Assembly: GCF_030813715.1 (NCBI RefSeq)
Contig: NZ_JAUSUZ010000001.1
Location: forward strand, 186,001-250,000
Reading direction: 5' to 3'
Length of the DNA: 64,000 nt
Source of the DNA: Catenuloplanes indicus
GTDB taxonomy: Bacteria > Actinomycetota > Actinomycetes > Mycobacteriales > Micromonosporaceae
Part shown: positions 1-64,000 of the stretch, piece by piece
Position numbering within the stretch: position 1 is the stretch's first letter
How the letters are laid out: each line of letters opens with the position of its first letter
Translations under genes and position numbers: made by a program
Notes under the pieces: generated by a model
What the model was told of the DNA's origin: nothing
Seen by the model: the letters and a program-made list of their open reading frames with translations, nothing else
The model's database searches: none

Positions 1-2
1 GT

Positions 3-440
3 TTCCACCGGTCCGGCGGGACGGCGGCCATTCCGCTCAACCCGTACGTCACGGAGACCACCGTCACCGCGGGTGAGCTGACCCTGGGGCCGACCGTCGC
101 CGGTTACCGCACCGGGACGCTCGCCGTCACGGTGACCCACCGGTGGGGCACACCCCCGGCCTCGGTACGGCTGCGGTTCGCCACCACCGGAGGCATCGAG
201 CCCACCGGACCGGACTGGCCGTCCATCACGGACGAGCCGGTCGGCGGCTACCTGGTCACCGTGCCGGCGCCGGCACCGCTGACGGCGCAGACCCGGCAGT
301 ACGCGTTTCGCCAGCCCGCCTCCGTGACCGGCGGCCAGATGACCGTCGCCATGATGGCCTCCTGGTCCGCCGCGGGCCGCTCACTCGCCGAGGCCGTTCC
401 GGGCAGCGGAGCGACGGTCGCGGTGCACGTCACCGGCTGA
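3..440 (+). CDS. C-terminal part of an unidentified, probably extracellular protein
   Basis: The frame is open from the window edge, so only the last 145 or so residues are present. The sequence is rich in Thr, Val, Gly and Pro with alternating beta-type patterns and almost no charged helices, as in Ig-like or jelly-roll modules of secreted actinobacterial proteins. No catalytic motif was recognised and the family is unknown. The gene ends just before a strong hairpin shared with the convergent gene on the other side. The first internal GTG (132) lies inside this open frame and is not likely to be the true start. Confidence 0.55.
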   Translation, partial: FHRSGGTAAIPLNPYVTETTVTAGELTLGPTVAGYRTGTLAVTVTHRWGTPPASVRLRFATTGGIEPTGPDWPSITDEPVGGYLVTVPAPAPLTAQTRQYAFRQPASVTGGQMTVAMMASWSAAGRSLAEAVPGSGATVAVHVTG

Positions 441-451
441 GCACGACGGAC

Positions 452-496
452 GGCCCCGCACGGTGCCGGGTCCGCCGGACCTGACCGTGCGGGGCC
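452..496. terminator. bidirectional hairpin between convergent genes
   Basis: Perfect 13-bp inverted repeat, GGCCCCGCACGGT paired with ACCGTGCGGGGCC, around a 19-nt loop. It sits between the stop of the partial gene on the plus strand and the stop of the repeat protein on the minus strand. There is no long U tract, as is usual in high-GC actinomycetes. Confidence 0.75.
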
Positions 497-530
497 GGAC
501 GGTGTGCTCAGCCGTCCCGCCGGGGCCGGT

Positions 531-1613
531 TCAGCCGGCCGGGACGTTCCACCGCACGATGTGCTGCGTGAAGTCGGTGAGCACCGTGCTGCCGAGCACG
601 CGACCGTGGATGTCCAGGCTCACTGACGTGCTCCAGGTGATCTGGTCGCCCGGGAGGGTGTAGACCCGGGTGTCGCCCCGCCGCCAGCGGAACGGATTCG
701 TGATCGCCGCCCAGTCCCCGTCGATGCGTTCCAGGACGCCGGCGACGTCGCCGCGCTCGTTCACCGCCGTCGCCCGGCCCGCGCGGCCGGGCGCGGGGAA
801 GATCACCGTGCCGTCCCGCCACAGCGCCGGACTGTGATTGGCCTGACCGGCGATGTCGCCGCGCTCGCTGAGCGCGTACACCAGGCCGCTGGTGATCTCG
901 AGCCCGTCGGTGAGCCCGGTCAGCACGCCGTTCTGCCATCGGACCGGCCTCATGAAGCCGCTGTAGCCGATGACCGTGCCGCGGTCGTTGATCGCCACGC
1001 CGTGGGTGGGCGCGCCGTCGATACTGCCCAGGTCGGTGATGCGATCATGGGCCCAGATGACGGCGCGTTGCGTACCGTCCGACTCGTCGTACAGATCGAC
1101 CAGCACCTGACCGCGGTTGTTGACGTCCACCGCACGCCCTGCCGTCATCCCCTGCCAGCCCGGGAAGTCGACGATCACGCCGTTCCGGAGGATCGCGGGA
1201 TGCTCCACCTGGGAGTCGCCGATCGACCGGTGCCCGGCGACCACGCCGTGGTCGTTGAGCGCCTGACCGACCATCGGCGTGCCGGCCCGGTCCTGCAGCA
1301 CGGTCAGCCGTCCGTCGTGCCAGAGGTGGCCGCCGGTCACCACGTCACCGCGCTCGTTCATGTCCACCGGGTCGTAGATCCTGCCCTGGAAGGGGAACTC
1401 GACCGGATCGTGGTGGCGGTGGTCGAGCACGAGGTACTTCTGGGCATCCCCGGACCAGATCAGCGCGTCACCGCGGCCGTTCGTCGCGATCACCGCGCCG
1501 GGCCCGAGATCGGTCAGTTCCGGCCGGGCCCCGGCCGTCGCCGGTGCGGCGGCCGCAGGCCAGGTGAGCACACCCGCGATCAGCGCGGCCGGCCATGATT
1601 TTCCCCTGTGCAT
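531..1613 (-). CDS. secreted HAF-type repeat protein
   Basis: Protein of 360 aa. An Ala-rich signal peptide (about residues 1-28, after a short KSW n-region) predicts export. The rest is made of degenerate repeats of roughly 40-50 residues, each with an N-(E/D/N)-(R/H)-G-x-(V/I) turn (for example NERGDV, NDHGVV, NNRGQV, NDRGTV), the pattern of HAF/extracellular-repeat beta-propeller-like proteins. Function is unknown; the family is usually secreted or surface-located. The ATG at 1613 was chosen because GGAGGAATGCC precedes it; longer frames upstream read through another gene. A DosR-like box lies about 175 nt upstream, too far to be a confident promoter element for this gene. Confidence 0.7.
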   Translation of the reverse strand: MHRGKSWPAALIAGVLTWPAAAAPATAGARPELTDLGPGAVIATNGRGDALIWSGDAQKYLVLDHRHHDPVEFPFQGRIYDPVDMNERGDVVTGGHLWHDGRLTVLQDRAGTPMVGQALNDHGVVAGHRSIGDSQVEHPAILRNGVIVDFPGWQGMTAGRAVDVNNRGQVLVDLYDESDGTQRAVIWAHDRITDLGSIDGAPTHGVAINDRGTVIGYSGFMRPVRWQNGVLTGLTDGLEITSGLVYALSERGDIAGQANHSPALWRDGTVIFPAPGRAGRATAVNERGDVAGVLERIDGDWAAITNPFRWRRGDTRVYTLPGDQITWSTSVSLDIHGRVLGSTVLTDFTQHIVRWNVPAG

Positions 1614-1752
1614 GGCATTCCTCCCTCGTACGCGGTGTGGGCGGCCGGAGACCGGCCGATCCGGCTGCGCGCCGGAACAGCGAACGGCGTTCCGAGGTGC
1701 TCCGTACGGACCCGTTACCTGGTCGTCGCCGGTCTTCTCGACTCGTGACCGT

Positions 1753-2319
1753 TCAGATCCAGCACACCGCGGTCGATGCCGGCGGCACAGGGCCGTTCGG
1801 CCCGATCGGCGCACCGCCACCGCCTCGAAGCCCGGATCTCTGCCCCGCCGGGATCCGCGCCGGTTCAGGCCCGCCGGAGCGTGTCGCTCGGCGCCTGTCC
1901 GTACCGACGGCGACGATGCCGGCCGGTGTCTGTGCGCTGTGTACGGCGGCGAGCGGCCGCAGGAACGCGGTTGTCCCGATCCGGACGGTGTCGCCCAGGT
2001 CGGCCTGGACCCGCACGACACGCACGGTGCCGGTCGACAGAGCCGCGAAGAGCGCCCGGCCGCGGCCGGGCACGCCGCCGTCGAGCAGGTCGGTGAGCAT
2101 CGGCGCGACGTCGTCCAGCCGCAGCCGGCTCTGGTCACCGGTGCCGATGCTGCCGAGCTGCCGGCGGAGCCCGGTCAGCAGGTGCGGCAGCCTCACCTGC
2201 CAGGGCGCGGGAACGGTCGTCGCCGCGTGCGGATCCGCGGTGACGTACACCGACAGGAGGCCGCCGGGGTCGTGCATCCGGGCGAGGTCCCGCAGTCGCT
2301 CCATGTGGATCACGGACAT
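1753..2319 (-). pseudogene. truncated archaeo-eukaryotic release-factor-like (baeRF) gene
   Basis: The first 135 or so residues resemble the N-terminal domain of bacterial archaeo-eukaryotic release factor (baeRF) proteins: an opening LARMHDPGGLLSVYV, a middle DLLDGGVPGRGRALF and a later FLRPLAAVH segment. Family members are usually about 350-380 aa, so roughly two thirds are missing. After that point the frame becomes Arg/Pro/Gly-rich and reads straight through a palindromic DosR-like box (1788-1803), so the 3' end is not real coding sequence. In M. tuberculosis the related eRF1-like Rv2629 belongs to the DosR regulon. The start has GGAG 8 nt upstream. The family call is by motif resemblance only. 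Confidence 0.6.
1788..1803. promoter_or_regulatory. DosR-like box
   Basis: CAGGGCCGTTCGGCCC, containing the perfect palindrome GGGCCG-TT-CGGCCC. The same 16-mer recurs at 14179-14194, and the identity extends to about 22 nt with flanks. It lies at the point where the truncated release-factor-like gene loses homology. Confidence 0.6.
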
Positions 2320-2349
2320 GGGTTCACTCCGCTGGGTACAGCCGCCGGG

Positions 2350-3012
2350 CTACACCGCCGGCCGGCGCGGCAGTGCCGCGCCGGCCGGCGGACGGCCGGC
2401 GGTGCCGGCGGTGCCGGGGATCTCGGCGAGTCTCGCGAACGCTACGTCCATGAGCACGCGGATCACGGCCTCGTGCCCGTCACCGGTCTCCCAGCCGATG
2501 TCGGAGAGCGTCATCACGACAGTGCCGTGCCGGGCGACCAGCAGGTAGCTGGTCTGCACGATCGGCTCACCCACGAAGCCCCCGGCCGGCCGGGCCTGCG
2601 CGACGAGTATCGAGTCGTCGCCGGCGACGCCCCGGTCCAGGACCGTCCAGCGTGTGCCGTGCGAGCACCGGTGAAAGGCCGGGCAGCGGGTGAGCGCGTT
2701 GCGCAGCGCCCGGGTGTACCGGGCCGCGTCCTGGCCGTGGTAGACGGCCACCTGTTCGAGCACCACCGTCGGCTCGTCCTGGCGGCAGAAGACGCCGCCG
2801 ACCGTACGTGCCGTGACCGGTGCACCGGGATAACGGACCAGGCCCGGGCAGGGTATAGGTGGACGTAGATCAGTTCGGACTCCGGCGGGTACCTCGGTCA
2901 CCTCGGCACCGCCCAGGTCATCCGCGTGCAGCAGCGCCGCGTCGGGGATGGCCGCGACCGCCGCACCGGCCGAGGACGTCGCGGCAGACCCGGATTCGAT
3001 GATCGACTGCAT
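2350..3012 (-). CDS. hypothetical protein of the stress island
   Basis: Protein of 220 aa with no recognised family. There is no convincing signal peptide; two Cys (in the VFCRQ and RCPAFHRCSH stretches) lie in the middle. The second half (SILVAQARPAGGF, YLLVARHGTVVMTLSDIG) has the alternating hydrophobic pattern of the extracellular PknH-like sensor domain, but I would not name it on that. The ATG at 3012 follows GGAGGAGACA directly; the GTG at 3024 would lie inside that ribosome site. The neighbouring DosR-like box at 3079-3094 ends 66 nt before the start, so it is a candidate member of the same regulon. Confidence 0.6.
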   Translation of the reverse strand: MQSIIESGSAATSSAGAAVAAIPDAALLHADDLGGAEVTEVPAGVRTDLRPPIPCPGLVRYPGAPVTARTVGGVFCRQDEPTVVLEQVAVYHGQDAARYTRALRNALTRCPAFHRCSHGTRWTVLDRGVAGDDSILVAQARPAGGFVGEPIVQTSYLLVARHGTVVMTLSDIGWETGDGHEAVIRVLMDVAFARLAEIPGTAGTAGRPPAGAALPRRPAV

Positions 3013-3078
3013 TGTCTCCTCCACTCCGCGAGGCCCGATGATGACAACGTCACCGTGCGCTCCCGCGGTGCCGGGGGA

Positions 3079-3094
3079 CAGGGCCGAAGGTCAC
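3079..3094 (-). promoter_or_regulatory. DosR-like box upstream of the minus-strand hypothetical gene
   Basis: On the minus strand it reads GTGACCTTCGGCCCTG, one mismatch from GGGACCTTCGGCCCTG found at 16532. It ends 66 nt before the ATG at 3012. Confidence 0.6.
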
Positions 3095-3128
3095 GGACGG
3101 CCGGACAGCCGCCGCACGTCTCGCGAAC

Positions 3129-3144
3129 GGGACCAACGGCCCTG
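3129..3144 (+). promoter_or_regulatory. DosR-like box upstream of the DUF1918 gene
   Basis: GGGACCAACGGCCCTG, ending 57 nt before the ATG at 3202. Together with the box at 3079 it makes a divergent promoter region. Confidence 0.65.
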
Positions 3145-3201
3145 TCCCCGGTTCGGGCGCCGGGGACAGACTCAAGCGGGAACCCGGCGATGGGAGGGGA
3201 C

Positions 3202-3396
3202 ATGTTCGCGCAGGTGGGAGACCGCCTCATCATCCGTGGTACACGGGTGGGCGACGTGAAACGGGTCGGTGTCATCACGGCGGTGCGCAAGCCCGACGGT
3301 GCGCCGCCCTACGAGGTGCGGTGGACGGACGACGACCACGTCGGAGTGGTCTTCCCCGGCCCGGACGCGGTGATCGAGGCCGCGCCCCGCCGGTGA
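3202..3396 (+). CDS. DUF1918 domain protein
   Basis: Small 64-aa protein: MFAQVGDRLIIRG, then a GVITAVR beta strand, the YEVRW core and a terminal VFPGPDA motif, all typical of DUF1918, a compact SH3-like beta barrel. Its molecular role is not known; in actinobacteria it is often found beside stress genes. A strong site, GGGAGGGGAC, precedes the ATG, and a DosR-like box lies 57 nt upstream. The stop is only 2 nt from the stop of the convergent sigma-factor gene, so the two transcripts probably overlap at their 3' ends. Confidence 0.85.
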   Translation: MFAQVGDRLIIRGTRVGDVKRVGVITAVRKPDGAPPYEVRWTDDDHVGVVFPGPDAVIEAAPRR

Positions 3397-3398
3397 GC

Positions 3399-4163
3399 CT
3401 AGGCGAGGAATCGTTCCCGCAGCCGGGCCATCGAGCGGGCCAGAAGGCGGGAGACCTGCATCTGGGAGAGCCCGACCTCCGCCGCGATCCGATGCTGCGG
3501 CAACTCCGACACGAAACGCAGCGCCACGATGCGCCGCTCGCGTGCGGGCAGCTCGGCCAGGCAGGCGCGCAGGGCGCACCGGGTCTCGACCCCGTCGATC
3601 CCCGGGTCCGCGGCGCCGACCATCTCTCGCAGCGGTACGCCCCGGTCGCCGTCCAGCGAGCCGACCCACTGGACACTCGCCTCCAGGCGGGCCGTGCGGG
3701 CCCGCGCGAGGTCGACGCCGAGGTCTGCCGTCAGCTCGTCGAGGCCGACCGTCCGCTGTTCCCGCTGCGCCAGTTGCTCGCCGGCGGACGCCAGCCGCGC
3801 CCACAGTTCCTGCGATCGGCGCGGTATGCGTATCCGGCACACGGTGTCCCGGAAGTGCCGCTTGAGAGCCCCGGTGATGGTCGGGGTCGCGTACCCGGCG
3901 AACGGCACGCCCAGGCCGGGGTCGAAGCGGTCCACCGAGAGGATCAGCGCCACGGCGGCGACCTGGCGGAGGTCCTCGAGCGGCTCACCGCGCCCGGCGT
4001 AGCGGCAGGCCAGGCGTTCGGCCAGCGGCAGCCAGTCCTCGATCACCCGCGCCCGCAGCTCGATGCGGAGAGCGTCGCCGGACGGCATCCCGGCGAGCCG
4101 GCGCAGCCGGTCGTCGGGGGACTCCGCGCCGGACGCGGTAAGGGCGGGTGATGGAGCGGCCAT
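3399..4163 (-). CDS. SigB/SigF-family RNA polymerase sigma factor
   Basis: Protein of 254 aa with the layout of a group 3 sigma-70 factor. Region 2 is seen in EDLRQVAAVALILSVDRFDP and GVPFAGYATPTITGALKRHFRD (about 60-105), region 3 follows with IPRRSQELWARL, and region 4 contains LPARERRIVALRF and the helix-turn-helix QHRIAAEVGLSQMQVSRLL (about 205-245). Group 3 factors direct general stress and developmental genes and are commonly held by anti-sigma factors; no RsbW-like gene is adjacent. A perfect 16-bp DosR-like palindrome lies 86 nt upstream, which would put this sigma factor under the hypoxia regulator and extend the response to a second tier. The start follows GGGAGACGCAT. Confidence 0.88.
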   Translation of the reverse strand: MAAPSPALTASGAESPDDRLRRLAGMPSGDALRIELRARVIEDWLPLAERLACRYAGRGEPLEDLRQVAAVALILSVDRFDPGLGVPFAGYATPTITGALKRHFRDTVCRIRIPRRSQELWARLASAGEQLAQREQRTVGLDELTADLGVDLARARTARLEASVQWVGSLDGDRGVPLREMVGAADPGIDGVETRCALRACLAELPARERRIVALRFVSELPQHRIAAEVGLSQMQVSRLLARSMARLRERFLA

Positions 4164-4249
4164 ATGCGTCTCCCGGTGAGGTACTGTGCCGTCACCTGAT
4201 GCGATGCCTTCGTCGCTCTGACGATTACGACCCGGCTCCCGTGCGCGCC

Positions 4250-4265
4250 AGGGCCGATCGGCCCT
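4250..4265 (-). promoter_or_regulatory. perfect DosR-like palindrome upstream of the sigma-factor gene
   Basis: AGGGCCGATCGGCCCT is a perfect 16-bp palindrome in the gap between the sigma-factor start (4163) and the stop of the next gene (4296). Confidence 0.65.
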
Positions 4266-4295
4266 ACCGGTTGCGTCGCGGGCCGGTTCCGGTCC

Positions 4296-4757
4296 TCAGC
4301 GGACCGGAACCCGGGCGCGGGCCAGCCGGGTGTCCCGCATGCGCGCCAGGGACACACCCAGGCCGTAGGTGACGAAATGCCCGGCCGGCCGGATCTCCAG
4401 GACCGCGCAGCCCGCCCGGCGCTCCGGCGGCGCGAGCGCGGCCAGCCGGGGGAGACGTTCCAGGACGGTGCCGGGATGCACGGTGGCGGTCGCCGCGAAG
4501 CTGACGGTCGCCGGCGGGATCGGCACCAGCAACGCCAGGAGCCCGCCGCGCCGGATCGGCACGGTGACCGCGACCCGGCCGTCACCGGCGATGTGCCGGG
4601 CCTTCCAGCTGTCCCGGGCGACGACCGCGTACAGCCGGTCGCCGTCGGTCCGGTACAGCACGCCGCTGGACCGCGGTGCGCCCGCGGGGCTCACGTGGCT
4701 GAGTACGGCGAAGGACGCGTGCTCGATCGCCCTCCACACCGCCCGGTCGTCGATCAT
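4296..4757 (-). CDS. pyridoxamine 5'-phosphate oxidase-like split-barrel flavin protein
   Basis: Protein of 153 aa with the FMN-binding split-barrel pattern of PNPOx-like proteins: an N-terminal helix (AVWRAIEHASFAVLSHV), the strand pair PRSSGVLYRTDGDRLYAVV, then SWKARHIAGDGRVAVTVP, a typical P-(Y)-K-(A)-R-x-I segment. Members bind FMN, F420 or heme and reduce or bind small substrates; the substrate here is unknown. A box reading GGGACCTTCGGCTCCG on the coding strand ends 54 nt before the start. The ribosome site is AGGTGTCCC before ATG. Confidence 0.75.
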   Translation of the reverse strand: MIDDRAVWRAIEHASFAVLSHVSPAGAPRSSGVLYRTDGDRLYAVVARDSWKARHIAGDGRVAVTVPIRRGGLLALLVPIPPATVSFAATATVHPGTVLERLPRLAALAPPERRAGCAVLEIRPAGHFVTYGLGVSLARMRDTRLARARVPVR

Positions 4758-4788
4758 GGGACACCTCCGCCTTCACCGTTTCTCACGA

Positions 4789-4982
4789 TCACCGACCCCG
4801 CCCGGTCCCGGCGGAGCCGAAGGTCCCGGTGGCGATCATCCGCAGCCGGGCGCGCGGGGCCGGCTCACCGACCGGTAACCGCACCAGAATCCCACCGGAA
4901 TGGTTGCCGGCCGCGGGCCCGGCGGCGTTCCCCGGCCGCAGGGGCACCGCGACCGAGGTGCGCAACCGGACCCCGGTCATCG
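4789..4982 (-). pseudogene. relic of a wax ester synthase/diacylglycerol acyltransferase (WS/DGAT)
   Basis: A short reading frame carries LRTSVAVPLRP followed by AAGNHSGGILVRLPVGEPAP and RARLRMIA. This matches the conserved C-terminal block of WS/DGAT proteins (VPVSLR, then GNR-x-G-x4-LP-x-GE-x-DP and RL-x-x-I). The catalytic HHxxxDG motif and about 85% of the usual 450-470 aa are absent, so this cannot be functional. The homology stops where the DosR-like box at 4812-4827 begins. M. tuberculosis tgs1 (Rv3130c), a triacylglycerol synthase, is a DosR-regulon member. The stretch between 4983 and 5129 shows no confident homology. Confidence 0.6.
4812..4827 (-). promoter_or_regulatory. DosR-like box upstream of the split-barrel flavin gene
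   Basis: Minus-strand GGGACCTTCGGCTCCG, two mismatches from the box at 16532, 54 nt before the ATG at 4757. It overlaps the degenerate 3' end of the WS/DGAT relic. Confidence 0.5.
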
Positions 4983-5129
4983 GCTCCTGCCGCGCGCGCC
5001 CGGCCGGAACACGCGATCGTCCAGCGGGCCGGTGAGGACGCCACCGAGGCCGATCATCAGTGGCGAGCCGAACAGCGGATCGTGTGTCGGCTCGGTCCGG
5101 TGACCTCGCAGACGGTGACGTCGTGGCCT

Positions 5130-5507
5130 TCATCGCTCGACCACCAGCCGCCGGGCGTACAGCAGCCGTGCCCACCACGGGCGGTCCGCCGAGGCCGTGC
5201 GGGGTGCGGGGGCGGGCAGGCCACGCAGGCTGATCCAGCCACCGGGGCCCATGCTCACGGTACGGATGGCCGGGCCGGGCGGACGACGGGTGGCGGCGGC
5301 TGCCGCGGCACCGGCGACCGCGACCGCGGTCACCGCCAGCACCAGCCGGCCGGTGTCGAGCACCGGAACGAAGCGGGCACCGTCGCCGGTGACCACGAAC
5401 GCGCCGACCGGCCGGCCACGGTGTGACACCGGCACGACGGAGACGCCACCCGGCCCTGTGACGGACGCCGGCCGTGGCCGGTCCGGCGATGGCGACTGGT
5501 CTGTCAT
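5130..5507 (-). CDS. divergent GerW-like membrane protein
   Basis: Protein of 125 aa with one hydrophobic segment (about residues 54-72). The stretch RGRPVGAFVVTGDGARFVPV followed by the membrane segment parallels the C-terminal part of the GerW-family protein encoded at 7651 (AGVYVIRDGAVCWRPAYD, then a membrane segment), so I infer a shortened, diverged relative. GerW/YtfJ proteins are spore-germination-associated in Bacillus; in actinobacteria the role is unknown. The ATG at 5507 follows GGAGGTTGCC; the longer frame to 5675 has no such site. A degenerate DosR-like box lies about 60 nt upstream. Confidence 0.5.
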   Translation of the reverse strand: MTDQSPSPDRPRPASVTGPGGVSVVPVSHRGRPVGAFVVTGDGARFVPVLDTGRLVLAVTAVAVAGAAAAAATRRPPGPAIRTVSMGPGGWISLRGLPAPAPRTASADRPWWARLLYARRLVVER

Positions 5508-5568
5508 GGCAACCTCCATGGTGCCGGTACTCGTCCTCGACGATGCGGCACGCCGGCCGCGCTCGGGA

Positions 5569-5583
5569 GGGGCGAACGTCCCG
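5569..5583. promoter_or_regulatory. possible DosR-like box between divergent genes
   Basis: GGGGCGAACGTCCCG, a weak palindrome 61 nt from the minus-strand start at 5507 and 78 nt from the plus-strand start at 5662. Weaker than the other boxes. Confidence 0.35.
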
Positions 5584-5661
5584 TAGACCGGTGCCGGCCG
5601 GCGGTGCCCGGCGTGCACGGCGGGGACGACGCTGACGGTGGGTACCGGACAAGGAGGCGCC

Positions 5662-6063
5662 ATGTCGATCAACACGGTGGAGGTCGGCCACGTCCATGCC
5701 GACGTCTATGAGATCCGGGTGCGTGACCATGTGTTCGCGGTGGACCAGCCGGCCGACGCGGGCGGCTCGGACCAGGCGCCGACGCCGGTCGAGTTGTTCG
5801 TCGCGTCGCTCGCCTCGTGCGTGGCGTTCTACGCCGGCCGCTATCTGGGACGGCACGGTTTCGACCGGACCGGTCTACGGGTCCGGGCGACCTACCACCT
5901 CGCCGCCGACCGGCCGGCCCGGGTCGCCGAGATCCGGATCACGATCCGGCCTCCGGATGGTTTCCCGGCCGAGCGGGTCGCCGCGCTGTCCGCGGTGGCG
6001 GGCCACTGCACCGTCCACAACACGCTCACCGTACCGCCTGATGTCTCGATCTCCGTGGGGTAG
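5662..6063 (+). CDS. OsmC-family peroxiredoxin-like protein
   Basis: Protein of 133 aa with the OsmC fold: PTPVELFVASLASCVAFYAG carries the first redox Cys (about C53) and GHCTVHNTL the second (about C116). These two Cys form the thiol peroxidase centre of OsmC/Ohr proteins, which reduce organic hydroperoxides in the cytoplasm. YhfA-like members share the fold, and the substrate cannot be told from sequence. The ATG is preceded by AAGGAGGCGCC. A hairpin follows immediately, so the gene is probably monocistronic. Confidence 0.85.
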   Translation: MSINTVEVGHVHADVYEIRVRDHVFAVDQPADAGGSDQAPTPVELFVASLASCVAFYAGRYLGRHGFDRTGLRVRATYHLAADRPARVAEIRITIRPPDGFPAERVAALSAVAGHCTVHNTLTVPPDVSISVG

Positions 6064-6064
6064 C

Positions 6065-6097
6065 GGCGCGGCCGGTGACCGGGTCACCGGCCGCGCC
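6065..6097. terminator. bidirectional hairpin between OsmC and flavodoxin genes
   Basis: Perfect 15-bp inverted repeat GGCGCGGCCGGTGAC / GTCACCGGCCGCGCC with a 3-nt loop, 2 nt after the OsmC stop, between convergent genes. Confidence 0.8.
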
Positions 6098-6118
6098 GGG
6101 GGATGCGGAAGCATCCGT

Positions 6119-6643
6119 TCAGCCGACCGGCTGCGTCGCCACGATCATCTCGGCGAGGGTGCGCCCCCACCGGCGGGCTCGCTCCGGCTCGCCGTCGCGC
6201 AGCGGCCCGGTGCTGCCGGTGACGACGAAGTCCTCGGCGGGCAGCAGGATCCGGCAGCCGAGGCGGCGCAGGCGTTTCTGCGCCGACCGCGCCGCCGACC
6301 CGGTCGGCCACGGCGTGCCGATCCGGGTGTCGAACGCGGCGGCCGGCGTCCCCGCCAGCGAGGTGTACTGCGCGAGCCACTCCCGGACGCCGGTCTCGGC
6401 CGGGCCGGTCGCGCCCTGCTCCGCGGCGGAGCGGCGGGTGGCGGCGCGGCTGAGACCGAACGCGTGGGTGGGGCCGCCGACGACCAGGGCGCAGTAGCCC
6501 TGGCCGTCGGCCCGGGGTTGCGTCGCGACGTTCCGCGGTTCCGCCTCCAGCAGCTCGGACATGCCCTCGGCGACGGCACGGGCGATCAGCTCGGTGTTGC
6601 CGAACATCGACTCGTAGACGACGAGGGCGCGCAGGGCCGCCAT
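6119..6643 (-). CDS. flavodoxin-domain protein
   Basis: Protein of 174 aa. The N-terminus RALVVYESMFGNTELIARAV is a classic flavodoxin phosphate-binding loop (residues 5-24), followed by YCALVVGGPTHAFGLS, the second FMN-contact region. Flavodoxins bind FMN and carry electrons at low potential in the cytoplasm; the redox partner is not evident. It starts 1 nt after the stop of the upstream USP gene on the same strand, so the two form an operon, and it would share the DosR-like boxes at 7151-7216. Confidence 0.85.
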   Translation of the reverse strand: MAALRALVVYESMFGNTELIARAVAEGMSELLEAEPRNVATQPRADGQGYCALVVGGPTHAFGLSRAATRRSAAEQGATGPAETGVREWLAQYTSLAGTPAAAFDTRIGTPWPTGSAARSAQKRLRRLGCRILLPAEDFVVTGSTGPLRDGEPERARRWGRTLAEMIVATQPVG

Positions 6644-6644
6644 C

Positions 6645-7079
6645 TCAGGCGGCCCGGTCGATCGGTATCACCACGACCGGGCACGGTGCGCGGCGGATGC
6701 AGCCGTCGCTGACCGAGCCGAGGACGCGGTGCCGCAGCGCGGAATGGCCGTGGCTGCCGAGCACCAGCAGGCTCGCCTTCTCGGCCGCGATGGTCAGCGC
6801 GTTGACCGGGCTGTTCTCCGCGGCCTCCGCGGTCACGGTCACCGGGTCGTGCGCCTGCCGCAGCACGGCGTCGATCTCGTCGCGCAGCAGTGTCTCCGCG
6901 CGATGCCGTTGCGCGGCCGGGGACGTCTCGGTCAGCGGTCCGGAGTCGATACCGTCCCAGGTCCACGCGGTCACCGCCCGGACCGTACCGCCGATTCTGG
7001 CCGCCTCGGCGATCGCCCACTCCAGTGCGCGACGCCCGCCCGGCGAGCCGTCCACGCCGACCACGATCAGGTTCTCCAT
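6645..7079 (-). CDS. universal stress protein, single domain
   Basis: Protein of 144 aa with one complete Usp domain: IVVGVDGSPGGRRALEWA at the start and the ATP-binding G-x2-G-x9-G-(S/T) signature in VLGSHGHSALRHRVLGSV near residue 105. Usp proteins bind ATP or act as stress-signalling dimers. The ATG at 7079 gives the canonical N-terminus and has GGGGTGAG upstream; an upstream ATG at 7106 would add nine residues. It is the first gene of an operon with the flavodoxin and diverges from hsp20 across three DosR-like boxes. Confidence 0.9.
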   Translation of the reverse strand: MENLIVVGVDGSPGGRRALEWAIAEAARIGGTVRAVTAWTWDGIDSGPLTETSPAAQRHRAETLLRDEIDAVLRQAHDPVTVTAEAAENSPVNALTIAAEKASLLVLGSHGHSALRHRVLGSVSDGCIRRAPCPVVVIPIDRAA

Positions 7080-7150
7080 CTGTCTCACCCCTTCGCCGGT
7101 ACGCATGACAGGTTCCGCCTTCAGTAGGCGATCGTCGATGGCCGCCCGGC

Positions 7151-7186
7151 AGAGGCCTTGGTCCCGGGAAACGGCCCATGGTTCCC
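7151..7186 (-). promoter_or_regulatory. two DosR-like boxes of the USP-flavodoxin operon
   Basis: Minus-strand GGGACCAAGGCCTCT (7151-7165), then a second imperfect palindrome from GGGAAACGG to GGTTCCC (7166-7186). They lie 71 nt or more upstream of the USP start. Confidence 0.55.
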
Positions 7187-7200
7187 GGTGCCGGACGGTC

Positions 7201-7216
7201 GGGACCAAAGTCCCTG
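7201..7216 (+). promoter_or_regulatory. strong DosR-like box upstream of hsp20
   Basis: GGGACCAAAGTCCCTG, the closest match in the window to the mycobacterial DosR box (GGGACTTTNGTCCC type). It ends 57 nt before the hsp20 ATG. Confidence 0.75.
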
Positions 7217-7273
7217 ACGTGGACCGGTGCGGCGCGGTCTGCTGGGTGTGCAAGCACCGTGAGGAGGTGGCAC

Positions 7274-7654
7274 ATGTCAACCCTGACCCCCCTCGACCTG
7301 CTCAGATGGTCCTGGTCGCCGTTCCCCGGACCGGGCATCCGGATCGAGGAGCACCTGGACGGCGACCGGTTCGTCGTCCGGGCCGAGTTGCCCGGTGTCG
7401 ACCCCGGCAAGGACGTCGAGGTCACGCTGTCCGGCGAGGTGTTGAAAATCAAGGTCGAGCGCAAGGAGTCGTTCACCGGCAAGGCGCACTCCGAGTTCCA
7501 CTACGGCTCGTTCTACCGGACCGTCCCGGTTCCGCCGGGACTGCGGCCGGACACCGTGGATGCGAGTTACCAGGCCGGCATCCTGACGATCAGCGCCCTG
7601 ATCGCGGAGAACCAGACCGCCGGCAAACCGATCCCGATCAAGGCAGAGTCATGA
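7274..7654 (+). CDS. Hsp20/alpha-crystallin small heat shock protein
   Basis: Protein of 126 aa. The alpha-crystallin domain spans about residues 25-110 (IRIEEHLDGDRFVVRAELPG, VEVTLSGEVLKIKVERKE, then the GSFYRTVPVPPGL and YQAGILTI blocks, the last being the A-x-x-x-x-G-x-L motif). Small heat shock proteins form large oligomers that hold unfolding proteins without ATP. HspX (Rv2031c), the hallmark DosR-regulon protein of M. tuberculosis, is the functional parallel. It has a strong GAGGAGGTGG site and the best DosR-like box 57 nt upstream. The stop overlaps the start of the next gene (ATGA), so they are translationally coupled. Confidence 0.92.
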   Translation: MSTLTPLDLLRWSWSPFPGPGIRIEEHLDGDRFVVRAELPGVDPGKDVEVTLSGEVLKIKVERKESFTGKAHSEFHYGSFYRTVPVPPGLRPDTVDASYQAGILTISALIAENQTAGKPIPIKAES

Positions 7655-8010
7655 CGGTCGAGACCGTGATCCGGGAACTGCACGACAGTGCGGGAGCGGA
7701 TCGCGTCTTCGGTGCGCCGGTCGTCCGGGACGGCGTCACGGTTCTGCCGGTCGCGAGGATCAGCGGTGCGACGGCACACGGCACCGCCGCCGCGGCGATC
7801 TCCGCCCCCGGCGAACCGGAGAGCCCGGGGTCCGGTGCCGGTAGCGGGCTGTCCGCCAAGCCGGCCGGCGTGTACGTCATCCGGGACGGCGCCGTCTGCT
7901 GGCGGCCGGCCTACGACATCAACCGGATCATCCTCGGCGGACAGATCGTGGCGGTGACCGCGCTGCTGACGATCCGTACGCTCATCCGGGCCCGGGCCGC
8001 GCGCGGCTGA
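7651..8010 (+). CDS. GerW-family (YtfJ-like) protein
   Basis: Protein of 119 aa coupled to hsp20 by a 4-nt ATGA overlap. The order of motifs fits GerW: TVIRELHDSAGADRVFGAPV, a GVTVLPVARI strand, a Gly/Ser/Pro-rich linker, the AKPAGVYVIRDGAVCWRPAY block and a C-terminal hydrophobic segment (about 90-110). In Bacillus GerW is needed for lysozyme-dependent germination; its biochemical role is unsettled, and in actinobacteria the family is uncharacterised. Co-translation with a small heat shock protein suggests a stress role here, which is inference. A terminator hairpin follows. Confidence 0.75.
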   Translation: MTVETVIRELHDSAGADRVFGAPVVRDGVTVLPVARISGATAHGTAAAAISAPGEPESPGSGAGSGLSAKPAGVYVIRDGAVCWRPAYDINRIILGGQIVAVTALLTIRTLIRARAARG

Positions 8011-8021
8011 GCGCGGCACCA

Positions 8022-8055
8022 CAGCCGGCCGGCGGGGCGAGCCACCGGCCGGCTG
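8022..8055 (+). terminator. hairpin after the hsp20 operon
   Basis: Perfect 11-bp arms CAGCCGGCCGG / CCGGCCGGCTG with a 12-nt loop, 12 nt after the stop of the GerW-family gene. Confidence 0.7.
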
Positions 8056-8174
8056 CGGCGGCACGACGACGATCAGTCCCGCGGAACCCGCCGGACCGGC
8101 GCGGTGCCGAGGTCTCCGGTCCGGGCCGGGCACGGTCCGATCGGGGAGCGCAGCACGGTACGGCGCCCGGCTAT

Positions 8175-8190
8175 GGGCCGAAAGACCTGT
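8175..8190 (+). promoter_or_regulatory. DosR-like box upstream of the P-type ATPase gene
   Basis: GGGCCGAAAGACCTGT, a degenerate box ending 55 nt before the ATG at 8246. It overlaps the alternative GTG start at 8189, an argument for the downstream ATG. Confidence 0.5.
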
Positions 8191-8245
8191 GCCGTACGGG
8201 CCGGATGCTCTGTGCGGCGGCCTGGACGCGTCGCCTACTGGCACG

Positions 8246-10588
8246 ATGGAAACGGTGTTGTTCGCCGTCGCCGGGCTGCTGACGGCCGCCGGTGCCGCCG
8301 CACGGGCGGCCGGTGCCGGTCCGCTCGCGGACGTGGCCTGGACCGTCGCTGCGGTGCTCGGCCTGGCGTATTCGACCGTGACGCTGGCCCGTGCGGTGCG
8401 CCGCCGGGAACCGAGCGTGGACGTGATCGCGTGGCTGGCGCTGGCCGGTGCGCCGGCCGTCGGGGAGACGTTCGCCGGTGCGGTCATCGCGATGATGCTG
8501 GCCGGTGGGGCGCTGCTCGAGGCGCGGGCGGCTGCGCGCGCCCGGCGGGAGCTGAGCGCGCTCGCGGCCCGGGCACCACGGACCGCACGGCGCCGGACCG
8601 CGGCCGGCAGCACCGAGATCCTCGCCGGGGAGGTGGTGGCCGGGGACCGCCTGGTCGTCGCGACCGGCGAGATCGTGCCGGTGGACGGCCGGCTGTGCGG
8701 CCCGGCGACGCTGGACGAGTCCGCGCTGACCGGTGAGCCGATGCCGGTGTCCCGCCGCATCGGTACGGACGTGCGCAGCGGTGTCGTGAACGCCGGCCCC
8801 GCCGTGGAGATGATCGCGACCGCGACCGCGGAGTCCTCGACGTACGCCGGGGTGGTGCGCCTGGTCGAGCGCGCCCGGGCGGCGAGCGCACCGGCCGCGC
8901 GGGCCGCCGACCGGCTGGCCGTGGTGTTCGTGCCGGTGACGCTGCTGCTGGCCGGGGCCGCGTGGGCGGTGAGCGGTGACCCGGCCCGGGTGGTGGCGGT
9001 GCTGGTGGTGGCCACGCCGTGCCCGCTGCTGCTGGCCGTGCCCATCGCGATCATGTCGGGTCTGTCCCGCGCGGCCCGCACCGGCGTGATCGTCAAAGGT
9101 GGAGCGGTGCTGGAACGGCTGGCCTCCGGCCGCACGCTGCTGTTCGACAAGACCGGCACGCTGACCGCCGGCCGGCCCGTGCTGACCGCGGTGACGGCCG
9201 CGCCCGGCGGCGACGGTGCCGAGGTACTGCGCCTGGCCGCGTCCGTGGACGCGGTGTCCGCGCACGTGCTGGCCGCCGCGATCGTGACCGCGGCCGCCGA
9301 CCGCGGTCTGCGGACCGAAGACCCGGCGGGGGTACGCGAGGAGCCCGGCCACGGCGTCGAGGGGCTCGTGGCCGGCCGCCGGGTACGCCTCGGCCGGCTC
9401 GCCTGGGCCGTCCCCGGCGAACCACCGGCCTGGCTGCGGTCGGCCCGCCGCCGTGCCGCGCTGGACGGCTCGCTGGCGGTGTTCGTGAGCGTGGACGGCG
9501 TACCCGCCGGGGTGCTGCTCCTCGAGGACCGGATCCGGCCGCAGGCGCCCCGCATGCTGCGCACGGTGCGGCAGGCCGGCGTGGACCGGATCGTGCTGGT
9601 CACCGGCGACCGCGCGGACACCGCGGAGGCGGTCGGCCGGATCGTCGGCGTCGACGCGGTGCACGCCGACTGCGACCCGGCCGGGAAGGTGGCGGTCGTC
9701 GCGCGGGAACGCCGTACCGGCCCGGTGGTGATGGTCGGTGACGGGATCAACGACGCTCCGGCGCTCGCGGCCGCGGACGTCGGTGTCGCACTCGCCGCCC
9801 GTGGCGCGACCGCGTCGGCCGAGACCGCCGATGTGGTACTGACCGTGGACCGGATCGACGTGCTGGCCGATGCGATCCTGATCGCCCGCCGGTGCCGGAC
9901 CGTCGCGCTGACCGCCGCGCTGGCCGGCATGGGCGCGGCCGCGGTCGCGATGCTGGCCGCCGCGGCCGGTTGGCTGCCGCCGGCTGCGGGCGCGCTGCTG
10001 CAGGAGCTGATCGACGTGGCCGCGATCGGGATCGCGCTGACCGCGCTGTCACCCGGGCGCGCGCACCCGGCCCGGATCGCACCGGCCGAGTCCGCGGTCG
10101 CCCGGCGGCTGCATGCCGAGCATCGCGCGGTGCGCGGCCTGATCGAACGGGTCCGGTCGGTCGCCGATGCGCTGACCGGCCCGCCGTACGACATCGCGCC
10201 GGTCCGGGACCTGTGCACGCTGCTCAAGGCCGAACTGCTGCCGCACGAACGCGCGGAGGAGGCGCAGCTGCTGCCGATCGTGGCCCGTGCGCTCGGCCCC
10301 GAGGCGGTCGGCGCGCTGAGCCGTACCCACGCCGAGATCGAGCACCAGGTGCACCGCCTCGACCGCTGTCTGGCGGACCTGACCGCCGGTGCGGAGCCGG
10401 AGGACGTGGTCGACCTGCGCCGCCTGCTCTACGGCCTGTACGCCGTTCTGCGCCTGCACGACGACCAGGAGGAGGAGGGCGCGTTCAGCCTCGTCCCCGC
10501 CGATGACGGCCGGGCGGCGCAGAGCCGTCCGGCCCGGGGTCCAGGGCCGTCGGGCACTGGTCCGGCACCCGCCGCGAATCGACGCTGA
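8246..10588 (+). CDS. P1B-type metal-transporting ATPase with C-terminal hemerythrin domain
   Basis: Protein of 780 aa. The ATPase part has the LTGEP actuator motif (about 161), the TPCPLL metal-channel motif of P1B pumps (about 257), the phosphorylation loop DKTGTLT (about D301) and the GDGINDAP hinge (about 498). Residues about 620-755 form a separate four-helix module with HAEHRAV, LLPHERAEEAQLLP, THAEIEHQVH and RLHDDQEEEG, matching hemerythrin/HHE iron ligands. No N-terminal HMA domain or CxxC motif is present. ATPases of this class export or import transition metals; a hemerythrin could sense oxygen, nitric oxide or iron. M. tuberculosis ctpF, a P-type ATPase, is in the DosR regulon but lacks such a domain as far as I recall. 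The start is the ATG after the DosR-like box; its ribosome site is weak. Confidence 0.88.
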   Translation: METVLFAVAGLLTAAGAAARAAGAGPLADVAWTVAAVLGLAYSTVTLARAVRRREPSVDVIAWLALAGAPAVGETFAGAVIAMMLAGGALLEARAAARARRELSALAARAPRTARRRTAAGSTEILAGEVVAGDRLVVATGEIVPVDGRLCGPATLDESALTGEPMPVSRRIGTDVRSGVVNAGPAVEMIATATAESSTYAGVVRLVERARAASAPAARAADRLAVVFVPVTLLLAGAAWAVSGDPARVVAVLVVATPCPLLLAVPIAIMSGLSRAARTGVIVKGGAVLERLASGRTLLFDKTGTLTAGRPVLTAVTAAPGGDGAEVLRLAASVDAVSAHVLAAAIVTAAADRGLRTEDPAGVREEPGHGVEGLVAGRRVRLGRLAWAVPGEPPAWLRSARRRAALDGSLAVFVSVDGVPAGVLLLEDRIRPQAPRMLRTVRQAGVDRIVLVTGDRADTAEAVGRIVGVDAVHADCDPAGKVAVVARERRTGPVVMVGDGINDAPALAAADVGVALAARGATASAETADVVLTVDRIDVLADAILIARRCRTVALTAALAGMGAAAVAMLAAAAGWLPPAAGALLQELIDVAAIGIALTALSPGRAHPARIAPAESAVARRLHAEHRAVRGLIERVRSVADALTGPPYDIAPVRDLCTLLKAELLPHERAEEAQLLPIVARALGPEAVGALSRTHAEIEHQVHRLDRCLADLTAGAEPEDVVDLRRLLYGLYAVLRLHDDQEEEGAFSLVPADDGRAAQSRPARGPGPSGTGPAPAANRR

Positions 10589-10606
10589 TAACTGGAGGTG
10601 GACGGG

Positions 10607-11460
10607 ATGACGGATATCGGCGGTACGACGGAGATCGTGGCCGCGGTGGACGGCTCCGAGCACGGGCAGGCGGCCGTGCGCTGGGCGGCGCGCGCGGCAC
10701 GCCGGCACGGGGTGCGGCTGCGTATCGTGCACGCCTACGACTGGAACTGGGCGGGCGCCCGATTCGGCGGCGCCGCGCAGCTGCGCGCCCCGGCGGTCGC
10801 CGAGGCCGAGCGGATCATGCGCGCCGCGCGGCAGACCGCGGACGCGGTCGCACCCGGCGTCCCGGTGTCCCTGGACGCGGTCGCCGGTTCGGCGAGGAGT
10901 CCGCGATGCGCATCGTCGTCGGGCACCGGGGCAGTGGCGGGTTCGACCGGCTCGTGCTCGGCTCGGTGGGCCGGCAGGTCGCGATGCACTCGCACCGCCC
11001 CGTCGTGGTGGTGCGCGGTGACACCGAGCGCGCCGGCGGCCCGGTCGTCGTCGGCGCGGACGGCTCACCGGCCGGCACGCACGCGGTCGAGGAGGCGTTC
11101 GCCGAGGCCGCCGCCCGGCACGCGCCACTGGTCGCGATCCGCGCCTACCCGGTGCCGGTCCCCCCGTGGGGGGCGAACGTGTCACCGCTGGTCTACGACC
11201 CGCAGCGGCTGGAGGCGGCCGAACGCGCCGCTCTGCACGAGGGCCTGGCACCCTACCGGGACAAGTACCCGCAGGTGACCGTGGAAGCGATCGTCGCGCA
11301 GGACGACGTGGCGAAGGTACTGGTGGGTGTCTCGCACACCGCGCGGCTGGTCGTCGTGGGGCACCGCGGGCACGGCACCCTGGCCGGTGCGCTCCTCGGC
11401 TCGGTCGCGCTGAAGCTCCTGCACCACGCCGAATGCCCGGTCCTGATCGCCCGGCCGTGA
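10607..11460 (+). pseudogene. tandem universal stress protein gene with an internal frameshift/deletion
   Basis: The first frame starts at 10607 (GGAGG 8 nt upstream) with a good Usp N-terminus (EIVAAVDGSEHGQAAVRWAA) for about 95 residues, then loses homology near 10890. The Usp pattern resumes in another frame at ATG 10906 with MRIVVGHRGSGGFDRLVLGS, followed by a full second Usp domain (VVVGADGSPAGTHAVEEAF through VVVGHRGHGTLAGALLGSV) to 11460. The join has lost roughly 20 nt of the PA-R-x-L-L segment. Either the gene is broken or the second frame is expressed alone as a 184-aa protein. A real assembly error is also possible. The nitroreductase gene follows 5 nt later. Confidence 0.7.
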
Positions 11461-11465
11461 TCACG

Positions 11466-12260
11466 ATGGCCCGCGATCCCGCGCCCATGACCGGTGAACG
11501 TCTCGACCAGGTCCTGCTGCTCGCCGTGGTGCAGGCCGCGCAGGCGCCGTCCGCGGGCAACACGCAACCGTGGCGATGGCGCATCCGCGGTCCGGAACTG
11601 GAACTGCGTGCCGACGCCGCACGCGCCCCGGCACCGGATCCGGACAGCCGGCTGCTGATGTTCGGTTGCGGCGCCGCGCTGCACCACGTGCGGGTCGCGA
11701 TCGCGGCCGCCGGATGGGACGTGCGGGTGGCCCGCCTGCCCGAGCCGGACGAGCCACTGCTGCTGGCCCGGCTACGGCTGACCACCGCACACGCGCCCGA
11801 CCCGCGCGCGGGCGCGCTGCTCGATGCGGTCCGGCGCCGCCGCACCGACCGGCGGCCGTACGCGGTGGGCCGGCTGCCGGACCGGATCCTGCACCGGCTG
11901 AGCCGTACCGTCCGGGCCGAGGGCTGCCGGCTGCGGCCGCTGACCGGTGCCGACGTGCCGGCCGCCGTCCGCACCGCGCACGGCATCGGCGGTGCCGTGC
12001 TCCTCCTGCACGGCCTGGGCGACGACCGGGCGCACTGGCTGCGCGGCGGCGAGGCACTGTCGGCACTGCTGCTGGCGGCCACGGCCGAGGACCTGGCGAC
12101 CGCGACCCTCAGCGACACCGTTCCCGCGCTCGGCCGCCTGCTGGACGCCAGGGAATACCCGTACCTGCTGGTCCGCGCCGGCCACCCGCTCGGCGACGGC
12201 GACCCACCGGCCACCCCCCGCCGCCCGCTCGCGGAGATCTTCGACATCGCCCCGCCGTGA
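11466..12260 (+). CDS. short Acg-like nitroreductase-family flavoprotein
   Basis: Protein of 264 aa. The N-terminal APSAGNTQPWRWRI and LMFGCGAALHHVRVAI blocks and the C-terminal LLLAATAEDLATATLSDTV and YPYLLVRAGHP blocks are those of the Acg family (Rv2032 type), which bind FMN in a lid-covered pocket and may sequester rather than reduce. Compared with the 326-aa paralogue at 14589 it lacks about 60 residues in the centre (the E-x-x-x-WTGG to RDFGL part). It follows the broken USP gene by 5 nt with no clear ribosome site, so translation may depend on coupling. Acg-type genes are classic DosR-regulon members. Confidence 0.8.
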   Translation: MARDPAPMTGERLDQVLLLAVVQAAQAPSAGNTQPWRWRIRGPELELRADAARAPAPDPDSRLLMFGCGAALHHVRVAIAAAGWDVRVARLPEPDEPLLLARLRLTTAHAPDPRAGALLDAVRRRRTDRRPYAVGRLPDRILHRLSRTVRAEGCRLRPLTGADVPAAVRTAHGIGGAVLLLHGLGDDRAHWLRGGEALSALLLAATAEDLATATLSDTVPALGRLLDAREYPYLLVRAGHPLGDGDPPATPRRPLAEIFDIAPP

Positions 12261-12670
12261 CCGAGGCGGCGGCGGATCCCCGCACGCGTGTGCGGCTCGC
12301 GCGTCCGGTTCCCGATGACCGGCCCGGCAGGCCGGCGTGCGACGTGACCGCCCCTCTCCGTGAGCGGGTCTGTCGGCCCTGACCCGGGGCGTGGGCCGCG
12401 CCCGGGTGATCGTCGCGGGACGGCGAATGCCAGGCGTTCCGCGGGCTGGCCGACGCGGCCCGCGCGATGGGGGGACACGCCGTGAGCGTTCCAGCCGCGG
12501 CTGCTGCAGACGGCGGTGGAACTGCTGCGCTTCGTCGACCAGATGACCGCGACCGGCCGGCCCGGCGACGGCCGGTGCACGCCGCCGGCGGAGGCCGGGC
12601 CGGCCACGCTCGGCTCAGCGAACCGCGGCTGCTCGGCAAGGAGAGCCACACCGGCTGACCGCCGGGTACC
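12261..12670. other. gene-poor stretch with a degenerate DosR-like box and possible gene relic
   Basis: About 410 nt without a convincing gene. A weak box, GGGTCTGTCGGCCCTG, lies at 12366-12381. Downstream, coding-like fragments in different frames (ECQAFRGLADAARAMGG, then QPRLLQTAVELLRFVDQMT) suggest a small decayed gene on the plus strand. I could not identify its family. Confidence 0.35.
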
Positions 12671-12700
12671 GGCCCGCCGGTGCACGCCCACCGGCGGGCC
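12671..12700. terminator. bidirectional hairpin before the convergent USP gene
   Basis: Perfect 12-bp arms GGCCCGCCGGTG / CACCGGCGGGCC with a 6-nt loop, 15 nt from the stop of the minus-strand USP gene. Confidence 0.75.
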
Positions 12701-12715
12701 GGTCGGCCACCAGGG

Positions 12716-13204
12716 TCAGGCGGACGTCCCGGTCAGTTCCGACAGTTCACGCAGCAGCACCCGGGCGGCGCCGCGCCGCCCGGCTTCGCGTCCCAGCGCG
12801 TCCGGCGGCACCACCAGCAGTGGACAGCGGGTGTGCCGCGCGCAGTAGCCGGCGACCGACGGCCGCCACGGCAGGTGCCGCCCGCGGCCGACCAGCAGCA
12901 GATCGTCGTCACGGACGGCGTAGGCGACCAGCGCCGGTCCCGGCCGGCCGAACGGGACGACATGCCGCACGGTCACACCGGCCGGTTCACCACCGGCGAT
13001 GTCCGCGAACGCGTTCGCGATGTCCCGCTCGGCACGCTGCCGGGCGCGATCGATCTTCGGCGCCATGATCTCGCCGTACGTCACCTCGACCTCCCACGCA
13101 CGGACCGCGTGCAGCGGCACGCCCAGTTCACGTGCGCACTGCACACCGGTCCGCAGCGCACGCAGGCCGGCGATCGAACGATGCACGCCCACGATCACCC
13201 GCAC
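12716..13204 (-). CDS. divergent single-domain universal stress protein
   Basis: Protein of 162 aa. The N-terminus RVIVGVHRSIAGLRALRTGV and the middle DDDLLLVGRGRHLPW keep the Usp fold, but the ATP signature G-x2-G-x9-G-(S/T) is not intact (GRGRHLPWRPSVAGYC), so nucleotide binding is doubtful. A C-terminal extension of about 25 Arg/Leu-rich residues follows the normal Usp end (CPLLVVPPDA). GTG start at 13204 with a strong GGAGGAGGCGTC site. It begins 43 nt after the stop of the upstream two-domain USP gene and likely shares its transcript. Confidence 0.78.
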   Translation of the reverse strand: MRVIVGVHRSIAGLRALRTGVQCARELGVPLHAVRAWEVEVTYGEIMAPKIDRARQRAERDIANAFADIAGGEPAGVTVRHVVPFGRPGPALVAYAVRDDDLLLVGRGRHLPWRPSVAGYCARHTRCPLLVVPPDALGREAGRRGAARVLLRELSELTGTSA

Positions 13205-13247
13205 GACGCCTCCTCCGCTGCTGCGTACATGACGAGGGCGGTCCGGT

Positions 13248-14114
13248 TCAGTGCACGACGAAGACCGGGCAGCGGGCCTGGTGGATCAGTGCCTGACTGA
13301 CCGATCCGAGTAGCAGGCCGGTGAGCCCGCCGGTGCCGCGTGCGCCGACGACGATCGCGGCCGCGCGTTCCGATTCCAGCATGAAGCGGGGACGGGGGTC
13401 CCCGGCGACGCGGGACACCCGGGTCCGTACGCCGGCCCGGTTCGTCGCCGTGCTCAGGCGTGCTGCCCGCGTGCGGGCGTCGGCCGGGCCCATCCAGGCC
13501 GGCAGCGACCACAGCACGGTCAGGTCGCTGCCGCGCCAGCGGGCTTCCTCGACGGCGAACCGGACCGCGCGGTCCGCCCAGGGCGAGCCGTCGTATCCGG
13601 CCACGACCGGTCGCGTGTCCCGGGACGTGCCCGGCGGTGGGCCGGGTGTGCGGGCCACCAGCACCGGGCCGCGGTGGCGGGCGGCCACCTGGTCGCTGGT
13701 CGCACCGGTCAGCAGGCCGATGACCGGCGTGTGCCCGGCGCCCACGACCAGCAGGTCCTCCGGGGACGCCCGGTCGAGCAGGCAGCTCATCGGCGGGCCG
13801 GTGACGAGCCGGGAGGCGACGGATCCGGTTCGGGTGCGTGCGCGCTCGGTGAGCCGGCGCAGCAGCGCGGTGCCGTGTTCGCGGTCCGCCGGCGACACGT
13901 CGCGGGGCTGGGCGTGCACGATCGACAGCGGCCAGCCGCGCAGCTCGGCCTCGATCGTGGCGTGGTCGACGGCCGTCTCGGACGCGGGCGTGCCGTCCAC
14001 ACCCACGACCACGGTGTGCCGCACGACCGGCACCGCGCGCGGCGCGGGGGGACGGATCACCGTAGCCAGGAATCGGCTGATCGTTCCGGGGTCCCGTGTG
14101 TCCTGGATGGTCAT
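13248..14114 (-). CDS. universal stress protein, tandem domains
   Basis: Protein of 288 aa with two Usp domains (about 40-165 and 175-288). The second has a canonical ATP signature in VVGARGTGGLTGLLLGSVSQ; the first is altered (VVGAGHTPVIGLLTGATSD). A 38-residue N-terminal extension precedes the first domain. Same architecture as Rv2623 and relatives, which are DosR-regulated in M. tuberculosis. The ATG at 14114 follows GAGGAGGCCGGC; frames from 14354 would run through the divergent promoter. The box at 14179-14194 ends 64 nt upstream. Confidence 0.88.
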   Translation of the reverse strand: MTIQDTRDPGTISRFLATVIRPPAPRAVPVVRHTVVVGVDGTPASETAVDHATIEAELRGWPLSIVHAQPRDVSPADREHGTALLRRLTERARTRTGSVASRLVTGPPMSCLLDRASPEDLLVVGAGHTPVIGLLTGATSDQVAARHRGPVLVARTPGPPPGTSRDTRPVVAGYDGSPWADRAVRFAVEEARWRGSDLTVLWSLPAWMGPADARTRAARLSTATNRAGVRTRVSRVAGDPRPRFMLESERAAAIVVGARGTGGLTGLLLGSVSQALIHQARCPVFVVH

Positions 14115-14178
14115 GCCGGCCTCCTCGCCTCGCCGGGACGGGCTCACCTCCAGCGAAGCGCGGCCTGCGCCACCGGCA

Positions 14179-14194
14179 CAGGGCCGTTCGGCCC
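14179..14194 (-). promoter_or_regulatory. DosR-like box upstream of the tandem USP gene
   Basis: CAGGGCCGTTCGGCCC on the plus strand (GGGCCGAACGGCCCTG on the coding strand), identical to the box at 1788-1803, 64 nt before the ATG at 14114. Confidence 0.65.
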
Positions 14195-14236
14195 GAAGCC
14201 GTTCGGCCGCGGCGAACCCGGTGGGCCCGCCGGGCG

Positions 14237-14252
14237 CGGCCGTCCGGCCCTG
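14237..14252 (+). promoter_or_regulatory. DosR-like box upstream of the DUF1876 gene
   Basis: CGGCCGTCCGGCCCTG, ending 64 nt before the ATG at 14317; the divergent partner of the box at 14179. Confidence 0.55.
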
Positions 14253-14316
14253 TGCGGACCGCGCCGGCGCACGTCCAATGAGGTCATCAGGTGTGTGGCC
14301 CGGAGGGAGAGACGCC

Positions 14317-14586
14317 ATGTCCGCGACGAAGCGCTGGACCGTGGAGATCCTCATCGGCGAGACGAACCGGAAGACCTACGCGGAGGCCCAGCTCTACGAC
14401 GAGAACAGCAACCAGCTCGTCGGCCACGGTTCCGCCGTCGTCCATCCGGACGAGCCGCGCGTGCCCGAGGTCGGCGACGAGATCGCCGTCGCCCGGGCCC
14501 TGACCGACCTCGGCAACCGGCTGCTCGTCACGGCCGCCGGTGACCTCGAGGACGTCCTCGGTACTCGCGTGGACCTGGAGCGATAG
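14317..14586 (+). CDS. DUF1876 protein (Rv1738-type)
   Basis: Protein of 89 aa with the DUF1876 pattern: KRWTVEILIGETNRKTYAEA, then NQLVGHGSAVVHPDEPRVPE and an amphipathic C-terminal helix (VARALTDLGNRLL). The M. tuberculosis member Rv1738 is one of the most strongly hypoxia-induced DosR genes and has been compared with ribosome hibernation factors; the role here is inferred from that. Site GGAGGGAGAGACGCC, box 64 nt upstream. The Acg-like gene starts 2 nt after its stop, so the two form an operon. Confidence 0.88.
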   Translation: MSATKRWTVEILIGETNRKTYAEAQLYDENSNQLVGHGSAVVHPDEPRVPEVGDEIAVARALTDLGNRLLVTAAGDLEDVLGTRVDLER

Positions 14587-14588
14587 CC

Positions 14589-15569
14589 ATGAGCCCGGTG
14601 CTCACCACGCTGCGTGCCCTGTCCCCGGAGTCGCTCGCGGCCTGCCTGACGGCCGCGGTCGCGGCACCCTCGGTCCACAACACCCAGCCGTGGCTGTTCC
14701 GTGCGCGCGGTCCGGAGATCGATGTCATGGCGGACCTGCGCCGCCGGCTACGGGTGATCGATCCGGACGGACGTCAGCTGGCGGTCAGTGTCGGCGCCGC
14801 CGCCCTCAACCTGCGGGTGGCGATGCGCGCCGGCGGCCGGCTGCCGGTGCAGCGCCTGCTGCCGGACTCCGTGCACCCGGAGACGCTCGTCACCGTCTTT
14901 CCCGGCCCGTTCTCGCCACCCGGCGCCGGGATCCGGGAGCTGGCCGCGGCGATCGGCCGGCGACACACCAGCCGGGCGCCGCTGTGCACGTCCGCGATCC
15001 CGTGGCAGGTCCAGCAGGATCTGATCGCGGCCGCCGCTGCGGAGGGCGCCCGGCTGACCGGCTGTGCGCCGGTCGCCCGGGACGGCCTGCTGGCGCTGAC
15101 CCGGGCGGCGGAGGAGACGCTGCACCGCGACCCCGCCTACCGCGACGAGATCGCGGCCTGGACCGGCGGGCCGGCCTCGCGCACCGACGGTGTGCCGGTT
15201 GCCGCGTTCGCGCCGCGGGACGCGACCGCTCGGCTGCCGTTGCGCGACTTCGGACTCGGGCATCCGCAGCCGCGACGGCCGGACGGTGCGCGGTTCGAGC
15301 GGTTCCCGGCGCTGATGGTGCTGTCCACCGCCGGCGACAGCCGCTACGACTGGGTCCGGGCCGGCCAGGCGCTGCAGCGCGTGCTGCTGACCGCGACGGT
15401 GCACGGGCTGGCGGTCACGCCGATGAACCAGGCCCTGGACGTACCCGCGCTGCGGCACCTGACCGGCGGCGACGGCGCCGGGCGGCACGCGCAGGCTATC
15501 CTGCGTCTCGGCTACGGCACACCGGGCCCGGTCACACCACGCCGCGGCGTCGACGAGGTCCTGGTGTAG
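14589..15569 (+). CDS. Acg-family nitroreductase-like flavoprotein
   Basis: Protein of 326 aa, the full family length (about 330). AAPSVHNTQPWLFRARG and AVSVGAAALNLRVAMRAGG form the N-terminal FMN site; IGRRHTSRAPL, IAAWTGGPAS, RDFGLGHPQ and RFPALMVLSTAGDS fill the central part; GQALQRVLLTATVHGLAVTP and LGYGTPG end the fold. Acg proteins (Rv2032, Rv3131, Rv3127) are DosR targets whose activity is unproven; they resemble nitroreductases but cover the flavin with a lid. Second gene of an operon with the DUF1876 gene. A strong hairpin follows. Confidence 0.9.
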   Translation: MSPVLTTLRALSPESLAACLTAAVAAPSVHNTQPWLFRARGPEIDVMADLRRRLRVIDPDGRQLAVSVGAAALNLRVAMRAGGRLPVQRLLPDSVHPETLVTVFPGPFSPPGAGIRELAAAIGRRHTSRAPLCTSAIPWQVQQDLIAAAAAEGARLTGCAPVARDGLLALTRAAEETLHRDPAYRDEIAAWTGGPASRTDGVPVAAFAPRDATARLPLRDFGLGHPQPRRPDGARFERFPALMVLSTAGDSRYDWVRAGQALQRVLLTATVHGLAVTPMNQALDVPALRHLTGGDGAGRHAQAILRLGYGTPGPVTPRRGVDEVLV

Positions 15570-15636
15570 GTGCCGCCGGTGCACCGCCGGGGCGGCCGCG
15601 CGTGGTGCCGGCGCGGGCGAGGAGCCCGGACCGCAG

Positions 15637-15675
15637 GCGGGTGCCCCGCCGGGAACGGCACGGCGGGGCACCCGC
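15637..15675. terminator. bidirectional hairpin between the Acg-like and CBS genes
   Basis: Perfect 14-bp arms GCGGGTGCCCCGCC / GGCGGGGCACCCGC with an 11-nt loop, between convergent stops at 15569 and 15704. Confidence 0.8.
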
Positions 15676-15703
15676 ATGCGGGATCGCGACGAGCCGGGCG
15701 CCG

Positions 15704-16393
15704 TCACGCCGCGATGATCGGGAACGCGGATCGGGCGGCCGTGTCGTCGAAGCCGGGGTGCAGTTCGTCGGTCACCGACACCACGCCCGCGACCTGGCGG
15801 GTCAGGCGGACCGCGATCTCGGCGGAGGAGACGCGGTCCATCGCGCCCGCCAGCGTCACCGCGCCGTCGTGCACGGTCGCGGTCACCGTGCCGGGCTCCA
15901 GCAGCAGCACCCGGCCGAGGACGTCCCGCTCGATCTCGGCGAGGATCTCCGCGTCGGCGCGCAGGTGCACCTTGAGCAGGTCGGATCGGGTGACGATGCC
16001 GAGAATGCGGCCCATCTCGTCGACCACGGGGAGCCGTTTGACCCGGTTCTCCGCCATTCGGCGCGCGGCCGTGACGATCGGCGTGCCCGGCAGCGCGGTG
16101 TGGGCGGGCGCGGTCATCAGGTCACTCGCGGTGCTCGCGCCCGCCTTCGCGCGGCTGCGCCGGTGCCGCGGGCTCTCGAACAGGCGCGGTTGCGGATCCT
16201 GGTCGGAGAACTCGACCTGGTGCAGCAGGTCGGTCTCGGAGACCACGCCGAGCACGCGCCCGACCTCGTCGACGACGGGGACGGCGCTCACCCGCCGGCG
16301 CATCAGAACATCAACGATCACACGGTACGGGGTGTCGGCGGTCACCGTCACGACGTCCTTCGTCATCACGTCGCCGACCTGCCACTGTGTCAT
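15704..16393 (-). CDS. CBS-pair protein with C-terminal BON domain
   Basis: Protein of 229 aa. Two CBS motifs (VGDVMTKDVVTV to LGVVSETDLL at 8-60, and ASDLMTAPAHT to LGIVTRSDLL at about 90-145) form one Bateman module; residues about 150-215 (EIERDVLGRVLLLEPGTVTATVHDG and ITRQ-type ends) match a BON domain. Bateman modules bind adenosine nucleotides; the BON domain may bind membranes or other proteins. Hrp1 (Rv2626c), a CBS protein, is a major DosR-regulon product but has no BON domain. The ATG at 16393 follows GGAGGTGGTCGAC. Boxes at 16443 and 16465 lie upstream. Confidence 0.87.
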   Translation of the reverse strand: MTQWQVGDVMTKDVVTVTADTPYRVIVDVLMRRRVSAVPVVDEVGRVLGVVSETDLLHQVEFSDQDPQPRLFESPRHRRSRAKAGASTASDLMTAPAHTALPGTPIVTAARRMAENRVKRLPVVDEMGRILGIVTRSDLLKVHLRADAEILAEIERDVLGRVLLLEPGTVTATVHDGAVTLAGAMDRVSSAEIAVRLTRQVAGVVSVTDELHPGFDDTAARSAFPIIAA

Positions 16394-16442
16394 GTCGACC
16401 ACCTCCGGTACGCCGACCGTAGGCCCGCCGGTGGCGGTGGGA

Positions 16443-16480
16443 CAGGGCCGGTCGGCCGTCCGGACCGGGTCGCTGGTCCC
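16443..16480 (-). promoter_or_regulatory. two DosR-like boxes upstream of the CBS-BON gene
   Basis: Minus-strand GGGACCAGCGACCCGG (16465-16480) and CGGCCGACCGGCCCTG (16443-16458); the nearer one ends 49 nt before the ATG at 16393. Confidence 0.5.
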
Positions 16481-16531
16481 GGACGGGCGTGGACGGCGCG
16501 TCGTCCTCCGCGCCGGCCGGTACCCGGCGGT

Positions 16532-16547
16532 GGGACCTTCGGCCCTG
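16532..16547 (+). promoter_or_regulatory. DosR-like box upstream of the USP-PPDK operon
   Basis: GGGACCTTCGGCCCTG, 65 nt before the ATG at 16613. Confidence 0.65.
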
Positions 16548-16612
16548 CCCCGGGCGTGCCCCGCGGCGGACGGTCGAATCGACGGACACCACTCGGTGTG
16601 CGCAGGGAGGCC

Positions 16613-17488
16613 ATGATGAGCCGCACCGACTACCTCACGCTCGGCTTCGACGACTCACCCGGCGCGCGTACGGCGCTGCGCTGGGCGCTGGACGAGGCCG
16701 GCCGCACCGGCGCGGTGCTGCGTCTGGCGTTCGTGCTGGACGCCCCCGCCGTGCCGGCGCTGATGCCGTACCCGATCGGCTGGCCCGACCAGGCCGCCAT
16801 GGACGTCGCGGTGGCCGTCCTGGACGGCGTGGCCGAGGCCGCGGCGCGCTCGCACCCCGGCGTGGCGATCACCCGGGCGGTGCTCAAGGGCGCGCCGGCG
16901 CGCGTGCTGGAGGACCTGTCCCGCACGTCCCGGCTGCTGGTACTGGGCAGCCACGGACACGGTGGCTTCACCGGCATGCTGCTCGGCTCGACCGGCGTCT
17001 CCGTGTCCGCGCACGCGCACTGCCCGGTCGTCGTGGTGCGCCGGGAGGCCGATCCGCGCGGCCAGGTCGCCGTCGGGCTGGACGGCTCGCCGGCGAGCCG
17101 GTCCGCGCTGCGGTTCGCGGTGCGGGCCGCGGTGTCGCGCGGTGTGCCGCTGCACGCCATCCGGGTCTGGGCGCCACCGGCACCGCTGTGGCAACCGCCC
17201 GGCTTCGACCCGGACGCGGTGCTGGCGGCCGAGCTGGCCGCGCTCGGCAAGGACCTCGCCGCGTACCCGGAACCGCAGATCACGGCCGAGGTGGTCGCCG
17301 GTCACCCGGCCGGTGTGCTCGTCAGCGCCGCTCGCCACGCCCAGCTCGTCGTGGTGGGCAGCCGCGGGCACGGCGGCTTCACCGGCATGCTGCTCGGCTC
17401 GGTCAGCCAGCACCTGCTGCACCACGCGCCCTGCCCGGTGGCGGTGGTGCGCGAACCAGCACCGTCCACACCTGACGTCGACCACTGA
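16613..17488 (+). CDS. universal stress protein, tandem domains
   Basis: Protein of 291 aa with two intact Usp domains; both carry the canonical ATP signature (LGSHGHGGFTGMLLGSTG near 120 and VGSRGHGGFTGMLLGSVS near 260). LTLGFDDSPGARTALRWALD and QVAVGLDGSPASRSALRFAV open the two halves. Two adjacent ATGs (16613, 16616) share the site GGGAGGCC. It is 18 nt upstream of the PPDK gene on the same strand, so one promoter with the box at 16532 may drive both. Confidence 0.92.
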   Translation: MMSRTDYLTLGFDDSPGARTALRWALDEAGRTGAVLRLAFVLDAPAVPALMPYPIGWPDQAAMDVAVAVLDGVAEAAARSHPGVAITRAVLKGAPARVLEDLSRTSRLLVLGSHGHGGFTGMLLGSTGVSVSAHAHCPVVVVRREADPRGQVAVGLDGSPASRSALRFAVRAAVSRGVPLHAIRVWAPPAPLWQPPGFDPDAVLAAELAALGKDLAAYPEPQITAEVVAGHPAGVLVSAARHAQLVVVGSRGHGGFTGMLLGSVSQHLLHHAPCPVAVVREPAPSTPDVDH

Positions 17489-17506
17489 GACCCGGAGGTG
17501 CCTGCC

Positions 17507-20158
17507 ATGTCGACGTACGTGCACGATTTCCTCGACGGCAACCGCGACGCCGCGGACCTGCTCGGCGGCAAGGGCGCCAACCTGGCGGAGATGACCCGCC
17601 TCGGCCTGCCGGTCCCGCCCGGCTTCACCATCACCACCGATGCCTGCCGCGTCTATCTGAAGACCGGTGCCGCGCCGGTGGAACTCATGCGCGAGGTGGA
17701 GGACCACCTGCGCGGGGTGGAGGCGCGGATGGACCGGCGGCTGGGTGACCCGGGCCATCCGTTGCTGCTGTCCGTCCGGTCCGGCGGCCGTTTCTCCATG
17801 CCCGGGATGATGGACACGGTGCTCGACATCGGGCTGAACGACCGTACCGTCGAAGGGCTGGCCACGATCTCCGGCGACGCCCGGTTCGCGTGGGACTCGT
17901 ACCGGCGGCTGATCCAGATGTTCGGGCACACCGTCTTCGACATCCCCGGTGCCGCGTTCGACGAGGTCTTCACGGCCGCCGGCGCGGAGGACCTGGACGC
18001 GGACGCGCTGCGCGGCGTGGTCGCCGCCTACAAGGAGATCTTCCATCGGCACACCGGACGGGAGTTCCCGCAGGCACCGCACGAACAGGTGCACCTGGCC
18101 GTGCTCGCGGTGTTCCGGTCGTGGAACTCCGAGCGGGCGCGGGTCTACCGCCGCCAGGAGCACATCCCGGACGATCTGGGGACCGCGGTGAACGTGATGG
18201 CGATGGTCTTCGGCAACCGCGGTCCGGACTCCGGCACCGGCGTGGCGTTCACCCGCGACCCGGCGACCGGCCGCCGCGGCGCGTACGGCGACTACCTGCC
18301 GAACGCGCAGGGCGAGGACGTCGTCGCCGGGGTGCGCAACACCGTACCGCTGGAGGCTCTGAAAGATCTTCAGCCCGCCTGTTACGAGCAGCTTGCCGCC
18401 AACATGGACGCGCTCGAGGAACACTACCGGGACCTGTGCGACATCGAGTTCACGATCGAGCGCGGCCGGTTGTGGATGCTGCAGACCCGGGTCGGCAAGC
18501 GCACACCCGAGGCCGCGTTCGTGATCGCCGCGCAACTCTGCGACGAAGGGCTCATCGACCTCGACGAGGCGCTGCGCCGCGTCTCCGGCGCGCAGCTGGC
18601 CCACCTGATGTTCCCCGCGTTCGACCCGGCCGCCACGCCGGAACCGCTGGCCACCGGCGTTGCCGCGTCCCCGGGCGCGGCCGTCGGCGCGATCGTCTTC
18701 GACTCCGCGGCGGCTGCCGCCGCGACGGAACCGGTGATCCTGGTACGCCGGGAGACGAACCCGGACGACCTGCCCGGCATGATCGCCGCCGTCGGCGTCC
18801 TCACCGGCCGGGGCGGCAAGACCTCGCACGCGGCCGTGGTCGCCCGCGGGATGGGCCGGCCCTGCGTGTGCGGCGCCGAGGACCTGGACATCGATCCGGA
18901 CGCCGGCACGCTGACCGCGCACGGCACGGTCCTGCATACCGGCGACGTGATATCCATCGACGGTACGACCGGGGAGATCTACCCGGGGCGGGTGCCGGTC
19001 CGGCCGTCCGCGCTGATGCGCCACCTCGGCGAGGCCACCGGGGAGAGTGACGACCCGGTCATCGCCGCGGTCGACCGGTTGCTCGCCCACGCCGACCGGG
19101 TCGCCCGGCTGGGCGTGCATGCGAACGCGGACACGCCCGAGGACGCGGCGCTGGCCCGCCGGCTGCGCGCCACCGGCGTCGGGCTGTGCCGCACCGAGCA
19201 CATGTTCCTCGGGGAGCGCCGCCCGCTGATCGAGCGGCTGATCCTGGCCGGTGACGACGACGCCGAGAGGGAGGCCGCGCTGGCGGCACTGCTGCCGCTG
19301 CAGCGCGCCGACTTCGCCGGGATCCTCGCCGCGATGGACGGGCTCCCGGTCACCATCCGGCTGCTCGACCCGCCGCTGCACGAGTTCCTGCCCGCGCTCG
19401 ACGAGCTCAGCGCCCGGGTGGCGCGCGCCGAGGCGCTCGGGACCGACCCCGGCCGGGACGCGCTGCTGCTGGCCGCGGTGCGCCGGCTGCACGAGCAGAA
19501 CCCGATGCTCGGGCTGCGCGGCGTCCGGCTCGGCCTGGTCGTGCCCGGCCTGTACGCCATGCAGGTCGAGGCGATCGCCCGCGCCGCCGCGGCCTGCCGC
19601 CGGGCCGGCGGCGACCCACGACCGGAGATCATGGTGCCGCTCGTCGGTGACGTGCGCGAACTCGCCGCCGTACGCCGCGAGGCGGAGGCGGTGATCGCCC
19701 GGGTCGAGGGCGCACCGGCGATCCTGCTCGGCACGATGATCGAGGTGCCGCGCGCGGCGCTGCTGGCCGGTGAGATCGCGGAGCAGGCCCGGTTCTTCTC
19801 GTTCGGCACCAACGACCTGACCCAGATGGGCTGGGGTTTCTCCCGCGACGACGTGGAGGGCGCGTTCTTCGGCCGCTACCTCGAACTGGGCGTCTTCACG
19901 ACGTCACCGTTCGAGACGATCGACGAGCGCGGCATCGGCCGGCTGATCCGGATCGCGGTCGACGAGGGCCGCCGTAGCCGGCCGGACCTGGTCGTCGGCG
20001 TGTGCGGCGAACACGGGGGAGACCCGGCCTCGGTGCGCTTCTTCCACGACGCCGGCCTGGACCACGTGTCCTGCTCGCCGTACCGGGTGCCGATCGCGCG
20101 TCTCGAGGCCGGCCGGGCCGTGGTGCTCGGCGTGGCCGCGGGATCGGACAGCCGGTGA
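17507..20158 (+). CDS. ppdK: pyruvate, phosphate dikinase
   Basis: Protein of 883 aa, the normal PPDK length. N-terminal ATP-grasp nucleotide-binding part (LLGGKGANLAEMTRLGLPVP, then RSGGRFSMPGMMDTVLDIGL), central swivelling phosphohistidine domain with GGKTSHAAVVARGMG (catalytic His near 441), and a C-terminal PEP/pyruvate barrel with TMIEVPRAAL, SFGTNDLTQ and the GVCGEHGG cysteine loop (near 833). PPDK interconverts pyruvate + ATP + Pi and PEP + AMP + PPi. In hypoxia it could save ATP by using PPi in glycolysis or feed gluconeogenesis; which direction runs is inference. Start ATG follows GGAGGTGCCTGCC. Co-operonic with the USP gene upstream; a terminator follows. Confidence 0.95.
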   Translation: MSTYVHDFLDGNRDAADLLGGKGANLAEMTRLGLPVPPGFTITTDACRVYLKTGAAPVELMREVEDHLRGVEARMDRRLGDPGHPLLLSVRSGGRFSMPGMMDTVLDIGLNDRTVEGLATISGDARFAWDSYRRLIQMFGHTVFDIPGAAFDEVFTAAGAEDLDADALRGVVAAYKEIFHRHTGREFPQAPHEQVHLAVLAVFRSWNSERARVYRRQEHIPDDLGTAVNVMAMVFGNRGPDSGTGVAFTRDPATGRRGAYGDYLPNAQGEDVVAGVRNTVPLEALKDLQPACYEQLAANMDALEEHYRDLCDIEFTIERGRLWMLQTRVGKRTPEAAFVIAAQLCDEGLIDLDEALRRVSGAQLAHLMFPAFDPAATPEPLATGVAASPGAAVGAIVFDSAAAAAATEPVILVRRETNPDDLPGMIAAVGVLTGRGGKTSHAAVVARGMGRPCVCGAEDLDIDPDAGTLTAHGTVLHTGDVISIDGTTGEIYPGRVPVRPSALMRHLGEATGESDDPVIAAVDRLLAHADRVARLGVHANADTPEDAALARRLRATGVGLCRTEHMFLGERRPLIERLILAGDDDAEREAALAALLPLQRADFAGILAAMDGLPVTIRLLDPPLHEFLPALDELSARVARAEALGTDPGRDALLLAAVRRLHEQNPMLGLRGVRLGLVVPGLYAMQVEAIARAAAACRRAGGDPRPEIMVPLVGDVRELAAVRREAEAVIARVEGAPAILLGTMIEVPRAALLAGEIAEQARFFSFGTNDLTQMGWGFSRDDVEGAFFGRYLELGVFTTSPFETIDERGIGRLIRIAVDEGRRSRPDLVVGVCGEHGGDPASVRFFHDAGLDHVSCSPYRVPIARLEAGRAVVLGVAAGSDSR

Positions 20159-20162
20159 GGCA

Positions 20163-20204
20163 CACGCCGGTGCGGGACCGGTGCCACGCTCCCGCACCGG
20201 CGTG
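20163..20204 (+). terminator. hairpin after ppdK
   Basis: Perfect 15-bp arms CACGCCGGTGCGGGA / TCCCGCACCGGCGTG with a 12-nt loop, 4 nt after the ppdK stop. Confidence 0.8.
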
Positions 20205-20242
20205 GCTCGCGATTGATCTTCGCAGGTCACCGCCGTGCAGCC

Positions 20243-20258
20243 GGGACTTCAGCCCCGG
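20243..20258 (+). promoter_or_regulatory. DosR-like box upstream of a USP gene
   Basis: GGGACTTCAGCCCCGG, 96 nt before the ATG at 20355; the GGGACTT half matches the mycobacterial box exactly. Confidence 0.55.
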
Positions 20259-20354
20259 CCGGCACCGTCGCCGGACGCCGAACCTGACTGTGCGGCGACC
20301 GGCGGCCGGACCCGGCCTGCCGAGTGCGCCGACCGTGGATAGTGAGGTGCTGTC

Positions 20355-21218
20355 ATGACCACCAGGACCATCGTCGTCGGGTACGACGGCTCACCCGGTG
20401 CCGACGCGGCCCGGATCTGGGCGCTGGACGAGGCCGAACGGTCCGGTGCGGCCGTCCGGCTCTGCTTCGCCCGTGAACGGGCCGGTCTGATGCCCGCGGC
20501 CCCGTTCGTGCCCGGCACGGCCGTACCGCCGGAGACGGAGATGGAGCACGCCGCCGCGGTGATGCTCGACGAAGCCCTGCGGGAGGCGGCCAAGACCCAC
20601 CCCGCGGTGTGCGTCAGCACGGCGGTGCGCCACTTCGGCGCCGGTGCCGCGCTGGTGGACGAGTCCCGGCAGGCCGAACTGCTGGTGATCGGTGCGCACG
20701 GCCACAGCAGGTTCACCCACCTCGTCCTGGGATCGGTGTCCATCCAGGTGTCCGCGCACGCGCACTGCCCGGTGGTCGTCGTGCGGGACGTCGTCGAACA
20801 CGCGGCGGCGACCGCACCGGTCGTCGCGGGCGTGGACGAGTCCGCGTGCGCACCGGCCGTGCTGGACTTCGCGTGCATCGCGGCCGAGGCGCGACGTGTC
20901 CCGCTGCGCGTCGTGCGGGCCTGCACCCCCGCGCACGCTACCTGGCTGCCCGCCTCGGACCTCGGCGAGCCCACGGAGGAGGACCGGAACCGGCTCGACG
21001 ACGCGCTTCGCGGGCACCGGCAGCGGTACCCGCAGGTGGCGGTGACCGCCACGATCCGGACCGGCAGTCCCGCGCGGGCACTGCTGGAGGCGGGCCGCTC
21101 CGCGCAGCTGATCGTGGTCGGCTCCCGGGGGCGCGGCGGGCTGAGCGGGGCGCTGCTCGGCTCCGTCAGCCAGCAGGTGCTGCACCACGCACCCTGCACC
21201 GTGGCCGTGGTCCGATAA
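20355..21218 (+). CDS. universal stress protein, tandem domains
   Basis: Protein of 287 aa, two Usp domains. The first signature is IGAHGHSRFTHLVLGSVS (near 115), the second VGSRGRGGLSGALLGSVS (near 255), both of G-x2-G-x9-G-S type. TIVVGYDGSPGADAARIWAL opens the protein. No clear ribosome site beyond GAGGTG 10 nt before the ATG. It stands alone between a terminator-flanked promoter and the DosR-like box of the next unit. Confidence 0.9.
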   Translation: MTTRTIVVGYDGSPGADAARIWALDEAERSGAAVRLCFARERAGLMPAAPFVPGTAVPPETEMEHAAAVMLDEALREAAKTHPAVCVSTAVRHFGAGAALVDESRQAELLVIGAHGHSRFTHLVLGSVSIQVSAHAHCPVVVVRDVVEHAAATAPVVAGVDESACAPAVLDFACIAAEARRVPLRVVRACTPAHATWLPASDLGEPTEEDRNRLDDALRGHRQRYPQVAVTATIRTGSPARALLEAGRSAQLIVVGSRGRGGLSGALLGSVSQQVLHHAPCTVAVVR

Positions 21219-21220
21219 CC

Positions 21221-21236
21221 GGGACCATCGGCCCTG
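21221..21236 (+). promoter_or_regulatory. DosR-like box of the split-barrel/USP unit
   Basis: GGGACCATCGGCCCTG, beginning 2 nt after the stop of the preceding USP gene and ending 56 nt before the small ORF at 21293. Confidence 0.7.
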
Positions 21237-21292
21237 TTCGATGAAAGGTGTCCGGCGCACGCTGGCGGTGACGAACGGACGAGGTGAGGGCC

Positions 21293-21379
21293 ATGACGCA
21301 CTCCTTCCTGATCACCGTCGGCGTGGCCGGGGCCGAGGGTGGCCGGCACGCACCGGGCCGGGCGGCCGGGCCGCGATGA
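21293..21379 (+). CDS. 28-aa ORF, possible relic of a USP N-terminus
   Basis: A tiny frame starting MTHSFLITVGVAGAEGG. It has a good site (GAGGTGAGGGCC), stands at the usual distance from a DosR-like box, and its TGA overlaps the next ATG (ATGA). The VGVAGAEGGRHA stretch resembles the V-G-V-D-G-S-x-G-G-R-x-A opening of a Usp domain, so it may be what remains after a deletion. It could still be translated and act as a coupling leader. Confidence 0.4.
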   Translation: MTHSFLITVGVAGAEGGRHAPGRAAGPR

Positions 21380-21840
21380 ACACCACATCGCTGGCGCCAC
21401 CCCGGCTGCTGTTGCACACGCCGCTGCTGCGCAGGCTGGTCGACGGCCGCGTGTGCGAGCTGACGTTCACCGGCCGCACCGGCATGCCGGTGCGCTACGT
21501 CAGCACCGGGACGGAGGTCCTGGTGAACGCGCGCGAGGCGGCCCGTGACCCGTGGTGGACCGCGTTCCGGTGCCCGGCCCCGGTGCACGTCTGGCTGGCC
21601 GGGGAGCGGCGGTACGGCCACGGCCGGGCCGTCTGCCACGGGCAGCCCGGCTGGGAACAGGCGCGGCTCGTCTACCAGCGGCGCTTCCCGCAACCGCCGG
21701 TCGCCGGCACCGACATCTTCGTCGTCATCACGCTGAACCACGCATCGAGTAGGAGGACGAACGATGGCACCGATGGAGATCGTCGTCGGGACCGACGGCT
21801 CGGCCGGAGGCGACCGCGCGGTACGCTGGGCCGCTCGTGA
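21376..21840 (+). CDS. deazaflavin-dependent nitroreductase-like (DDN) split-barrel protein
   Basis: Frame of 154 aa. Residues 1-120 (SPLLRR-type helix, LTFTGRTGMPVRYVST, DPWWTAFRCPAPVHVWLAG, QARLVYQRRFP, FVVITL) follow the pattern of DDN/F420-dependent split-barrel proteins, where L-T-x-x-G-R-x-T/M-G opens the barrel and P-x-V-x-V follows. The last 35 residues are Arg-rich and overlap the following USP gene by 77 nt in another frame, so the original stop seems lost. Translation is coupled to the 28-aa ORF. Substrate unknown; cofactor F420 is inferred from the family. Confidence 0.55.
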   Translation: MNTTSLAPPRLLLHTPLLRRLVDGRVCELTFTGRTGMPVRYVSTGTEVLVNAREAARDPWWTAFRCPAPVHVWLAGERRYGHGRAVCHGQPGWEQARLVYQRRFPQPPVAGTDIFVVITLNHASSRRTNDGTDGDRRRDRRLGRRRPRGTLGRS

Positions 21841-22648
21841 GGCCCGGCTGTCCGGACACCCCCTGCGGATCCTGACCACGGTGGACTGGAACTGGACCAG
21901 CGGCCGCTTCACCGGCGGGATCAGTCAACGCCAGCTGGCCGAGGAGGCCGCGGCGACGGTCCTGGCCGACGCGCGCCTCTCCGCCCGCGGTGTCGCGCCG
22001 GATGTCGTCACACGCTGCGAAGCGGCGGTCGGCGGTCCGGCGTCGGTGCTCATCACGGCCGCGCGGCAGGCCGTCATGCTGGTGGTCGGCAGCCGGGGCC
22101 GCGGCGGGTTCGCCAGCCTGCTGCTCGGCTCCGTCGGCCAGCAGGCGGCCATGCACGCGCCGTGCCCGGTCACGGTCGTCCGTGGCAACGCCGACATGCG
22201 CGCCGGGCCGGTCACGGTGGGCGTGGACCACGGGCCGGCCGTGGCGGACACACTGGCGACCGCGTTCGGACTGGCGGCCGAGCGGCACGCGGCGCTGTGC
22301 GTCATTCACGCGTACCTCGAGCCCGGCACGATGCGCGGCACGACCGTACCCCCGTTGATCTTCGATCCGGAGCGCATCCGGCGCGACGCGCTCGCCGCGC
22401 TGGAGCGGGAGATCACGCCGTGGCGGGAGAAGTTCCCCGGCGTCCCGGTCGAGGCGCGCGTGGTCGCCGGCGACGTCCGGCCCGTGCTGACCGAGGCGTC
22501 CGCCACCGCGCAGCTGCTGGTCGTCGGCGGCCGGCCCGGTGTGGCCGGTGCGGTGCTCGGTTCGGTGACGCTGCGCCTGCTGCACCACGCCGACTGCCCG
22601 GTCGTCGTGGCCCACGCACAGGGGTTCGAGACCGCCCGGGGCTCCTAG
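21764..22648 (+). CDS. universal stress protein, tandem domains
   Basis: Protein of 294 aa. First domain EIVVGTDGSAGGDRAVRWAA with intact signature VGSRGRGGFASLLLGSVG (near 110); in the second the signature is shortened (VGGRPGVAGAVLGSV), so only the first half is likely to bind ATP. The EWNWTSGRF-like stretch (WNWTSGRFTGG) after the first strands is shared with the broken USP at 10607 (WNWAGARFGG), pointing to a recent common ancestor. Site AGGAGGACGA before ATG. Last gene of the stress island. Confidence 0.9.
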   Translation: MAPMEIVVGTDGSAGGDRAVRWAAREARLSGHPLRILTTVDWNWTSGRFTGGISQRQLAEEAAATVLADARLSARGVAPDVVTRCEAAVGGPASVLITAARQAVMLVVGSRGRGGFASLLLGSVGQQAAMHAPCPVTVVRGNADMRAGPVTVGVDHGPAVADTLATAFGLAAERHAALCVIHAYLEPGTMRGTTVPPLIFDPERIRRDALAALEREITPWREKFPGVPVEARVVAGDVRPVLTEASATAQLLVVGGRPGVAGAVLGSVTLRLLHHADCPVVVAHAQGFETARGS

Positions 22649-22943
22649 GTCCTGTATCGACGTGGATGGCCGGGCTGCGGCGAGGCCCCGGCGCCGTCTG
22701 GCCGCACGTCGCAAAAGCCCACATAAAACACCGGTACGAGGGCTTCCGCGCCGCGCACCCGGACGACACCTGGACCACGCCCTCGGCTCGCCGCGATCCA
22801 CCGAACACGCGCCGGCGCGGAGACCACCGCTGTCCGCCGGCGAGCACGGTGTGCGGCCGCGGGGTGTGGCGCAGGCGGTTTCGGTGGTGACGCGCGAATC
22901 GGGGGCACAGCCGTCGCCGGCGACCGTCGCTCCCGGCGCTCGA
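22649..22943. other. non-coding boundary of the stress island
   Basis: Nearly 300 nt between the last USP gene and the convergent ABC permease. I see no gene, strong hairpin or box here; frames that cross it are interrupted or Arg/Pro-rich. Confidence 0.5.
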
Positions 22944-24557
22944 TCAGGAGTGCAGGTCGCGTCGGGTGTAGGCGACTGCCCCACCGATGGCCAGACCGGC
23001 CGCGATGGCCGTCATCGTGAGCGTGGCAGTCCATGCGGGGCCGGTCAGTGGTACCGGCGCCAGATGCGCGAACGGCGACAGATTCCTTGTCCACCCGGGT
23101 GCGCCGGTGGCTTCGGCGAGGATCAGGAGCAGGAAACCGCCGGTGGCCGGCAGCGTCCCGGCGAGCACGGTCACCCGGGGTGCCGCGCCGGCGGAGAGCA
23201 CGGCGGCACCGAGGCTGAGCGCGACGACCGGCAGCGTGTTGACGGTGCCGGCCAGCGCCGCGGGCAGCGTCAGCCCGCCGCCGGCCACGGCCACACCGGC
23301 CCAGGTCGCCAGCGCCGCGACGGTGAGCAGGATCAGCGCGCCGCCCGCGGCCGCGGCGGTCTCGGCCGTGAGCAGGCGGGTTCGGGTGAGCGGTGCGGCG
23401 GCGAGTGAGGTGAGGTGCCGGCCGGTCTCGGCGGCGGCGAACGCGCCCATCCGGGCCGCGGTGAACGCGCCGGCCGGGAGCGCGAGCAGGGCGAAGATGC
23501 TGGCGGTGAACCCTTCCACGGTGTGCATGCCGGCGAAGCCGGCCTGCGCCGCGGCGTCGGCGAAGACGGTGTTGCCGGTCAGGAACTCGGTGACCGAGCG
23601 TGCGGTCAGGCCGATGAGCAGGAAGTAGGCGCCGATCCCGGCGGCCCAGGCCAGGACCGGCCCGATCGCGCGGCGCACCGCGAACGCGACCGGGCCGCCC
23701 AGCAGCCACCGCCTCGGGGCGCGTCCGCCCGCCGGGGCGGTCAGGCCGCCGCCGATGTCCCGCCGGCCGGCCGCGGCCAGCGCGGTCGCGGCGATTCCCA
23801 CAGTGGCGGCGGTCAGGAGCAGCAGCGGCAGCGGGTCGTCGCGGCCGTACGGGGAGCTGAGGGCGAGCAGCCCGAACGGCGACAGCCAGTGCAGCCAGCC
23901 GAGCGCGGCGAGCCCGTCGCCGATCATGCGCAGCAGCAGGCCGGCGCCGAGCACGGCGACGGTCGTGCCGCTGGCCGGGGCCCGGGACGGGAAGACCTGC
24001 GCGGCCAGCGCGGCGACCGCGATCGCGAACAGTCCGGCGGCGGTGATCCCGGCGCCGTGGACGATCGCTCCGGCGGGATCCGGTCCGGCGGTCCACAGCG
24101 CGGCCGTGACCGCGATGCCGGCCGCTACCGGTACGACCGCGATCACGGCGAGGTGCCGCAGCAGTGCGGCGCGTGGCGTGGACCGGCCGGCCAGCAGCAG
24201 GCTCCAGCGGCCGGCGTCCTCCTCGCCGCGCAGGACGCGGGTGGTGGTGAGCGCGGCCCAGACGGTGACGATGACGGCCAGGACGGTGCCGATGCGCCAG
24301 ACGGTGAAGCCGCCGGCGTGGTCTAGCGCGATCGGGGTGCCGAACAGGGTACGGATCGCCGGGTTCGCCGCGATCCGCGTCAGCCCGGCGGCCGCGGCCG
24401 GATCGGCGGTCAGCCCGTCGTAGGTGGCCGTGACCAGGGCCGGCATGCCGGCGGCGAGCAGGAGCACGATGGCGCCGCCGCGGCGGATCTGGCGTGCGGC
24501 GAGCCCGGTGATCGCCGCGCCCGGCCGGGCCGGGAGAGTGAGCGCCGGGGCGGTCAT
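22944..24557 (-). CDS. ABC exporter permease, two-half type
   Basis: Protein of 537 aa with about 12 hydrophobic segments arranged as two similar halves, each starting with a membrane anchor and a WA/GRWSLLLAGRSTPRAAL or GRHLTSLAAAPLTRTRLL loop. This is the layout of actinobacterial polyketide/antibiotic exporter permeases (ABC-2 related). It starts inside the stop of the ATP-binding gene upstream (overlap 24554-24557), so the two are made together. Substrate unknown; family members confer drug or lipid export. Confidence 0.82.
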   Translation of the reverse strand: MTAPALTLPARPGAAITGLAARQIRRGGAIVLLLAAGMPALVTATYDGLTADPAAAAGLTRIAANPAIRTLFGTPIALDHAGGFTVWRIGTVLAVIVTVWAALTTTRVLRGEEDAGRWSLLLAGRSTPRAALLRHLAVIAVVPVAAGIAVTAALWTAGPDPAGAIVHGAGITAAGLFAIAVAALAAQVFPSRAPASGTTVAVLGAGLLLRMIGDGLAALGWLHWLSPFGLLALSSPYGRDDPLPLLLLTAATVGIAATALAAAGRRDIGGGLTAPAGGRAPRRWLLGGPVAFAVRRAIGPVLAWAAGIGAYFLLIGLTARSVTEFLTGNTVFADAAAQAGFAGMHTVEGFTASIFALLALPAGAFTAARMGAFAAAETGRHLTSLAAAPLTRTRLLTAETAAAAGGALILLTVAALATWAGVAVAGGGLTLPAALAGTVNTLPVVALSLGAAVLSAGAAPRVTVLAGTLPATGGFLLLILAEATGAPGWTRNLSPFAHLAPVPLTGPAWTATLTMTAIAAGLAIGGAVAYTRRDLHS

Positions 24558-25447
24558 CGTCCGTTCTCCGTGCCGTAGTAGTCGAGGAACATCTCCTCGA
24601 GGCTGGGTTCGCGGACGGCGAGCGCGGTCACGTCGGCGGCGGCGAGCACCCTCAGTGCGGGCGCGGGTGGACCGGTGAGCGCGAACCGCAGCCGGCCCTC
24701 GCCCGTGGTCTGCACGCCGTCGACGCCGGGGATCATGCTCAGATCGGGTGCGCTGCCGGTGTAGTTGATTGTCACTTCGGACCGGTGCAGACCTCGGAGG
24801 TCGCTGATCGTGGAGACGTCGGCGAGCCGGCCGGCGCGCAGGATCCCCACTCGGTCGCAGACCGCCTCGACCTCGGCGAGCTGGTGCGAGCTGAGAAAGA
24901 CGCTCTGCCCGCGCTCACGCGACTCGACGACCGCGGCCCGGAACTGCTGCTCCATCAGCGGGTCAAGGCCGCTGGTCGGTTCGTCCAGCACGAGCAGCGG
25001 GGCGCGGGTGGCGAACGCGGCGATCAGCGCGATCTTCTGCCGGTTGCCGGTGGAGTAGGTGCGCGCCGGCCGGGACGGGTCCAGGTCGAACCGGTCGACC
25101 AGGGCGTCGCGGTAGGCGATGTCGGTGCCCGGGCCGGTGGCGGCGAGCAGGTGCAGGATCTCCGCGCCGGTCAGCTGCGGCCACAGTGCCACGTCGGCCG
25201 GCACGTACGCCAGGTGCCGGTGCGCGCGGGCGACGTCGGCCGCGTCGACGCCGGCGATCAGTGCCCGCCCGGCGGTCGGGCGGGCCAGGCCGAGGATCAT
25301 GCGGATCGTGGTGGATTTCCCGGCGCCGTTCGGGCCGAGGAAGCCGAAGACCTCACCGGCGGCGACGTCCAGGGTCAGGTCGTCGACGGCGGTCAGCCGG
25401 CCGTATCGTTTGGTGAGGTGGATGGTGCGCAGCACGGACTCGTCCAT
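24554..25447 (-). CDS. ABC exporter ATP-binding protein
   Basis: Protein of 297 aa. Walker A GPNGAGKST (about 47), Q-loop region, signature variant YSTGNRQKIALIAAF (Y-S-T-G-N in place of LSGGQ), Walker B LLVLDEPTSGLDP and the switch SSHQ; the C-terminal part carries the usual SLEEMFLDYY tail of exporter ATPases. The ATG at 25447 was preferred to 25480 because the conserved leader hairpin ends 36 nt before it, the same distance as in two neighbouring genes, and the farther ATG would lie 3 nt from the hairpin. Operon with the permease. Confidence 0.87.
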   Translation of the reverse strand: MDESVLRTIHLTKRYGRLTAVDDLTLDVAAGEVFGFLGPNGAGKSTTIRMILGLARPTAGRALIAGVDAADVARAHRHLAYVPADVALWPQLTGAEILHLLAATGPGTDIAYRDALVDRFDLDPSRPARTYSTGNRQKIALIAAFATRAPLLVLDEPTSGLDPLMEQQFRAAVVESRERGQSVFLSSHQLAEVEAVCDRVGILRAGRLADVSTISDLRGLHRSEVTINYTGSAPDLSMIPGVDGVQTTGEGRLRFALTGPPAPALRVLAAADVTALAVREPSLEEMFLDYYGTENGR

Positions 25448-25483
25448 CGGAGGAGGCCCTTCCGGTCGCAAGCGGATCATGAC

Positions 25484-25509
25484 CGCCGACCAGACTTCCC
25501 GGCACACCT
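25484..25509 (-). ncRNA. conserved leader hairpin, copy 1 (ABC exporter)
   Basis: On the coding strand: AGGTGTGCC, GGGAAGTCTGGT, CGGCG. GCCG pairs with CGGC around the loop GGAAGTCTGGT. The same element precedes nhaA and the glycosyltransferase gene. It ends 36 nt before the chosen start. Confidence 0.6.
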
Positions 25510-25548
25510 GTCGCTCACGGTACTCCCGCCCGCACCCGCCGGGAAGTG

Positions 25549-26856
25549 TCAGGTGCGAGACTCGCCCTGGTACACGTCCGGCACGCCGTCCGCGTCGGCG
25601 TCGCGTTCCTCGATCTCGTGCAGCCGCCGGTAGTGCCGGTTGCGCAGGCGCAGCACCACGGTCGCGAGCAGCGCGGACAGGAACGAGCCGGCCAGGATGC
25701 CGATCCGGGCGTGCTCGTCCTTCTCGCTGCCGGCCCCGAACGCGAGTTCGCCGATCAGCAGCGACACGGTGAAGCCGATCCCGGCCAGCAGCGACAGGCC
25801 GAGCACGTCCCACCAGCCGAGCTGGTCGCCGAGCGTGGAGCGGGTGAACCGCTGCACCAGCCAGGTCGCGCCGAGCACGCCGATCGCCTTGCCGGCCACC
25901 AGGCCGGCGATGATGCCGATCGTGACCGGGTCGGCCATGGTCGCGCCGAGTCCGCCCGCGCCGGCGACGGAGACGCCGGCGGCGAAGAACGCGAAGACCG
26001 GCACCGCCACGCCGGCGGAGAGCGGCCGCCAGCGGTGCTCGAAGTGCTCGGCCAGGCCCGGTCCGTCGCCGCCGGCCCGGCGGATGACCGGGACGAGGAA
26101 GCCGAGCAGGACGCCGGCGACGGTGGCGTGGACGCCGGAGGCGTGCACCAGCGCCCACGCGGCGGCGGCCAGCGGCAGCAGCAGCCACCAGGAGCGGACC
26201 CGGCGCTGCACCAGGAACCCGAACAACCCCAGCGGGACGAGCGCGGCCGCCAGCGGCAGCAGCTGCAGCGAGCTGGTGTAGAACACCGCGATGATCAGGA
26301 TGGCGAGCAGGTCGTCGACGACCGCCAGGGTGAGCAGGAACGTGCGCAGCGCGGCCGGCAGGTGCGAACCGACCACGGCGAGCACGGCGAGCGCGAACGC
26401 GATGTCGGTCGCGGTCGGCACCGCCCAGCCGGACAGCGCGCCACCCTCGGCGGTCGCGTTGACCGCGGTGTAGATGATCGCGGGCACCGCCATGCCGCCG
26501 ATCGCGGCCGCGATCGGCATCACCGCCCGGCGCGGGTCGCGCAGGTCACCGGCGACGAACTCGCGTTTGAGCTCCAGCCCGGCGACGAAGAAGAAGATCG
26601 CCAGCAGCCCGTCCGCCGCCCACTGCGCCAGCGTGAGATCCAGGTGCAGCGCGTGCGGGCCGACCGTTATCTCGCTCAGCGTGCGGTAGGCGTCGTTCCA
26701 CGGTGAGTTGGCCCAGATCAGCGCCAGCACGGCAGCACCGAGCAGCAGCGCGCCGCCGACGGTCTCCGCGCGCAGGATCTCGGCGATCCGCCGGGCCTCG
26801 GGCCAGCTGCGGCGGCCGAACAGGTGACGGGCAGGACGTGGCCGCAGATCGGACAT
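25549..26856 (-). CDS. nhaA: Na+/H+ antiporter NhaA
   Basis: Protein of 435 aa with the NhaA pattern: [19 protein letters not shown] near residue 75-95, [15 protein letters not shown] (the sodium/proton-binding region, D in TDIAFAL) and the [22 protein letters not shown] helix with the paired Asp, then a C-terminal half with [11 protein letters not shown]. It exchanges sodium for protons across the inner membrane, for pH and salt homeostasis. The ATG follows GAAGGAGTCTC; a conserved leader hairpin lies 32 nt upstream. The C-terminal tail (about 40 residues, charged) is cytoplasmic. Confidence 0.95.
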
Positions 26857-26888
26857 GAGACTCCTTCAGGAAGGCACGGCGAATCCAT

Positions 26889-26914
26889 CGCCGACCAGCC
26901 TTCCCGGCACACCT
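26889..26914 (-). ncRNA. conserved leader hairpin, copy 2 (nhaA)
   Basis: Coding strand AGGTGTGCC, GGGAAGGCTGGT, CGGCG; one base differs from copy 1. A second small hairpin (GGCGA/TCGCC) follows, and GGAAGGC could alternatively pair with a downstream GCCTTCC. It ends 32 nt before the nhaA ATG. Confidence 0.6.
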
Positions 26915-26959
26915 GGACCCAACCTACCGTGCGCGGCCGGCCGGTGCAGAGGCCACAGG

Positions 26960-28246
26960 TCACCGGCGGACGCCCGCGACGCGCTCCAAGGCGTCGGCGG
27001 CGTCCGCGGCACCGTTCTCCGCGCGGATCCGCTCGCCGAGCCGCCGCGCCGCCTCCGCCATCCGCGGATCGCGGGCGGCCTGCCGGATCGCGGCGCCGAG
27101 CGCGGCCGCGTCCAGGCGGGTCTGCGGCACCGGTGGCGGGGCGACGCCGAGCCGGTGCATGCGCCGGCCCCAGAACGGCTGGTCGGCCACGAACGGGCAG
27201 ATCACCTGCGGCACACCGGCACGCGCGGCGGCCGCGGTGGTCCCGGCGCCGCCGTGGTGGACGATCACCGCGCACCGCGGGAACACCACCTCGTGCGGCA
27301 CATCACCGGCGACGAACGCATGCCGGTCGGAGACGAACCGTTGCAGACCACCCCAGCCGCCGGCCACGACCCCCGGCAGACCAGTCAGGTCGAGGGCCTC
27401 CAGCACGGTACGGGTGACGGCGGCCGGGGCCGGGCCGGCCATGCTGCCGAACCCGACGAACACCGGCGCCGGCCGGCCGTCCAGCAGCGCCCGCACCTGC
27501 GGTTCGAGCGTCCCGCCGGCGGTGGTGGTGGCCGGTGGCGTGAACCAGTAGCCGGTGACCTGCGCCGTAGCGGGCCAGTCCGCCGGGCGCGGCAGGACCG
27601 CCGGGCTGACCGCGTGCAGCACCGGCGCCGGCCCGCCGTCCGGGCGCCGCGCCGGATCGTGCCGGCCACGCCGGCGCGGCAGCCCGAGGCCGGAACGCCA
27701 CCGGTCGACGGTGCGGCCGAACATCAGCGCCGGCGCCTGCATCCCGGCGTAGGTGGCCCGGTTCAGCCGGCCCGGCAGCCGGTCGGAGACGTCCTGGCCC
27801 GGCCACGGGAACTCCCGGGTCGGCACGTACATCGGCAACGGCAGCCCCAGCACGGCGGGCACGCCGAGCTTCTCGGCCACGTGCTGCCCGGCGATCACCT
27901 GACCGTTGTGCACGATCACGTCCGCGCCGGCACCTTCGCCGGTCGAGGCGGCCTGCCAGCAGTCGTCGAGAACCCGGCCGAACATCGCCGGCATCCGCCG
28001 CATGAGCGCCGCCTTCCCCCGGATCCCGCCCTTGGCGACGTCCTCGACGCCCGAACCGTCGTCTAGCACCCGCAACGGCCCGTCGTCGAGCACAGCGAAG
28101 GGCACGGCGTGGACGGCGGCCAGTGCGGCGAATCGCGCAGGTGCCGCGACGAGCGCTTCGTGACCGCGGTGCCGCAGGTGGTGGGCAAGGGCGACGAACG
28201 GCTGCACGTCGCCGCGGGTGCCCAGCGTCAGCATCAGAACCTTCAT
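26960..28246 (-). CDS. MGT/UGT-type glycosyltransferase (GT1 family)
   Basis: Protein of 428 aa with the GT-B fold. N-terminus MKVLMLTLGTRGDVQPFVAL is the acceptor domain start; the C-terminal donor-sugar motif reads VIVHHGGAGTTAAAARAGVP and then PFVADQPFWGRRMHRLGV (about 330-375). Similar enzymes glycosylate macrolides, sterols or flavonoids using UDP- or dTDP-sugars; the acceptor is unknown here. The start at 28246 has GAAGGG upstream and lies 31 nt from the leader hairpin; the frame from 28270 would overlap that leader. Confidence 0.88.
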   Translation of the reverse strand: MKVLMLTLGTRGDVQPFVALAHHLRHRGHEALVAAPARFAALAAVHAVPFAVLDDGPLRVLDDGSGVEDVAKGGIRGKAALMRRMPAMFGRVLDDCWQAASTGEGAGADVIVHNGQVIAGQHVAEKLGVPAVLGLPLPMYVPTREFPWPGQDVSDRLPGRLNRATYAGMQAPALMFGRTVDRWRSGLGLPRRRGRHDPARRPDGGPAPVLHAVSPAVLPRPADWPATAQVTGYWFTPPATTTAGGTLEPQVRALLDGRPAPVFVGFGSMAGPAPAAVTRTVLEALDLTGLPGVVAGGWGGLQRFVSDRHAFVAGDVPHEVVFPRCAVIVHHGGAGTTAAAARAGVPQVICPFVADQPFWGRRMHRLGVAPPPVPQTRLDAAALGAAIRQAARDPRMAEAARRLGERIRAENGAADAADALERVAGVRR

Positions 28247-28277
28247 GGGTGAGCCCTTCGCCGCACGCAAAATGTCG

Positions 28278-28303
28278 CGCCGACCAGACTTCCCGGCTCA
28301 CCG
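28278..28303 (-). ncRNA. conserved leader hairpin, copy 3 (glycosyltransferase)
   Basis: Coding strand CGGTGAGCC, GGGAAGTCTGGT, CGGCG. Here GGTGAGCC can also pair with GGCTCACC just before the ATG at 28246, enclosing the whole leader and its ribosome site region, which would fit translational control. It ends 31 nt before the ATG. Confidence 0.6.
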
Positions 28304-28466
28304 GCCGCCAGCGTACGCCCACGACCGCCTGTCGCGCAGCATGGCGGCGCTGACCCAGCACAGTCCGCACGCCGTCGACGGCAGCCGCGATCCGAGGACG
28401 CGGCCCGGCAACAGGCCGGCAGCATGGCGCGCACGGCGAGGTGGGGCCGACATGCGCGCAGAGACA

Positions 28467-28502
28467 CGGCGGCGCCCACCGGTGACTCCCGGTGGGCCGC
28501 CG
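28467..28502 (-). terminator. hairpin after the first cytochrome P450 gene
   Basis: GCCCACCGG / CCGGTGGGC arms extended by CGGCGG / CCGCCG with one bulge, 9 nt beyond the P450 stop at 28511. Confidence 0.65.
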
Positions 28503-28510
28503 TCGCGCCG

Positions 28511-29905
28511 CTACCGGCGGGTGGCGCCCGCGGCCTCCGGCCGTAGCTGCGGACGCAGGCGCAGCGCGGTCGGGAACGCGGTGAACGCGAGCTTCTCGCC
28601 GACCTTCCCGCCGTCCGGAGCCATCCGGAAGTCGCGGCAGGCCAGCCCGACGACCAGGGTGGCCTCCAGCAGCGCGAGGTTGTGGCCGGGGCAGAAACGT
28701 GGACCGGCGCCGAACGGGAAGAACGGCTGGGCCGTCATGGTGCCGAACCAGCGCTTCGGGCGGAACTCGTCCGGGTCCGGGACCGCGCGGGCGCCGTGCG
28801 AGAGCAGCAGCAGGATCGACTGCCCAGCGGGCAGGCTGAGGTCGTAGCCGGTGCCGTGCAGCACGGTGTGGCGGGTGGGCCGGAACCCCATGACGGGTAC
28901 GACCGGCCGCAGTCGCAGCGACTCCTGGATCGCCGCGTCGGTGTGGCGCAGCCCGCGCAGCGCCGCCGGATCGGCGGGCGGGCCGAACTCGCGGAGCACG
29001 GTGGCCGCCTCGGCGCGTACCCGTTCCTGGGTGTCCGGGTCCTCGGCCAGGTGGTGCAGCGTCCAGGCGATCAGGGACGAGGTGGTGTCCTGGCCGGCCA
29101 GCATCATGGTCAGCACGTTGCCGACCAGCTCCTCGTGGGTGAACTCCCGCTCATCGTCGAGCGGTGCGACGAGGGCCTCCAGGAAGGTGGCCGGTGCCGC
29201 GCCGGTCGCCATCCGCGCGCGGGCCTGCGCATGACGTTCCCGCACCAGCGCGCCGACCTCGCGGATCGTGGCCTCGCGGCGCCGGTCGCGGGGGAGCGTG
29301 ACGAACCGGTGCAACGGCACCGGCGCGTACAGCCGCCGCCCCACCTCGGGGAACAACTCCGCCAGCCGGCTGTGCAGGCCGTCACCGGCGGTGCCGAGGG
29401 AGTTGAGATCGTGGCCGATGGCCAGCGCGGTGGACACGTCGAGGGTGAACCGCCGCACGTCGTCCAGCACGTCCACCGGCGCACCGGCCTGGGCGGCGGC
29501 GGTCCATCGGGCGTGCAGCCGCGCCGCGGACCGGGCGACGGCGGTGAAGTAATCCCGGAGGTAGGCCCCGCTCAGACTCCGCGCGGCCATCTTCCGCAAC
29601 CGCCGCCAGGTCGCCCCTTCGGCGCCGAACACGCCGTCGACGCCGAGGCTTTCGAGGACCGGCCCGACCCGGGTACGGGTGAAGCCGTCCGGCCGGTCGC
29701 GCAGCACCGCCTCGACGATCGGTCCGTCGCCGCTGACCACGATCGGCATCTTCCCGAATCGCAGCAGGTAGGTCGGGCCGTACTCGTGCGCCCACCGGTC
29801 GTAGACGCGGTGGCCGGCACGGTCGGTGCGCATCTGCACCAGATTCCCGACCATCGGCAGCGGCCGGGGGCCGGTCAGGTCGTCGACGGTACGAACGGGG
29901 TTCAC
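28511..29905 (-). CDS. cytochrome P450
   Basis: Protein of 464 aa. I-helix AGQDTTSSL (oxygen-activating Thr), K-helix ESLRLRP, PERF-like region DEFRPKRWFG and heme loop FPFGAGPRFCPGHN with the axial Cys near 405. The long N-terminus (PRPLPMVGNLVQMRTD) and the FGxGxRxCxG form resemble the CYP102/CYP110-like, fatty-acid or terpenoid type rather than the short class I actinobacterial P450s. It needs electron partners not found beside it. GTG start with GGAGGAGTGTTC upstream. Substrate unknown. Confidence 0.92.
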   Translation of the reverse strand: MNPVRTVDDLTGPRPLPMVGNLVQMRTDRAGHRVYDRWAHEYGPTYLLRFGKMPIVVSGDGPIVEAVLRDRPDGFTRTRVGPVLESLGVDGVFGAEGATWRRLRKMAARSLSGAYLRDYFTAVARSAARLHARWTAAAQAGAPVDVLDDVRRFTLDVSTALAIGHDLNSLGTAGDGLHSRLAELFPEVGRRLYAPVPLHRFVTLPRDRRREATIREVGALVRERHAQARARMATGAAPATFLEALVAPLDDEREFTHEELVGNVLTMMLAGQDTTSSLIAWTLHHLAEDPDTQERVRAEAATVLREFGPPADPAALRGLRHTDAAIQESLRLRPVVPVMGFRPTRHTVLHGTGYDLSLPAGQSILLLLSHGARAVPDPDEFRPKRWFGTMTAQPFFPFGAGPRFCPGHNLALLEATLVVGLACRDFRMAPDGGKVGEKLAFTAFPTALRLRPQLRPEAAGATRR

Positions 29906-30225
29906 GAACACTCCTCCAGCGGTGCCTGTGGTACCGCCCCACTGCACACGCCCAGCATCAACGACGGGTGGACAACGGCTCGCCGCGCCGCCTCAGCCGG
30001 AACGGGCGACGCGGATCAGATGCCCGAGAATCACGGATCCTGCACTCCGGCGGTGCGCGGAGGTGGACTGAGCGTACGGGCCACGGTCTGGGCCTTCACC
30101 GGGCCTGCGACGGACCGAGGGGGGACAACCTGGCCCCCGCCGTCGACGATGACCCGCCCGAAGATGGATCATGCCCCGCCCGGTACGGGCGGGGCCCGCC
30201 GATACTGCCGGAGGGGCCTGCTTCG
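29906..30225. other. divergent promoter region with a GC palindrome
   Basis: About 320 nt between divergent genes (P450 and SnoaL-like). The only structure I see is CCCCGCCC-GGTAC-GGGCGGGG (30174-30194), 31 nt before the plus-strand start, a possible operator or leader hairpin. No gene. Confidence 0.5.
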
Positions 30226-30702
30226 ATGGATTCGCTACTCATGGACAAGTCGCTGATCAGCGACGCCGTCACCACCGCCGCGATAGCGTCGGACGACCGG
30301 GACTGGGCCCGGTTCCGCTCTCTTCTCGCCGACCGGGTCCACTTCGACGCCTCCCGGCACGTGGGAGGACCGCCCACCGAACTGGCGGCCGAGGATTTCC
30401 TCGCCGGACCCGCCGCGGTCCTCAGCGGTTTCGACGGCACGCAGCACGCCCTCTCCAACATGCTCGTCACGGTGGACGGCGACGAGGCACAGTGCCGCGC
30501 CGACATGGTCGCCTACCACTACATCACCGAGGACGACGGCACGCTCTCGCACGTGACGATGCGCGGCCGGTGGGAGCTCGGTCTCCGGCGCGTCACCGGG
30601 CGATGGCTCATCACCCGATGGGCCGTGATCCCCACCGCGCCACTCGACGGCGACGCCGGCCTGTACGAGCGGGCCGGCGCCCGAGGCGCCTCCGCGGCCT
30701 GA
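30226..30702 (+). CDS. SnoaL-like/NTF2-fold protein
   Basis: Protein of 158 aa with the SnoaL_4-type cone fold: a first helix pair (DDRDWARFRSLLADRVHFD), TQHALSNMLVTVDGDEAQC in the middle and GRWELGLRRVTGRWLITRW at the end. Such domains serve as cyclases, isomerases, hydroxylases without cofactor or plain ligand-binding proteins; no specific catalytic set can be read. GGAGGGGCC lies upstream of ATG 30226; a second ATG at 30241 is possible. It is alone in its unit. Confidence 0.72.
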   Translation: MDSLLMDKSLISDAVTTAAIASDDRDWARFRSLLADRVHFDASRHVGGPPTELAAEDFLAGPAAVLSGFDGTQHALSNMLVTVDGDEAQCRADMVAYHYITEDDGTLSHVTMRGRWELGLRRVTGRWLITRWAVIPTAPLDGDAGLYERAGARGASAA

Positions 30703-31111
30703 TTACCCGGCCGCTCAGTTCTCCTTCCGTCCCGCGCCGCCCGAGTCCGCGACGGATCCACACGCGTCGCGTGCGGCGCGCGGCGGCAGCCCGAGACCAG
30801 GCCGGGCGGCGCATCAGCCGGTTCGCCGGGCCTGGTCTCGCCGCGGTCACCACCAGGCTGAGCCTGCCCGTCGCCTCCGCGCCGGTCGAGGGCAACGTCA
30901 ACCGGATCGAGACGACCAAGCGGCAGTCGTACGGCCGCGTCGGGTGATCGTTCAGCCTATCTTCCTAGGAAGCGGTACGCGGTGTGCCGGACGGGGGCCG
31001 CACCACCGGCGGCCGGCGTGAACGGCCGTGGCCGAAACGGCATTCGATGGTCGGCTCACCCGGAGAGGGCAGCGCTATGGCGAAATCCGCGCAGGTCGCG
31101 AGCCATTCGGC
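30703..31111. other. non-coding stretch with one arm of a long-distance repeat
   Basis: About 410 nt without a recognised gene. It contains the palindrome CTTCCTAGGAAG (30961-30972), which starts a 31-nt segment repeated near 37.3 kb. Frames that cross it are Arg-rich and lack start sites. Confidence 0.5.
30964..30994 (+). repeat. imperfect direct repeat, left copy
   Basis: Begins CCTAGGAAGCG and contains CGGTGTGCC; 25 of 31 positions match the right copy at 37286-37316 in the same orientation. Confidence 0.5.
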
Positions 31112-31131
31112 TAATGTGAGTGAGCGCTCAC
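31112..31131 (+). promoter_or_regulatory. TetR-type operator and promoter of the ABC-TetR operon
   Basis: Perfect 12-bp palindrome GTGAGCGCTCAC (31120-31131) inside GTGAGTGAGCGCTCACC, a common actinobacterial TetR operator form. TAATGT (31112) could be the -10 element. It ends 15 nt before the ABC start; the TetR gene is third in the operon. Confidence 0.65.
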
Positions 31132-31146
31132 CCGATTGGAGGCGGC

Positions 31147-32100
31147 ATGACGATCGTGACCGCGGCGGGCTTGACCCGCCGTTTCGGCAAGCTGACAGCG
31201 GTCAAACCGCTCACGTTCGACCTGCCGGCCGGAAAGGTGATCGGCTTGGTGGGCCCGAACGGCTCCGGCAAGTCGACGCTGATCCGAATGCTGCTGGGCC
31301 TGATCAGGCCCAGTGGGGGAGATGCCATGGTGCGGGGCGAATCGATCGGTTCACCCCAGCGGTATCTCGGTCGTGTCGGAGCACTGGTCGAGAACCCCGC
31401 CTTCGTTCCTGGCCTGTCCGCGCGAGCCAACCTGGAATCACTGGCCCGCCTGCGTGGGTTACCGAGTGCGCGCGTCGACGCCGTGCTGCACACGGTGGGT
31501 CTGGCCGGCCGTGATCGCGAGCCGGTCAAGCGCTACTCGCTCGGCATGAAACAGCGGCTCGGCATCGCGGCGGCGCTGCTGCCGGATCCGGCGCTGCTGA
31601 TCCTGGACGAGCCGACCAACGGACTCGACCCCTCCGGCATCGTCGAGATTCGCTCGCTGCTGGCTCAGCTCGGCACGGCCGGGCGTACGGTGGTGGTCTC
31701 CTCGCATCTGCTCAGCGAGATCGAAGCGATTTGCGAGCATCTCGTGGTCATCAGGTTCGGGGAGTTGCTGTACAGCGGCCCGATCGCCGGCTTGCTGACT
31801 TCCGGCAGCCAACACGTCGACCTGCGCGCGGAACACGATGCCGACACCGAGCGACTGGCCACCGCCCTGCGCACGCAGGGCTGGGAGGTGTTCACCAGCA
31901 CGGCCGGCGGTGTACGGGTGTCGGCAGGCGCACACGACGCCGCCCCGATCAACCGCGCGGCCCATGCCGCCGGCATCACTCTTCGCAGTCTGAACGTCGT
32001 CCAGGATTCCCTCGAGGACGTGTTCCTCGCGATGACCGGCGACACGGACCAGCAGCTCATGGCCGCCCGCGCCACCGAGGCCCAGCGAGGAGGCCGGTGA
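31147..32100 (+). CDS. ABC exporter ATP-binding protein
   Basis: Protein of 317 aa. Walker A GPNGSGKST (about 38-46), signature in KRYSLGMKQRLGIAAALL, Walker B LLILDEPTNGLDP, switch SSHLLSE; the tail ends SLEDVFLAMTGD as in drug/peptide exporters (BcrA/DrrA group). Site GGAGGCGGC before the ATG. The stop overlaps the start of the permease gene by 1 nt (TGATG). A TetR operator lies 15 nt upstream. Confidence 0.92.
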   Translation: MTIVTAAGLTRRFGKLTAVKPLTFDLPAGKVIGLVGPNGSGKSTLIRMLLGLIRPSGGDAMVRGESIGSPQRYLGRVGALVENPAFVPGLSARANLESLARLRGLPSARVDAVLHTVGLAGRDREPVKRYSLGMKQRLGIAAALLPDPALLILDEPTNGLDPSGIVEIRSLLAQLGTAGRTVVVSSHLLSEIEAICEHLVVIRFGELLYSGPIAGLLTSGSQHVDLRAEHDADTERLATALRTQGWEVFTSTAGGVRVSAGAHDAAPINRAAHAAGITLRSLNVVQDSLEDVFLAMTGDTDQQLMAARATEAQRGGR

Positions 32101-32909
32101 TGGTGATCGACATCGTCAATGCCGTACGCAGCGAACTGGTCCGGACCCGTCGCAAGGGTCTCGTCATCGGCTGGCTGGGCCTCACCGTACTGGCCGCCGT
32201 ACTGATCAACGTCGTGATGTTCCAGGTGGTCGACACCGCTGAAGCCGTGCCTGCCGCGGGCCCCGGCGTCACCTTTCCCACCGCCGAGGAACTGGCCCGT
32301 CCCGAGGGCCTGGTGGCCGGGCTCGGGGCCGCCGCCAGCATGTTCGGGGTGATCACTCTTTCGTTCTGGGCGCTGATCACGGCTACCGACTACCAGACCG
32401 GGCTGATCCGGCTGCTCGTTTCCGCGCAGCCGCGCCGGTGGATCCTGCTGACCAGCAAGATCATCGCTCTGGTGCTGTGGACGGCGGCGGTGACGACCGT
32501 CGCCGTCATCGCTGACCTGGTCGTCGCCCCGGCGGTGGCCGGCGGTTCCCGCATCGACGTGTCCGCCTGGCGAGAGAACGTGCCGGCGACCCTGGCCGAG
32601 GGCTGGCTCAATCTGTTCTGCGCACTCGTGGTGTGGGGGATCTTCGGACTTGCCGTGGCAGTCGTGGCCCGATCGAGCGCCATCGCCATCTCTGCCGGGG
32701 TGGGTTACGTTCTCGTCGTGGAGTCCGTGATCCGGGCTGCAGCGGACAGCCTCGGCGACCGGCTACCGGGAAGCACCCTGTCCGCACTGGCTCAGGGCGG
32801 CGACGCCACCCTGAGCTATGGGACCGCCCTGGCCCTGGGCGCTGCCTACACTCTCGTGAGCATCGGCATCGCCCAGATCGTCTTCCACCGGCGCGACATC
32901 ACCGATTGA
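32100..32909 (+). CDS. ABC-2 type exporter permease
   Basis: Protein of 269 aa with six predicted membrane segments: one near the N-terminus (GWLGLTVLAAVLINVVMF), a pair around ATDYQTGLIRLLVSAQPRRW, and three in the second half. The TDYQTGLIR-LLVSAQPRR stretch between segments 2 and 3 is typical of permeases partnered with BcrA-like ATPases. Substrate unknown. The TetR gene follows 45 nt later. Confidence 0.85.
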   Translation: MVIDIVNAVRSELVRTRRKGLVIGWLGLTVLAAVLINVVMFQVVDTAEAVPAAGPGVTFPTAEELARPEGLVAGLGAAASMFGVITLSFWALITATDYQTGLIRLLVSAQPRRWILLTSKIIALVLWTAAVTTVAVIADLVVAPAVAGGSRIDVSAWRENVPATLAEGWLNLFCALVVWGIFGLAVAVVARSSAIAISAGVGYVLVVESVIRAAADSLGDRLPGSTLSALAQGGDATLSYGTALALGAAYTLVSIGIAQIVFHRRDITD

Positions 32910-32954
32910 CGGCCGGCATCCGAGAACGCCGCGAGAGAAGGAGAGTGCACGAGG

Positions 32955-33575
32955 TTGGCCGCACGTGGTGATGCAACGCGCGACAAACTGCTCGACGCGA
33001 CCATCCGGCTGGTTCGGGAGGTCGGGTACACCCAGACGACCACGCGTGCCATCGCTCAGGCCGCCGGGGTCGCCGAAGGTACGCTGTATCGCCACTACCC
33101 CGACAAGGCCGGCCTGCTCGCGGCCGCGATCAGCAAGCGGAGCGCCCCTGTCCTCGCCTGGGTCCGGGGGCTGCCCATGAAGGCCGGAACAGGTACTCTC
33201 GCCGGCAACCTGACGGATTGCCTGACCCGGCTCGCTACGCTGCGTGCCGATATCGTCCCGTTCGAGCTGGCGATCCTCACCGATCCGGAACTCGGCCGCG
33301 CGGCCGCCGCGGCACACGCAGCCGAGCCCGGTCCGCCCGAATTTCTCACGCAGTACCTGCACGCCGAGCAGCGGCTGGGCCGGATCCGGGCCGACGTCGA
33401 TCCGGGCAGGATCGCCGTGGTGCTACTGGCGACGCTCTTCGGCCTCGCCGTGCCGGCGCCACCAGCCGTCGATGCCCTCGGCGACAGCTGGCCGGACGTC
33501 AGCGATGCCGTCGCCATGATTGTCGAAGGAGTCGCCGCCCGCCCCGCCACGAGCGAGCCTCCCAGGAAGGTCTAA
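32955..33575 (+). CDS. TetR-family repressor
   Basis: Protein of 206 aa. The DNA-binding part is RDKLLDATIRLVREVGYTQTTTRAIAQAAGVAEGTLYRHYPDKAGLL (helix-turn-helix about 28-50), with a TetR ligand domain behind it. Being third in the operon and with the palindrome in front of the first gene, it most likely represses its own ABC exporter and releases on binding the exported compound (inference). TTG start at 32955 with GGAG upstream; no better start in frame. Confidence 0.88.
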   Translation: MAARGDATRDKLLDATIRLVREVGYTQTTTRAIAQAAGVAEGTLYRHYPDKAGLLAAAISKRSAPVLAWVRGLPMKAGTGTLAGNLTDCLTRLATLRADIVPFELAILTDPELGRAAAAAHAAEPGPPEFLTQYLHAEQRLGRIRADVDPGRIAVVLLATLFGLAVPAPPAVDALGDSWPDVSDAVAMIVEGVAARPATSEPPRKV

Positions 33576-33591
33576 TTAGGAGCGCGATGCC

Positions 33592-33639
33592 GAGGCCGGC
33601 CCCGGTGATCGGAACGGTCTTGTTCGCCGGGTCGGTCAT
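33592..33639 (-). pseudogene. N-terminal stub of a second SDR gene
   Basis: An ATG overlaps the stop of the SDR gene upstream (ATGA) with GGGGGAACGC in front of it. The 16 codons (MTDPANKTVPITGAGLGI) are the opening strand and glycine loop of an SDR, after which the frame runs antisense into the 3' end of tetR. The rest of the gene is gone, so a deletion or insertion joined it to the ABC-TetR unit near 33580-33592. Confidence 0.6.
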
Positions 33640-34514
33640 GCGTTCCCCCGGTCGTGAGCGCCAATGTCGGTGAGCGCGGTGGTGGCCTGCCACAGCCTCG
33701 TGGCTGTGGCAGGGTTCCGGGCGGCGCGGCTGGGCTTGTGGACCACGGGGTGACCGGTGAAGTGGAACAGGCCGCCCGGGCCGACATATGCGTTTCCGGG
33801 CACGTCCTGGGTGGCCGCGTAGAGGATCGGCAGCGCGGCGGGCTCGACGTCCTGGACGAGGGCCGGGAAGCGGTTGACGACGTTCAGCCACGAATGCGCG
33901 TTGAGTTCACTGCGCACGACGCCGGGGTGCGCGACGATCGAGCGGACGGGGCTGCCCTCGGCGGTCAGGCGGCGCTCCAGCTCCAGTGAAAAGAGGATCA
34001 TGGCGAGCTTGGACGCGTTGTACTTGTCGAGCATCGTGCGGAACCCGGGGTTGCGCCAGTCGAGGTCGTCGAGGCGAAGTCTGCCGAAGCGGTGCAGCTG
34101 GCTCGAGACGCTGACGACGCGGTCGGTCACCCGGGGCAGCAGCAGGTTGGTGAGCACGAACGGGCCGAAGTAGTTGGTCGCCGTCTCCACGTCGAGGCCC
34201 TGCGCGGTCCGCGCCGCCGGGATGCGGGCCACCCCAGCATTGTTGATCAGGACATCGACGCGGCCGGTGTACGAGTGCGCGAACGTGCGCACCGAGTCGA
34301 GGTCGGAGACGTCGAGCTGCTGGAACTCGAGGTCGCCGCCGGTGCCGGTCAGCGCCCGGCGTGCCTTCTCCACGCTGCGGACGGCGACCACCACGTGGGC
34401 GCCGGCCCGGGCGAGTTCGCGGGTCACGACGAGGCCGATGCCCCGGCCGCCTCCGGTGATCACCACCGTCCGGCCGGTCAGGTCCGGCATCTGGTCCGCG
34501 GTCCATCTGGTCAT
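33636..34514 (-). CDS. short-chain dehydrogenase/reductase
   Basis: Protein of 292 aa, Rossmann fold. Cofactor loop TGGGRGIG (about 18-27), LDVSDLDS, LINNAGVAR and active-site DKYNASKLA (Tyr and Lys), with VSVSSQLHRFG providing the Ser. The RS-V-E-KA cofactor region (VAVRSVEKARRAL) suggests NADP. Resembles WW-domain oxidoreductase/retinol dehydrogenase-like SDRs of actinomycetes, substrate unknown. It diverges from the XRE regulator, which may control it. Confidence 0.9.
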   Translation of the reverse strand: MTRWTADQMPDLTGRTVVITGGGRGIGLVVTRELARAGAHVVVAVRSVEKARRALTGTGGDLEFQQLDVSDLDSVRTFAHSYTGRVDVLINNAGVARIPAARTAQGLDVETATNYFGPFVLTNLLLPRVTDRVVSVSSQLHRFGRLRLDDLDWRNPGFRTMLDKYNASKLAMILFSLELERRLTAEGSPVRSIVAHPGVVRSELNAHSWLNVVNRFPALVQDVEPAALPILYAATQDVPGNAYVGPGGLFHFTGHPVVHKPSRAARNPATATRLWQATTALTDIGAHDRGNA

Positions 34515-34680
34515 GAGGTGTCCTCCGTCATCGGGCGTTCGTCATGCGACGCCGACCAGTAGAAGAGACCCCGGGCGCCGGATTAAGTGCCCGCTCAGCC
34601 TTTGACCGCCAGTACCTGGTTAACCGCGGCGGTCGGGCCGATCATGGGAGCAGGTACACGACGACTGAGACCGGGGCCCG

Positions 34681-35541
34681 ATGGAAGACGACACGCTTGA
34701 TGGTGACGGCCTGGCGGCCTTTCTGCGCGGTCGCCGGCTGGCGCTGCAGCCGGAGGACGTCGGGCTTCGGCGCGGGCCCCGGCGGCGTACCAGTGGACTG
34801 CGTCGGGAGGAGGTCGCCGAGCTGTGCGATATGTCGGTCGACTACCTGACCCGTCTGGAGCGTGGCACCAAGTCGAAGCCGTCCCAGCACATGGCCGCCG
34901 CGCTCGCCCGGGGGCTGCGCCTGACCCCGGAGGAGCGTAACCACCTCTTCCTGCTCTGCGGCCTCCGTCCCGAAGCGCGTGATCCCCGGGACGCGCACAT
35001 CAGCCCCGGGCTGTTGCGTGTGATGGACCGGCTCCAGGACACGCCGGCGGAGATCGTGGGCCCGCTCGGCGACACGCTGCAGCAGACGCCGCCCGCCGTG
35101 GCCCTGCTCGGCGACGAGACCCGCCACACGGGCCCGGCGCGCAGCGCCTTCTATCGGTGGTTCACCGACCCGGCCGCGCGCGCCCGATACCTGCCCGAGG
35201 ACCACCAACTACACAGCCGCGTGTACGTGTCGATTCTGCGTGCCGCCGCCACCGCCCAAGGGGCCGGATCGTCGGCCGCCGTGCTCGCGGCCGGGCTGCA
35301 GCGGTACCCGGAGTTCGCCGAGTTGTGGCAGCGCCAGGAGGTGGGCCTGCGGTGGAGCAGCGCGAAACGCTTCGTCCATCCCGAGGTCGGGCGCATCGAT
35401 CTGTACTGTCAGACGCTGTTGGACCCGGATGAGGGCCAGTCGTTGCTGATCTTCACCGCCACGCCCGGCACGGAGAGTTATGACAAGCTGACGCTGCTGG
35501 CCGTGCTGGGCACCGACAGATTCGCCGGCTCTGACGCGTGA
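34681..35541 (+). CDS. XRE-family regulator with MmyB-like ligand domain
   Basis: Protein of 286 aa. The helix-turn-helix is SGLRREEVAELCDMSVDYLTRLERG (about 38-65) and the second part (SAFYRWFTDPAARARYLPEDH onward, to LTLLAVLGTD) is the MmyB-like domain, which binds fatty-acid-like ligands in some relatives. Such regulators usually sit divergently from one SDR gene and control it, as here (166-nt gap). RRRTSGLRREEVA is diagnostic of this group. Confidence 0.9.
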   Translation: MEDDTLDGDGLAAFLRGRRLALQPEDVGLRRGPRRRTSGLRREEVAELCDMSVDYLTRLERGTKSKPSQHMAAALARGLRLTPEERNHLFLLCGLRPEARDPRDAHISPGLLRVMDRLQDTPAEIVGPLGDTLQQTPPAVALLGDETRHTGPARSAFYRWFTDPAARARYLPEDHQLHSRVYVSILRAAATAQGAGSSAAVLAAGLQRYPEFAELWQRQEVGLRWSSAKRFVHPEVGRIDLYCQTLLDPDEGQSLLIFTATPGTESYDKLTLLAVLGTDRFAGSDA

Positions 35542-36050
35542 GCCGCATGTCCGACAACACCGCAGCCGCGGCGTGCAGGCGGGGCAGCGGTCGAGCCAGG
35601 CCTCGACTGGGTCCCCGCCCCGGGAAGAGGAGGCGCTGATCTTCTCTTCGTCCTCCGCCGGCGACGCTGCATCCTCCGGATCCTCCGCTCCCGGGCGGGC
35701 GGCGTGCTCACGGCTGCTCGATGATGTCGGCCAGGGCGCTCGGTTTCGGCCTCGTGGAGGGCCGCCACCGGCTGCGCGCACGCGACTGACTTCTCCGGGC
35801 GGGCGGTCGATGGCCGGTGTCGACAGCACTCGCAGGCCGGCCAGTCCCACATCGTCGCCCTTCCACCCACGCAACCCCATGGTCGACACTGACGTTGTCG
35901 CCGGCCGGGGGGTTACCGGTCGGCGGCAACGCGACGGTCAACCCGCGGTCAAGGTTCCCATGCCGTAGGTGGAGCCATGACCGATCCGGCTGATTGACAC
36001 CGCGGGCGCGCAGCAGGCGAGCCGGTGCAGCAGCGTGGTGTCCGGGATGG
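35542..36050. other. gene-free stretch
   Basis: About 510 nt with no gene I can support. Frames on either strand are Arg/Ser/Pro-rich and lack ribosome sites; one minus-strand start (near 35889) opens with a plausible MSTMGLRGWKGDDVG but continues antisense into the XRE gene. No strong hairpin seen. Confidence 0.5.
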
Positions 36051-36665
36051 CTATGCCGGGACGATGATCCCGCCGGGCTGGATGGATACCGTGACGCCGA
36101 TCTCCTGGGACGCCGCCGCGGCGAGCACCGCGTCGGCCTCGGTGCGGCCTCGGGCAGGCGGGTCGATGTAGTCGCCGTGAACAATGATGCCGTCGAAGTC
36201 GGCCGTGACGCCCGCGGTCGAGTTGATCGTGAAGTTGGCGAACGGCCCGCGGCCGCTGAGGCCGTGGAGAGCTTTTTGTCCGCGGGTGAGGTCGGCCAGG
36301 CTGTACTTGCGTTGCCGGACGGTCACGGTGATGCCGAGCTGGGCTGCCTTCTCCGTGATGGCCTTCTGCGTCTGGTTCGCCTCACCGTGCCAGAGCAGGA
36401 TCGTGGAACCTGTCTGTGCGTCGTTCACCGAGGCCACGTAACCGTTCGCGTGCACGTCGGGTTGGGTGAGGATCCAGGTGTTCAGGTCGGAGAGCCGGTT
36501 CTGCATCACGGTGCTGTCGGGCCGCGTGGCGGGTGCGGGCTCGGCGGCCGCGCCGGCCGTCACTGCCACCCCCGTGAGCACGGCCGCGGCCAAAATCGTA
36601 CGGCGACTCCACCGCTTCACCGCCGGGGGAGCCGACGGGTCGCCGGCTGTCTCGCTGAAGGCCAT
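36051..36665 (-). CDS. secreted protein of unknown function, probable Tat substrate
   Basis: Protein of 204 aa. The N-terminus has KRWSRRTILAAAVLTGVAV, a twin-Arg signal followed by a hydrophobic core, then an Ala-rich cleavage region near residue 42. The mature part (NTWILTQPDVHANGYVASVN, GSTILLWHG, KAAQLGITVTVRQRKYSLAD, FDGIIVHGDY) alternates strands and helices with two similar halves, each with a VTV-x-(Q/I) strand. It resembles the pro-regions and inactive relatives of actinobacterial S1 peptidases, but no catalytic triad is present. ATG follows GGGGAAGAAC. Confidence 0.68.
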   Translation of the reverse strand: MAFSETAGDPSAPPAVKRWSRRTILAAAVLTGVAVTAGAAAEPAPATRPDSTVMQNRLSDLNTWILTQPDVHANGYVASVNDAQTGSTILLWHGEANQTQKAITEKAAQLGITVTVRQRKYSLADLTRGQKALHGLSGRGPFANFTINSTAGVTADFDGIIVHGDYIDPPARGRTEADAVLAAAASQEIGVTVSIQPGGIIVPA

Positions 36666-36691
36666 GTTCTTCCCCTGTCGAGGTATGGATC

Positions 36692-36733
36692 GGGCGGGCC
36701 GGCAGGTGGCGCTCACCACGTGCCGGCCCGCCC
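36692..36733 (-). promoter_or_regulatory. large hairpin in the leader of the secreted-protein gene
   Basis: Perfect 13-bp arms GGGCGGGCCGGCA / TGCCGGCCCGCCC with a 16-nt loop that holds a smaller GGTG/CACC pair. It lies 26 nt upstream of the start on the minus strand, so it may be an attenuator or an operator. The remaining 300 nt up to 37043 show no gene. Confidence 0.5.
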
Positions 36734-37042
36734 AGGGATGCGGATCGGCAGTCACCGGGCCGGTACCTGGAACGGCCCGGACGATGGTACGCATGCTGGT
36801 AAACAGAGGGTCGCGCTGCGAACGCCGCCGTCGCGGACCGGGCCGCCGCAGGGTGACAGCACCGCGGAACGCGTGGCTCCGCCGGCTGTAGCGCGGCGGC
36901 CCGGGCCTGCGCGCACACGCTTCCGGATCGTCACGATCGGTAAGCGTGCCGTTTGCCCCCGGACCCTGCCGCCGGTACGGTGCCCCGTCACCCAAGGTGT
37001 AGCCTCCGCGGACGCAAAAACGCTGATCAGGGGGCTGGAGCA

Positions 37043-37290
37043 ATGGCCGGATTACGCCGTACCCCTGCCGCTTGTGGTGTTGTGGCCGTTGCGCTGTCGT
37101 CCGGATGCACGCCGGAGAGATTCACCGAGACGTCACCCCCGTGGCGGGCTGGCCGTGGTGACCGCGTCCGGCTGCGCGGAACCTGCCGTTCCACGCGGAG
37201 ACCGACGCCCAGGGGAGGCTGCGGATGTTCTCGTTCGGCCTGCCCGAGCCGCCGGAATACGGGCCGGACACGATGAGCCTAGCATCCTAG
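37043..37290 (+). pseudogene. broken small lipoprotein gene
   Basis: An ATG with GGAG upstream opens MAGLRRTPAACGVVAVALSS followed by GC, a lipoprotein signal with lipobox LSSGC. Coding character then breaks, and a second frame carries LPFHAETDAQGRLRMFSFG and a natural stop at 37290. The two parts fit one short lipoprotein with a frameshift or deletion near 37130-37190. Confidence 0.5.
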
Positions 37291-37316
37291 GAAGCGTTGA
37301 ACGGTGTGCCTCACGG
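37286..37316 (+). repeat. imperfect direct repeat, right copy
   Basis: CCTAGGAAGCG then CGGTGTGCC; 25/31 identical to 30964-30994. It overlaps the stop of the broken lipoprotein gene. Confidence 0.5.
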
Positions 37317-37466
37317 CACCCATAAAACCCAAACAAGGACGGCTTCGCCGACAAGCCCGAAGAACGTGACTTTGCGGAGCGGGTCGCGCCAGCGGTGCTG
37401 CCCTCGGCGGATTGACCGCCGTCTGCTGGCCGGCGAACGCGACGCCGGGGCCCGTGACGGCGTGCG

Positions 37467-38381
37467 TCAGGACGGGCGCCGGAAGGGCTGTGCCAGTGCT
37501 GCCGGCCGTCGTTGCCGGGTGGTGAACAGCAGCATGGCGAGCAGGGCCAGCAGGTACGGTGCCGAGATCAGCAGCTGCGAGTTGACCGTGTACCCGAGGG
37601 CGGGCAGGGCCAGGCGCAGCGCGTCGGCGAGGCCGAACAGGGCGCAGCCGGCGAGGGTGCGGCCGAGGCGCCATCCGCCGAAGATGACCGCGGCGATGAC
37701 GAGGTAGCCGCGGCCGGCGGTCATGTTCTGGTTGAAGGAGCCGACTTCGCCCACCGCGAGATAGGCGCCGCCGAGCCCGGCGAGGGCACCGCACCACAGC
37801 AGCGCCTGCCGTCGCCGCAGGTTGACCCGGATGCCGGTCATGTCCGCGGCCTGTGGGTTCTCGCCGGCGGCGCGCAGTTCCAGTCCCCAGCGGCTGCGTT
37901 CGACCAGCCACCAGGTCAGCGGGAGCAGCGGGAGGAGCAGGTAGACCGGCCAGCGTTCGGTGAACAGTGGCGTGCCGAGTACCGGCAGGTCGCGCAGTAC
38001 CGGCACGCTGACCTGCGCGACCTGGTGCCGGCCGAGTTCGCCGACGGTGAGCAGGTAGCTGGTCAGGCCGAGGACGAGTGCGTTGAGGACGAGCCCGGCG
38101 ACGAAGGTGTTGATGTGCCAGCGGTGCGCGAGTGTGCCGTGGGCCAGGCCTACGACCGTGCCGAGCGGTACGCCGGCGAGCAGCCCGGCGGTGGCGCTGC
38201 CGGTGAGGCCGGCGACGGCGATCGCGCCGAAGGCGGCGCCGAGCATCATCGCCTCGACGGAGACGTTGAGTGTGCCGGCGCGTTCGGCGACGTATTCGCC
38301 GCAGGCGGCGAACGCGAGCGGCGCGGCCAGCCGGATGCCGCTGGAGAGGATGGTCTCCAGGTTCGCGGCGATGCTACTCAT
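37467..38381 (-). CDS. nucleoside-type ABC importer permease (second permease)
   Basis: Protein of 304 aa with about eight membrane segments. Conserved GEYVAERAGTLNVSVEAMML near the N-terminus and RAAGENPQAADMTGIRVNLRR in the large cytoplasmic loop place it in the branched-chain/ribose permease superfamily, in the BMP-type nucleoside importers (YufQ/NupQ group). Overlaps the upstream permease by 8 nt. Last gene of the operon. Confidence 0.9.
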   Translation of the reverse strand: MSSIAANLETILSSGIRLAAPLAFAACGEYVAERAGTLNVSVEAMMLGAAFGAIAVAGLTGSATAGLLAGVPLGTVVGLAHGTLAHRWHINTFVAGLVLNALVLGLTSYLLTVGELGRHQVAQVSVPVLRDLPVLGTPLFTERWPVYLLLPLLPLTWWLVERSRWGLELRAAGENPQAADMTGIRVNLRRRQALLWCGALAGLGGAYLAVGEVGSFNQNMTAGRGYLVIAAVIFGGWRLGRTLAGCALFGLADALRLALPALGYTVNSQLLISAPYLLALLAMLLFTTRQRRPAALAQPFRRPS

Positions 38382-39395
38382 GTGACCACCGGCCGGCGAC
38401 GAGTGCGAGTGTCAGTAGTGCCTTGACGACGTCGACGAGGTAGGGTGGCACGCCGGTCGCGGCGAGGAAGCTGCCGCCGGCGCGCAGGGCCGCGAAGAGT
38501 GCGGCGACCGGGATGGTGAGCAGCGGCCGGTTGCGGGCGATGAGTGCGACCAGCAGGCCGTCCCAGCCGATGTTGATCGAGAGGTCGGGTTGCAGCCGGT
38601 TGGTGCTCAGTGGGCTGGTCAGCAGCACGGCGCCGGCCATGCCGGCGAGCGCGCCGGAGGTGGCCAGGGCGGCGGCGTTGACGGCGGCGACGGGTACGCC
38701 GGCGTGCTGGGCCGCTGCCGGGTTGAGTCCGGTCATCGTCAGTCGCAGTCCCCATCGGGTCCGGTCGAGTGTGACGGCGGCGAGCAGCGCGGCGGCGAGT
38801 GCGACGGCGAGCCCGAGGTTGAGTTGCAGCGCGGGGTGGTCGCCGAGCGAGCCGAGCAGCGCGGCGGGGGGCAGTGTGTTCGACTGGGGTAGTGCGGCTG
38901 CGGCGCCCAGCCGGGATTCCTGGAGCAGCCAGGGTGTGGTGACCGCGTATGCGACCGCCTGTTGTGCGAGGAATGTCGTGAGCAGTGTGCTGACCGCGAT
39001 GTCGACGCCGCGGAGGCGGTGCATGAGTGCGCTGAGCCACGCCCAGGTGCCGGCGGCGAGTGCGGCGGCGAGCAGGACGACGAGTGGCAGGGCGGGTTCG
39101 GGTGCGGCCAGGCGTAGTCCGGCGGTGGCGCCGGCGAGCGCGCCGATGAGCACCTGGCCTTCCTGACCGATGTTGAATGCGCCGGACCGGGTGCTGCAGC
39201 AGGTGCCGACGGCGACGAGCAGGAGCGGCGCGGCGTACAGCAGGGTTTGGCTGATGGCGGTCGGGTCGCCGAGGCTGCCCTGGATCAGTGCTTGCAGCGC
39301 TGCGGTGGGGGAGCCGCCGGTGGCGGTGATGAGCAGGGCGGAGAGGGCCAGTGCCGCGGCGGTGGTCGCGGCGGGTAGCCAGGGTTCGGTGCGGG

Positions 39396-39399
<4 letters not shown>
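38374..39399 (-). CDS. nucleoside-type ABC importer permease (first permease)
   Basis: Protein of 341 aa, about nine membrane segments. The conserved CCSTRSGAFNIGQEGQVLIG and LNPAAAQHAGVPVAAVN loops identify it as the partner of the permease encoded next (YufP/NupP group). The ATG at 39399 overlaps the stop of the ATPase gene (ATGA). A much longer frame upstream is antisense-like reading through the ATPase gene and is not real. Confidence 0.9.
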
Positions 39400-40884
<1,485 letters not shown>

Positions 40885-40895
<11 letters not shown>

Positions 40896-41979
40896 GCTTC
40901 TGCACCTCGGCCGCCGGGTCGATGGTGCCGCGGCCGATGTCGGCGATGAACGCCGCCAGTTTCGCGTTCTGTTCGGGGGTGCCGTTGCAGAGTTTCACGG
41001 TCGGGTACGGGTCGACGCCCAGCTGCCACGTCTTGGTGATCCCCATCTGCAGCGTGCCGGCCGCGTACAGCTGTAGTGCGGCGGCGAAGTAGTCGCCGGG
41101 GTCGAACAGCACCGAGATGTCGAAGGTGGGGCTGGTGGAGGTGCACCGGTCGGTTCCGGGGGTCAGCGTGATCGCGCCGGCGGAGTTGGCCAGCGCGGTG
41201 GCGACGTCGGTCGCGCCGCCCAGGTACGGGTAGATCGCTCCGGCTCCCTGGCTGAGCTGTGCCTGGGTTGCTTCCCGGGCTTTGCCGGAGTCGTCGAAGT
41301 CGCCGGTGTACGTGGTGACGAGCGTGGCGTCCGGGACGAGTTGGCGGATGCCGGCCAGGAACGCGGACGAGGCGATTTTGGTGAAGTCAGCCTCCGGGCC
41401 GGTGACGAACCCGGCCTTGGTGCTGTTGCGTGTCTGCATGAGCAGGCCGGCGGCGTACCCGGCGACGAGCATCGACTGTTTCGGGTCGTCGCTGGACAGC
41501 ATGATCTTCGGGGTCTGTGGGACGTTCGCGGAGGACGGCACGTACCAGGCGGTGGTGGCGCAGACGGCTTCCTCGGAGGCCGGGATGGCGTCCTTGAGTT
41601 CGCTGGCGCCGATCGCGACCATGTCGGCGTGCTGTCGGCACAGGGCGCGGGCGGCGGTGAGTGCCTCGGAGACCGGCACGCTGCCGCGTTTGATGACGGT
41701 CCAGCCCTGCGCCGCGGCGAATGCCTCGGCTTTGACCACGAAGCTTTCGTAGTAGCCGTTGTCGTTGATGTCGCCGGGGCTGAGCACCCCGATGATGACC
41801 TTGCCGTCGCCGTTGACGTCGGGTGCGCCGGGCAGCAGGGTGCCGGTGCTGCTGCCCGGTGCCGCGGACGGTGCCGGGGTCGCGGTCTCGTCGTTGCTGA
41901 CACATGCGGCGAGCGCGGTGGTCGTGGCGGCGGCGGTGATCAGTGCCAGTGTTTTCCTCACGGACGCAGTCAAACTCAT
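40885..41979 (-). CDS. BMP-family substrate-binding lipoprotein
   Basis: Protein of 364 aa. Lipoprotein signal ending in LAAC (Cys 26), then a Ser/Thr/Pro linker and the BMP domain (VIIGVLSPGDINDNGYYESF, ADMVAIGASELKDAIPA, AGYAAGLLMQTRNSTKAGFV, GAGAIYPYLGGATDVATAL). BMP proteins bind purine or pyrimidine nucleosides outside the membrane; the bound ligand here is not known. ATGs and spacing place it between the P450 and the ATPase in a single operon. Confidence 0.9.
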
Positions 41980-42018
41980 CCCCGTCGATTCTGTAAGTCC
42001 GTTGTGGATATTCGTGGT

Positions 42019-43185
42019 TCACCGGTGTGGTTGGTGCAGGTCCGGTAGCCGTGCGGTGAGCACCTGCAGTGCGATGCGCGCCTGGGCCCGGGCCGGTGCC
42101 GCGCCGACGCAGGTGTGCACCCCGGCCCCGAAGCCGAAGTGCCGGGCAGGCTTGCGCGTGACGTCGAATTGCCCGGCGTCGGGGTAGTGCTGCTCGTCGC
42201 GGTTCGCGGACGCGAACACCACCAGCACGTCCGCCCCCTGCGGGATCTCGACGCCGCCGATGGTGGCGGCGCGGGTGGCCCGGCGGAACATGGTGCGGAT
42301 CGGCGTCCGGAACCGCAGCACCTCCTCGACCGCGCCGGTGATCAGCTCCGGCCGGCGGCACAGCAGCGCCCACTGCTGCGGGTGGGCGGCCAGGAGCGTC
42401 ACGGCGCTGCCGATGAGGTCCGCGGTGGTGATGTGCCCCGCACCGAACGCGCTGCTGATCGTGGTGACCAGTTCCGCCTCCTGGTCGGCGGTCAGTGGCC
42501 CGTCGCCGTCGGCCAGTGCGGCCGTGACGTCGCTGATCAGGTCGCCGTTCGGTGCCGCGCGCCGCCGGTGGGCGTACCGTGCGACGAGGTGCTGGTACGC
42601 GACGACGGCCCGGGCGTCGGCCGCTTCGTCAGCCTCGGTGAGGTCGGTGACGCCCAGCCGGAACGACGCCTCGCTGCCGTCGCGTGCGGTCGGCACGTCG
42701 CCGGGTGCGAACCCGAACATCTCGGCTGCGGTCCGCAGCGGCAGTGGCTTCGCGAACCGGGTGATCAGGTCGGTGCTGCCGTCCGTGGCCAGCCCGTCGA
42801 CCAGGGTCTCGGCCCGTGCCCGTACGCCCGGCTCCAGGTCTTTGATCCGGCCGGGTGCGGTCAGGTGCCGCGTGTACGGCAACCGTAGCCGGCGGTGGGT
42901 GTCCCCGTCGGACGTGACGTTGTCCGCGCGCGGTGCGAACCCCTCGGCGAGCGCGGTCAGCGTCGCCGGGTGCAGCGGCCGGAACGGCCGCAGGCTGTTG
43001 ACCGAGGAGAAACCCGCCCAGTCCTTGACCACGGCCTGGACGTCGGCGAACCGGGTCACCAGCCAGGCGTCGATGCGCGGTGCGTAGAGCACCGGTTCCC
43101 GGCGGCGGGCCTCGGCGTAGAAGGGGTACGGGTCCTCGGCGTGTGCGCCGAGCGGGTCGTAGCTCTCCGCGAGATCACTGACCAC
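42019..43185 (-). CDS. cytochrome P450, class I actinobacterial type
   Basis: Protein of 388 aa. K-helix EEVLRFRTP, heme loop FGFGAGVHTCVGAAPAR (axial Cys near 359). The I-helix reads FGAGHITTADL: His stands where most P450s have Asp/Glu before the oxygen-activating Thr (A-G-H-I-T), which also occurs in a few unusual P450s. GTG start at 43185 with GAGGAGCCGCCAC. First gene of the operon with the BMP importer (39-nt gap), suggesting that it oxidises what the importer brings in (inference). Confidence 0.9.
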   Translation of the reverse strand: MVSDLAESYDPLGAHAEDPYPFYAEARRREPVLYAPRIDAWLVTRFADVQAVVKDWAGFSSVNSLRPFRPLHPATLTALAEGFAPRADNVTSDGDTHRRLRLPYTRHLTAPGRIKDLEPGVRARAETLVDGLATDGSTDLITRFAKPLPLRTAAEMFGFAPGDVPTARDGSEASFRLGVTDLTEADEAADARAVVAYQHLVARYAHRRRAAPNGDLISDVTAALADGDGPLTADQEAELVTTISSAFGAGHITTADLIGSAVTLLAAHPQQWALLCRRPELITGAVEEVLRFRTPIRTMFRRATRAATIGGVEIPQGADVLVVFASANRDEQHYPDAGQFDVTRKPARHFGFGAGVHTCVGAAPARAQARIALQVLTARLPDLHQPHR

Positions 43186-43338
43186 GTGGCGGCTCCTCGG
43201 GTGACTGCCGGTCCATCGAGAGTGAACCATGGCCGGGACGCCGGGCAACAGTGCCGCCGATTCCGTCGTGGACGAGGACGACGGCCGGGAGCGGAGGTGG
43301 TTTACTCCCCTGAAACCAACTCCGATTCGGGGGTGTCG

Positions 43339-44406
43339 ATGGCAGGCAACGGTCGCGCGGGCAAGGAGTTCGGTGTCTTCCTCCCGATCGGCAACGGCGG
43401 CTGGATGATCTCCCGGTCGGCGCCGCACCCCGAGGCGACCTACGCCTACAACCGCCGGGTGGCGCGCGACGCCGAGGCGATCGGGCTGGACTTCATCATG
43501 TCGATGGCGAAATGGAAGGGCTTCGGCGGCAGCACCGACCACTGGGGCCGCACCCTGGAGTCGATGACGATGATGTCGGCGCTGGCCGAGGCGACCAGCA
43601 CGGTCGGCATCTGGGCCACCGTGCACGCGAACGTGTTCCATCCCGCGCTCGCCGCCAAGATGTTCACCACCCTGCAGGACGTCTCCGGCGGCCGGGCCGG
43701 GATGAACATCGTCAACGGCTCCTACGCCGCCGAGTTCGCCCAGATGGGCCTGTGGGACCCGGCCCTGTCGCACGACGAGCGCTACCGGATGACCGAGGAA
43801 TGGCTGATCGCGGTCCTGCGGCTGTGGACCGAGGACACCGTGACGATGGCCGGTGACTTCTTCACCCTCCAGGACTGCGAGTCACGCCCGCACCCGGCGG
43901 TCCGGCCGACGCTGATCAGCGCCGGCCGGTCGGAGAAGGGCCGCGAATTCCAGGCACGGTACGCCGACGGCGCCTTCCTCAGCGCCGACAACCTCGACCA
44001 GATGCGCGACTACTCCCGCGCGGTCCACGACCGGGCCGCCGACCTCGGGCGCACGATCAAGACCTACTCGATGCTCACCGTCGTGCTCGACGAGACCGAC
44101 GCGGCCGCGGCGGCCAGGGCGGCCCGCTACGCCGTCGGCCTCGACAAGGTCGCCCTGGCCGGGATGCGCGCGTCGTGGGGCATCCCGGCCGACGCGGCAC
44201 GCGCCTGGGCCGAGGGCGCCCCCGGGGCGGAGGCGTTCCAGACCGCGTACGTGACCGGCCGCCCGGAGACGATCACCGAGCACATCACGCACATCATGAC
44301 GGCCGCCGAACTGGACGGCCTGATGCTGATCTTCCCGGACTACCACGCCGACCTGCCCCCGTTCGGCGAGTCGGTCCTGCCCGCCCTCCGCCGCAGCCTC
44401 ACCTGA
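43339..44406 (+). CDS. RutA-like LLM-class flavin monooxygenase
   Basis: Protein of 355 aa, luciferase-like barrel. The segments FGVFLPIGNGGW, DFIMSMAKWKGFGGSTDHWG, SGGRAGMNIVNG, FAQMGLWD, GDFFTLQDCESRPHPAVRPTLISAG and LDGLMLIFPDYHADLPPFGE match pyrimidine monooxygenase RutA of the uracil-degrading Rut pathway closely. RutA opens the pyrimidine ring with O2 and reduced FMN; a flavin reductase (RutF) would be needed and none is nearby. GTG at 43333 is an alternative start; no strong ribosome site. Divergent from the P450-BMP operon. Whether uracil or a related heterocycle is the substrate is open. Confidence 0.82.
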   Translation: MAGNGRAGKEFGVFLPIGNGGWMISRSAPHPEATYAYNRRVARDAEAIGLDFIMSMAKWKGFGGSTDHWGRTLESMTMMSALAEATSTVGIWATVHANVFHPALAAKMFTTLQDVSGGRAGMNIVNGSYAAEFAQMGLWDPALSHDERYRMTEEWLIAVLRLWTEDTVTMAGDFFTLQDCESRPHPAVRPTLISAGRSEKGREFQARYADGAFLSADNLDQMRDYSRAVHDRAADLGRTIKTYSMLTVVLDETDAAAAARAARYAVGLDKVALAGMRASWGIPADAARAWAEGAPGAEAFQTAYVTGRPETITEHITHIMTAAELDGLMLIFPDYHADLPPFGESVLPALRRSLT

Positions 44407-44417
44407 CCGGCGGGGGG

Positions 44418-45365
44418 TCAGGTGAGGTGGGGCAGAACCGTGGCGAGCTCGGCCCACTGCTGTGCGGGGATCTGCTGGCCGGGGGTGATGACGTGCAGCG
44501 CGACGTGGTCGGCGCCGGCGTCCAGGTGTTGCTGGATCCGGGTCCGGACGGCTTCGAGGTCGCCCCGGGCGACGAGTGCGTCGATGAGGCGGTCGCTGCC
44601 GCCGGGCACGAAGTCGGCGTCGGAGAATCCGAGGCGGCGCAGGTTGCCCTGATAGGTGTGCAGGCCGAGGAAGAAGCCGATGCCGTCCCGGGCGATCTCG
44701 CGGGCCCGGCTCGGGTCGGTGTCCAGGACGACGGTCAGGTGCGGGGCGAGGAGGGCGTCGCCGCCGAGGTTCTCCCGGTAGCCGGCGGCGGCCTCGGCCG
44801 GTACGAGGAACGGGTGCAGTCCTGCGGTCCGGGCTCCGGCGAGCGTGGCCATTCTCGGTCCGAGTGAGCCCAGAAGCCGGCGGTGCCCGGGAAGCGGCGC
44901 CGGTGCGTCATCGAGGACTTGGAGGTAGCTGTCCATCTCCTGGACGGCCGTGCTGAACGGCTTGCCGAGGGCACGGGCCACTTCCGGGGCGCTCACGCCC
45001 AGTCCGGTGAGCAGCCGGCCGGGGAAACGCGACTCGACCGTGGCGGCGTGGGCGGCCAGTTCGGCGGGTTCCTGCTTCCAGATGCTCTGTACGCCGATGA
45101 CGACGGACGCCTGCCGGGTGGCGTGCAGGAGACGTTGCGCGTCGGTGAACACCGGGCCGCCGTCCAGCCCGGGAATCCACAACGCGCGGAACCCGGCCTC
45201 GTCCAGATCATGCGCGGCGTGTTCGATCGCCTGGGCGGGAGCGGTGCGCAGCTGCATGCTCCACACACCGGCCCGGCCGAGCCGTTCGCGCCACCGCGCA
45301 CGGTTGCCGTGGGCGCTTGTTGCAGCGCCGCTGTCGTTCGATGCTGTCCTCGGGTCACCGGTCAT
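44418..45365 (-). CDS. F420-dependent LLM-class oxidoreductase
   Basis: Protein of 315 aa. Luciferase-like barrel with RAGVWSMQLRTAPAQAIEHA, FRALWIPGLDGGPVFTDAQ, GVQSIWKQEPAELAAHAA, FPGRLLTGLGVS and PFLVPAEAAAGYRENLGGDALL, the pattern of the actinobacterial F420 subfamily named by TIGR03620. F420 use is inferred from family. Its stop faces the stop of the RutA-like gene 11 nt away. The ATG at 45365 was taken; the frame upstream to 45437 lacks a site. Confidence 0.85.
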   Translation of the reverse strand: MTGDPRTASNDSGAATSAHGNRARWRERLGRAGVWSMQLRTAPAQAIEHAAHDLDEAGFRALWIPGLDGGPVFTDAQRLLHATRQASVVIGVQSIWKQEPAELAAHAATVESRFPGRLLTGLGVSAPEVARALGKPFSTAVQEMDSYLQVLDDAPAPLPGHRRLLGSLGPRMATLAGARTAGLHPFLVPAEAAAGYRENLGGDALLAPHLTVVLDTDPSRAREIARDGIGFFLGLHTYQGNLRRLGFSDADFVPGGSDRLIDALVARGDLEAVRTRIQQHLDAGADHVALHVITPGQQIPAQQWAELATVLPHLT

Positions 45366-45530
45366 GTGATCGTCCTGCCAGTCATAGATGTGGGGCGGTG
45401 TGGGGGTGCGGGGACGACCCCGGTCGGCCGCGCGCACCCCGCGGCCGACCGGGTCTCCGAGCCAGGGCCGGTATCGACGCGGGCGGCACCTTGACCACGC
45501 CTCGCTCCGGCCTTCACGTCGAGACCGGGG

Positions 45531-46310
45531 CTAGATGGCGGGGAGTTCGCCGCCGTCGACGTTCAGGCTCGCCCCGGTGATCCACTGGGCTCGGTCCGAG
45601 GCGAGGAAGGCGACGGCCTCGGCGATGTCCCGCGGGTCGCCGGGGCGGCCGAGCGGGATGCCCGCGGTGATCGCGGCGAGCTCGACGCCCATCGCGTCGG
45701 CGAAGTTCTGGCGGATCACGTCGGCGCCTGGGGTGAGCACGTTGCCGGGCATGATCGTGGTGACGCGGATCCCGGCCGGCGCCAGCTCCGCGGCGAGCGC
45801 CTTGCCGTAGGTGTTGAGCGCGGCCTTCGCGGCGCCGTAGTGCGCCAGCGGCGGGCCGGGCAGGATCGCCGACCCGGAGGAGATGTTGACGATCACGCCG
45901 CCCGCTCCGGCCTCGCGCAGCGCCGGCAGCAGCGCGTTGTTGACCCGCACGGCGGACAGGTAGTTGAGGTCGAGCGCGTCGCGCCATTCCTCGTCCGGGA
46001 TGGTCGCGATGCCGCCGAGGTGAGTCCGCGCCGCGGCCGCGTTGTTCACCACGATGTCGACGCCGCCGAGCTCGCGCAGCGCTGCCGCGGTGAACGCCTG
46101 AACGCCGGCGAGCGTGCTGATGTCGCCCTGGATGAAGGTGGCGCCCTTCGGCGTCTCGCCGGTGGCGTTGCGTGCCGTGGTGACGACGCGCGCGCCGCCG
46201 TCGAGCAGCCGCTGCACGACAGCCGCGCCGATACCGCGCGAACCGCCGGTGACGATCGCGCGCTTGCCGGCGAACTCGGTGAGGTCTGCTGGAACAAGGG
46301 TTTTGAACAT
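45531..46310 (-). CDS. short-chain dehydrogenase/reductase
   Basis: Protein of 259 aa, classical SDR. TGGSRGIG cofactor loop (20-28), GDIST, VNNAAAARTHLGG, ISSGSAILPGPP and YGAAKAALNTYGKALAAELA (Tyr and Lys), with C-terminal WITGASLNVDGGELP. Diverges from a TetR gene across a palindromic operator, the usual arrangement of an SDR with its repressor. Substrate unknown. Confidence 0.92.
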   Translation of the reverse strand: MFKTLVPADLTEFAGKRAIVTGGSRGIGAAVVQRLLDGGARVVTTARNATGETPKGATFIQGDISTLAGVQAFTAAALRELGGVDIVVNNAAAARTHLGGIATIPDEEWRDALDLNYLSAVRVNNALLPALREAGAGGVIVNISSGSAILPGPPLAHYGAAKAALNTYGKALAAELAPAGIRVTTIMPGNVLTPGADVIRQNFADAMGVELAAITAGIPLGRPGDPRDIAEAVAFLASDRAQWITGASLNVDGGELPAI

Positions 46311-46327
46311 GCGTTCAGAATAAGCAT

Positions 46328-46350
46328 GTTCTGGAACGCACGTCCAGAAC
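46328..46350. promoter_or_regulatory. TetR operator between divergent SDR and tetR
   Basis: Inverted repeat GTTCTGGA-ACGCACG-TCCAGAAC with perfect 8-bp arms. Further half-sites GTTCAGAA lie on each side (near 46314 and 46366), so several repressor dimers may bind. Confidence 0.7.
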
Positions 46351-46390
46351 TTTTTTGGAACCAGCGTTCAGAACGACGTACCATGGGGGC

Positions 46391-46987
46391 ATGGGGCGTC
46401 CACGTAAATTCGATGAGCACGAGGTGCTGGTCGCTGTGCGCCGGCAGTTCAACGAGACCGGCTACCACGGCACCTCGGTCGAGGATCTGTCCCGCGTGAC
46501 AGGGCTGAGCAAAGGCAGCCTCTACAGCGCTTTCGGCGACAAGGACACGCTGTTCCGGCGCATCTTCGAGGAATACTGCGCCAGCTCCGACCAGGGCGCC
46601 GCCGCGCGGGTCGACGGTCCGGAGGATCAGGCACTCGACCGCCTCCGCGCCTGGCTCGCCGCGCCCGAGGGCTGCCCCGACCGGCGTGGCTGCCTGCTGG
46701 CCAAGACCACCGCCGAACTGGCGTGGGAGGACGAAAACATCGCTGCCCGCTCGCGCGCGGCGTACGAAACGCTGCTCGAAAGCTGCCGCCTGCTCGTCGA
46801 GCAGGCACAGCGTGCCGGACAGGTCGATCCGGCCGCCGACCCCGAGGCGCTCGGCGGGCTCATCCTGGCCACGCATCGCGGGCTTGAGGCGCTCCTCAAG
46901 GCGGGGGTCGACACGAAGACGCTGAACCGCATCGCCGACGCCGCGATCGACGGCATCACGCTCAGCCCCGCGCGCCCGAGCGCGTGA
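46391..46987 (+). CDS. TetR-family repressor
   Basis: Protein of 198 aa. GRPRKFDEHEVLVAVRRQFNE and the helix-turn-helix SVEDLSRVTGLSKGSLYSAFGDK (about 32-54) resemble the TetR_C_16/AcrR-like regulators that control a divergent oxidoreductase. The middle carries a conserved DRRGCLLAKTTAELA (Cys 98-region), seen in regulators of this group. Likely represses itself and the SDR through the operator at 46328. Confidence 0.9.
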   Translation: MGRPRKFDEHEVLVAVRRQFNETGYHGTSVEDLSRVTGLSKGSLYSAFGDKDTLFRRIFEEYCASSDQGAAARVDGPEDQALDRLRAWLAAPEGCPDRRGCLLAKTTAELAWEDENIAARSRAAYETLLESCRLLVEQAQRAGQVDPAADPEALGGLILATHRGLEALLKAGVDTKTLNRIADAAIDGITLSPARPSA

Positions 46988-47104
46988 CGGCCGGCCTGCG
47001 CCGGGTGCACACGCCCGTCCGCGGCCACACCTGAGGTCTGCGCGCACTGCGGCGGCGACGCCGTACCGGATGTCCTGCGACTGGTATCGACCCACAGACA
47101 GAAG

Positions 47105-47738
47105 TTGGGATGCGCCTCGACAAGGTCACGGTCACCGCTTCGCCGCGAGAGCACACCGCGCGCCAGCGCGAACCAGTTCGCCGCCAAGCCGCTGGGGGCC
47201 TGGCTGTTCGTGATCACCGCCGCGGCGCCGTTCGGGGTCAACGCGCTGACGTTCGCACTGGCCGCCGCGCTGATCGCGAAGATCCGGCCGGTTCCCGCAC
47301 CACCGGCCGGGTCCCGGACACGGCTGCGCGCGGACATCGCCCACGGGATCCGCTGGCTGTGGGGGCATCGTCTGCTGCGGACGCTCGCCGTCAGCATGGG
47401 ACTGGGGAACGTGGCGTTCTGCGCCGCGCCCGCGGTGTTCGTGCTCTACACCAGTGAGCGGCTGGGCCTGTCCGGCGTCGGCTACGGATTCCCGATGATC
47501 ACCTTCGCCGTCTTCGGTGTCCACATCATGGTCTGGCGTGGTCGTGGTGACCCTGCGCCAGCGAGCCGGCCCGGCCGCGACCAACGACACCGGGATCGAC
47601 CGGCTCTGCATGAGGCGCAACGTCGTTGCAGCGGTTTTGGCAGCTCTTCGCGTTCTGTTCGGCTGCGATACACCAGGAAAACGGATGCGCGGTCGTGGTG
47701 GCCCGGATTGCGATGATCATCTACGCTGCGGCCGTTGA
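47105..47738 (+). pseudogene. remnant of an MFS exporter
   Basis: Residues coded from about 47170 (ANQFAAKPLGAWLFVITAAA, then FGVNALTFALAAALIAKIRP and GIRWLWGHRLLRTLAVSMGL) are the middle of an MFS_3/EntS-like transporter. The frame then jumps: VVVVTLRQRAGPA, the family's V-V-x-S-L-R-Q-x-x-V-P motif, appears in the next frame near 47535. The first half of the protein and the end are missing. Confidence 0.7.
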
Positions 47739-47763
47739 GGTGATGGAGTGAAAGGCGTTATCG

Positions 47764-48153
47764 GTGTCGCAGTCCGAAGCAAGGCGAATGCATTGGACCC
47801 CGATTCTGCTGGGTGTGGCCGTCATCGGATTCCTCGGTTGCATGGGCGGCATGTTCTGGCTGGCTTACAAGTCGTTGGGCATCGATCATCTCAGCGATGA
47901 GGAGATTCGCGACGGCCGTGCGTGTACCGCGGCGGTACTGTCCATCGAGGACACGGGATCGATCCTCAACGACGACACGGTCTACGAGTTCACGCTCCGG
48001 GTGCAGCCGTCGGACGGCACCGGGTACGAGGCCACCGTTCGGGACGCGCTGAACTCGGTCGAGGCCGGGCGGGTCGGTGCGGGCACCACCGAGTTCCGGT
48101 GTGTCATCGACCGGGACGAGGCTTCCCGCATCGAGGTCTTCTGGTCCGACTGA
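47764..48153 (+). CDS. membrane-anchored hypothetical protein (DUF3592-like)
   Basis: Protein of 129 aa. One membrane segment (about 11-33, PILLGVAVIGFLGCMGGMFWLAY), then an exposed domain beginning ACTAAVLSIEDTGSILNDDTVYEF and ending CVIDRDEASRIEVFW, as in DUF3592-type small membrane proteins: a beta domain with the V-x-D-x-x-x-x-x-V/I-F-W end. GTG start at 47764; ATG at 47788 would still leave the membrane segment. Confidence 0.7.
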   Translation: MSQSEARRMHWTPILLGVAVIGFLGCMGGMFWLAYKSLGIDHLSDEEIRDGRACTAAVLSIEDTGSILNDDTVYEFTLRVQPSDGTGYEATVRDALNSVEAGRVGAGTTEFRCVIDRDEASRIEVFWSD

Positions 48154-48824
48154 CCGGGGCGCCCACACCCCGGGTTTGCCGGACCACCCGCGGATCCGCG
48201 GCCGCGGGAGCAGCGGGACGGGACCACGCCGGAAGCGGGACATCGGGTGGTGGAGAGACCGGCGCCACCGGCGGCGGCCGACGGCACGGGGATCAGGCGT
48301 CGTCGGTGCCGACGAGCGTGAGCCGGTGCCGGCCAAGGTCCAGGACGGCCGGTCCTGCCCGGACTCCGCCGGACGACGACCCGGACGGCGTCACGCCCGG
48401 CATGCAACGTACGGTCGGCAAACGGCGCTGACCTCCGCACGTTCAGCCGTACGCCGGCCGAGGGCCTCGTACGGGATGATCGCTGCTGCTCGATCATGGC
48501 CGACAGTGCGGTGGTCTCGGAGGCCGGCACGCTCATGCTCAGCACGTGCGCGGTGCGCGGGCCGGCGGGCGCGTACCGGACGGCGTCGGCCGCGTGTGGC
48601 AGGCAGCGGTGCCACGGCTCGAACAGGGTCTGCTGCCACGGCGCGATGTCCTGATCGGCCGGGAGAAAATCGGCGAGGCAGTCACTGACGGTGGGCACGG
48701 CGCGTGGCCGGCCGGCGCTCCACTCCGGTCCGGCCGGCATCCAGCGGAAGCCGGCCACGAACCCGGCCAGAATGTAGCTCTCGGTCACCTGCCCATGATC
48801 GCCGACCGCTTCGTCACCTTCCAT
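47982..48824 (-). pseudogene. 3'-truncated gene of unknown family
   Basis: The start is 3 nt after the stop of the ketopantoate-reductase-like gene. The first 115 residues (from EGDEAVGDHGQVTESYILAG to SMSVPASETTALSAMIEQQR) look like genuine coding sequence; after that, near 48475, the frame becomes Arg/Pro-rich and runs antisense into the DUF3592-like gene. I do not recognise the family; the natural 3' end is probably lost. The stretch 48154-48475 holds nothing else I can name. Confidence 0.4.
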
Positions 48825-48827
48825 CGC

Positions 48828-49703
48828 CTACCGAACTCGCGCATAGGTGCGCATCTGCGCGGCCATCCGCTCGAGTTCGGCTGCCACCGCCGCGGGCGAG
48901 GCGGTGTTGAGGCCGCTGTGCAGCGCCGTCGGACCGCGCAGGAAGCGCCGCAGCACGGTCACGAGCAACCCTTCCGGCAGAACCTGGAACGCGCCGAACC
49001 CGCGGGGGACCGGCGGGTTCGGCATGGCGGCCAGGTTCTGCCGGATGAGGCGGACCATGCCGCGCAGCGCGCCCGGATCGCCGGCCAGCGCCAGCGGTCC
49101 GCCCGCCGCGTTCGCCGCCTGCTCGAGCGGCACCGAGAAGGCGGCGTGCGTCTTGAGCCAGGCGTCGATCCGCGGCTCGGCCTTGGCGTTGATCCCGGCG
49201 GCGCGGACGTCCCGCACGATCCGGCGCAGTCGCGGGGTGCTACGCCCGTCGGGTTCGCCGATCGGCATCGGGACCATGCGGGTGGCAAGGCCGGCCGGGC
49301 GGTAGCGGACCACGTCACCGTCCATCGTGCCGCCGGCCGCGCCGAAGCCGAGCAGCACCCGCTCGTGGCCGATCACCGCTCCCAGCGGTTCCGCACCGGC
49401 CGCCCAGTTGAGCAGGAACAGCACGTCGCCGTCGAGGCCGGCGAGCGACTCCAGCACCGCGTCCACCTGATGGGTACGGACGAAGACGGTGGTCAGGTCG
49501 TACCCGCCGGCCGGGTGCTCGACCACGGGGACCGGCACCCGCGTGACGGCCGGGGCGTCTCCCTCGGCGAGTTGCACGCCGTCCCGGCGCAGGGCGGCCA
49601 GGCGCGCACCGCGGGCCAGCAGCGCGACGTCGTGCCCGGCCTCGTGCATCCGGGCGGCGAACAGGCTGCCGAGCACTCCGGCGCCGTACACGAGCAGTTT
49701 CAT
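48828..49703 (-). CDS. ketopantoate reductase-like (ApbA/PanE family) oxidoreductase
   Basis: Protein of 291 aa. N-terminal Rossmann motif LLVYGAGVLGSLFAARM with G-x-G-x2-G (residues 7-12), RTHQVDAVLES and LLNWAAGAE follow, and a C-terminal helical domain closes it. Family members reduce 2-ketopantoate with NADPH, but many actinobacterial paralogues beside a regulator act on other substrates, and the Lys/Glu catalytic pair cannot be assigned with confidence (K in WLKTHAAF). A strong palindrome lies 25 nt upstream, suggesting a dedicated repressor. Confidence 0.78.
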   Translation of the reverse strand: MKLLVYGAGVLGSLFAARMHEAGHDVALLARGARLAALRRDGVQLAEGDAPAVTRVPVPVVEHPAGGYDLTTVFVRTHQVDAVLESLAGLDGDVLFLLNWAAGAEPLGAVIGHERVLLGFGAAGGTMDGDVVRYRPAGLATRMVPMPIGEPDGRSTPRLRRIVRDVRAAGINAKAEPRIDAWLKTHAAFSVPLEQAANAAGGPLALAGDPGALRGMVRLIRQNLAAMPNPPVPRGFGAFQVLPEGLLVTVLRRFLRGPTALHSGLNTASPAAVAAELERMAAQMRTYARVR

Positions 49704-49728
49704 GGCAGCCTTTCGAGAACCACTGTCT

Positions 49729-49759
49729 CATACGATCGTTTGATTAATACGATCGTATG
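49729..49759. promoter_or_regulatory. operator with 11-bp arms upstream of the ketopantoate-reductase-like gene
   Basis: CATACGATCGT and ACGATCGTATG, perfect 11-bp arms around 9 nt. It begins 25 nt before the start, overlapping the expected promoter. A TetR-type repressor would be expected nearby but no intact one is adjacent. Confidence 0.65.
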
Positions 49760-50230
49760 ATACGCGGGTGCGCCAGCGGCGGGCGGCGGCCCGCTGCCGG
49801 GCCGATTCGTACAACAGGACCGGGGCGGCGGTCGCCGCGTTCAGGGAGCTGGCGGACCCGGACATGGGGATCCGGACGGACCTGGTCGCACACCTGGCGC
49901 CAACCGGAGCTGAGGCCGGTCGTCTCATTACCGATCACCGCCAGGGTGGGCTGGGTGAAGTCGTGGCCGACGGCACGGAGATCGGCGACCCAGGACAGGA
50001 CGGCCCGGTGGGCGGGTACCCGGACCACGGGCACGGCGAACAGCGAGCCGGTGCTCGCCCGGACCGCCTTCGGGTCGTACACGTCCGCGGACCGCACGAG
50101 ACGGCGACCTTCAGGGTGATCGGTCGTACGCCCGGCACGAGGAACTCGCCGCGTCGCTGCCGCGTGGACCGGTTGCCGAGCAGCGCCTGCCACCGCTGGA
50201 ACCGTGCGTTGCGGCCACTCACCCGCGGCA
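49744..50230 (-). pseudogene. relic of a TrmH/SpoU rRNA or tRNA methyltransferase
   Basis: Three frames hold the family's parts in order: RNARFQRWQALLGNRSTRQR and then GEFLVPGVRPITL (N-terminus), YDPKAVRASTGSLFAVPVVR with LAVIGNETTGLSSGW (motif 1-2), and VRIPMSGSASSLNAATAAPV (motif 3). Roughly 100 residues between the first two blocks are missing and at least two frameshifts are needed. The intact enzyme methylates a ribose 2'-OH using SAM; this copy cannot. Confidence 0.72.
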
Positions 50231-50233
50231 CCG

Positions 50234-51019
50234 CTACCGGACCCCGCCCGCGTCCTGTCCGAGACCCCGGCGGATCGCCGTCTCCACGGGGGAGTACGCG
50301 CCGTCGGGCCGCTCCAGTGCGTACGGTGCGCCCGGCATCAGCGGCGGCTGGGCCATGAAACGGGGAACGCTTCCGTGGTGCGGTTGCGCCGCGTGCACCA
50401 GGAACGGGTGGCACAGGAAGACGTCGCCCGGAGATCCGGTCGCGAGGGCGAGCGGCCGGTGCGCGGACGCCGCCGCCAGGTCGGGCGCGAGGGTCAGTCC
50501 GCTCGCCCCCTCCGTCCCGTACTTCTCCAGCACCGCCGGTACGTCGAGATGGGAGCCGACCCGGATCCTGGTCGGGGCGTCCGTCTCACCGACCTCACTG
50601 AACAGGAACAGCATCAGCAGGGCCCGGCCGCGGGAGTACACATTGGTGAAGTACCAGCTCTCGCCGTCCGGCAGATAGCTGCCCTCGATGTGCCAGCCCG
50701 CGTCGTCCGGCTCCTCCTCGTGCGGGAACCGCAGCGGGAAGGTGCCCAGCGAGTAACGCGGCTCCCAGCGTCCCGGACCGGCGAGCAGGTCGTACGCGTG
50801 ATGCAGGAACGGGGAGTTGGGAGCGGCGGCGAACGGCCCCTGCGCCATGCCGGGCACCCAGTGCACGGGCTGCGTCCACGTCACCGGGTCGTCCGGGTCG
50901 CAGCCCGTCTCCCGCCACAGCAGACGCGCGCAGTCCGCTGCCACGCGCGGCGCGACGGCGCCCTCCAGCTTCACGAAGCCGTCGCGGAGAAAGCGGGATA
51001 CCAAGGCCGTGTCGTCCAT
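50234..51019 (-). CDS. PhyH-family Fe(II)/2-oxoglutarate dioxygenase
   Basis: Protein of 261 aa with the phytanoyl-CoA dioxygenase pattern: LVSRFLRDGFVKLEGAVAP at the start, GWHIEGSY (first His with a Glu where many have H-x-D), and FLCHPFLVHAAQPHHGSVPRF (distal His and the 2-oxoglutarate Arg). The metal triad would be H-x-E...H, close to the PhyH consensus. Substrate unknown; such enzymes hydroxylate or halogenate lipids and peptides. Stands just upstream of the relic TrmH on the same strand. Confidence 0.82.
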   Translation of the reverse strand: MDDTALVSRFLRDGFVKLEGAVAPRVAADCARLLWRETGCDPDDPVTWTQPVHWVPGMAQGPFAAAPNSPFLHHAYDLLAGPGRWEPRYSLGTFPLRFPHEEEPDDAGWHIEGSYLPDGESWYFTNVYSRGRALLMLFLFSEVGETDAPTRIRVGSHLDVPAVLEKYGTEGASGLTLAPDLAAASAHRPLALATGSPGDVFLCHPFLVHAAQPHHGSVPRFMAQPPLMPGAPYALERPDGAYSPVETAIRRGLGQDAGGVR

Positions 51020-51285
51020 GCCCCCATCGTGCGACGGCGCCGGACGCGATCACCCGACACTTTCCGCGTCACTTCGGTCGGTGCACCCACCCTCGTCTGA
51101 TCGAACGCGCCGGGCACCGCGTGCAGGCCTCCGCGAGACGGGCCGCCCGAATTGTCGATCGGTACCGTGGGTAACGCCACGCTCAGCCTACATCGCGGCC
51201 GAAGCGCCGTCACTCGGGCGAAAAGCCCTGTGGAACAAGGGCTTCCCGCGCCTACGGTGATGCGGTCGCCGACGTGGGAGGCCGT

Positions 51286-52707
51286 GTGATCCAAGGGTTT
51301 TCGCTCAACCCAGCCGCGCCGCAGGACCTGCTGCGCCGCCTGTTCGAGAACCATCCGCGGGAGTTCGGCCCGGCCCTGCGGCAGCGCGCCGACCTGCCGG
51401 ACGACATCGTGGCCGCGGCGGTACGCCACCCCAGCCCGTGGACCCGCCGGGCGATCGGCTCGAACCCGTCGGTCGACCCGGAGATCCGGCTGTCGCTGGT
51501 CGAGGACCCGGACGGCGATGTGGCGCTCGCGGTGGTGCTGTCGCCGTGGCCCGGGCAGCGGTGGCGCGAGGCGGTCACCCGCCACCTGGACCATCTCGTC
51601 GCGCTGGTGCACGCGGGCCGGCGGGACGAGCAGGCAGCCCGGGTGGCCCTGGAGGAACTGGGCTCCGAGGACCGCCGGGCGGTCGCGCTGATGGTCGCGC
51701 ATCCGGCGCCGACGGTCAGGCTGGCCGCGGCCGGGCTGATCGGCCCGGGCCGGCCACTGTGGAACCGGCTCGCCGCGGACGACGACCCGCGGGTACGCGC
51801 GGACGTGGCCCGCCGGGAGCATGAGGCGACGCGCGCCCGCGGTCTGGCCGACTTCCCGCAGAAGCCGTGTCATGCCCGTACGGACACGATCGTCGGCCGC
51901 CGTCTCACCCCGGAGGCGGTCGCGCATCTGCTGCGGACCGAGCCGGCCAGCCTCGCCTACAACAAATATCTGACCCCGGAGACGGTCGCCGCGCTCGTCG
52001 CGCACCCCGACCCGGCCGTGCGGCGTCCGGCGGCGTACCGGACCGACCTGACACGTGCGCAGGTGCACGCGCTGATCGCCGACCCGGACGTGTCCGTGCG
52101 AACCGCCGCCTCGCTCCACGCACTGCTCGGCGAGGAGATCCAGACGACGATCGACATCGACCCGTCGACGATGGACCCCGACATTCTTGCGCCCGTGCCG
52201 GACGACCTGACGGAGTCGATCCGGCTGGCCACGTCCGTCAACCCGCTGCGGCGCCGCCGCGCCGCCCGGGACCCACGGCTGCCGGCCGGGACGGTGACCG
52301 TCCTGGCCGGCGACGCCGACCCGCAGGTGCGCATGCACGTCGCGCTGCACCACCCGGATCCGCCGCCCGCGCTGCTGCTGCGCGTCTTCCGCGAGGACGT
52401 CTCCCGCCGGCGCGCGCTGGCAAACCGGATCCCGCCGGACGGGCTCTCCGCGTTCGCCGCCGATCCCGACCCGGAGTTCCGGGCACTGGCGTTGCGCGAT
52501 CCGGCCACCGACCCGATCCCGCTCCTGGACGACCCCGATCCACGGGTACGCCGGGCCGCGGTCGCCTCCCCGCGCGTTCCCGCTGATCGGCTCGTGGTCA
52601 TGCTCGACGACCCCGACCCCGGGGTCGCCGACGCGGCCGCGGCCAATCCGGCGCTGCCCGTACCGGTGATGGTGCAGCGGGCCGCCGCGACCGCACGGCC
52701 GGCTTGA
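51286..52707 (+). CDS. leucine-rich repeat variant (LRV)/HEAT-like repeat protein
   Basis: Protein of 473 aa made of helical repeats of about 22-26 residues, most with the core A-x-(H/D)-P-(D/S)-P-x-V-R-x-A (for example AHPDPAVRRPAA, ADPDVSVRTAA, ADPDPEFRALA, DDPDPRVRRAA, DDPDPGVADAA). This is the LRV pattern, seen in Micromonosporaceae proteins and in a nitrogen-fixation-linked FeS protein. No FeS-binding Cys cluster is evident. Presumably a protein- or RNA-binding scaffold. GTG start with GGGAGGCC; alternative GTG at 51274. Confidence 0.78.
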   Translation: MIQGFSLNPAAPQDLLRRLFENHPREFGPALRQRADLPDDIVAAAVRHPSPWTRRAIGSNPSVDPEIRLSLVEDPDGDVALAVVLSPWPGQRWREAVTRHLDHLVALVHAGRRDEQAARVALEELGSEDRRAVALMVAHPAPTVRLAAAGLIGPGRPLWNRLAADDDPRVRADVARREHEATRARGLADFPQKPCHARTDTIVGRRLTPEAVAHLLRTEPASLAYNKYLTPETVAALVAHPDPAVRRPAAYRTDLTRAQVHALIADPDVSVRTAASLHALLGEEIQTTIDIDPSTMDPDILAPVPDDLTESIRLATSVNPLRRRRAARDPRLPAGTVTVLAGDADPQVRMHVALHHPDPPPALLLRVFREDVSRRRALANRIPPDGLSAFAADPDPEFRALALRDPATDPIPLLDDPDPRVRRAAVASPRVPADRLVVMLDDPDPGVADAAAANPALPVPVMVQRAAATARPA

Positions 52708-52837
52708 CGGCGCGGCGGGCACGTTCGAGGAGACCGCGGCGCTCGATGCCCCGCGTGGTCGCGCTCAGAACATGCCGTTGTCGTTGCTCCTGTGTGGCTA
52801 CGTCGGGGTGAGTGCGGGTCCCGGCGGCGGGTGGGGG

Positions 52838-53596
52838 TCAGAACAGGCCGTTCGTGTGCGGCAGGTCGTTCTTGATCTCGGGAGTGACGTCCCAGTGCTC
52901 CACGATCCGGCCGTTCTCGACGCGGAACAGGTCGTAGAAGGCGGTCGGGGTGGTCCCGAAACGGCCCTCGGAGACGGTCAGCACGAAGTTGCCTTCGGCG
53001 ATCACCTGGTGCACGGTGTCGTAGACCATGGCGATGCCCTGCTCGGCGAGCGCGCCGAGCGCGGCGCCCAGACCGTCGAGGTCGTCAGCGATGCCGACGT
53101 TGTGCTGCCGGTACTTCTCGGTGCTGAGGTAGTCGGTGATCGTGTCGGCCTTGCCGCCCTTGAGGACGGTGTCGACGAAATCGGCGACGAGCCGGCGGTT
53201 GGCGTCGGTGGCGTCGAGGCCGGTGACCTCGGTGGCGCCGTCGGTCTGCGACCGGCCGGAGACGGTCTTGTCGACCTGGGGGGTCAGGGCGTCCCAGTGC
53301 TCGGCGAGTTTGCCGCCGGCGACCCGGAAGACGTCGAACGCGACGAGGGGGTCCGGGCCGAAGCCGTGGTAGGTGCCGTGCAGGGCGACCAGGTCGCCGT
53401 CGGCGACGACCCGGTGCAGGTCGTAGCGGAAGTCGGCCGGCAGGTTGGCGACGAGTTGCCGCACGCCCTCCGGGCCGTCAGCGGCCAGGCCGCTGTGCTG
53501 AACGTAGTCCGGGGCGATCCAGCGGTCGACGGCCGACGGGTCCTTGTCGCCGAACAGCTGCCCGGCGGCGGTCAGAACGATGTCCTTGGCGGTCAT
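52838..53596 (-). CDS. tandem SnoaL/NTF2-like protein
   Basis: Protein of 252 aa with two similar NTF2-fold halves (about 1-115 and 130-250). Both halves carry a Y-x-Q-H-(N/S) start (YVQHSGLA, YRQHNVGI) and a FDVFR/YDLFR-(V-x)-G-(x)-(L/I)-x-EHWD end. This matches predicted SnoaL-like proteins whose best-known members are polyketide cyclases; no enzyme role is assigned. Site AAAGGCAC before ATG. Divergent from the AraC regulator, a likely regulator-target pair. Confidence 0.82.
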   Translation of the reverse strand: MTAKDIVLTAAGQLFGDKDPSAVDRWIAPDYVQHSGLAADGPEGVRQLVANLPADFRYDLHRVVADGDLVALHGTYHGFGPDPLVAFDVFRVAGGKLAEHWDALTPQVDKTVSGRSQTDGATEVTGLDATDANRRLVADFVDTVLKGGKADTITDYLSTEKYRQHNVGIADDLDGLGAALGALAEQGIAMVYDTVHQVIAEGNFVLTVSEGRFGTTPTAFYDLFRVENGRIVEHWDVTPEIKNDLPHTNGLF

Positions 53597-53859
53597 GATG
53601 ATGTGCCTTTCTCGATGGTCGTGGCGCATGGGATCGGTCGTAGGGGGCTTCATGCGGCGGTTGTCGCCGGGATAGCGGTGCAGAAGCCGCGGTCGGGCAA
53701 TGCACGCGGGTGCTGCCGTGCAGTAACAGGTGGGGAAGCGAACAGGACGCGCACGGTGACCACCCCCGCTCCTCGCCGTGCGCCGGCCTGCTGGCCTGTG
53801 CTGTTGGCTCAACCGTAGGAGCCAAAAAGGGGCATAGCCGGGTACGTTGGCGACCTGTG

Positions 53860-54762
53860 ATGGTAAAAAACCGACACAGCAGCGGCGACATCCCTGAACT
53901 GGGGTTCGCCGCCCCGGCCGGAACCCCGCCCGGGGTGGAGGTGCTCACCCTGCAACGGCTGCGCTCACGCGTCGCCCATGACCTGCTCGCCACGCCACGC
54001 CGGCCGACGTTCCACCACCTGCTCACCGTCAACCGAGGCACGCTCCGGCACACCGTCGACTTCACCGCCTACGCCCTCGCCCCGGGCACGTGGCTGTGGG
54101 TGCGCCCCGGCCAGGTCCAGCAGTGGAGCCGACTCGACGACGTCGACGGCACGCTGGTGCTGTTCCAGCCGGCCTTCCTGGACCCGGACACCGGCACGGC
54201 CGCACGACTGGACGACCCGCACGCGCCGGTCCTGCTCGAATCCGGCGGTGACGAGCAGCGGCGGCTCGCCGACGCCGCCGGGCACCTCGCCCGCGTCTGC
54301 GCCGACCCCGGGTCGCTGCCGCTGGAGGTCCACCAGGCGGTGCTGCGGCATCTGCTCGCCGTGCTGGTGCTGCGCCTGGCCCATCTCGGCGCCGCACCCG
54401 GCAGCCTCGCACCCGATCCGAACGACACGTTCCTGCGCCTGCGCGACGCCGTCGAACGCGACTTCACCCGCACCCGCCGGCTGGAGGACTACGCCCGTAC
54501 CCTCGGCTACTCCGCCCGGACTCTGTCCCGGGCCGCGCAGACCGCCGCCGGCGTGAACGCCAAGGAGTTCATCGACCGCCGCGTGATCCTGGAGGCCCGC
54601 AGGCTGCTGGCACACAGCGACCACACCGCCGCGCAGATCGCCGCCCGGCTCGGCTTCACCAGCGCCACCAACTTCAGCAAATACTTCCATCAGCGCACCG
54701 GGACCACCCCGATCGCTTTCCGCGCCGCCGTGCGAGGCGGCGCGTCACCCGGCCCGTCATGA
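53860..54762 (+). CDS. AraC-family transcriptional regulator
   Basis: Protein of 300 aa. N-terminal cupin-like sensor part (TFHHLLTVNRGTLRHTVDFTAY) and C-terminal AraC DNA-binding domain with two helix-turn-helix units: RRLEDYARTLGYSARTLSRA and SDHTAAQIAARLGFTSATNF, then the signature FSKYFHQRTGTTPIAFR. Probably activates or represses the divergent NTF2 gene (263-nt gap). ATG 53860; a GTG lies one codon upstream. Confidence 0.9.
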   Translation: MVKNRHSSGDIPELGFAAPAGTPPGVEVLTLQRLRSRVAHDLLATPRRPTFHHLLTVNRGTLRHTVDFTAYALAPGTWLWVRPGQVQQWSRLDDVDGTLVLFQPAFLDPDTGTAARLDDPHAPVLLESGGDEQRRLADAAGHLARVCADPGSLPLEVHQAVLRHLLAVLVLRLAHLGAAPGSLAPDPNDTFLRLRDAVERDFTRTRRLEDYARTLGYSARTLSRAAQTAAGVNAKEFIDRRVILEARRLLAHSDHTAAQIAARLGFTSATNFSKYFHQRTGTTPIAFRAAVRGGASPGPS

Positions 54763-54784
54763 CGCCCCGCAGCAACCCGGATCG

Positions 54785-55580
54785 CCGCACGCCGCCCGGA
54801 AGCTCGCGATCTCGTCCAGCGAGATGGGTCATCCCGGAATGGCGTAGCTGGTGGAGGGTGTACCCGGCACCGTGCGGGTCGTGAGACTGGGATGCCCGCT
54901 TGAACAGGTACTCGGCGCGCGGGTAGGACAGCCGGCCCCGGCCGGTCTCCGGGCAGATGTCGCCCAGGGCCGGCGCGCGGCGTCCGGCGGCGGGAGCGCG
55001 CCGGTCGGCCGGGAACACCGGCCCGACGGTGCGGCCGGCCAGCAGCCGGGGAAGGAGCCGGGCGGAGGGCACGGCGGAACTCCGTGTCGAGGCCGGGGAC
55101 GTCGAGGCCGAGGACCTCCTCGGCGCGGGCGCAGGTCTCGTAGAGCATCCGCCACAGCACCCGTTCGCGCAGCGGGTTACGGTCGTCGGTGAACAGCCGC
55201 TCCAGGCGGGCGCGGGGGATGGCCTTGCCCCTGGTCGGGGTGACCTTGCGGCGTTCCAGGCGCCGGCCGGGGTCGGTGGTCAGCGACTCCTGGCGGCGGC
55301 AGTAGGCGGTGAACGAGGTCAGCGCGGACAGGTGCCTGTTCCAGGTGTTCGCGGCACCGGCGTCCCAGCGGGCCATCGCCTGCTCGTAGACCTCCGGGGT
55401 GAGGCGGCGACCGGCAGCTGGTCGCCGACGGTCTCACGCAGTTGGCGCAAGGTCGCGGTGTAAGTGACGCGGGTGCCAGGATCGGCGCGGAAGCGGTCGC
55501 GGAACGCGTCGACGGCGACCACGAGCGCCACCGAGGGCCGGGCGGTCGGCAACGGGATCACGGACACCTCGGCGACCTCC
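54785..55580 (-). pseudogene. relic of a tyrosine recombinase/integrase
   Basis: Fragments in three frames, in family order: SVALVVAVDAFRDRFRADPG and YTATLRQLRETVGD (SAM-like core-binding domain, from 55575), TWNRHLSALTSFTAYC with MLYETCARAEEVLGL (catalytic domain with the first Arg), and YTLHQLRHSGMTHLA (HxxR box, H-Q-L-R-H). Beyond this the frame is destroyed and no catalytic Tyr follows. Relic of a phage or ICE-type integrase, or of an XerC-like gene; no att site was found. Confidence 0.72.
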
Positions 55581-55893
55581 TCCGGAGATGTGACACAGAA
55601 TGTGGCCGAGTCGCGCCCGCGATGCCATTTAACTCCAGGCAGCCACCCACCGAACGGCAGCATCGCAACAGGCCGGGACGGTGGCGGCGATGCCGGGGCC
55701 TGGCTGCCTGCAAATGGTCAGTTTTCGGCCCCGGCTGCGTTCGGCCGAGGTGGTAGGCAACGTCGGGCACCTCCGCCAGGCCGAACGTGGCGCTCACCGT
55801 CGGGTTGACACCACGTTCGGCCTGATCACTCCGGGACAGCTACCGGTCCACCACATCTCAGTTACCCGGTGACCTGAGCGGAAGGGCTTCTGG
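55581..55893. other. gene-free stretch with a long-armed inverted repeat
   Basis: About 310 nt without a gene. GGCCGAACGTGG (55779-55790) pairs with CCACGTTCGGCC (55811-55822), perfect 12-bp arms around 20 nt, 70 nt downstream of the ABC permease stop on the minus strand; probably a terminator for that operon. Confidence 0.55.
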
Positions 55894-56637
55894 TTACACG
55901 TCTCGACGCCGGTGCACCAGCACGGCGGCTACGAGGAGGGTCAGCGGCCACAGCACGTACGTGAGCCAGGCGTGCGGGGCGGTGGGATAGATGTCGCCGG
56001 CTGCCTCCGGTGTCCCGAACGCCTGAGTCAGTCGCTGCCACGCCGGGAGCAGCATCGCATGGTTGATCGCCCGCGGTAGTTCCTGGCGGGTGCTGAACAG
56101 CTGCGGGGCCAGGACCAGCAGCATGATCCCGGAGACGTACACGGCGCCGGCATGGCGCACGAGCGCCGCGAGACCGAGGCCGATCAGCGCACACACCGGT
56201 CCGATCAGGATCGCCGCGAGCAGGGCGGCACCCGTTCCGGGTCGGCTGAGCGTCACATCGCCAAGGATGAGCCCGACGATGGTGAACGAGGTCGCGGCGA
56301 TGACTGTTCCGGCGACGGTCCAGAGTGCGACGATCACAGCGGCCTTGGCCAGAATCACGTCCGTGCGGGCCGGTACGGCGACCGAGGTGGCCCGGATCAG
56401 GCCGCTGCTGTACTCGCCGAGCATCGTCGAGGAACCGGAGCCCGTCGCTACCACGATCAACACCAGGAAGCCTGCCAGGGGGAAGGCATCGCTGAGCTCG
56501 AACCGGCTCTCCGGCTGGTTCGTGTACGCGTCCACCGCCGCCGAGCCCGCCACCGCCAGCGCGGTTCCCACCACGGTCCATCGGGTCGAGCGCAACGAGC
56601 GTACCTTGAGCCATTCGGCCGCGATCACGTCGCGCAT
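55894..56637 (-). CDS. ABC-2 type exporter permease
   Basis: Protein of 247 aa, about six membrane segments. The start MRDVIAAEWLKVRSLRSTRW is typical of permeases paired with BcrA/NatA-type ATPases; the loop GEYSSGLIRATSVAVPARTDVILAKA follows segment 2. Its ATG shares one base with the stop of the upstream ATPase gene. It is homologous to the permease at 62660 (AAEWVKARSVPSTW, GEFSSRSITTSTLAVPQRQ), indicating duplicated exporters. Confidence 0.88.
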   Translation of the reverse strand: MRDVIAAEWLKVRSLRSTRWTVVGTALAVAGSAAVDAYTNQPESRFELSDAFPLAGFLVLIVVATGSGSSTMLGEYSSGLIRATSVAVPARTDVILAKAAVIVALWTVAGTVIAATSFTIVGLILGDVTLSRPGTGAALLAAILIGPVCALIGLGLAALVRHAGAVYVSGIMLLVLAPQLFSTRQELPRAINHAMLLPAWQRLTQAFGTPEAAGDIYPTAPHAWLTYVLWPLTLLVAAVLVHRRRDV

Positions 56638-57359
56638 CACGCACCCCCGGCCCGGTAGTCGACGCTGGCGGAGGTCAAGCGCAGGAACACGTCCTCCAGC
56701 GAGCCGCCGGAACCGGTCAGCTCGCCGACCGAGCCGGCGGTGAGCAGCCGGCCCTGGCCGACCACGACGATGTCGTCGGCTGTCACCGCCATCTCGCCGA
56801 TCAGGTGGCTGGAGAGGAAAACGGTGCGGCCCTCGGCGGCGAGCCGGCGGAACAGCCCGCGCGCCCAATGGACTCCTTCGGGGTCCATCCCGTTCACTGG
56901 CTCGTCGAAGATGAGCACTGGTGGGTCACCGAGCAGGGCGGTGGCCACGCCGAGCCGCTGTCGCATGCCCAGGGAGTAGGTGCCGACGCGCCGCTGCGCC
57001 ACGGGGGTGAGGCCGACCTCGGCGAGCACCTCGTCGACCCGTCTTCTCGGCAGGTCGTTGCTGCGGGCCAGTGCTGCCAGATGCACTGCGGCGGTGAGAC
57101 CGGGATGTGCCTGCTGGGCGTCGAGCAGCGCTCCCGCGTGTCGCAGACCGCGCCGGTGGGAACGGAATGGGACTCCACTGATCGTGGCGGTGCCGCTGGA
57201 CGCGGCGTCGAGGCCGAGGAGTACCCGCAGGGTGGTCGTCTTGCCGGCGCCGTTCGGGCCGAGAAACCCGGTCACCCGGCCGGGCCGGGCGATGAACGAC
57301 AGCCCCGCCACCGCGGTGGTGGGCCCATACCGTTTGGTCAGCTGGTCGACTTCAATCAT
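56637..57359 (-). CDS. ABC exporter ATP-binding protein
   Basis: Protein of 240 aa. Walker A GPNGAGKTT (about 40-48), signature YSLGMRQRLGVATALLG, Walker B LIFDEPVNGMDP, switch SSHLIGEM, with the tail SLEDVFLRLT. The Met in NGMDP and the YSLGMRQRL signature match the DrrA/BcrA group. Nearly the same architecture as the ATPase at 61647. Upstream on the other strand lies a histidine kinase, so the exporter may be the target of that two-component system. Confidence 0.92.
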   Translation of the reverse strand: MIEVDQLTKRYGPTTAVAGLSFIARPGRVTGFLGPNGAGKTTTLRVLLGLDAASSGTATISGVPFRSHRRGLRHAGALLDAQQAHPGLTAAVHLAALARSNDLPRRRVDEVLAEVGLTPVAQRRVGTYSLGMRQRLGVATALLGDPPVLIFDEPVNGMDPEGVHWARGLFRRLAAEGRTVFLSSHLIGEMAVTADDIVVVGQGRLLTAGSVGELTGSGGSLEDVFLRLTSASVDYRAGGA

Positions 57360-57482
57360 TCCGGTCACTGTTCCGGTTGCCGCCAGGAGAATCATCGGAC
57401 CACAGACCGTCAGCGATGCCGACCGTGGTCGTACGCCCGTGGCCGGATGTCCTTGCCGTAACCGCGCCGGTAGGCTCGCCGC

Positions 57483-58679
57483 ATGCCTGTCCCGCCGCGC
57501 CGTCTGCCGCCGGGCGGCTGGGTGGCGCTGCTCTGGTCGATTGCCGTGTTCTGGGCGTTGCGCGGATACTCCGGCTTGCCCGGCCTGCCGTCCGTGCTGT
57601 CCCCGCGGCCGATCTGGTGCTGGGCCGTCGTCGCCGCCGCGGCCGCGACCGGGCTCGGCGCGAGCACCCAGGTACGCCGCCGCCCCCTGACAGCGTTGTA
57701 CCTGCTGGTCGTCTGCGCCATCGCCGTCGTACTCGCTGTGGGTCCCCAGGGCCTCGCCGCCCATCCGGACCAGATGTTAGGCCTGTTCCTCCTCGCCGCC
57801 GACCTGGTGCTCGCCCGTATCGTCATGACCCGGCAGCCCCGAGCATGGAGCGCCGCCCTTCTCCCCGTACTCGCCGCCCTACCGGTCGCCGCCCTGTTAC
57901 GGGTGGTCTTTCGGCAGCCCTTCCCGAGCGACGACGTCGGTGTCACCATCGACGAGACCGTCTGGCTGGCGTATGCGGTGTTGCCCGCCATGGTCGCCGG
58001 CCTGCTCAGCTACTCGGTCCGGCAAGGCCGGGAATACGCCCGGCGGCTCCGCGAACAGGCCGCCGAACAGGCCGTGGTGGCCGAACGGTTGCGCATCTCC
58101 CGGGAACTGCACGACCACGTCGCGCACAGCGTCGGGGTCATCGCGCTGCAGGCCGGGGCCGCGGCCCGGGTCATGGAATCCCAGCCCGAACGGGCCCGCG
58201 AGGCGATGCGGGCCATCGAGGCCACCAGCCGCGACACCCTGGCCGGGCTGCGCCGCATGCTCGGCAGCCTCCGACACGCCGAGCAAGCACCGCTGCGGCC
58301 CGCACCCGGACTGGCCGACTTGGACCAGCTCGTCGCAGCCGCGACGGCCGCGGGCGTAGCGGTCGACCTGACGGTCAGCGGCGAGCAGCGGACCCTCGCC
58401 GCTGACGTCGAGCTCTCCGCGTACCGGATCATCCAGGAGTCGCTCACCAACGTGCTGCGCCACGCGGACGCCGAAACCTGCCGGATCTCGGTCGACTACG
58501 GCCCTGGCGAACTGGCCATCGAGGTGGCCGACGACGGTTGCGGCGGCGACCCGGCCACCGGGGGCTTCGGCCTGACCGGCCTTCGCGAGCGGGTCGCCCT
58601 GGTTAACGGCACCATCACCGCAGGCACACGGCGCGGCGGCGGCTTCCGGGTCGCAGCGCGGCTACCGGTCGCGACATGA
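57483..58679 (+). CDS. sensor histidine kinase, NarL-type (HPK7)
   Basis: Protein of 398 aa. Five or so hydrophobic segments in the first 170 residues, then the dimerisation box RISRELHDHVAHSVGVIALQ (phosphorylated His near 211) and an ATP-binding end with ADDGCGGDPATGGFGLTGLRERV (N-box YRIIQESLTNVLRHA near 315). Such kinases sense membrane or envelope signals and phosphorylate a LuxR-type regulator. The stop overlaps the regulator's start (ATGA). It faces away from an ABC exporter 123 nt away. Confidence 0.93.
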   Translation: MPVPPRRLPPGGWVALLWSIAVFWALRGYSGLPGLPSVLSPRPIWCWAVVAAAAATGLGASTQVRRRPLTALYLLVVCAIAVVLAVGPQGLAAHPDQMLGLFLLAADLVLARIVMTRQPRAWSAALLPVLAALPVAALLRVVFRQPFPSDDVGVTIDETVWLAYAVLPAMVAGLLSYSVRQGREYARRLREQAAEQAVVAERLRISRELHDHVAHSVGVIALQAGAAARVMESQPERAREAMRAIEATSRDTLAGLRRMLGSLRHAEQAPLRPAPGLADLDQLVAAATAAGVAVDLTVSGEQRTLAADVELSAYRIIQESLTNVLRHADAETCRISVDYGPGELAIEVADDGCGGDPATGGFGLTGLRERVALVNGTITAGTRRGGGFRVAARLPVAT

Positions 58680-59332
58680 CGACCGTGCGGGTACTGCTCG
58701 CCGATGACCACGCATTGATCCGCAGCGCCCTGCAGATGGTCCTTGCCGATGCCGACGACATCGAGGTGGCCGGTCAGGCCGAGACCGGCGCCGACGCCGT
58801 ACGGCTGAGCCGTGAGCTGAAGCCCGATGTAGTGCTGATGGACATCCGCATGCCCGACCTCGACGGCATCGAAGCCACCCGTCGCATTACCGCCGAACCT
58901 GGCGCTCCCCACGTCGTCGTGCTGACAACCTTCGACGATGATGAATACGTGTACGGGGCGCTGCGCGCCGGAGCATCCGGTTTTCTGGTCAAGGACATGG
59001 CGCTCGATGAGATCGTCACCGCGATTCGGGTGGTGGCGACCGGGGATGCGCTGATCGCCCCGAGCGTGACCCGGCGCCTCATCGAGATGGTGGCCAAGCA
59101 TCCATCGCCAGGGGCGGCCGGCCCGGTTTCGCTGAACGGCATCACTGGGCGCGAGCGTCAAGTGCTGACCCTGATCGGGCAGGGTGCCACCAATGCCGAG
59201 ATCGCCGAACGGATGCACATCACGACGCCCACAGTGAAGAGCTACGTCGGCCGGCTGATGACCAAACTCGCCGCCCGCGACCGAGTCCAGCTCGTGATCG
59301 TCGCGTACCGGACCGGCCTCGTCACCCCCTGA
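58676..59332 (+). CDS. response regulator, NarL/LuxR family
   Basis: Protein of 218 aa. Receiver domain with the acidic pair at D10-D11, the phospho-acceptor D56 in VVLMDIRMPD and K in FLVKDM; output domain with TGRERQVLTLIGQGATNAEIAERMHI as helix-turn-helix (about 155-205). Acts with the kinase upstream, probably on the adjacent ABC exporter. It is not DosR: the residues do not match, and no DosR-like box lies nearby. Confidence 0.95.
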   Translation: MTTVRVLLADDHALIRSALQMVLADADDIEVAGQAETGADAVRLSRELKPDVVLMDIRMPDLDGIEATRRITAEPGAPHVVVLTTFDDDEYVYGALRAGASGFLVKDMALDEIVTAIRVVATGDALIAPSVTRRLIEMVAKHPSPGAAGPVSLNGITGRERQVLTLIGQGATNAEIAERMHITTPTVKSYVGRLMTKLAARDRVQLVIVAYRTGLVTP

Positions 59333-60264
59333 ACTCCGTCACCCTGGCCGCGCAGTCCCGAAAATCTTCACGAACGCCGGCCGAGTCACCGCGGAAAGCG
59401 GGAGGACCGGGGTTCCGCCGGCTATCAGGAATGGACCAACCACACCAGCGATCACCCCGGTCCTCAAGATGATGGCCGTCAGATTCCCTGCACAGCACGG
59501 CATATGCGGTAACCCACGTTGCCGGTCGATGCCAGCGCCCCTGCCCCGACCCTCCGCTCATGCGAGCGAGGTCGTGGGGATGTCCTGCCCAGTGCGGGGC
59601 GCCGGGATCGTGACCGCGCCGCCGTAGTCCAGCCGAGTGGCCCGGCATGAGCAATCCTGCCAGCGGCGAGTTCGATCCATTCGCGCAGTTTGGCCACGTC
59701 GTAGCTGTTCCCCATCGGACGAGTCTGCCAGCTCGAACCCTACCGTCGGGTAACTCCGCCCCGTAGGACAGCTACCCAAGCGTGGGCCCCAGTCGGCGAC
59801 TCGACGACCCAGTCCGGGGCGGGAACCCGCCTGAATATTGGATTGATGTTATCGGTAATCCGATAATTCATTCAGCGCGCCCGAAAATGGTCAAACCGGA
59901 CCGACGAGCGGACACACCATAATGACAGTTATGTGGTGAAGACCCAGAGCAGCGGTTGCTGTGTCAGTGACGCAACAGGACACCGCGGGAGACGGCCTCA
60001 GGCAGATGACGTCCCCACCGGCACGGGATCACGCGTCAGGAGGACAGCTCCGGCAGACGCGAAGGACTTCCCGGTAGCCCGGTGGCCAGCGGCCGACGGT
60101 AGGCCATGTCGCCGAGCGCCGTGGCGACGAGTTCGGCACGGGCACGCGGCCGTGTGCGCGGTTCGGGAACAGCGCGGCTTCGGCCCTGCCGAAATCGCAG
60201 GAGAATCCTTCTGACAGAAGCCGCGCGGGGAAATCGGACGGCCGGCACCCGGCCGGCCGGCCGA
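59333..60264. other. gene-free stretch of about 930 nt
   Basis: No gene supported. One minus-strand frame starting near 59715 (MGNSYDVAKLREWIELAAG) is plausible for about 30 codons, then the coding potential appears to shift frame (to GGAVTIPAPRTGQDI), so it may be a small relic. The rest is low in coding character, with an AT-richer patch around 59840-59900 holding a palindrome. Confidence 0.5.
59849..59866. promoter_or_regulatory. palindrome TTATCGG-TAAT-CCGATAA
   Basis: Perfect 18-bp inverted repeat in an AT-rich patch, of operator form. No intact gene begins within 1 kb on the plus strand side and none on the minus strand within 130 nt, so the target is not clear. Confidence 0.45.
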
Positions 60265-61044
60265 TCAGGCGGTGGAGGGCCGACGTCGGGCCGGGGGACG
60301 GCGCGTTGTCGCGACGGTCGCGACGGCGAGGGCGCCGATCCCGGCGACGGCCAGCGCCCCGAGGGCGCCGGCCCCCGTGCTGAAGGTGGACAGGGCCACG
60401 CCGAGCAGAGCCCAGATTCCGGTCGCACCGGCCGCGACACGTGCCGGGAACGTGCGGCACACCGCGGTGACGAGCGTGATCTCGCTGACCACCGCCGCCG
60501 CCAGCAGCGCGGCCAGTAACGGGATCGGCGGCCGGCTGGTCACGCTGGCGACGTTGATCCATACCGCTGCGGCGCTCCAGCCTGCGTAGACGCCCAGCAC
60601 GCTCTCCACGAGGACCGTGTCCTTGGCGAGTCCGCCTCCGGTGCCGTGCACGTCGGGTGCGCGGCGGAGCGCGACCACCAGCATCGCGAGCATCAAGCCG
60701 AAGACCGGAACCGTCAGCACGGGTACGGCGGCGGCCAGCAACAGCCACAGTACGAAACCGGTCTGCGTGATGCTCAACGGTACGTGCAGGCGCCGGAAGG
60801 CCGGCGCGATTGCGCGGTCCCGCTTCAGTCCACATACCGCCACCAGCAGACAGCCGAGCACCACCACGCCCCACACCGCGAAGAACGGCCCGGGCGGCAC
60901 CACCACCGGATCGTCGTCGGCACCTTGGTCGAAGCCGGCCAGAGAAGGGCTTGCGGCCTGGATCAGCGCCGTGGCCAGCAGTACCCAGGCTCCGATCGGT
61001 GTGTTCGGCCACCGCCGGCGTGGGACCTGATGTTCATCGCTCAT
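60265..61044 (-). CDS. polytopic membrane protein, TspO/MBR-like
   Basis: Protein of 259 aa with about seven hydrophobic segments. PPGPFFAVWGVVVLGCLL and VYAGWSAAAVWINVASV resemble the P-x-W-x-F-x-x-x-W and Y-x-G-W-x-(T)-x-A-x-x-x-N segments of the tryptophan-rich sensory protein group, though the family length is usually shorter. It starts inside the end of the marR gene (11-nt overlap), so it is co-expressed with that regulator. Ligand (tetrapyrroles in TspO) is not inferred. Confidence 0.55.
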   Translation of the reverse strand: MSDEHQVPRRRWPNTPIGAWVLLATALIQAASPSLAGFDQGADDDPVVVPPGPFFAVWGVVVLGCLLVAVCGLKRDRAIAPAFRRLHVPLSITQTGFVLWLLLAAAVPVLTVPVFGLMLAMLVVALRRAPDVHGTGGGLAKDTVLVESVLGVYAGWSAAAVWINVASVTSRPPIPLLAALLAAAVVSEITLVTAVCRTFPARVAAGATGIWALLGVALSTFSTGAGALGALAVAGIGALAVATVATTRRPPARRRPSTA

Positions 61045-61576
61045 CGGGCTGCGTCCCTTCGGATCGGCGGGTGTGCGCCGTACCGCCGGTGGTTGCGGGG
61101 TTGGCTTCCTCGCCGGCGGCCGGGGTGACCTCGATGGTCGCTGCCACGCAGGCGCGCAGGAAGCGTTCGATGACGTCCGCCTCGCTGGGGGTGAATTCGG
61201 CGACGACGGCGCGCAGGCGGGCGCCCAGGGGGGTGAAGTACGCCACGGTCAGGTCGCGGGCCCGTTCGTGCAGCACCAGGACGCGGCTGCGCCGATCGTG
61301 TTGAGCCGGGATGCGACGTATGTGACCTGCCCGTTCCAGGCGGCTCAGCAGGGCGGAGGTGGCCGGCGCGCTGAGGGACAGTGCCGCCGACAACCGCGTC
61401 GGTGTCATCGGTGACCGTTGCAGTTCGCCGATCCACAGGTGCGCCATGGCCTCCAGATCGGTGCGATGCAGATGATGCCGGCGCGCGAAGACGTCGGCGA
61501 AGCGGTCGTTGGCAAGCGTGAACTCGCGCAGCAGGGCGACGATCTGGCCAGCTTGTGGCGTGGTCACGGATGACAT
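61034..61576 (-). CDS. MarR-family repressor
   Basis: Protein of 180 aa. Winged helix-turn-helix with TPTRLSAALSLSAPATSALLSRLERAGHIRR (about 68-100) and the wing RIPAQHDRRSRVLVL. The start ATG lies at the edge of a 29-bp palindrome with no classical ribosome site in front, so autoregulation is very likely and translation may be leaderless. Divergent from the ABC exporter starting at 61647, the probable target; typical trigger is the exported drug or phenolic. Confidence 0.88.
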   Translation of the reverse strand: MSSVTTPQAGQIVALLREFTLANDRFADVFARRHHLHRTDLEAMAHLWIGELQRSPMTPTRLSAALSLSAPATSALLSRLERAGHIRRIPAQHDRRSRVLVLHERARDLTVAYFTPLGARLRAVVAEFTPSEADVIERFLRACVAATIEVTPAAGEEANPATTGGTAHTRRSEGTQPDER

Positions 61577-61605
61577 GCTACTACTTCCATCATGGAAGTA
61601 GTAGC
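61577..61605. promoter_or_regulatory. MarR operator, 29-bp palindrome
   Basis: GCTACTACTTCCAT-C-ATGGAAGTAGTAGC: perfect 14-bp arms around one base. It abuts the marR start (61576) and lies 41 nt upstream of the ABC start, so one site covers both promoters. Confidence 0.8.
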
Positions 61606-61646
61606 GGTGCGGGGTGCGCTCAGCCGCAGTAACGGGAGGTGATCCG

Positions 61647-62663
61647 GTGATCGAGATCGACGGGCTGGTCAAGCAGTACGGCCCGGCACGGGCGCTGGAC
61701 GGTTTGTCATTCACCGCCAAGGCCGGAACGGTGACGGGATTCCTCGGTCCCAACGGGGCCGGTAAATCCACCGCGCTGAGGATCCTGCTCGGCCTGGATC
61801 GCGCCGACGCCGGACATGCCACCGTCGGCGGGCGCCGCTACGCCGACCTCCGTGCACCGCTGCACCTGGTGGGAAGCCTGCTGGATGCCAAGGCCGTGGC
61901 TCCGCGCATGAGCGCCCACTCGCATCTGCTGGCACTGGCCCGCAGCAACGGCATCAGCATCCGGCGGGTGACGCACGTCCTGGAGACCTGTGGGTTGCAA
62001 CAGGTGTCACGGCGGTCGGCGGGCGATTTCAGTCTTGGCATGAGCCAGCGTCTGGGTCTCGCGGCGGCACTGCTCGGCGACCCGGCTGTGCTGATCCTGG
62101 ACGAACCGGTCAACGGACTGGACCCCGACGGGATCATCTGGCTGCGCGGGCTTCTGCGCGCCCTTGCCGCGGAAGGGCGCACCGTGCTGCTGTCCTCGCA
62201 TCTGATGAGCGAGATGGCGCAGACCGCGCATGATCTGGTGGTGATCGGGCAGGGCCGCCTGCTGGCCCAGACCACGGTCGCCGACATCGTCTCCCGCGCC
62301 GCCGGCGGCGGGGTGCGCCTGCGTACCCCGGACGCGGGCGCCTTCGCTGATGTGCTCCGGGGCCGCGGCTTCACCGTCGGCACGCCGGACGGATCCGGCG
62401 TCCCCGGAGACGATCCTGGCTCGCCGACGGGCCACCCCGGCGGGGTCACCCTGCACGTGCGGGCCGGCACCACGGACGAGATCGGCCGTCTCGCCGCCGA
62501 ACAGCGCATCACCGTGCTGGAACTCAGCTCCCTTGAGGTCTCTCTCGAAGAGGCCTACCTACAGCTGACCCGGGACCAGGTGCAATACCGCGGCCGCTTC
62601 ACCTCCGACATCGAAGCCCCGGCCGGCGGTCGCGTGCCGGAGACAGACGGAGTGCTCTCATGA
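61647..62663 (+). CDS. ABC exporter ATP-binding protein
   Basis: Protein of 338 aa. Walker A GPNGAGKST (about 38-46), signature FSLGMSQRLGLAAALLG, Walker B LILDEPVNGLDP, switch SSHLMSEM, tail SLEEAYLQLTRDQ. GTG start with GGGAGGTGATCC. Between the switch and the tail lies an extra Gly/Pro linker (about 245-275, SGVPGDDPGSPTG) not seen in the paralogue at 56637. Controlled by the MarR operator. Confidence 0.92.
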   Translation: MIEIDGLVKQYGPARALDGLSFTAKAGTVTGFLGPNGAGKSTALRILLGLDRADAGHATVGGRRYADLRAPLHLVGSLLDAKAVAPRMSAHSHLLALARSNGISIRRVTHVLETCGLQQVSRRSAGDFSLGMSQRLGLAAALLGDPAVLILDEPVNGLDPDGIIWLRGLLRALAAEGRTVLLSSHLMSEMAQTAHDLVVIGQGRLLAQTTVADIVSRAAGGGVRLRTPDAGAFADVLRGRGFTVGTPDGSGVPGDDPGSPTGHPGGVTLHVRAGTTDEIGRLAAEQRITVLELSSLEVSLEEAYLQLTRDQVQYRGRFTSDIEAPAGGRVPETDGVLS

Positions 62664-63496
62664 CGCCGGCCGACTCGCCCGCCGGCCTGATCGACGACCG
62701 GCTCGCACACGTCCGGCCGACCCGCCGGCGGCAACTGCGTAACGCCGTGGCAGCCGAATGGGTCAAAGCGCGCTCGGTTCCCTCCACCTGGACCGCCCTC
62801 GGCACGTTCACCGTCATCATGCTCGCCCTTTCCCTCGTCATTCCGCTGACGCGAGAGGTCGGCGATGCCGCCGCGGCCGCGCAGGCCGGTGCACAACCGG
62901 TGGCTCTCGCGCTCAGCGGTGTATTCATGGGCCAGGTCGCACTGGCTCTCTGGGGAGCCTTGCTGGTCACGGGCGAGTTCTCGTCACGGTCGATCACCAC
63001 ATCGACGCTCGCGGTACCCCAGCGCCAGGTGTTGCTCGGCGCCAAGGCGGTGCTCCTGGTGGTCATGACGGCCCCGCTGGCGCTGCTGATCACCGCGGCC
63101 GCCACGGCCCTCGGCCTGGCCGCGCTCGACTCCCGCAACGTGCCCGTCGACGCGGGCGATCCCGCCGTGGTCCGTGCCGTATGCGGCGGCGCCGTCTACC
63201 TGACGCTGGTGGCGGTGCTCGGTCTCGCGGCAGGAGCTGTGCTGCGCTCCACCGCCGCCGCTGTCGTCTGCCTCACCGGAGTGCTGTTCCTGCTGCCCGT
63301 CCTGATCGGGCTCCTGCCCGCCTCGATCGCCGACACGGTCAGTCCCTGGCTCCCGAGTCAGGCCGGGCAGGCGGCGATTCAGCTGGCCACTCCGGCCGGA
63401 TACCTGGAACCTCTGTCCGGTGTGCTGGTCCTGTTCGCCTACACGCTGGCAGCGCTCGCCACCGGCATGTACCGCGTGGTCAAGCGCGACGTCTAG
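62660..63496 (+). CDS. ABC-2 type exporter permease
   Basis: Protein of 278 aa with about six membrane segments. AAEWVKARSVPSTWTALGTF marks the entry helix and GEFSSRSITTSTLAVPQRQV the loop after segment 2, both near-copies of the permease at 55894. ATGA overlap with the ATPase gene. Exporter of an unknown compound under the MarR regulator. Confidence 0.9.
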   Translation: MTPADSPAGLIDDRLAHVRPTRRRQLRNAVAAEWVKARSVPSTWTALGTFTVIMLALSLVIPLTREVGDAAAAAQAGAQPVALALSGVFMGQVALALWGALLVTGEFSSRSITTSTLAVPQRQVLLGAKAVLLVVMTAPLALLITAAATALGLAALDSRNVPVDAGDPAVVRAVCGGAVYLTLVAVLGLAAGAVLRSTAAAVVCLTGVLFLLPVLIGLLPASIADTVSPWLPSQAGQAAIQLATPAGYLEPLSGVLVLFAYTLAALATGMYRVVKRDV

Positions 63497-63568
63497 CACG
63501 CGCTGGGCGCTGCCGGCCGTGCGGGAGGGGTGGATGGCGATCCGGTGGGATCGCCATCCGTACGCGCG

Positions 63569-64000
63569 TCAGATCGTGGGTGGGCGGGTCCAGAGGCGGT
63601 TGTCGGAGGTGGCGCAGAAGAGGCTGCCGGCGACCGCGTCCATCGCGACCACGTTGTTCGCGTGCCCGATGTCGGTCCACGGCGTGTCCCACGGGTTCGG
63701 GTCGCGCATCCACAGGTTGCCGTCGCTGGTCGCGCAGAACAGCGTGGCGGTGAGCCCGGCCAGCCCGACCACGTTGTCGGCGTGGCCGATGTCGGCCCAG
63801 CCGACCTCCCACGGCACCGGATCACGCATCCACAGCCGGTTGTCGCGCGTGGTGCAGTAGAGCTTGCCGTTGAGGCCGGCCATCGCGGTCACGTCGTTGG
63901 CGTGGCCGATGTCGGTCCACGGCGTGTCCCACGGGAACGCATCGCGCATCCACAGCCGGTTGTCGCCGGTCGCGCAGAACAGCATGCCGTTCAGGCCGGC
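63569..64000 (-). CDS. tandem-repeat (tachylectin/propeller-like) protein, C-terminal part
   Basis: The frame is open at the right window edge; 143 residues are present. They form just over three repeats of about 42 residues, each running D-(N/G)-(R/N)-LWMRD then PWDTPWTDIGHANDV and GL-x-(G/A)-x-LFCATSDN, with the first repeat closest to the second and the last shortened before TRPPTI. The pattern is that of secreted beta-propeller or tachylectin-like repeats that bind sugars; function not known. The high DNA identity between units (for example GCGTGGCCGATGTCGGTCC twice) suggests recent duplication. Confidence 0.75.
   Translation of the reverse strand, partial: AGLNGMLFCATGDNRLWMRDAFPWDTPWTDIGHANDVTAMAGLNGKLYCTTRDNRLWMRDPVPWEVGWADIGHADNVVGLAGLTATLFCATSDGNLWMRDPNPWDTPWTDIGHANNVVAMDAVAGSLFCATSDNRLWTRPPTI

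What the first reader, a model, noticed from the sequence alone, without database searches (positions are those of the whole stretch)
25447..28303. Three neighbouring genes share a near-identical leader hairpin
AGGTGTGCC/CGGTGAGCC, then GGGAAG(T/G)CTGGT, then CGGCG lies 36, 32 and 31 nt before an ABC exporter, nhaA and a glycosyltransferase. The 12-nt loop core is almost unchanged while flanks vary, and in copy 3 an 8-bp long-range pair encloses the region before the start codon. This looks like a cis-acting RNA (riboswitch, attenuator or protein-binding leader). I cannot match it to a family from memory; it shares only a GGGAA...GGT core with cobalamin riboswitches, and nhaA makes sodium or pH worth testing.
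Basis: partly seen in the sequence, partly recalled or inferred. Interest (0 to 1): 0.75.

Follow-up and report, generated by a model that had tools for sequence, protein, structure and literature searches.

The report
Conserved RNA leader before sodium-pump genes
The three look-alike hairpins belong to a tiny RNA element, probably at the very start of messages for sodium/proton pumps and related genes in many Actinobacteria; it matched no catalogued RNA family here and looks like an undescribed switch that may sense sodium or a similar ion, although no binding has been measured.

Summary
All three copies (minus strand, 25484-25508, 26889-26913, 28278-28302) are one 25-nt element, GGNGN-GCCG-GGAAGNCUGGU-CGGC-R, starting about 7 nt after a -10-like box, so probably at the mRNA's 5' end. 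The genome holds at least 11 copies. The 19-nt core occurs exactly in 53 of 61 genomes of the family and within one mismatch in 197 of 296 of the class; the 24-mer in 65 of 246 of the phylum.

It acts like RNA: 8 of 9 stem variants with a -10-like box keep full pairing by double changes (3 of 4 stem pairs), against 0 of 12 without one. The bases flanking the stem covary as U.G/C.A. Linkers are enriched for sequence complementary to the core and compete with its fold.

Of 202 copies, 145 precede cation-transport genes (nhaA 102).

No Rfam family matches in the window; Li+-I and Na+-I models found nothing in the genome. I found no description in the open library; the 224-motif survey is not held there.

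Best reading: a new riboswitch-like class, most likely sensing Na+ and acting on translation. Ligand, direction and mechanism are inferred. My Shine-Dalgarno test was negative.

The parts
25517..25522 (-). -10-like hexamer (TACCGT) of copy 1
   Evidence: TANNNT ends 13 nt before the stem; spacer 11-13 in 139 of 200 copies, 0 of 200 on the mirrored side
25484..25508 (-). Leader element copy 1 (GGTGT GCCG GGAAGTCTGGT CGGC G)
   Evidence: Exact pattern; 45.3 bits with model R1
25448..25483 (-). Linker, presumed expression platform of copy 1; in the predicted fold CGACCGGA (25461-25468) pairs with core UCUGGUCG (25487-25494)
   Evidence: MFE fold, z = -0.61, not better than shuffles
24554..25447 (-). 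ABC exporter ATPase (DrrA-like; best solved relative Rv1218c)
   Evidence: Pfam PF00005, below the NCBIfam drrA cut-off, PDB sequence search, translation
26921..26926 (-). -10-like hexamer (TAGGTT) of copy 2
   Evidence: Sequence, 12 nt before the stem
26889..26913 (-). Leader element copy 2 (GGTGT GCCG GGAAGGCTGGT CGGC G)
   Evidence: Exact pattern; 42.1 bits with R1
26857..26888 (-). Linker of copy 2; predicted pairing of linker 26867-26875 with core 26898-26906, next to the presumed Shine-Dalgarno
   Evidence: MFE fold, z = -2.25
25549..26856 (-). nhaA, Na+/H+ antiporter
   Evidence: Pfam PF06965 444.9 bits; TIGR00773 above cut-off
28310..28315 (-). -10-like hexamer (TACGCT) of copy 3
   Evidence: Sequence, 12 nt before the stem
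28278..28302 (-). Leader element copy 3 (GGTGA GCCG GGAAGTCTGGT CGGC G)
   Evidence: Exact pattern; 45.6 bits with R1
28247..28277 (-). Linker of copy 3; GGCTCACC (28248-28255) can pair over 8 bp with the 5' end GGTGAGCC (28295-28302), overlapping the presumed Shine-Dalgarno
   Evidence: MFE fold, z = -1.93; same 8-nt match in the paralogous copy L005
26960..28246 (-). GT28/EryCIII-like glycosyltransferase; another one follows the element in Pseudonocardia lacus (L195)
   Evidence: Pfam PF06722, PF03033; nearest NCBIfam model Rgt far below cut-off, 134 of 800 bits

Best explanation
The element is a 25-nt RNA aptamer, probably at the extreme 5' end of the mRNA: a GGNG tail, a wobble-like base pair, a 4-bp stem (GCCG/CGGC) and a conserved 11-nt loop (GGAAGNCUGGU). 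It most likely works as a riboswitch for an alkali cation, most probably Na+. In the ligand-free RNA, part of the core pairs with the 30-40 nt linker before the start codon. Ligand binding stabilises the stem-loop, releases the linker and changes, probably raises, translation of Na+-extruding and K+/Na+-homeostasis genes. Shown here by comparison and prediction: the conserved element, its place after a -10-like box and before a start codon, stem covariation, coupling of the flanking bases, linker competition and gene association. Inferred: that transcription starts at GGNG, that a small ligand binds directly, that it is Na+, that the switch is ON, and that it acts on translation.
For: Conservation: 53 of 61 family and 65 of 246 phylum genomes, backward-pattern control 0 in every row of both; 197 of 296 class genomes with one mismatch allowed, where a few rows of the control are not 0. 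Position: TANNNT with spacer 11-13 in 139 of 200 copies vs 0 mirrored; GG.G tail, which the collecting patterns did not fix, in 197 of 200. Stem: 21 non-canonical sites examined; 8 of the 9 with a TANNNT at spacer 12-13 pair fully (GTCG/CGAC 2, GCTG/CAGC 2, TCCG/CGGA 4) and 0 of the 12 without one do; where only the 5' strand was forced to differ, 7 of 8 hits were compensated; 3 of 4 pairs change on both sides, 0 of 500 shuffles. Flank: T-G 93, C-A 51, C-G 1 of 200; MI z = 38, next best pair 10.8; both types in all 7 named groups. Linker: reverse-complement match of 6 nt or more to the core in 70 of 153 vs 28-31 for three controls, shuffles mean 41, maximum 57 of 300; forcing the aptamer costs 10.5 vs 7.3 kcal/mol with shuffled linkers, p = 1e-16, n = 115. 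Genes: 145 of 202 copies; outside the class also H+/Na+-pyrophosphatase, P-type ATPase, Mrp. A KimA-like target matches solved KimA, E = 6e-23.
Against: No binding or expression data exist. The Shine-Dalgarno test is negative: forcing the aptamer raises SD accessibility no more than with shuffled upstream linkers (0.065 vs 0.063, p = 0.78). At 8 nt or more, core-linker complementarity is no commoner than the reverse control (4 vs 6 of 153). Copy 1's fold is no better than shuffles (z = -0.61). One variant site with a -10-like hexamer (L200) does not pair. A 25-nt element is small beside the Li+-I and Na+-I models of 55 positions. Twenty-two of 202 copies precede genes without an obvious ion role (ABC 10, hydrolase 4, glycosyltransferase 3, PEP-utilising enzyme 3, DUF2254 2) and 35 were not assigned. 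Conservation of the loop is partly built in, because the collecting patterns fix it. The innermost stem pair showed no variant in 394 genomes.
Confidence: 0.5

Rival explanations
1. The same RNA switch, but the signal is not Na+: alkaline pH sensed during folding, Li+, K+, or a second messenger such as c-di-AMP.
For: NhaA exports Na+ and Li+ and its known leaders sense Li+ (PMC9646797, passages); Na+/H+ antiport also serves internal pH (PMC9337991, passages). TrkH, TrkA and KimA-like genes point to K+. C.A wobbles can be protonated (recalled).
Against: The commoner form is U.G, which needs no proton (chemistry recalled). Most assigned target genes are Na+/H+ antiporter families.
Confidence: 0.22
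2. A protein-binding leader: the hairpin is bound by a regulatory RNA-binding protein or by a small RNA that sets translation or decay.
For: A conserved 11-nt loop on a short stem would suit a protein-recognised hairpin; tail and loop are single-stranded in the model.
Against: The linker competes with the core, which a mere binding site would not need. I did not search for a partner protein or small RNA, so its absence is untested.
Confidence: 0.18
3. A DNA operator or initially transcribed region recognised by a dimeric regulator: GCCG/CGGC would be its half-sites.
For: Symmetric changes in an inverted repeat also arise for DNA operators; the site overlaps the presumed +1.
Against: The centre is asymmetric and conserved, orientation is fixed (139 vs 0 mirrored -10-like boxes of 200), and flanking bases couple as T-G and C-A rather than T-A and C-G. 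DNA symmetry would not explain linkers complementary to the core.
Confidence: 0.07
4. A dispersed repeat or a by-product of recent duplication in this genome.
For: The window locus has a 92.6% identical second copy over 5.4 kb.
Against: It is found before unrelated genes in many genomes, in a constant place relative to a -10-like box and start codon, with diverged linkers; 0 hits of the 24-mer in viral contigs.
Confidence: 0.01

Closest known systems
Li+-I riboswitch (nhaA-I motif, RF03057)
   Same: Leader before nhaA and other cation transporters, structured
   Different: 55 model positions; 0 matches in this genome with a ringing control (150 of 5592 candidates scored); no match in the window
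Na+-I riboswitch (DUF1646 motif, RF03071) and Na+-II (rare nhaA-I variants)
   Same: Linked mostly to alkali-ion transport genes (PMC9337991, passages); a sodium role is the best guess here too
   Different: 0 matches of RF03071 in this genome, all 143 candidates scored; the paper reports 308 representatives; Na+-II was not tested with a model of its own
Li+-II riboswitch (nhaA-II motif)
   Same: Before nhaA (PMC9646797, passages)
   Different: Tested only through the full Rfam scans of the window: no match
Cobalamin riboswitch
   Different: No Rfam match; the assigned genes have no evident link to B12
Small hairpin or pseudoknot riboswitches such as preQ1-I
   Same: Very short aptamer close to the start codon, with downstream sequence complementary to part of the core
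   Different: Comparison recalled, not tested beyond the Rfam scans

Membership tests
Li+-I / nhaA-I (RF03057) | Covariance-model match | tested here: not met
   0 in own genome, control Caulobacter rings, 150 of 5592 candidates scored; none in the window
Na+-I / DUF1646 (RF03071) | Covariance-model match | tested here: not met
   0 in own genome, control Lactococcus rings, 143 of 143 candidates scored
Cobalamin and any other of 4227 Rfam families | Score at or above the gathering threshold | tested here: not met
   0 in the window; in 18 related loci only Ms_IGR-5 twice, outside the element
Riboswitch (general) | Conserved structured element in the mRNA leader | tested here: met
   that it is transcribed is inferred from the -10-like box
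Riboswitch (general) | Expression platform with an alternative fold | tested here: inconclusive
   Competing linker met; effect on the Shine-Dalgarno not met
Riboswitch (general) | Direct ligand binding without protein | not testable with these tools
   Needs in-line probing, SHAPE or calorimetry
Alkali-cation regulon | Targets are alkali-cation/proton transport genes | tested here: met
   145 of 202 copies; family names from Pfam for representatives

The most novel reading that the evidence does not exclude
A new riboswitch class for Na+ with a 25-nt aptamer starting at the first mRNA nucleotides, spread through much of the class Actinomycetes and into other Actinomycetota and perhaps some Chloroflexota, controlling a phylum-wide sodium and potassium regulon. 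It would be among the smallest and most abundant alkali-ion sensors known, with a U.G/C.A wobble pair as a recognised structural part.
Probability: 0.45. Interest if true: 0.92.

Novelty: new variant of a known kind. Interest (0 to 1): 0.82.

Why it matters
In this genome the catalogued Na+-I and Li+-I models found nothing, yet three nhaA genes and other cation transporters share one leader element. A review argues that the validated riboswitch classes presumably include the most widespread ones (PMC10043782, passages), so an undescribed element within one mismatch in 197 of 296 class genomes would be unexpected. It is small enough for direct probing, names a regulon, and may help to explain members such as DUF2254, a CBS-CitMHS operon, an ABC exporter and a glycosyltransferase.

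Tried and rejected
Rfam searches at gathering and relaxed thresholds gave no match or only chance-level names. Cobalamin, Li+ and Na+ families were set aside as above. A pseudoknot between loop GGU and linker ACC was considered; CGACC peaks 12-13 nt after the stem (25 of 112 linkers start it there), but GGUCG is fixed by the collecting pattern, so covariation cannot separate a pseudoknot from an alternative helix. Shine-Dalgarno release as a general mechanism was tested and not supported. Drug resistance as the common theme was considered, because the glycosyltransferase, the ABC exporter and a PEP-utilising enzyme resemble resistance genes; the three proteins examined score below the curated cut-offs of those models, and such genes are a minority (16 of 202). 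Viral contigs: 0 hits of the 24-mer. No description was found by the paper searches (listings; passages only of PMC9646797, PMC9337991, PMC11109978, PMC10043782, PMC8632094, PMC2864571 and PMC6429828). The 224-motif survey (10.1093/nar/gkx699) is not held. Closed journals, preprints and figures are not covered, so a consensus drawn only in a figure would be missed.

Data handling: the 202 copies come from pattern hits (200 exact to GCCGGGAAGNCTGNTCGGC, 2 with one change), deduplicated only by identical context, and include own-genome paralogues. One-mismatch hits (30 of the rows listed) include likely chance sites. Gene assignment is a tblastn match starting within 450 nt; 35 copies were unassigned, two of which (L083, L104) are ion exchangers by Pfam. 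Linker tests used subsets: 162, 153, 115, 112 after deduplication. Gene starts came from my own simple rule; some are wrong or at contig ends. Of the 23 non-canonical stem hits listed, 19 were fetched and 4 were not. Alignment A1 holds 51 promoter-bearing copies picked at random plus 9 chosen ones. The 20 loci outside the class were chosen by me from the hits listed. Clade labels were assigned by hand; no tree was built.
Full report
What is there. On the minus strand of the window three genes, an ABC exporter ATPase (24554-25447), nhaA (25549-26856) and a GT28/EryCIII-like glycosyltransferase (26960-28246), each carry the same 25-nt element before the start codon. Counting the first stem base as 1, the element is GGNGN (-5 to -1), GCCG (1-4), GGAAGNCUGGU (5-15), CGGC (16-19), and A or G at 20 in 88% of 200 copies. 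The scan found the three copies without mismatch; the shuffle mean is 0.25 hits even with 3 mismatches allowed. A covariance model built from relatives scores them at 45.6, 45.3 and 42.1 bits; the next window hit has 19 bits.

Where it lies. In 200 copies from many genomes, a TANNNT hexamer ends 11-13 nt before the stem in 139, and in 0 on the mirrored side. The tail GG.G, not fixed by the patterns that collected these copies, is present in 197 of 200. A -10 box at that distance puts the transcription start at or next to the tail, so the element is probably the first 25 nt of the mRNA. This is inferred: no 5'-end data were seen. An ORF of at least 100 aa starts 5-130 nt downstream in 186 of 200.

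How widespread. The own genome has 10 exact copies plus an 11th with one change (one search scored 150 of 15941 candidates). Exact 19-mers occur in 53 of 61 genomes of the family, with 0 in the backward-pattern control. With one mismatch the tally is 197 of 296 for the class; there the backward pattern also hits in some genomes, and some one-mismatch hits look like chance. The 24-mer occurs in 65 of 246 genomes drawn from the phylum, class members included, control 0. Two Chloroflexi bins (L084, L151) have downstream genes that cluster with the KimA-like and CPA groups; they are metagenome bins, so contamination is possible. Hits in Mesorhizobium (L137) and Burkholderiales (L160) look like chance. 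Viral contigs: 0.

Is it RNA? A pattern with a free stem gave non-canonical hits; I examined 21 distinct sites. Nine have a TANNNT at spacer 12-13. Eight of these pair fully: GTCG/CGAC (2), GCTG/CAGC (2) and TCCG/CGGA (4), with nhaA-like or ABC genes downstream, read by eye. The ninth (L200) does not pair. None of the 12 without such a hexamer pairs fully. In three searches of 246 genomes in which one 5' stem base was forced to differ and the 3' strand left free, 7 of 8 hits were compensated; the eighth (L222) has no such hexamer. On alignment A1 all four pairs hold in every sequence, three change on both sides, and 0 of 500 shuffles reach this; the variants were added on purpose, selected on the 5' strand. 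The innermost pair showed no variant in 394 genomes.

The bases just outside the stem (-1 and 20) are coupled, but mostly not as Watson-Crick pairs: T-G 93, C-A 51, T-A 16, A-A 11, C-G 1 of 200. Their mutual information is the highest among the 19 positions compared (z = 38, next 10.8). U.G and C.A both occur in each of seven groups that I labelled by hand, so the exchange probably happened more than once; no tree was built. U.G and C.A wobbles have the same geometry (recalled), which points to a structured RNA and argues against a palindromic DNA operator.

The linker. The stretch between element and start codon contains a run of at least 6 nt complementary to the core in 70 of 153 loci. Reverse, direct and complement controls give 31, 28 and 31; dinucleotide shuffles average 41 with a maximum of 57 in 300. 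At 7 nt or more it is 22 against 10, 9 and 7, shuffle maximum 21; at 8 nt or more it is 4 against 6, 0 and 0, so long matches are not enriched over the reverse control. A CGACC peak lies 12-13 nt after the stem. Forcing the aptamer fold costs 10.5 kcal/mol with real linkers and 7.3 with linkers shuffled upstream of the Shine-Dalgarno region (p = 1e-16, n = 115). So linkers look selected to compete with the aptamer. In the window the three predicted folds all replace the stem by core-linker pairing, each in a different way: UCUGGUCG with CGACCGGA (copy 1), CGGGAAGGC with a stretch next to the presumed Shine-Dalgarno (copy 2), GGUGAGCC with GGCUCACC (copy 3). Against a simple story, forcing the aptamer does not open the Shine-Dalgarno more than in shuffles (0.065 vs 0.063, p = 0.78), and copy 1's fold is unremarkable (z = -0.61).

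What it controls. By tblastn from representatives, a family match starting within 450 nt was found in 167 of 202 copies: nhaA 102, CPA exchangers 15, CBS protein 12 (followed by CitMHS in 11), ABC ATPase 10, KimA-like 5, CitMHS/ArsB-like 4, alpha/beta hydrolase 4, glycosyltransferase 3, PEP-utilising enzyme 3, TrkH 2, Na/Ca exchanger 2, DUF2254 2, NhaD 1, Mrp 1, TrkA 1. Counting CBS-CitMHS, 145 of 202 concern cation or cation/proton transport; this is a lower bound, since two of the 35 unassigned (L083, L104) are ion exchangers by Pfam. Family names come from Pfam and NCBIfam for representatives; KimA from a sequence match of L056 to the solved K+ importer. Among 20 loci that I chose outside the class I read 11 as nhaA-like, 2 Mrp, and one each of P-type ATPase, H+/Na+-pyrophosphatase, CitMHS, CBS and DUF2254; two were not identified. 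Pfam was run for 9 of these 20 and named 8; the other nhaA readings are by eye.

What it most likely is. The parts fit a riboswitch: a conserved aptamer-like core, a variable competing linker, and targets from unrelated protein families that share Na+ or K+/H+ transport. Na+ is the best single guess; K+ importers in the set fit salt stress. Ligand, ON direction and translational action are inferences.

Known families. Li+-I (RF03057) and Na+-I (RF03071) found nothing in the whole genome, with working controls (RF03057 with 150 of 5592 candidates scored); no Rfam family matches in the window. The Li+ paper (PMC9646797, passages) and Na+ paper (PMC9337991, passages) describe other motifs, and the latter expects further Na+ sensors. 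Four survey papers, seen as passages only, do not mention nhaA: PMC11109978 (which has an nqrA-II motif that might sense Na+), PMC8632094, PMC2864571 and PMC6429828. The 224-motif survey is not held. String and topic searches found no report of this element, in an open-access library only.

Noticed in passing
window about 22950-28390; G000:C1 3944600-3950050 (L013): The ABC-nhaA-glycosyltransferase locus has a second copy in the genome, 92.6% identical over 5.4 kb, with all three leader elements kept.
   Followed up: partly
L013:10803-15453 and L015:340-4990: A 4.65-kb stretch that includes a TrkH-like gene and its leader element is also duplicated, 96.2% identical.
   Followed up: no
L130:483-738 and L082:7551-7801: The Rfam sRNA Ms_IGR-5 (RF02471) lies on the same strand shortly after nhaA in Geodermatophilus obscurus and Blastococcus haudaquaticus.
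   Followed up: no
L023, L029, L033, L039, L043, L050, L090, L105, L169, L179, L193: A small CBS-domain protein under the leader is followed by a CitMHS/ArsB-type transporter in 11 of 12 cases; possibly a regulated Na+ extruder.
   Followed up: partly
L194, L242: DUF2254 membrane proteins follow the element in two lineages, suggesting a role in ion homeostasis.
   Followed up: no
L201, L204, L205, L220: An ABC ATPase (read by eye) in one genus carries the TCCG/CGGA stem variant; three of the four (L201, L204, L220) visibly share a stretch before the -10-like box.
   Followed up: no
L190: Three copies of the element lie within 6.2 kb of a Nonomuraea contig, before genes that I did not identify.
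   Followed up: no
L057, L079, L118, L148: Some long linkers seem to hold an extra hairpin directly after the stem (seen by eye).
   Followed up: no
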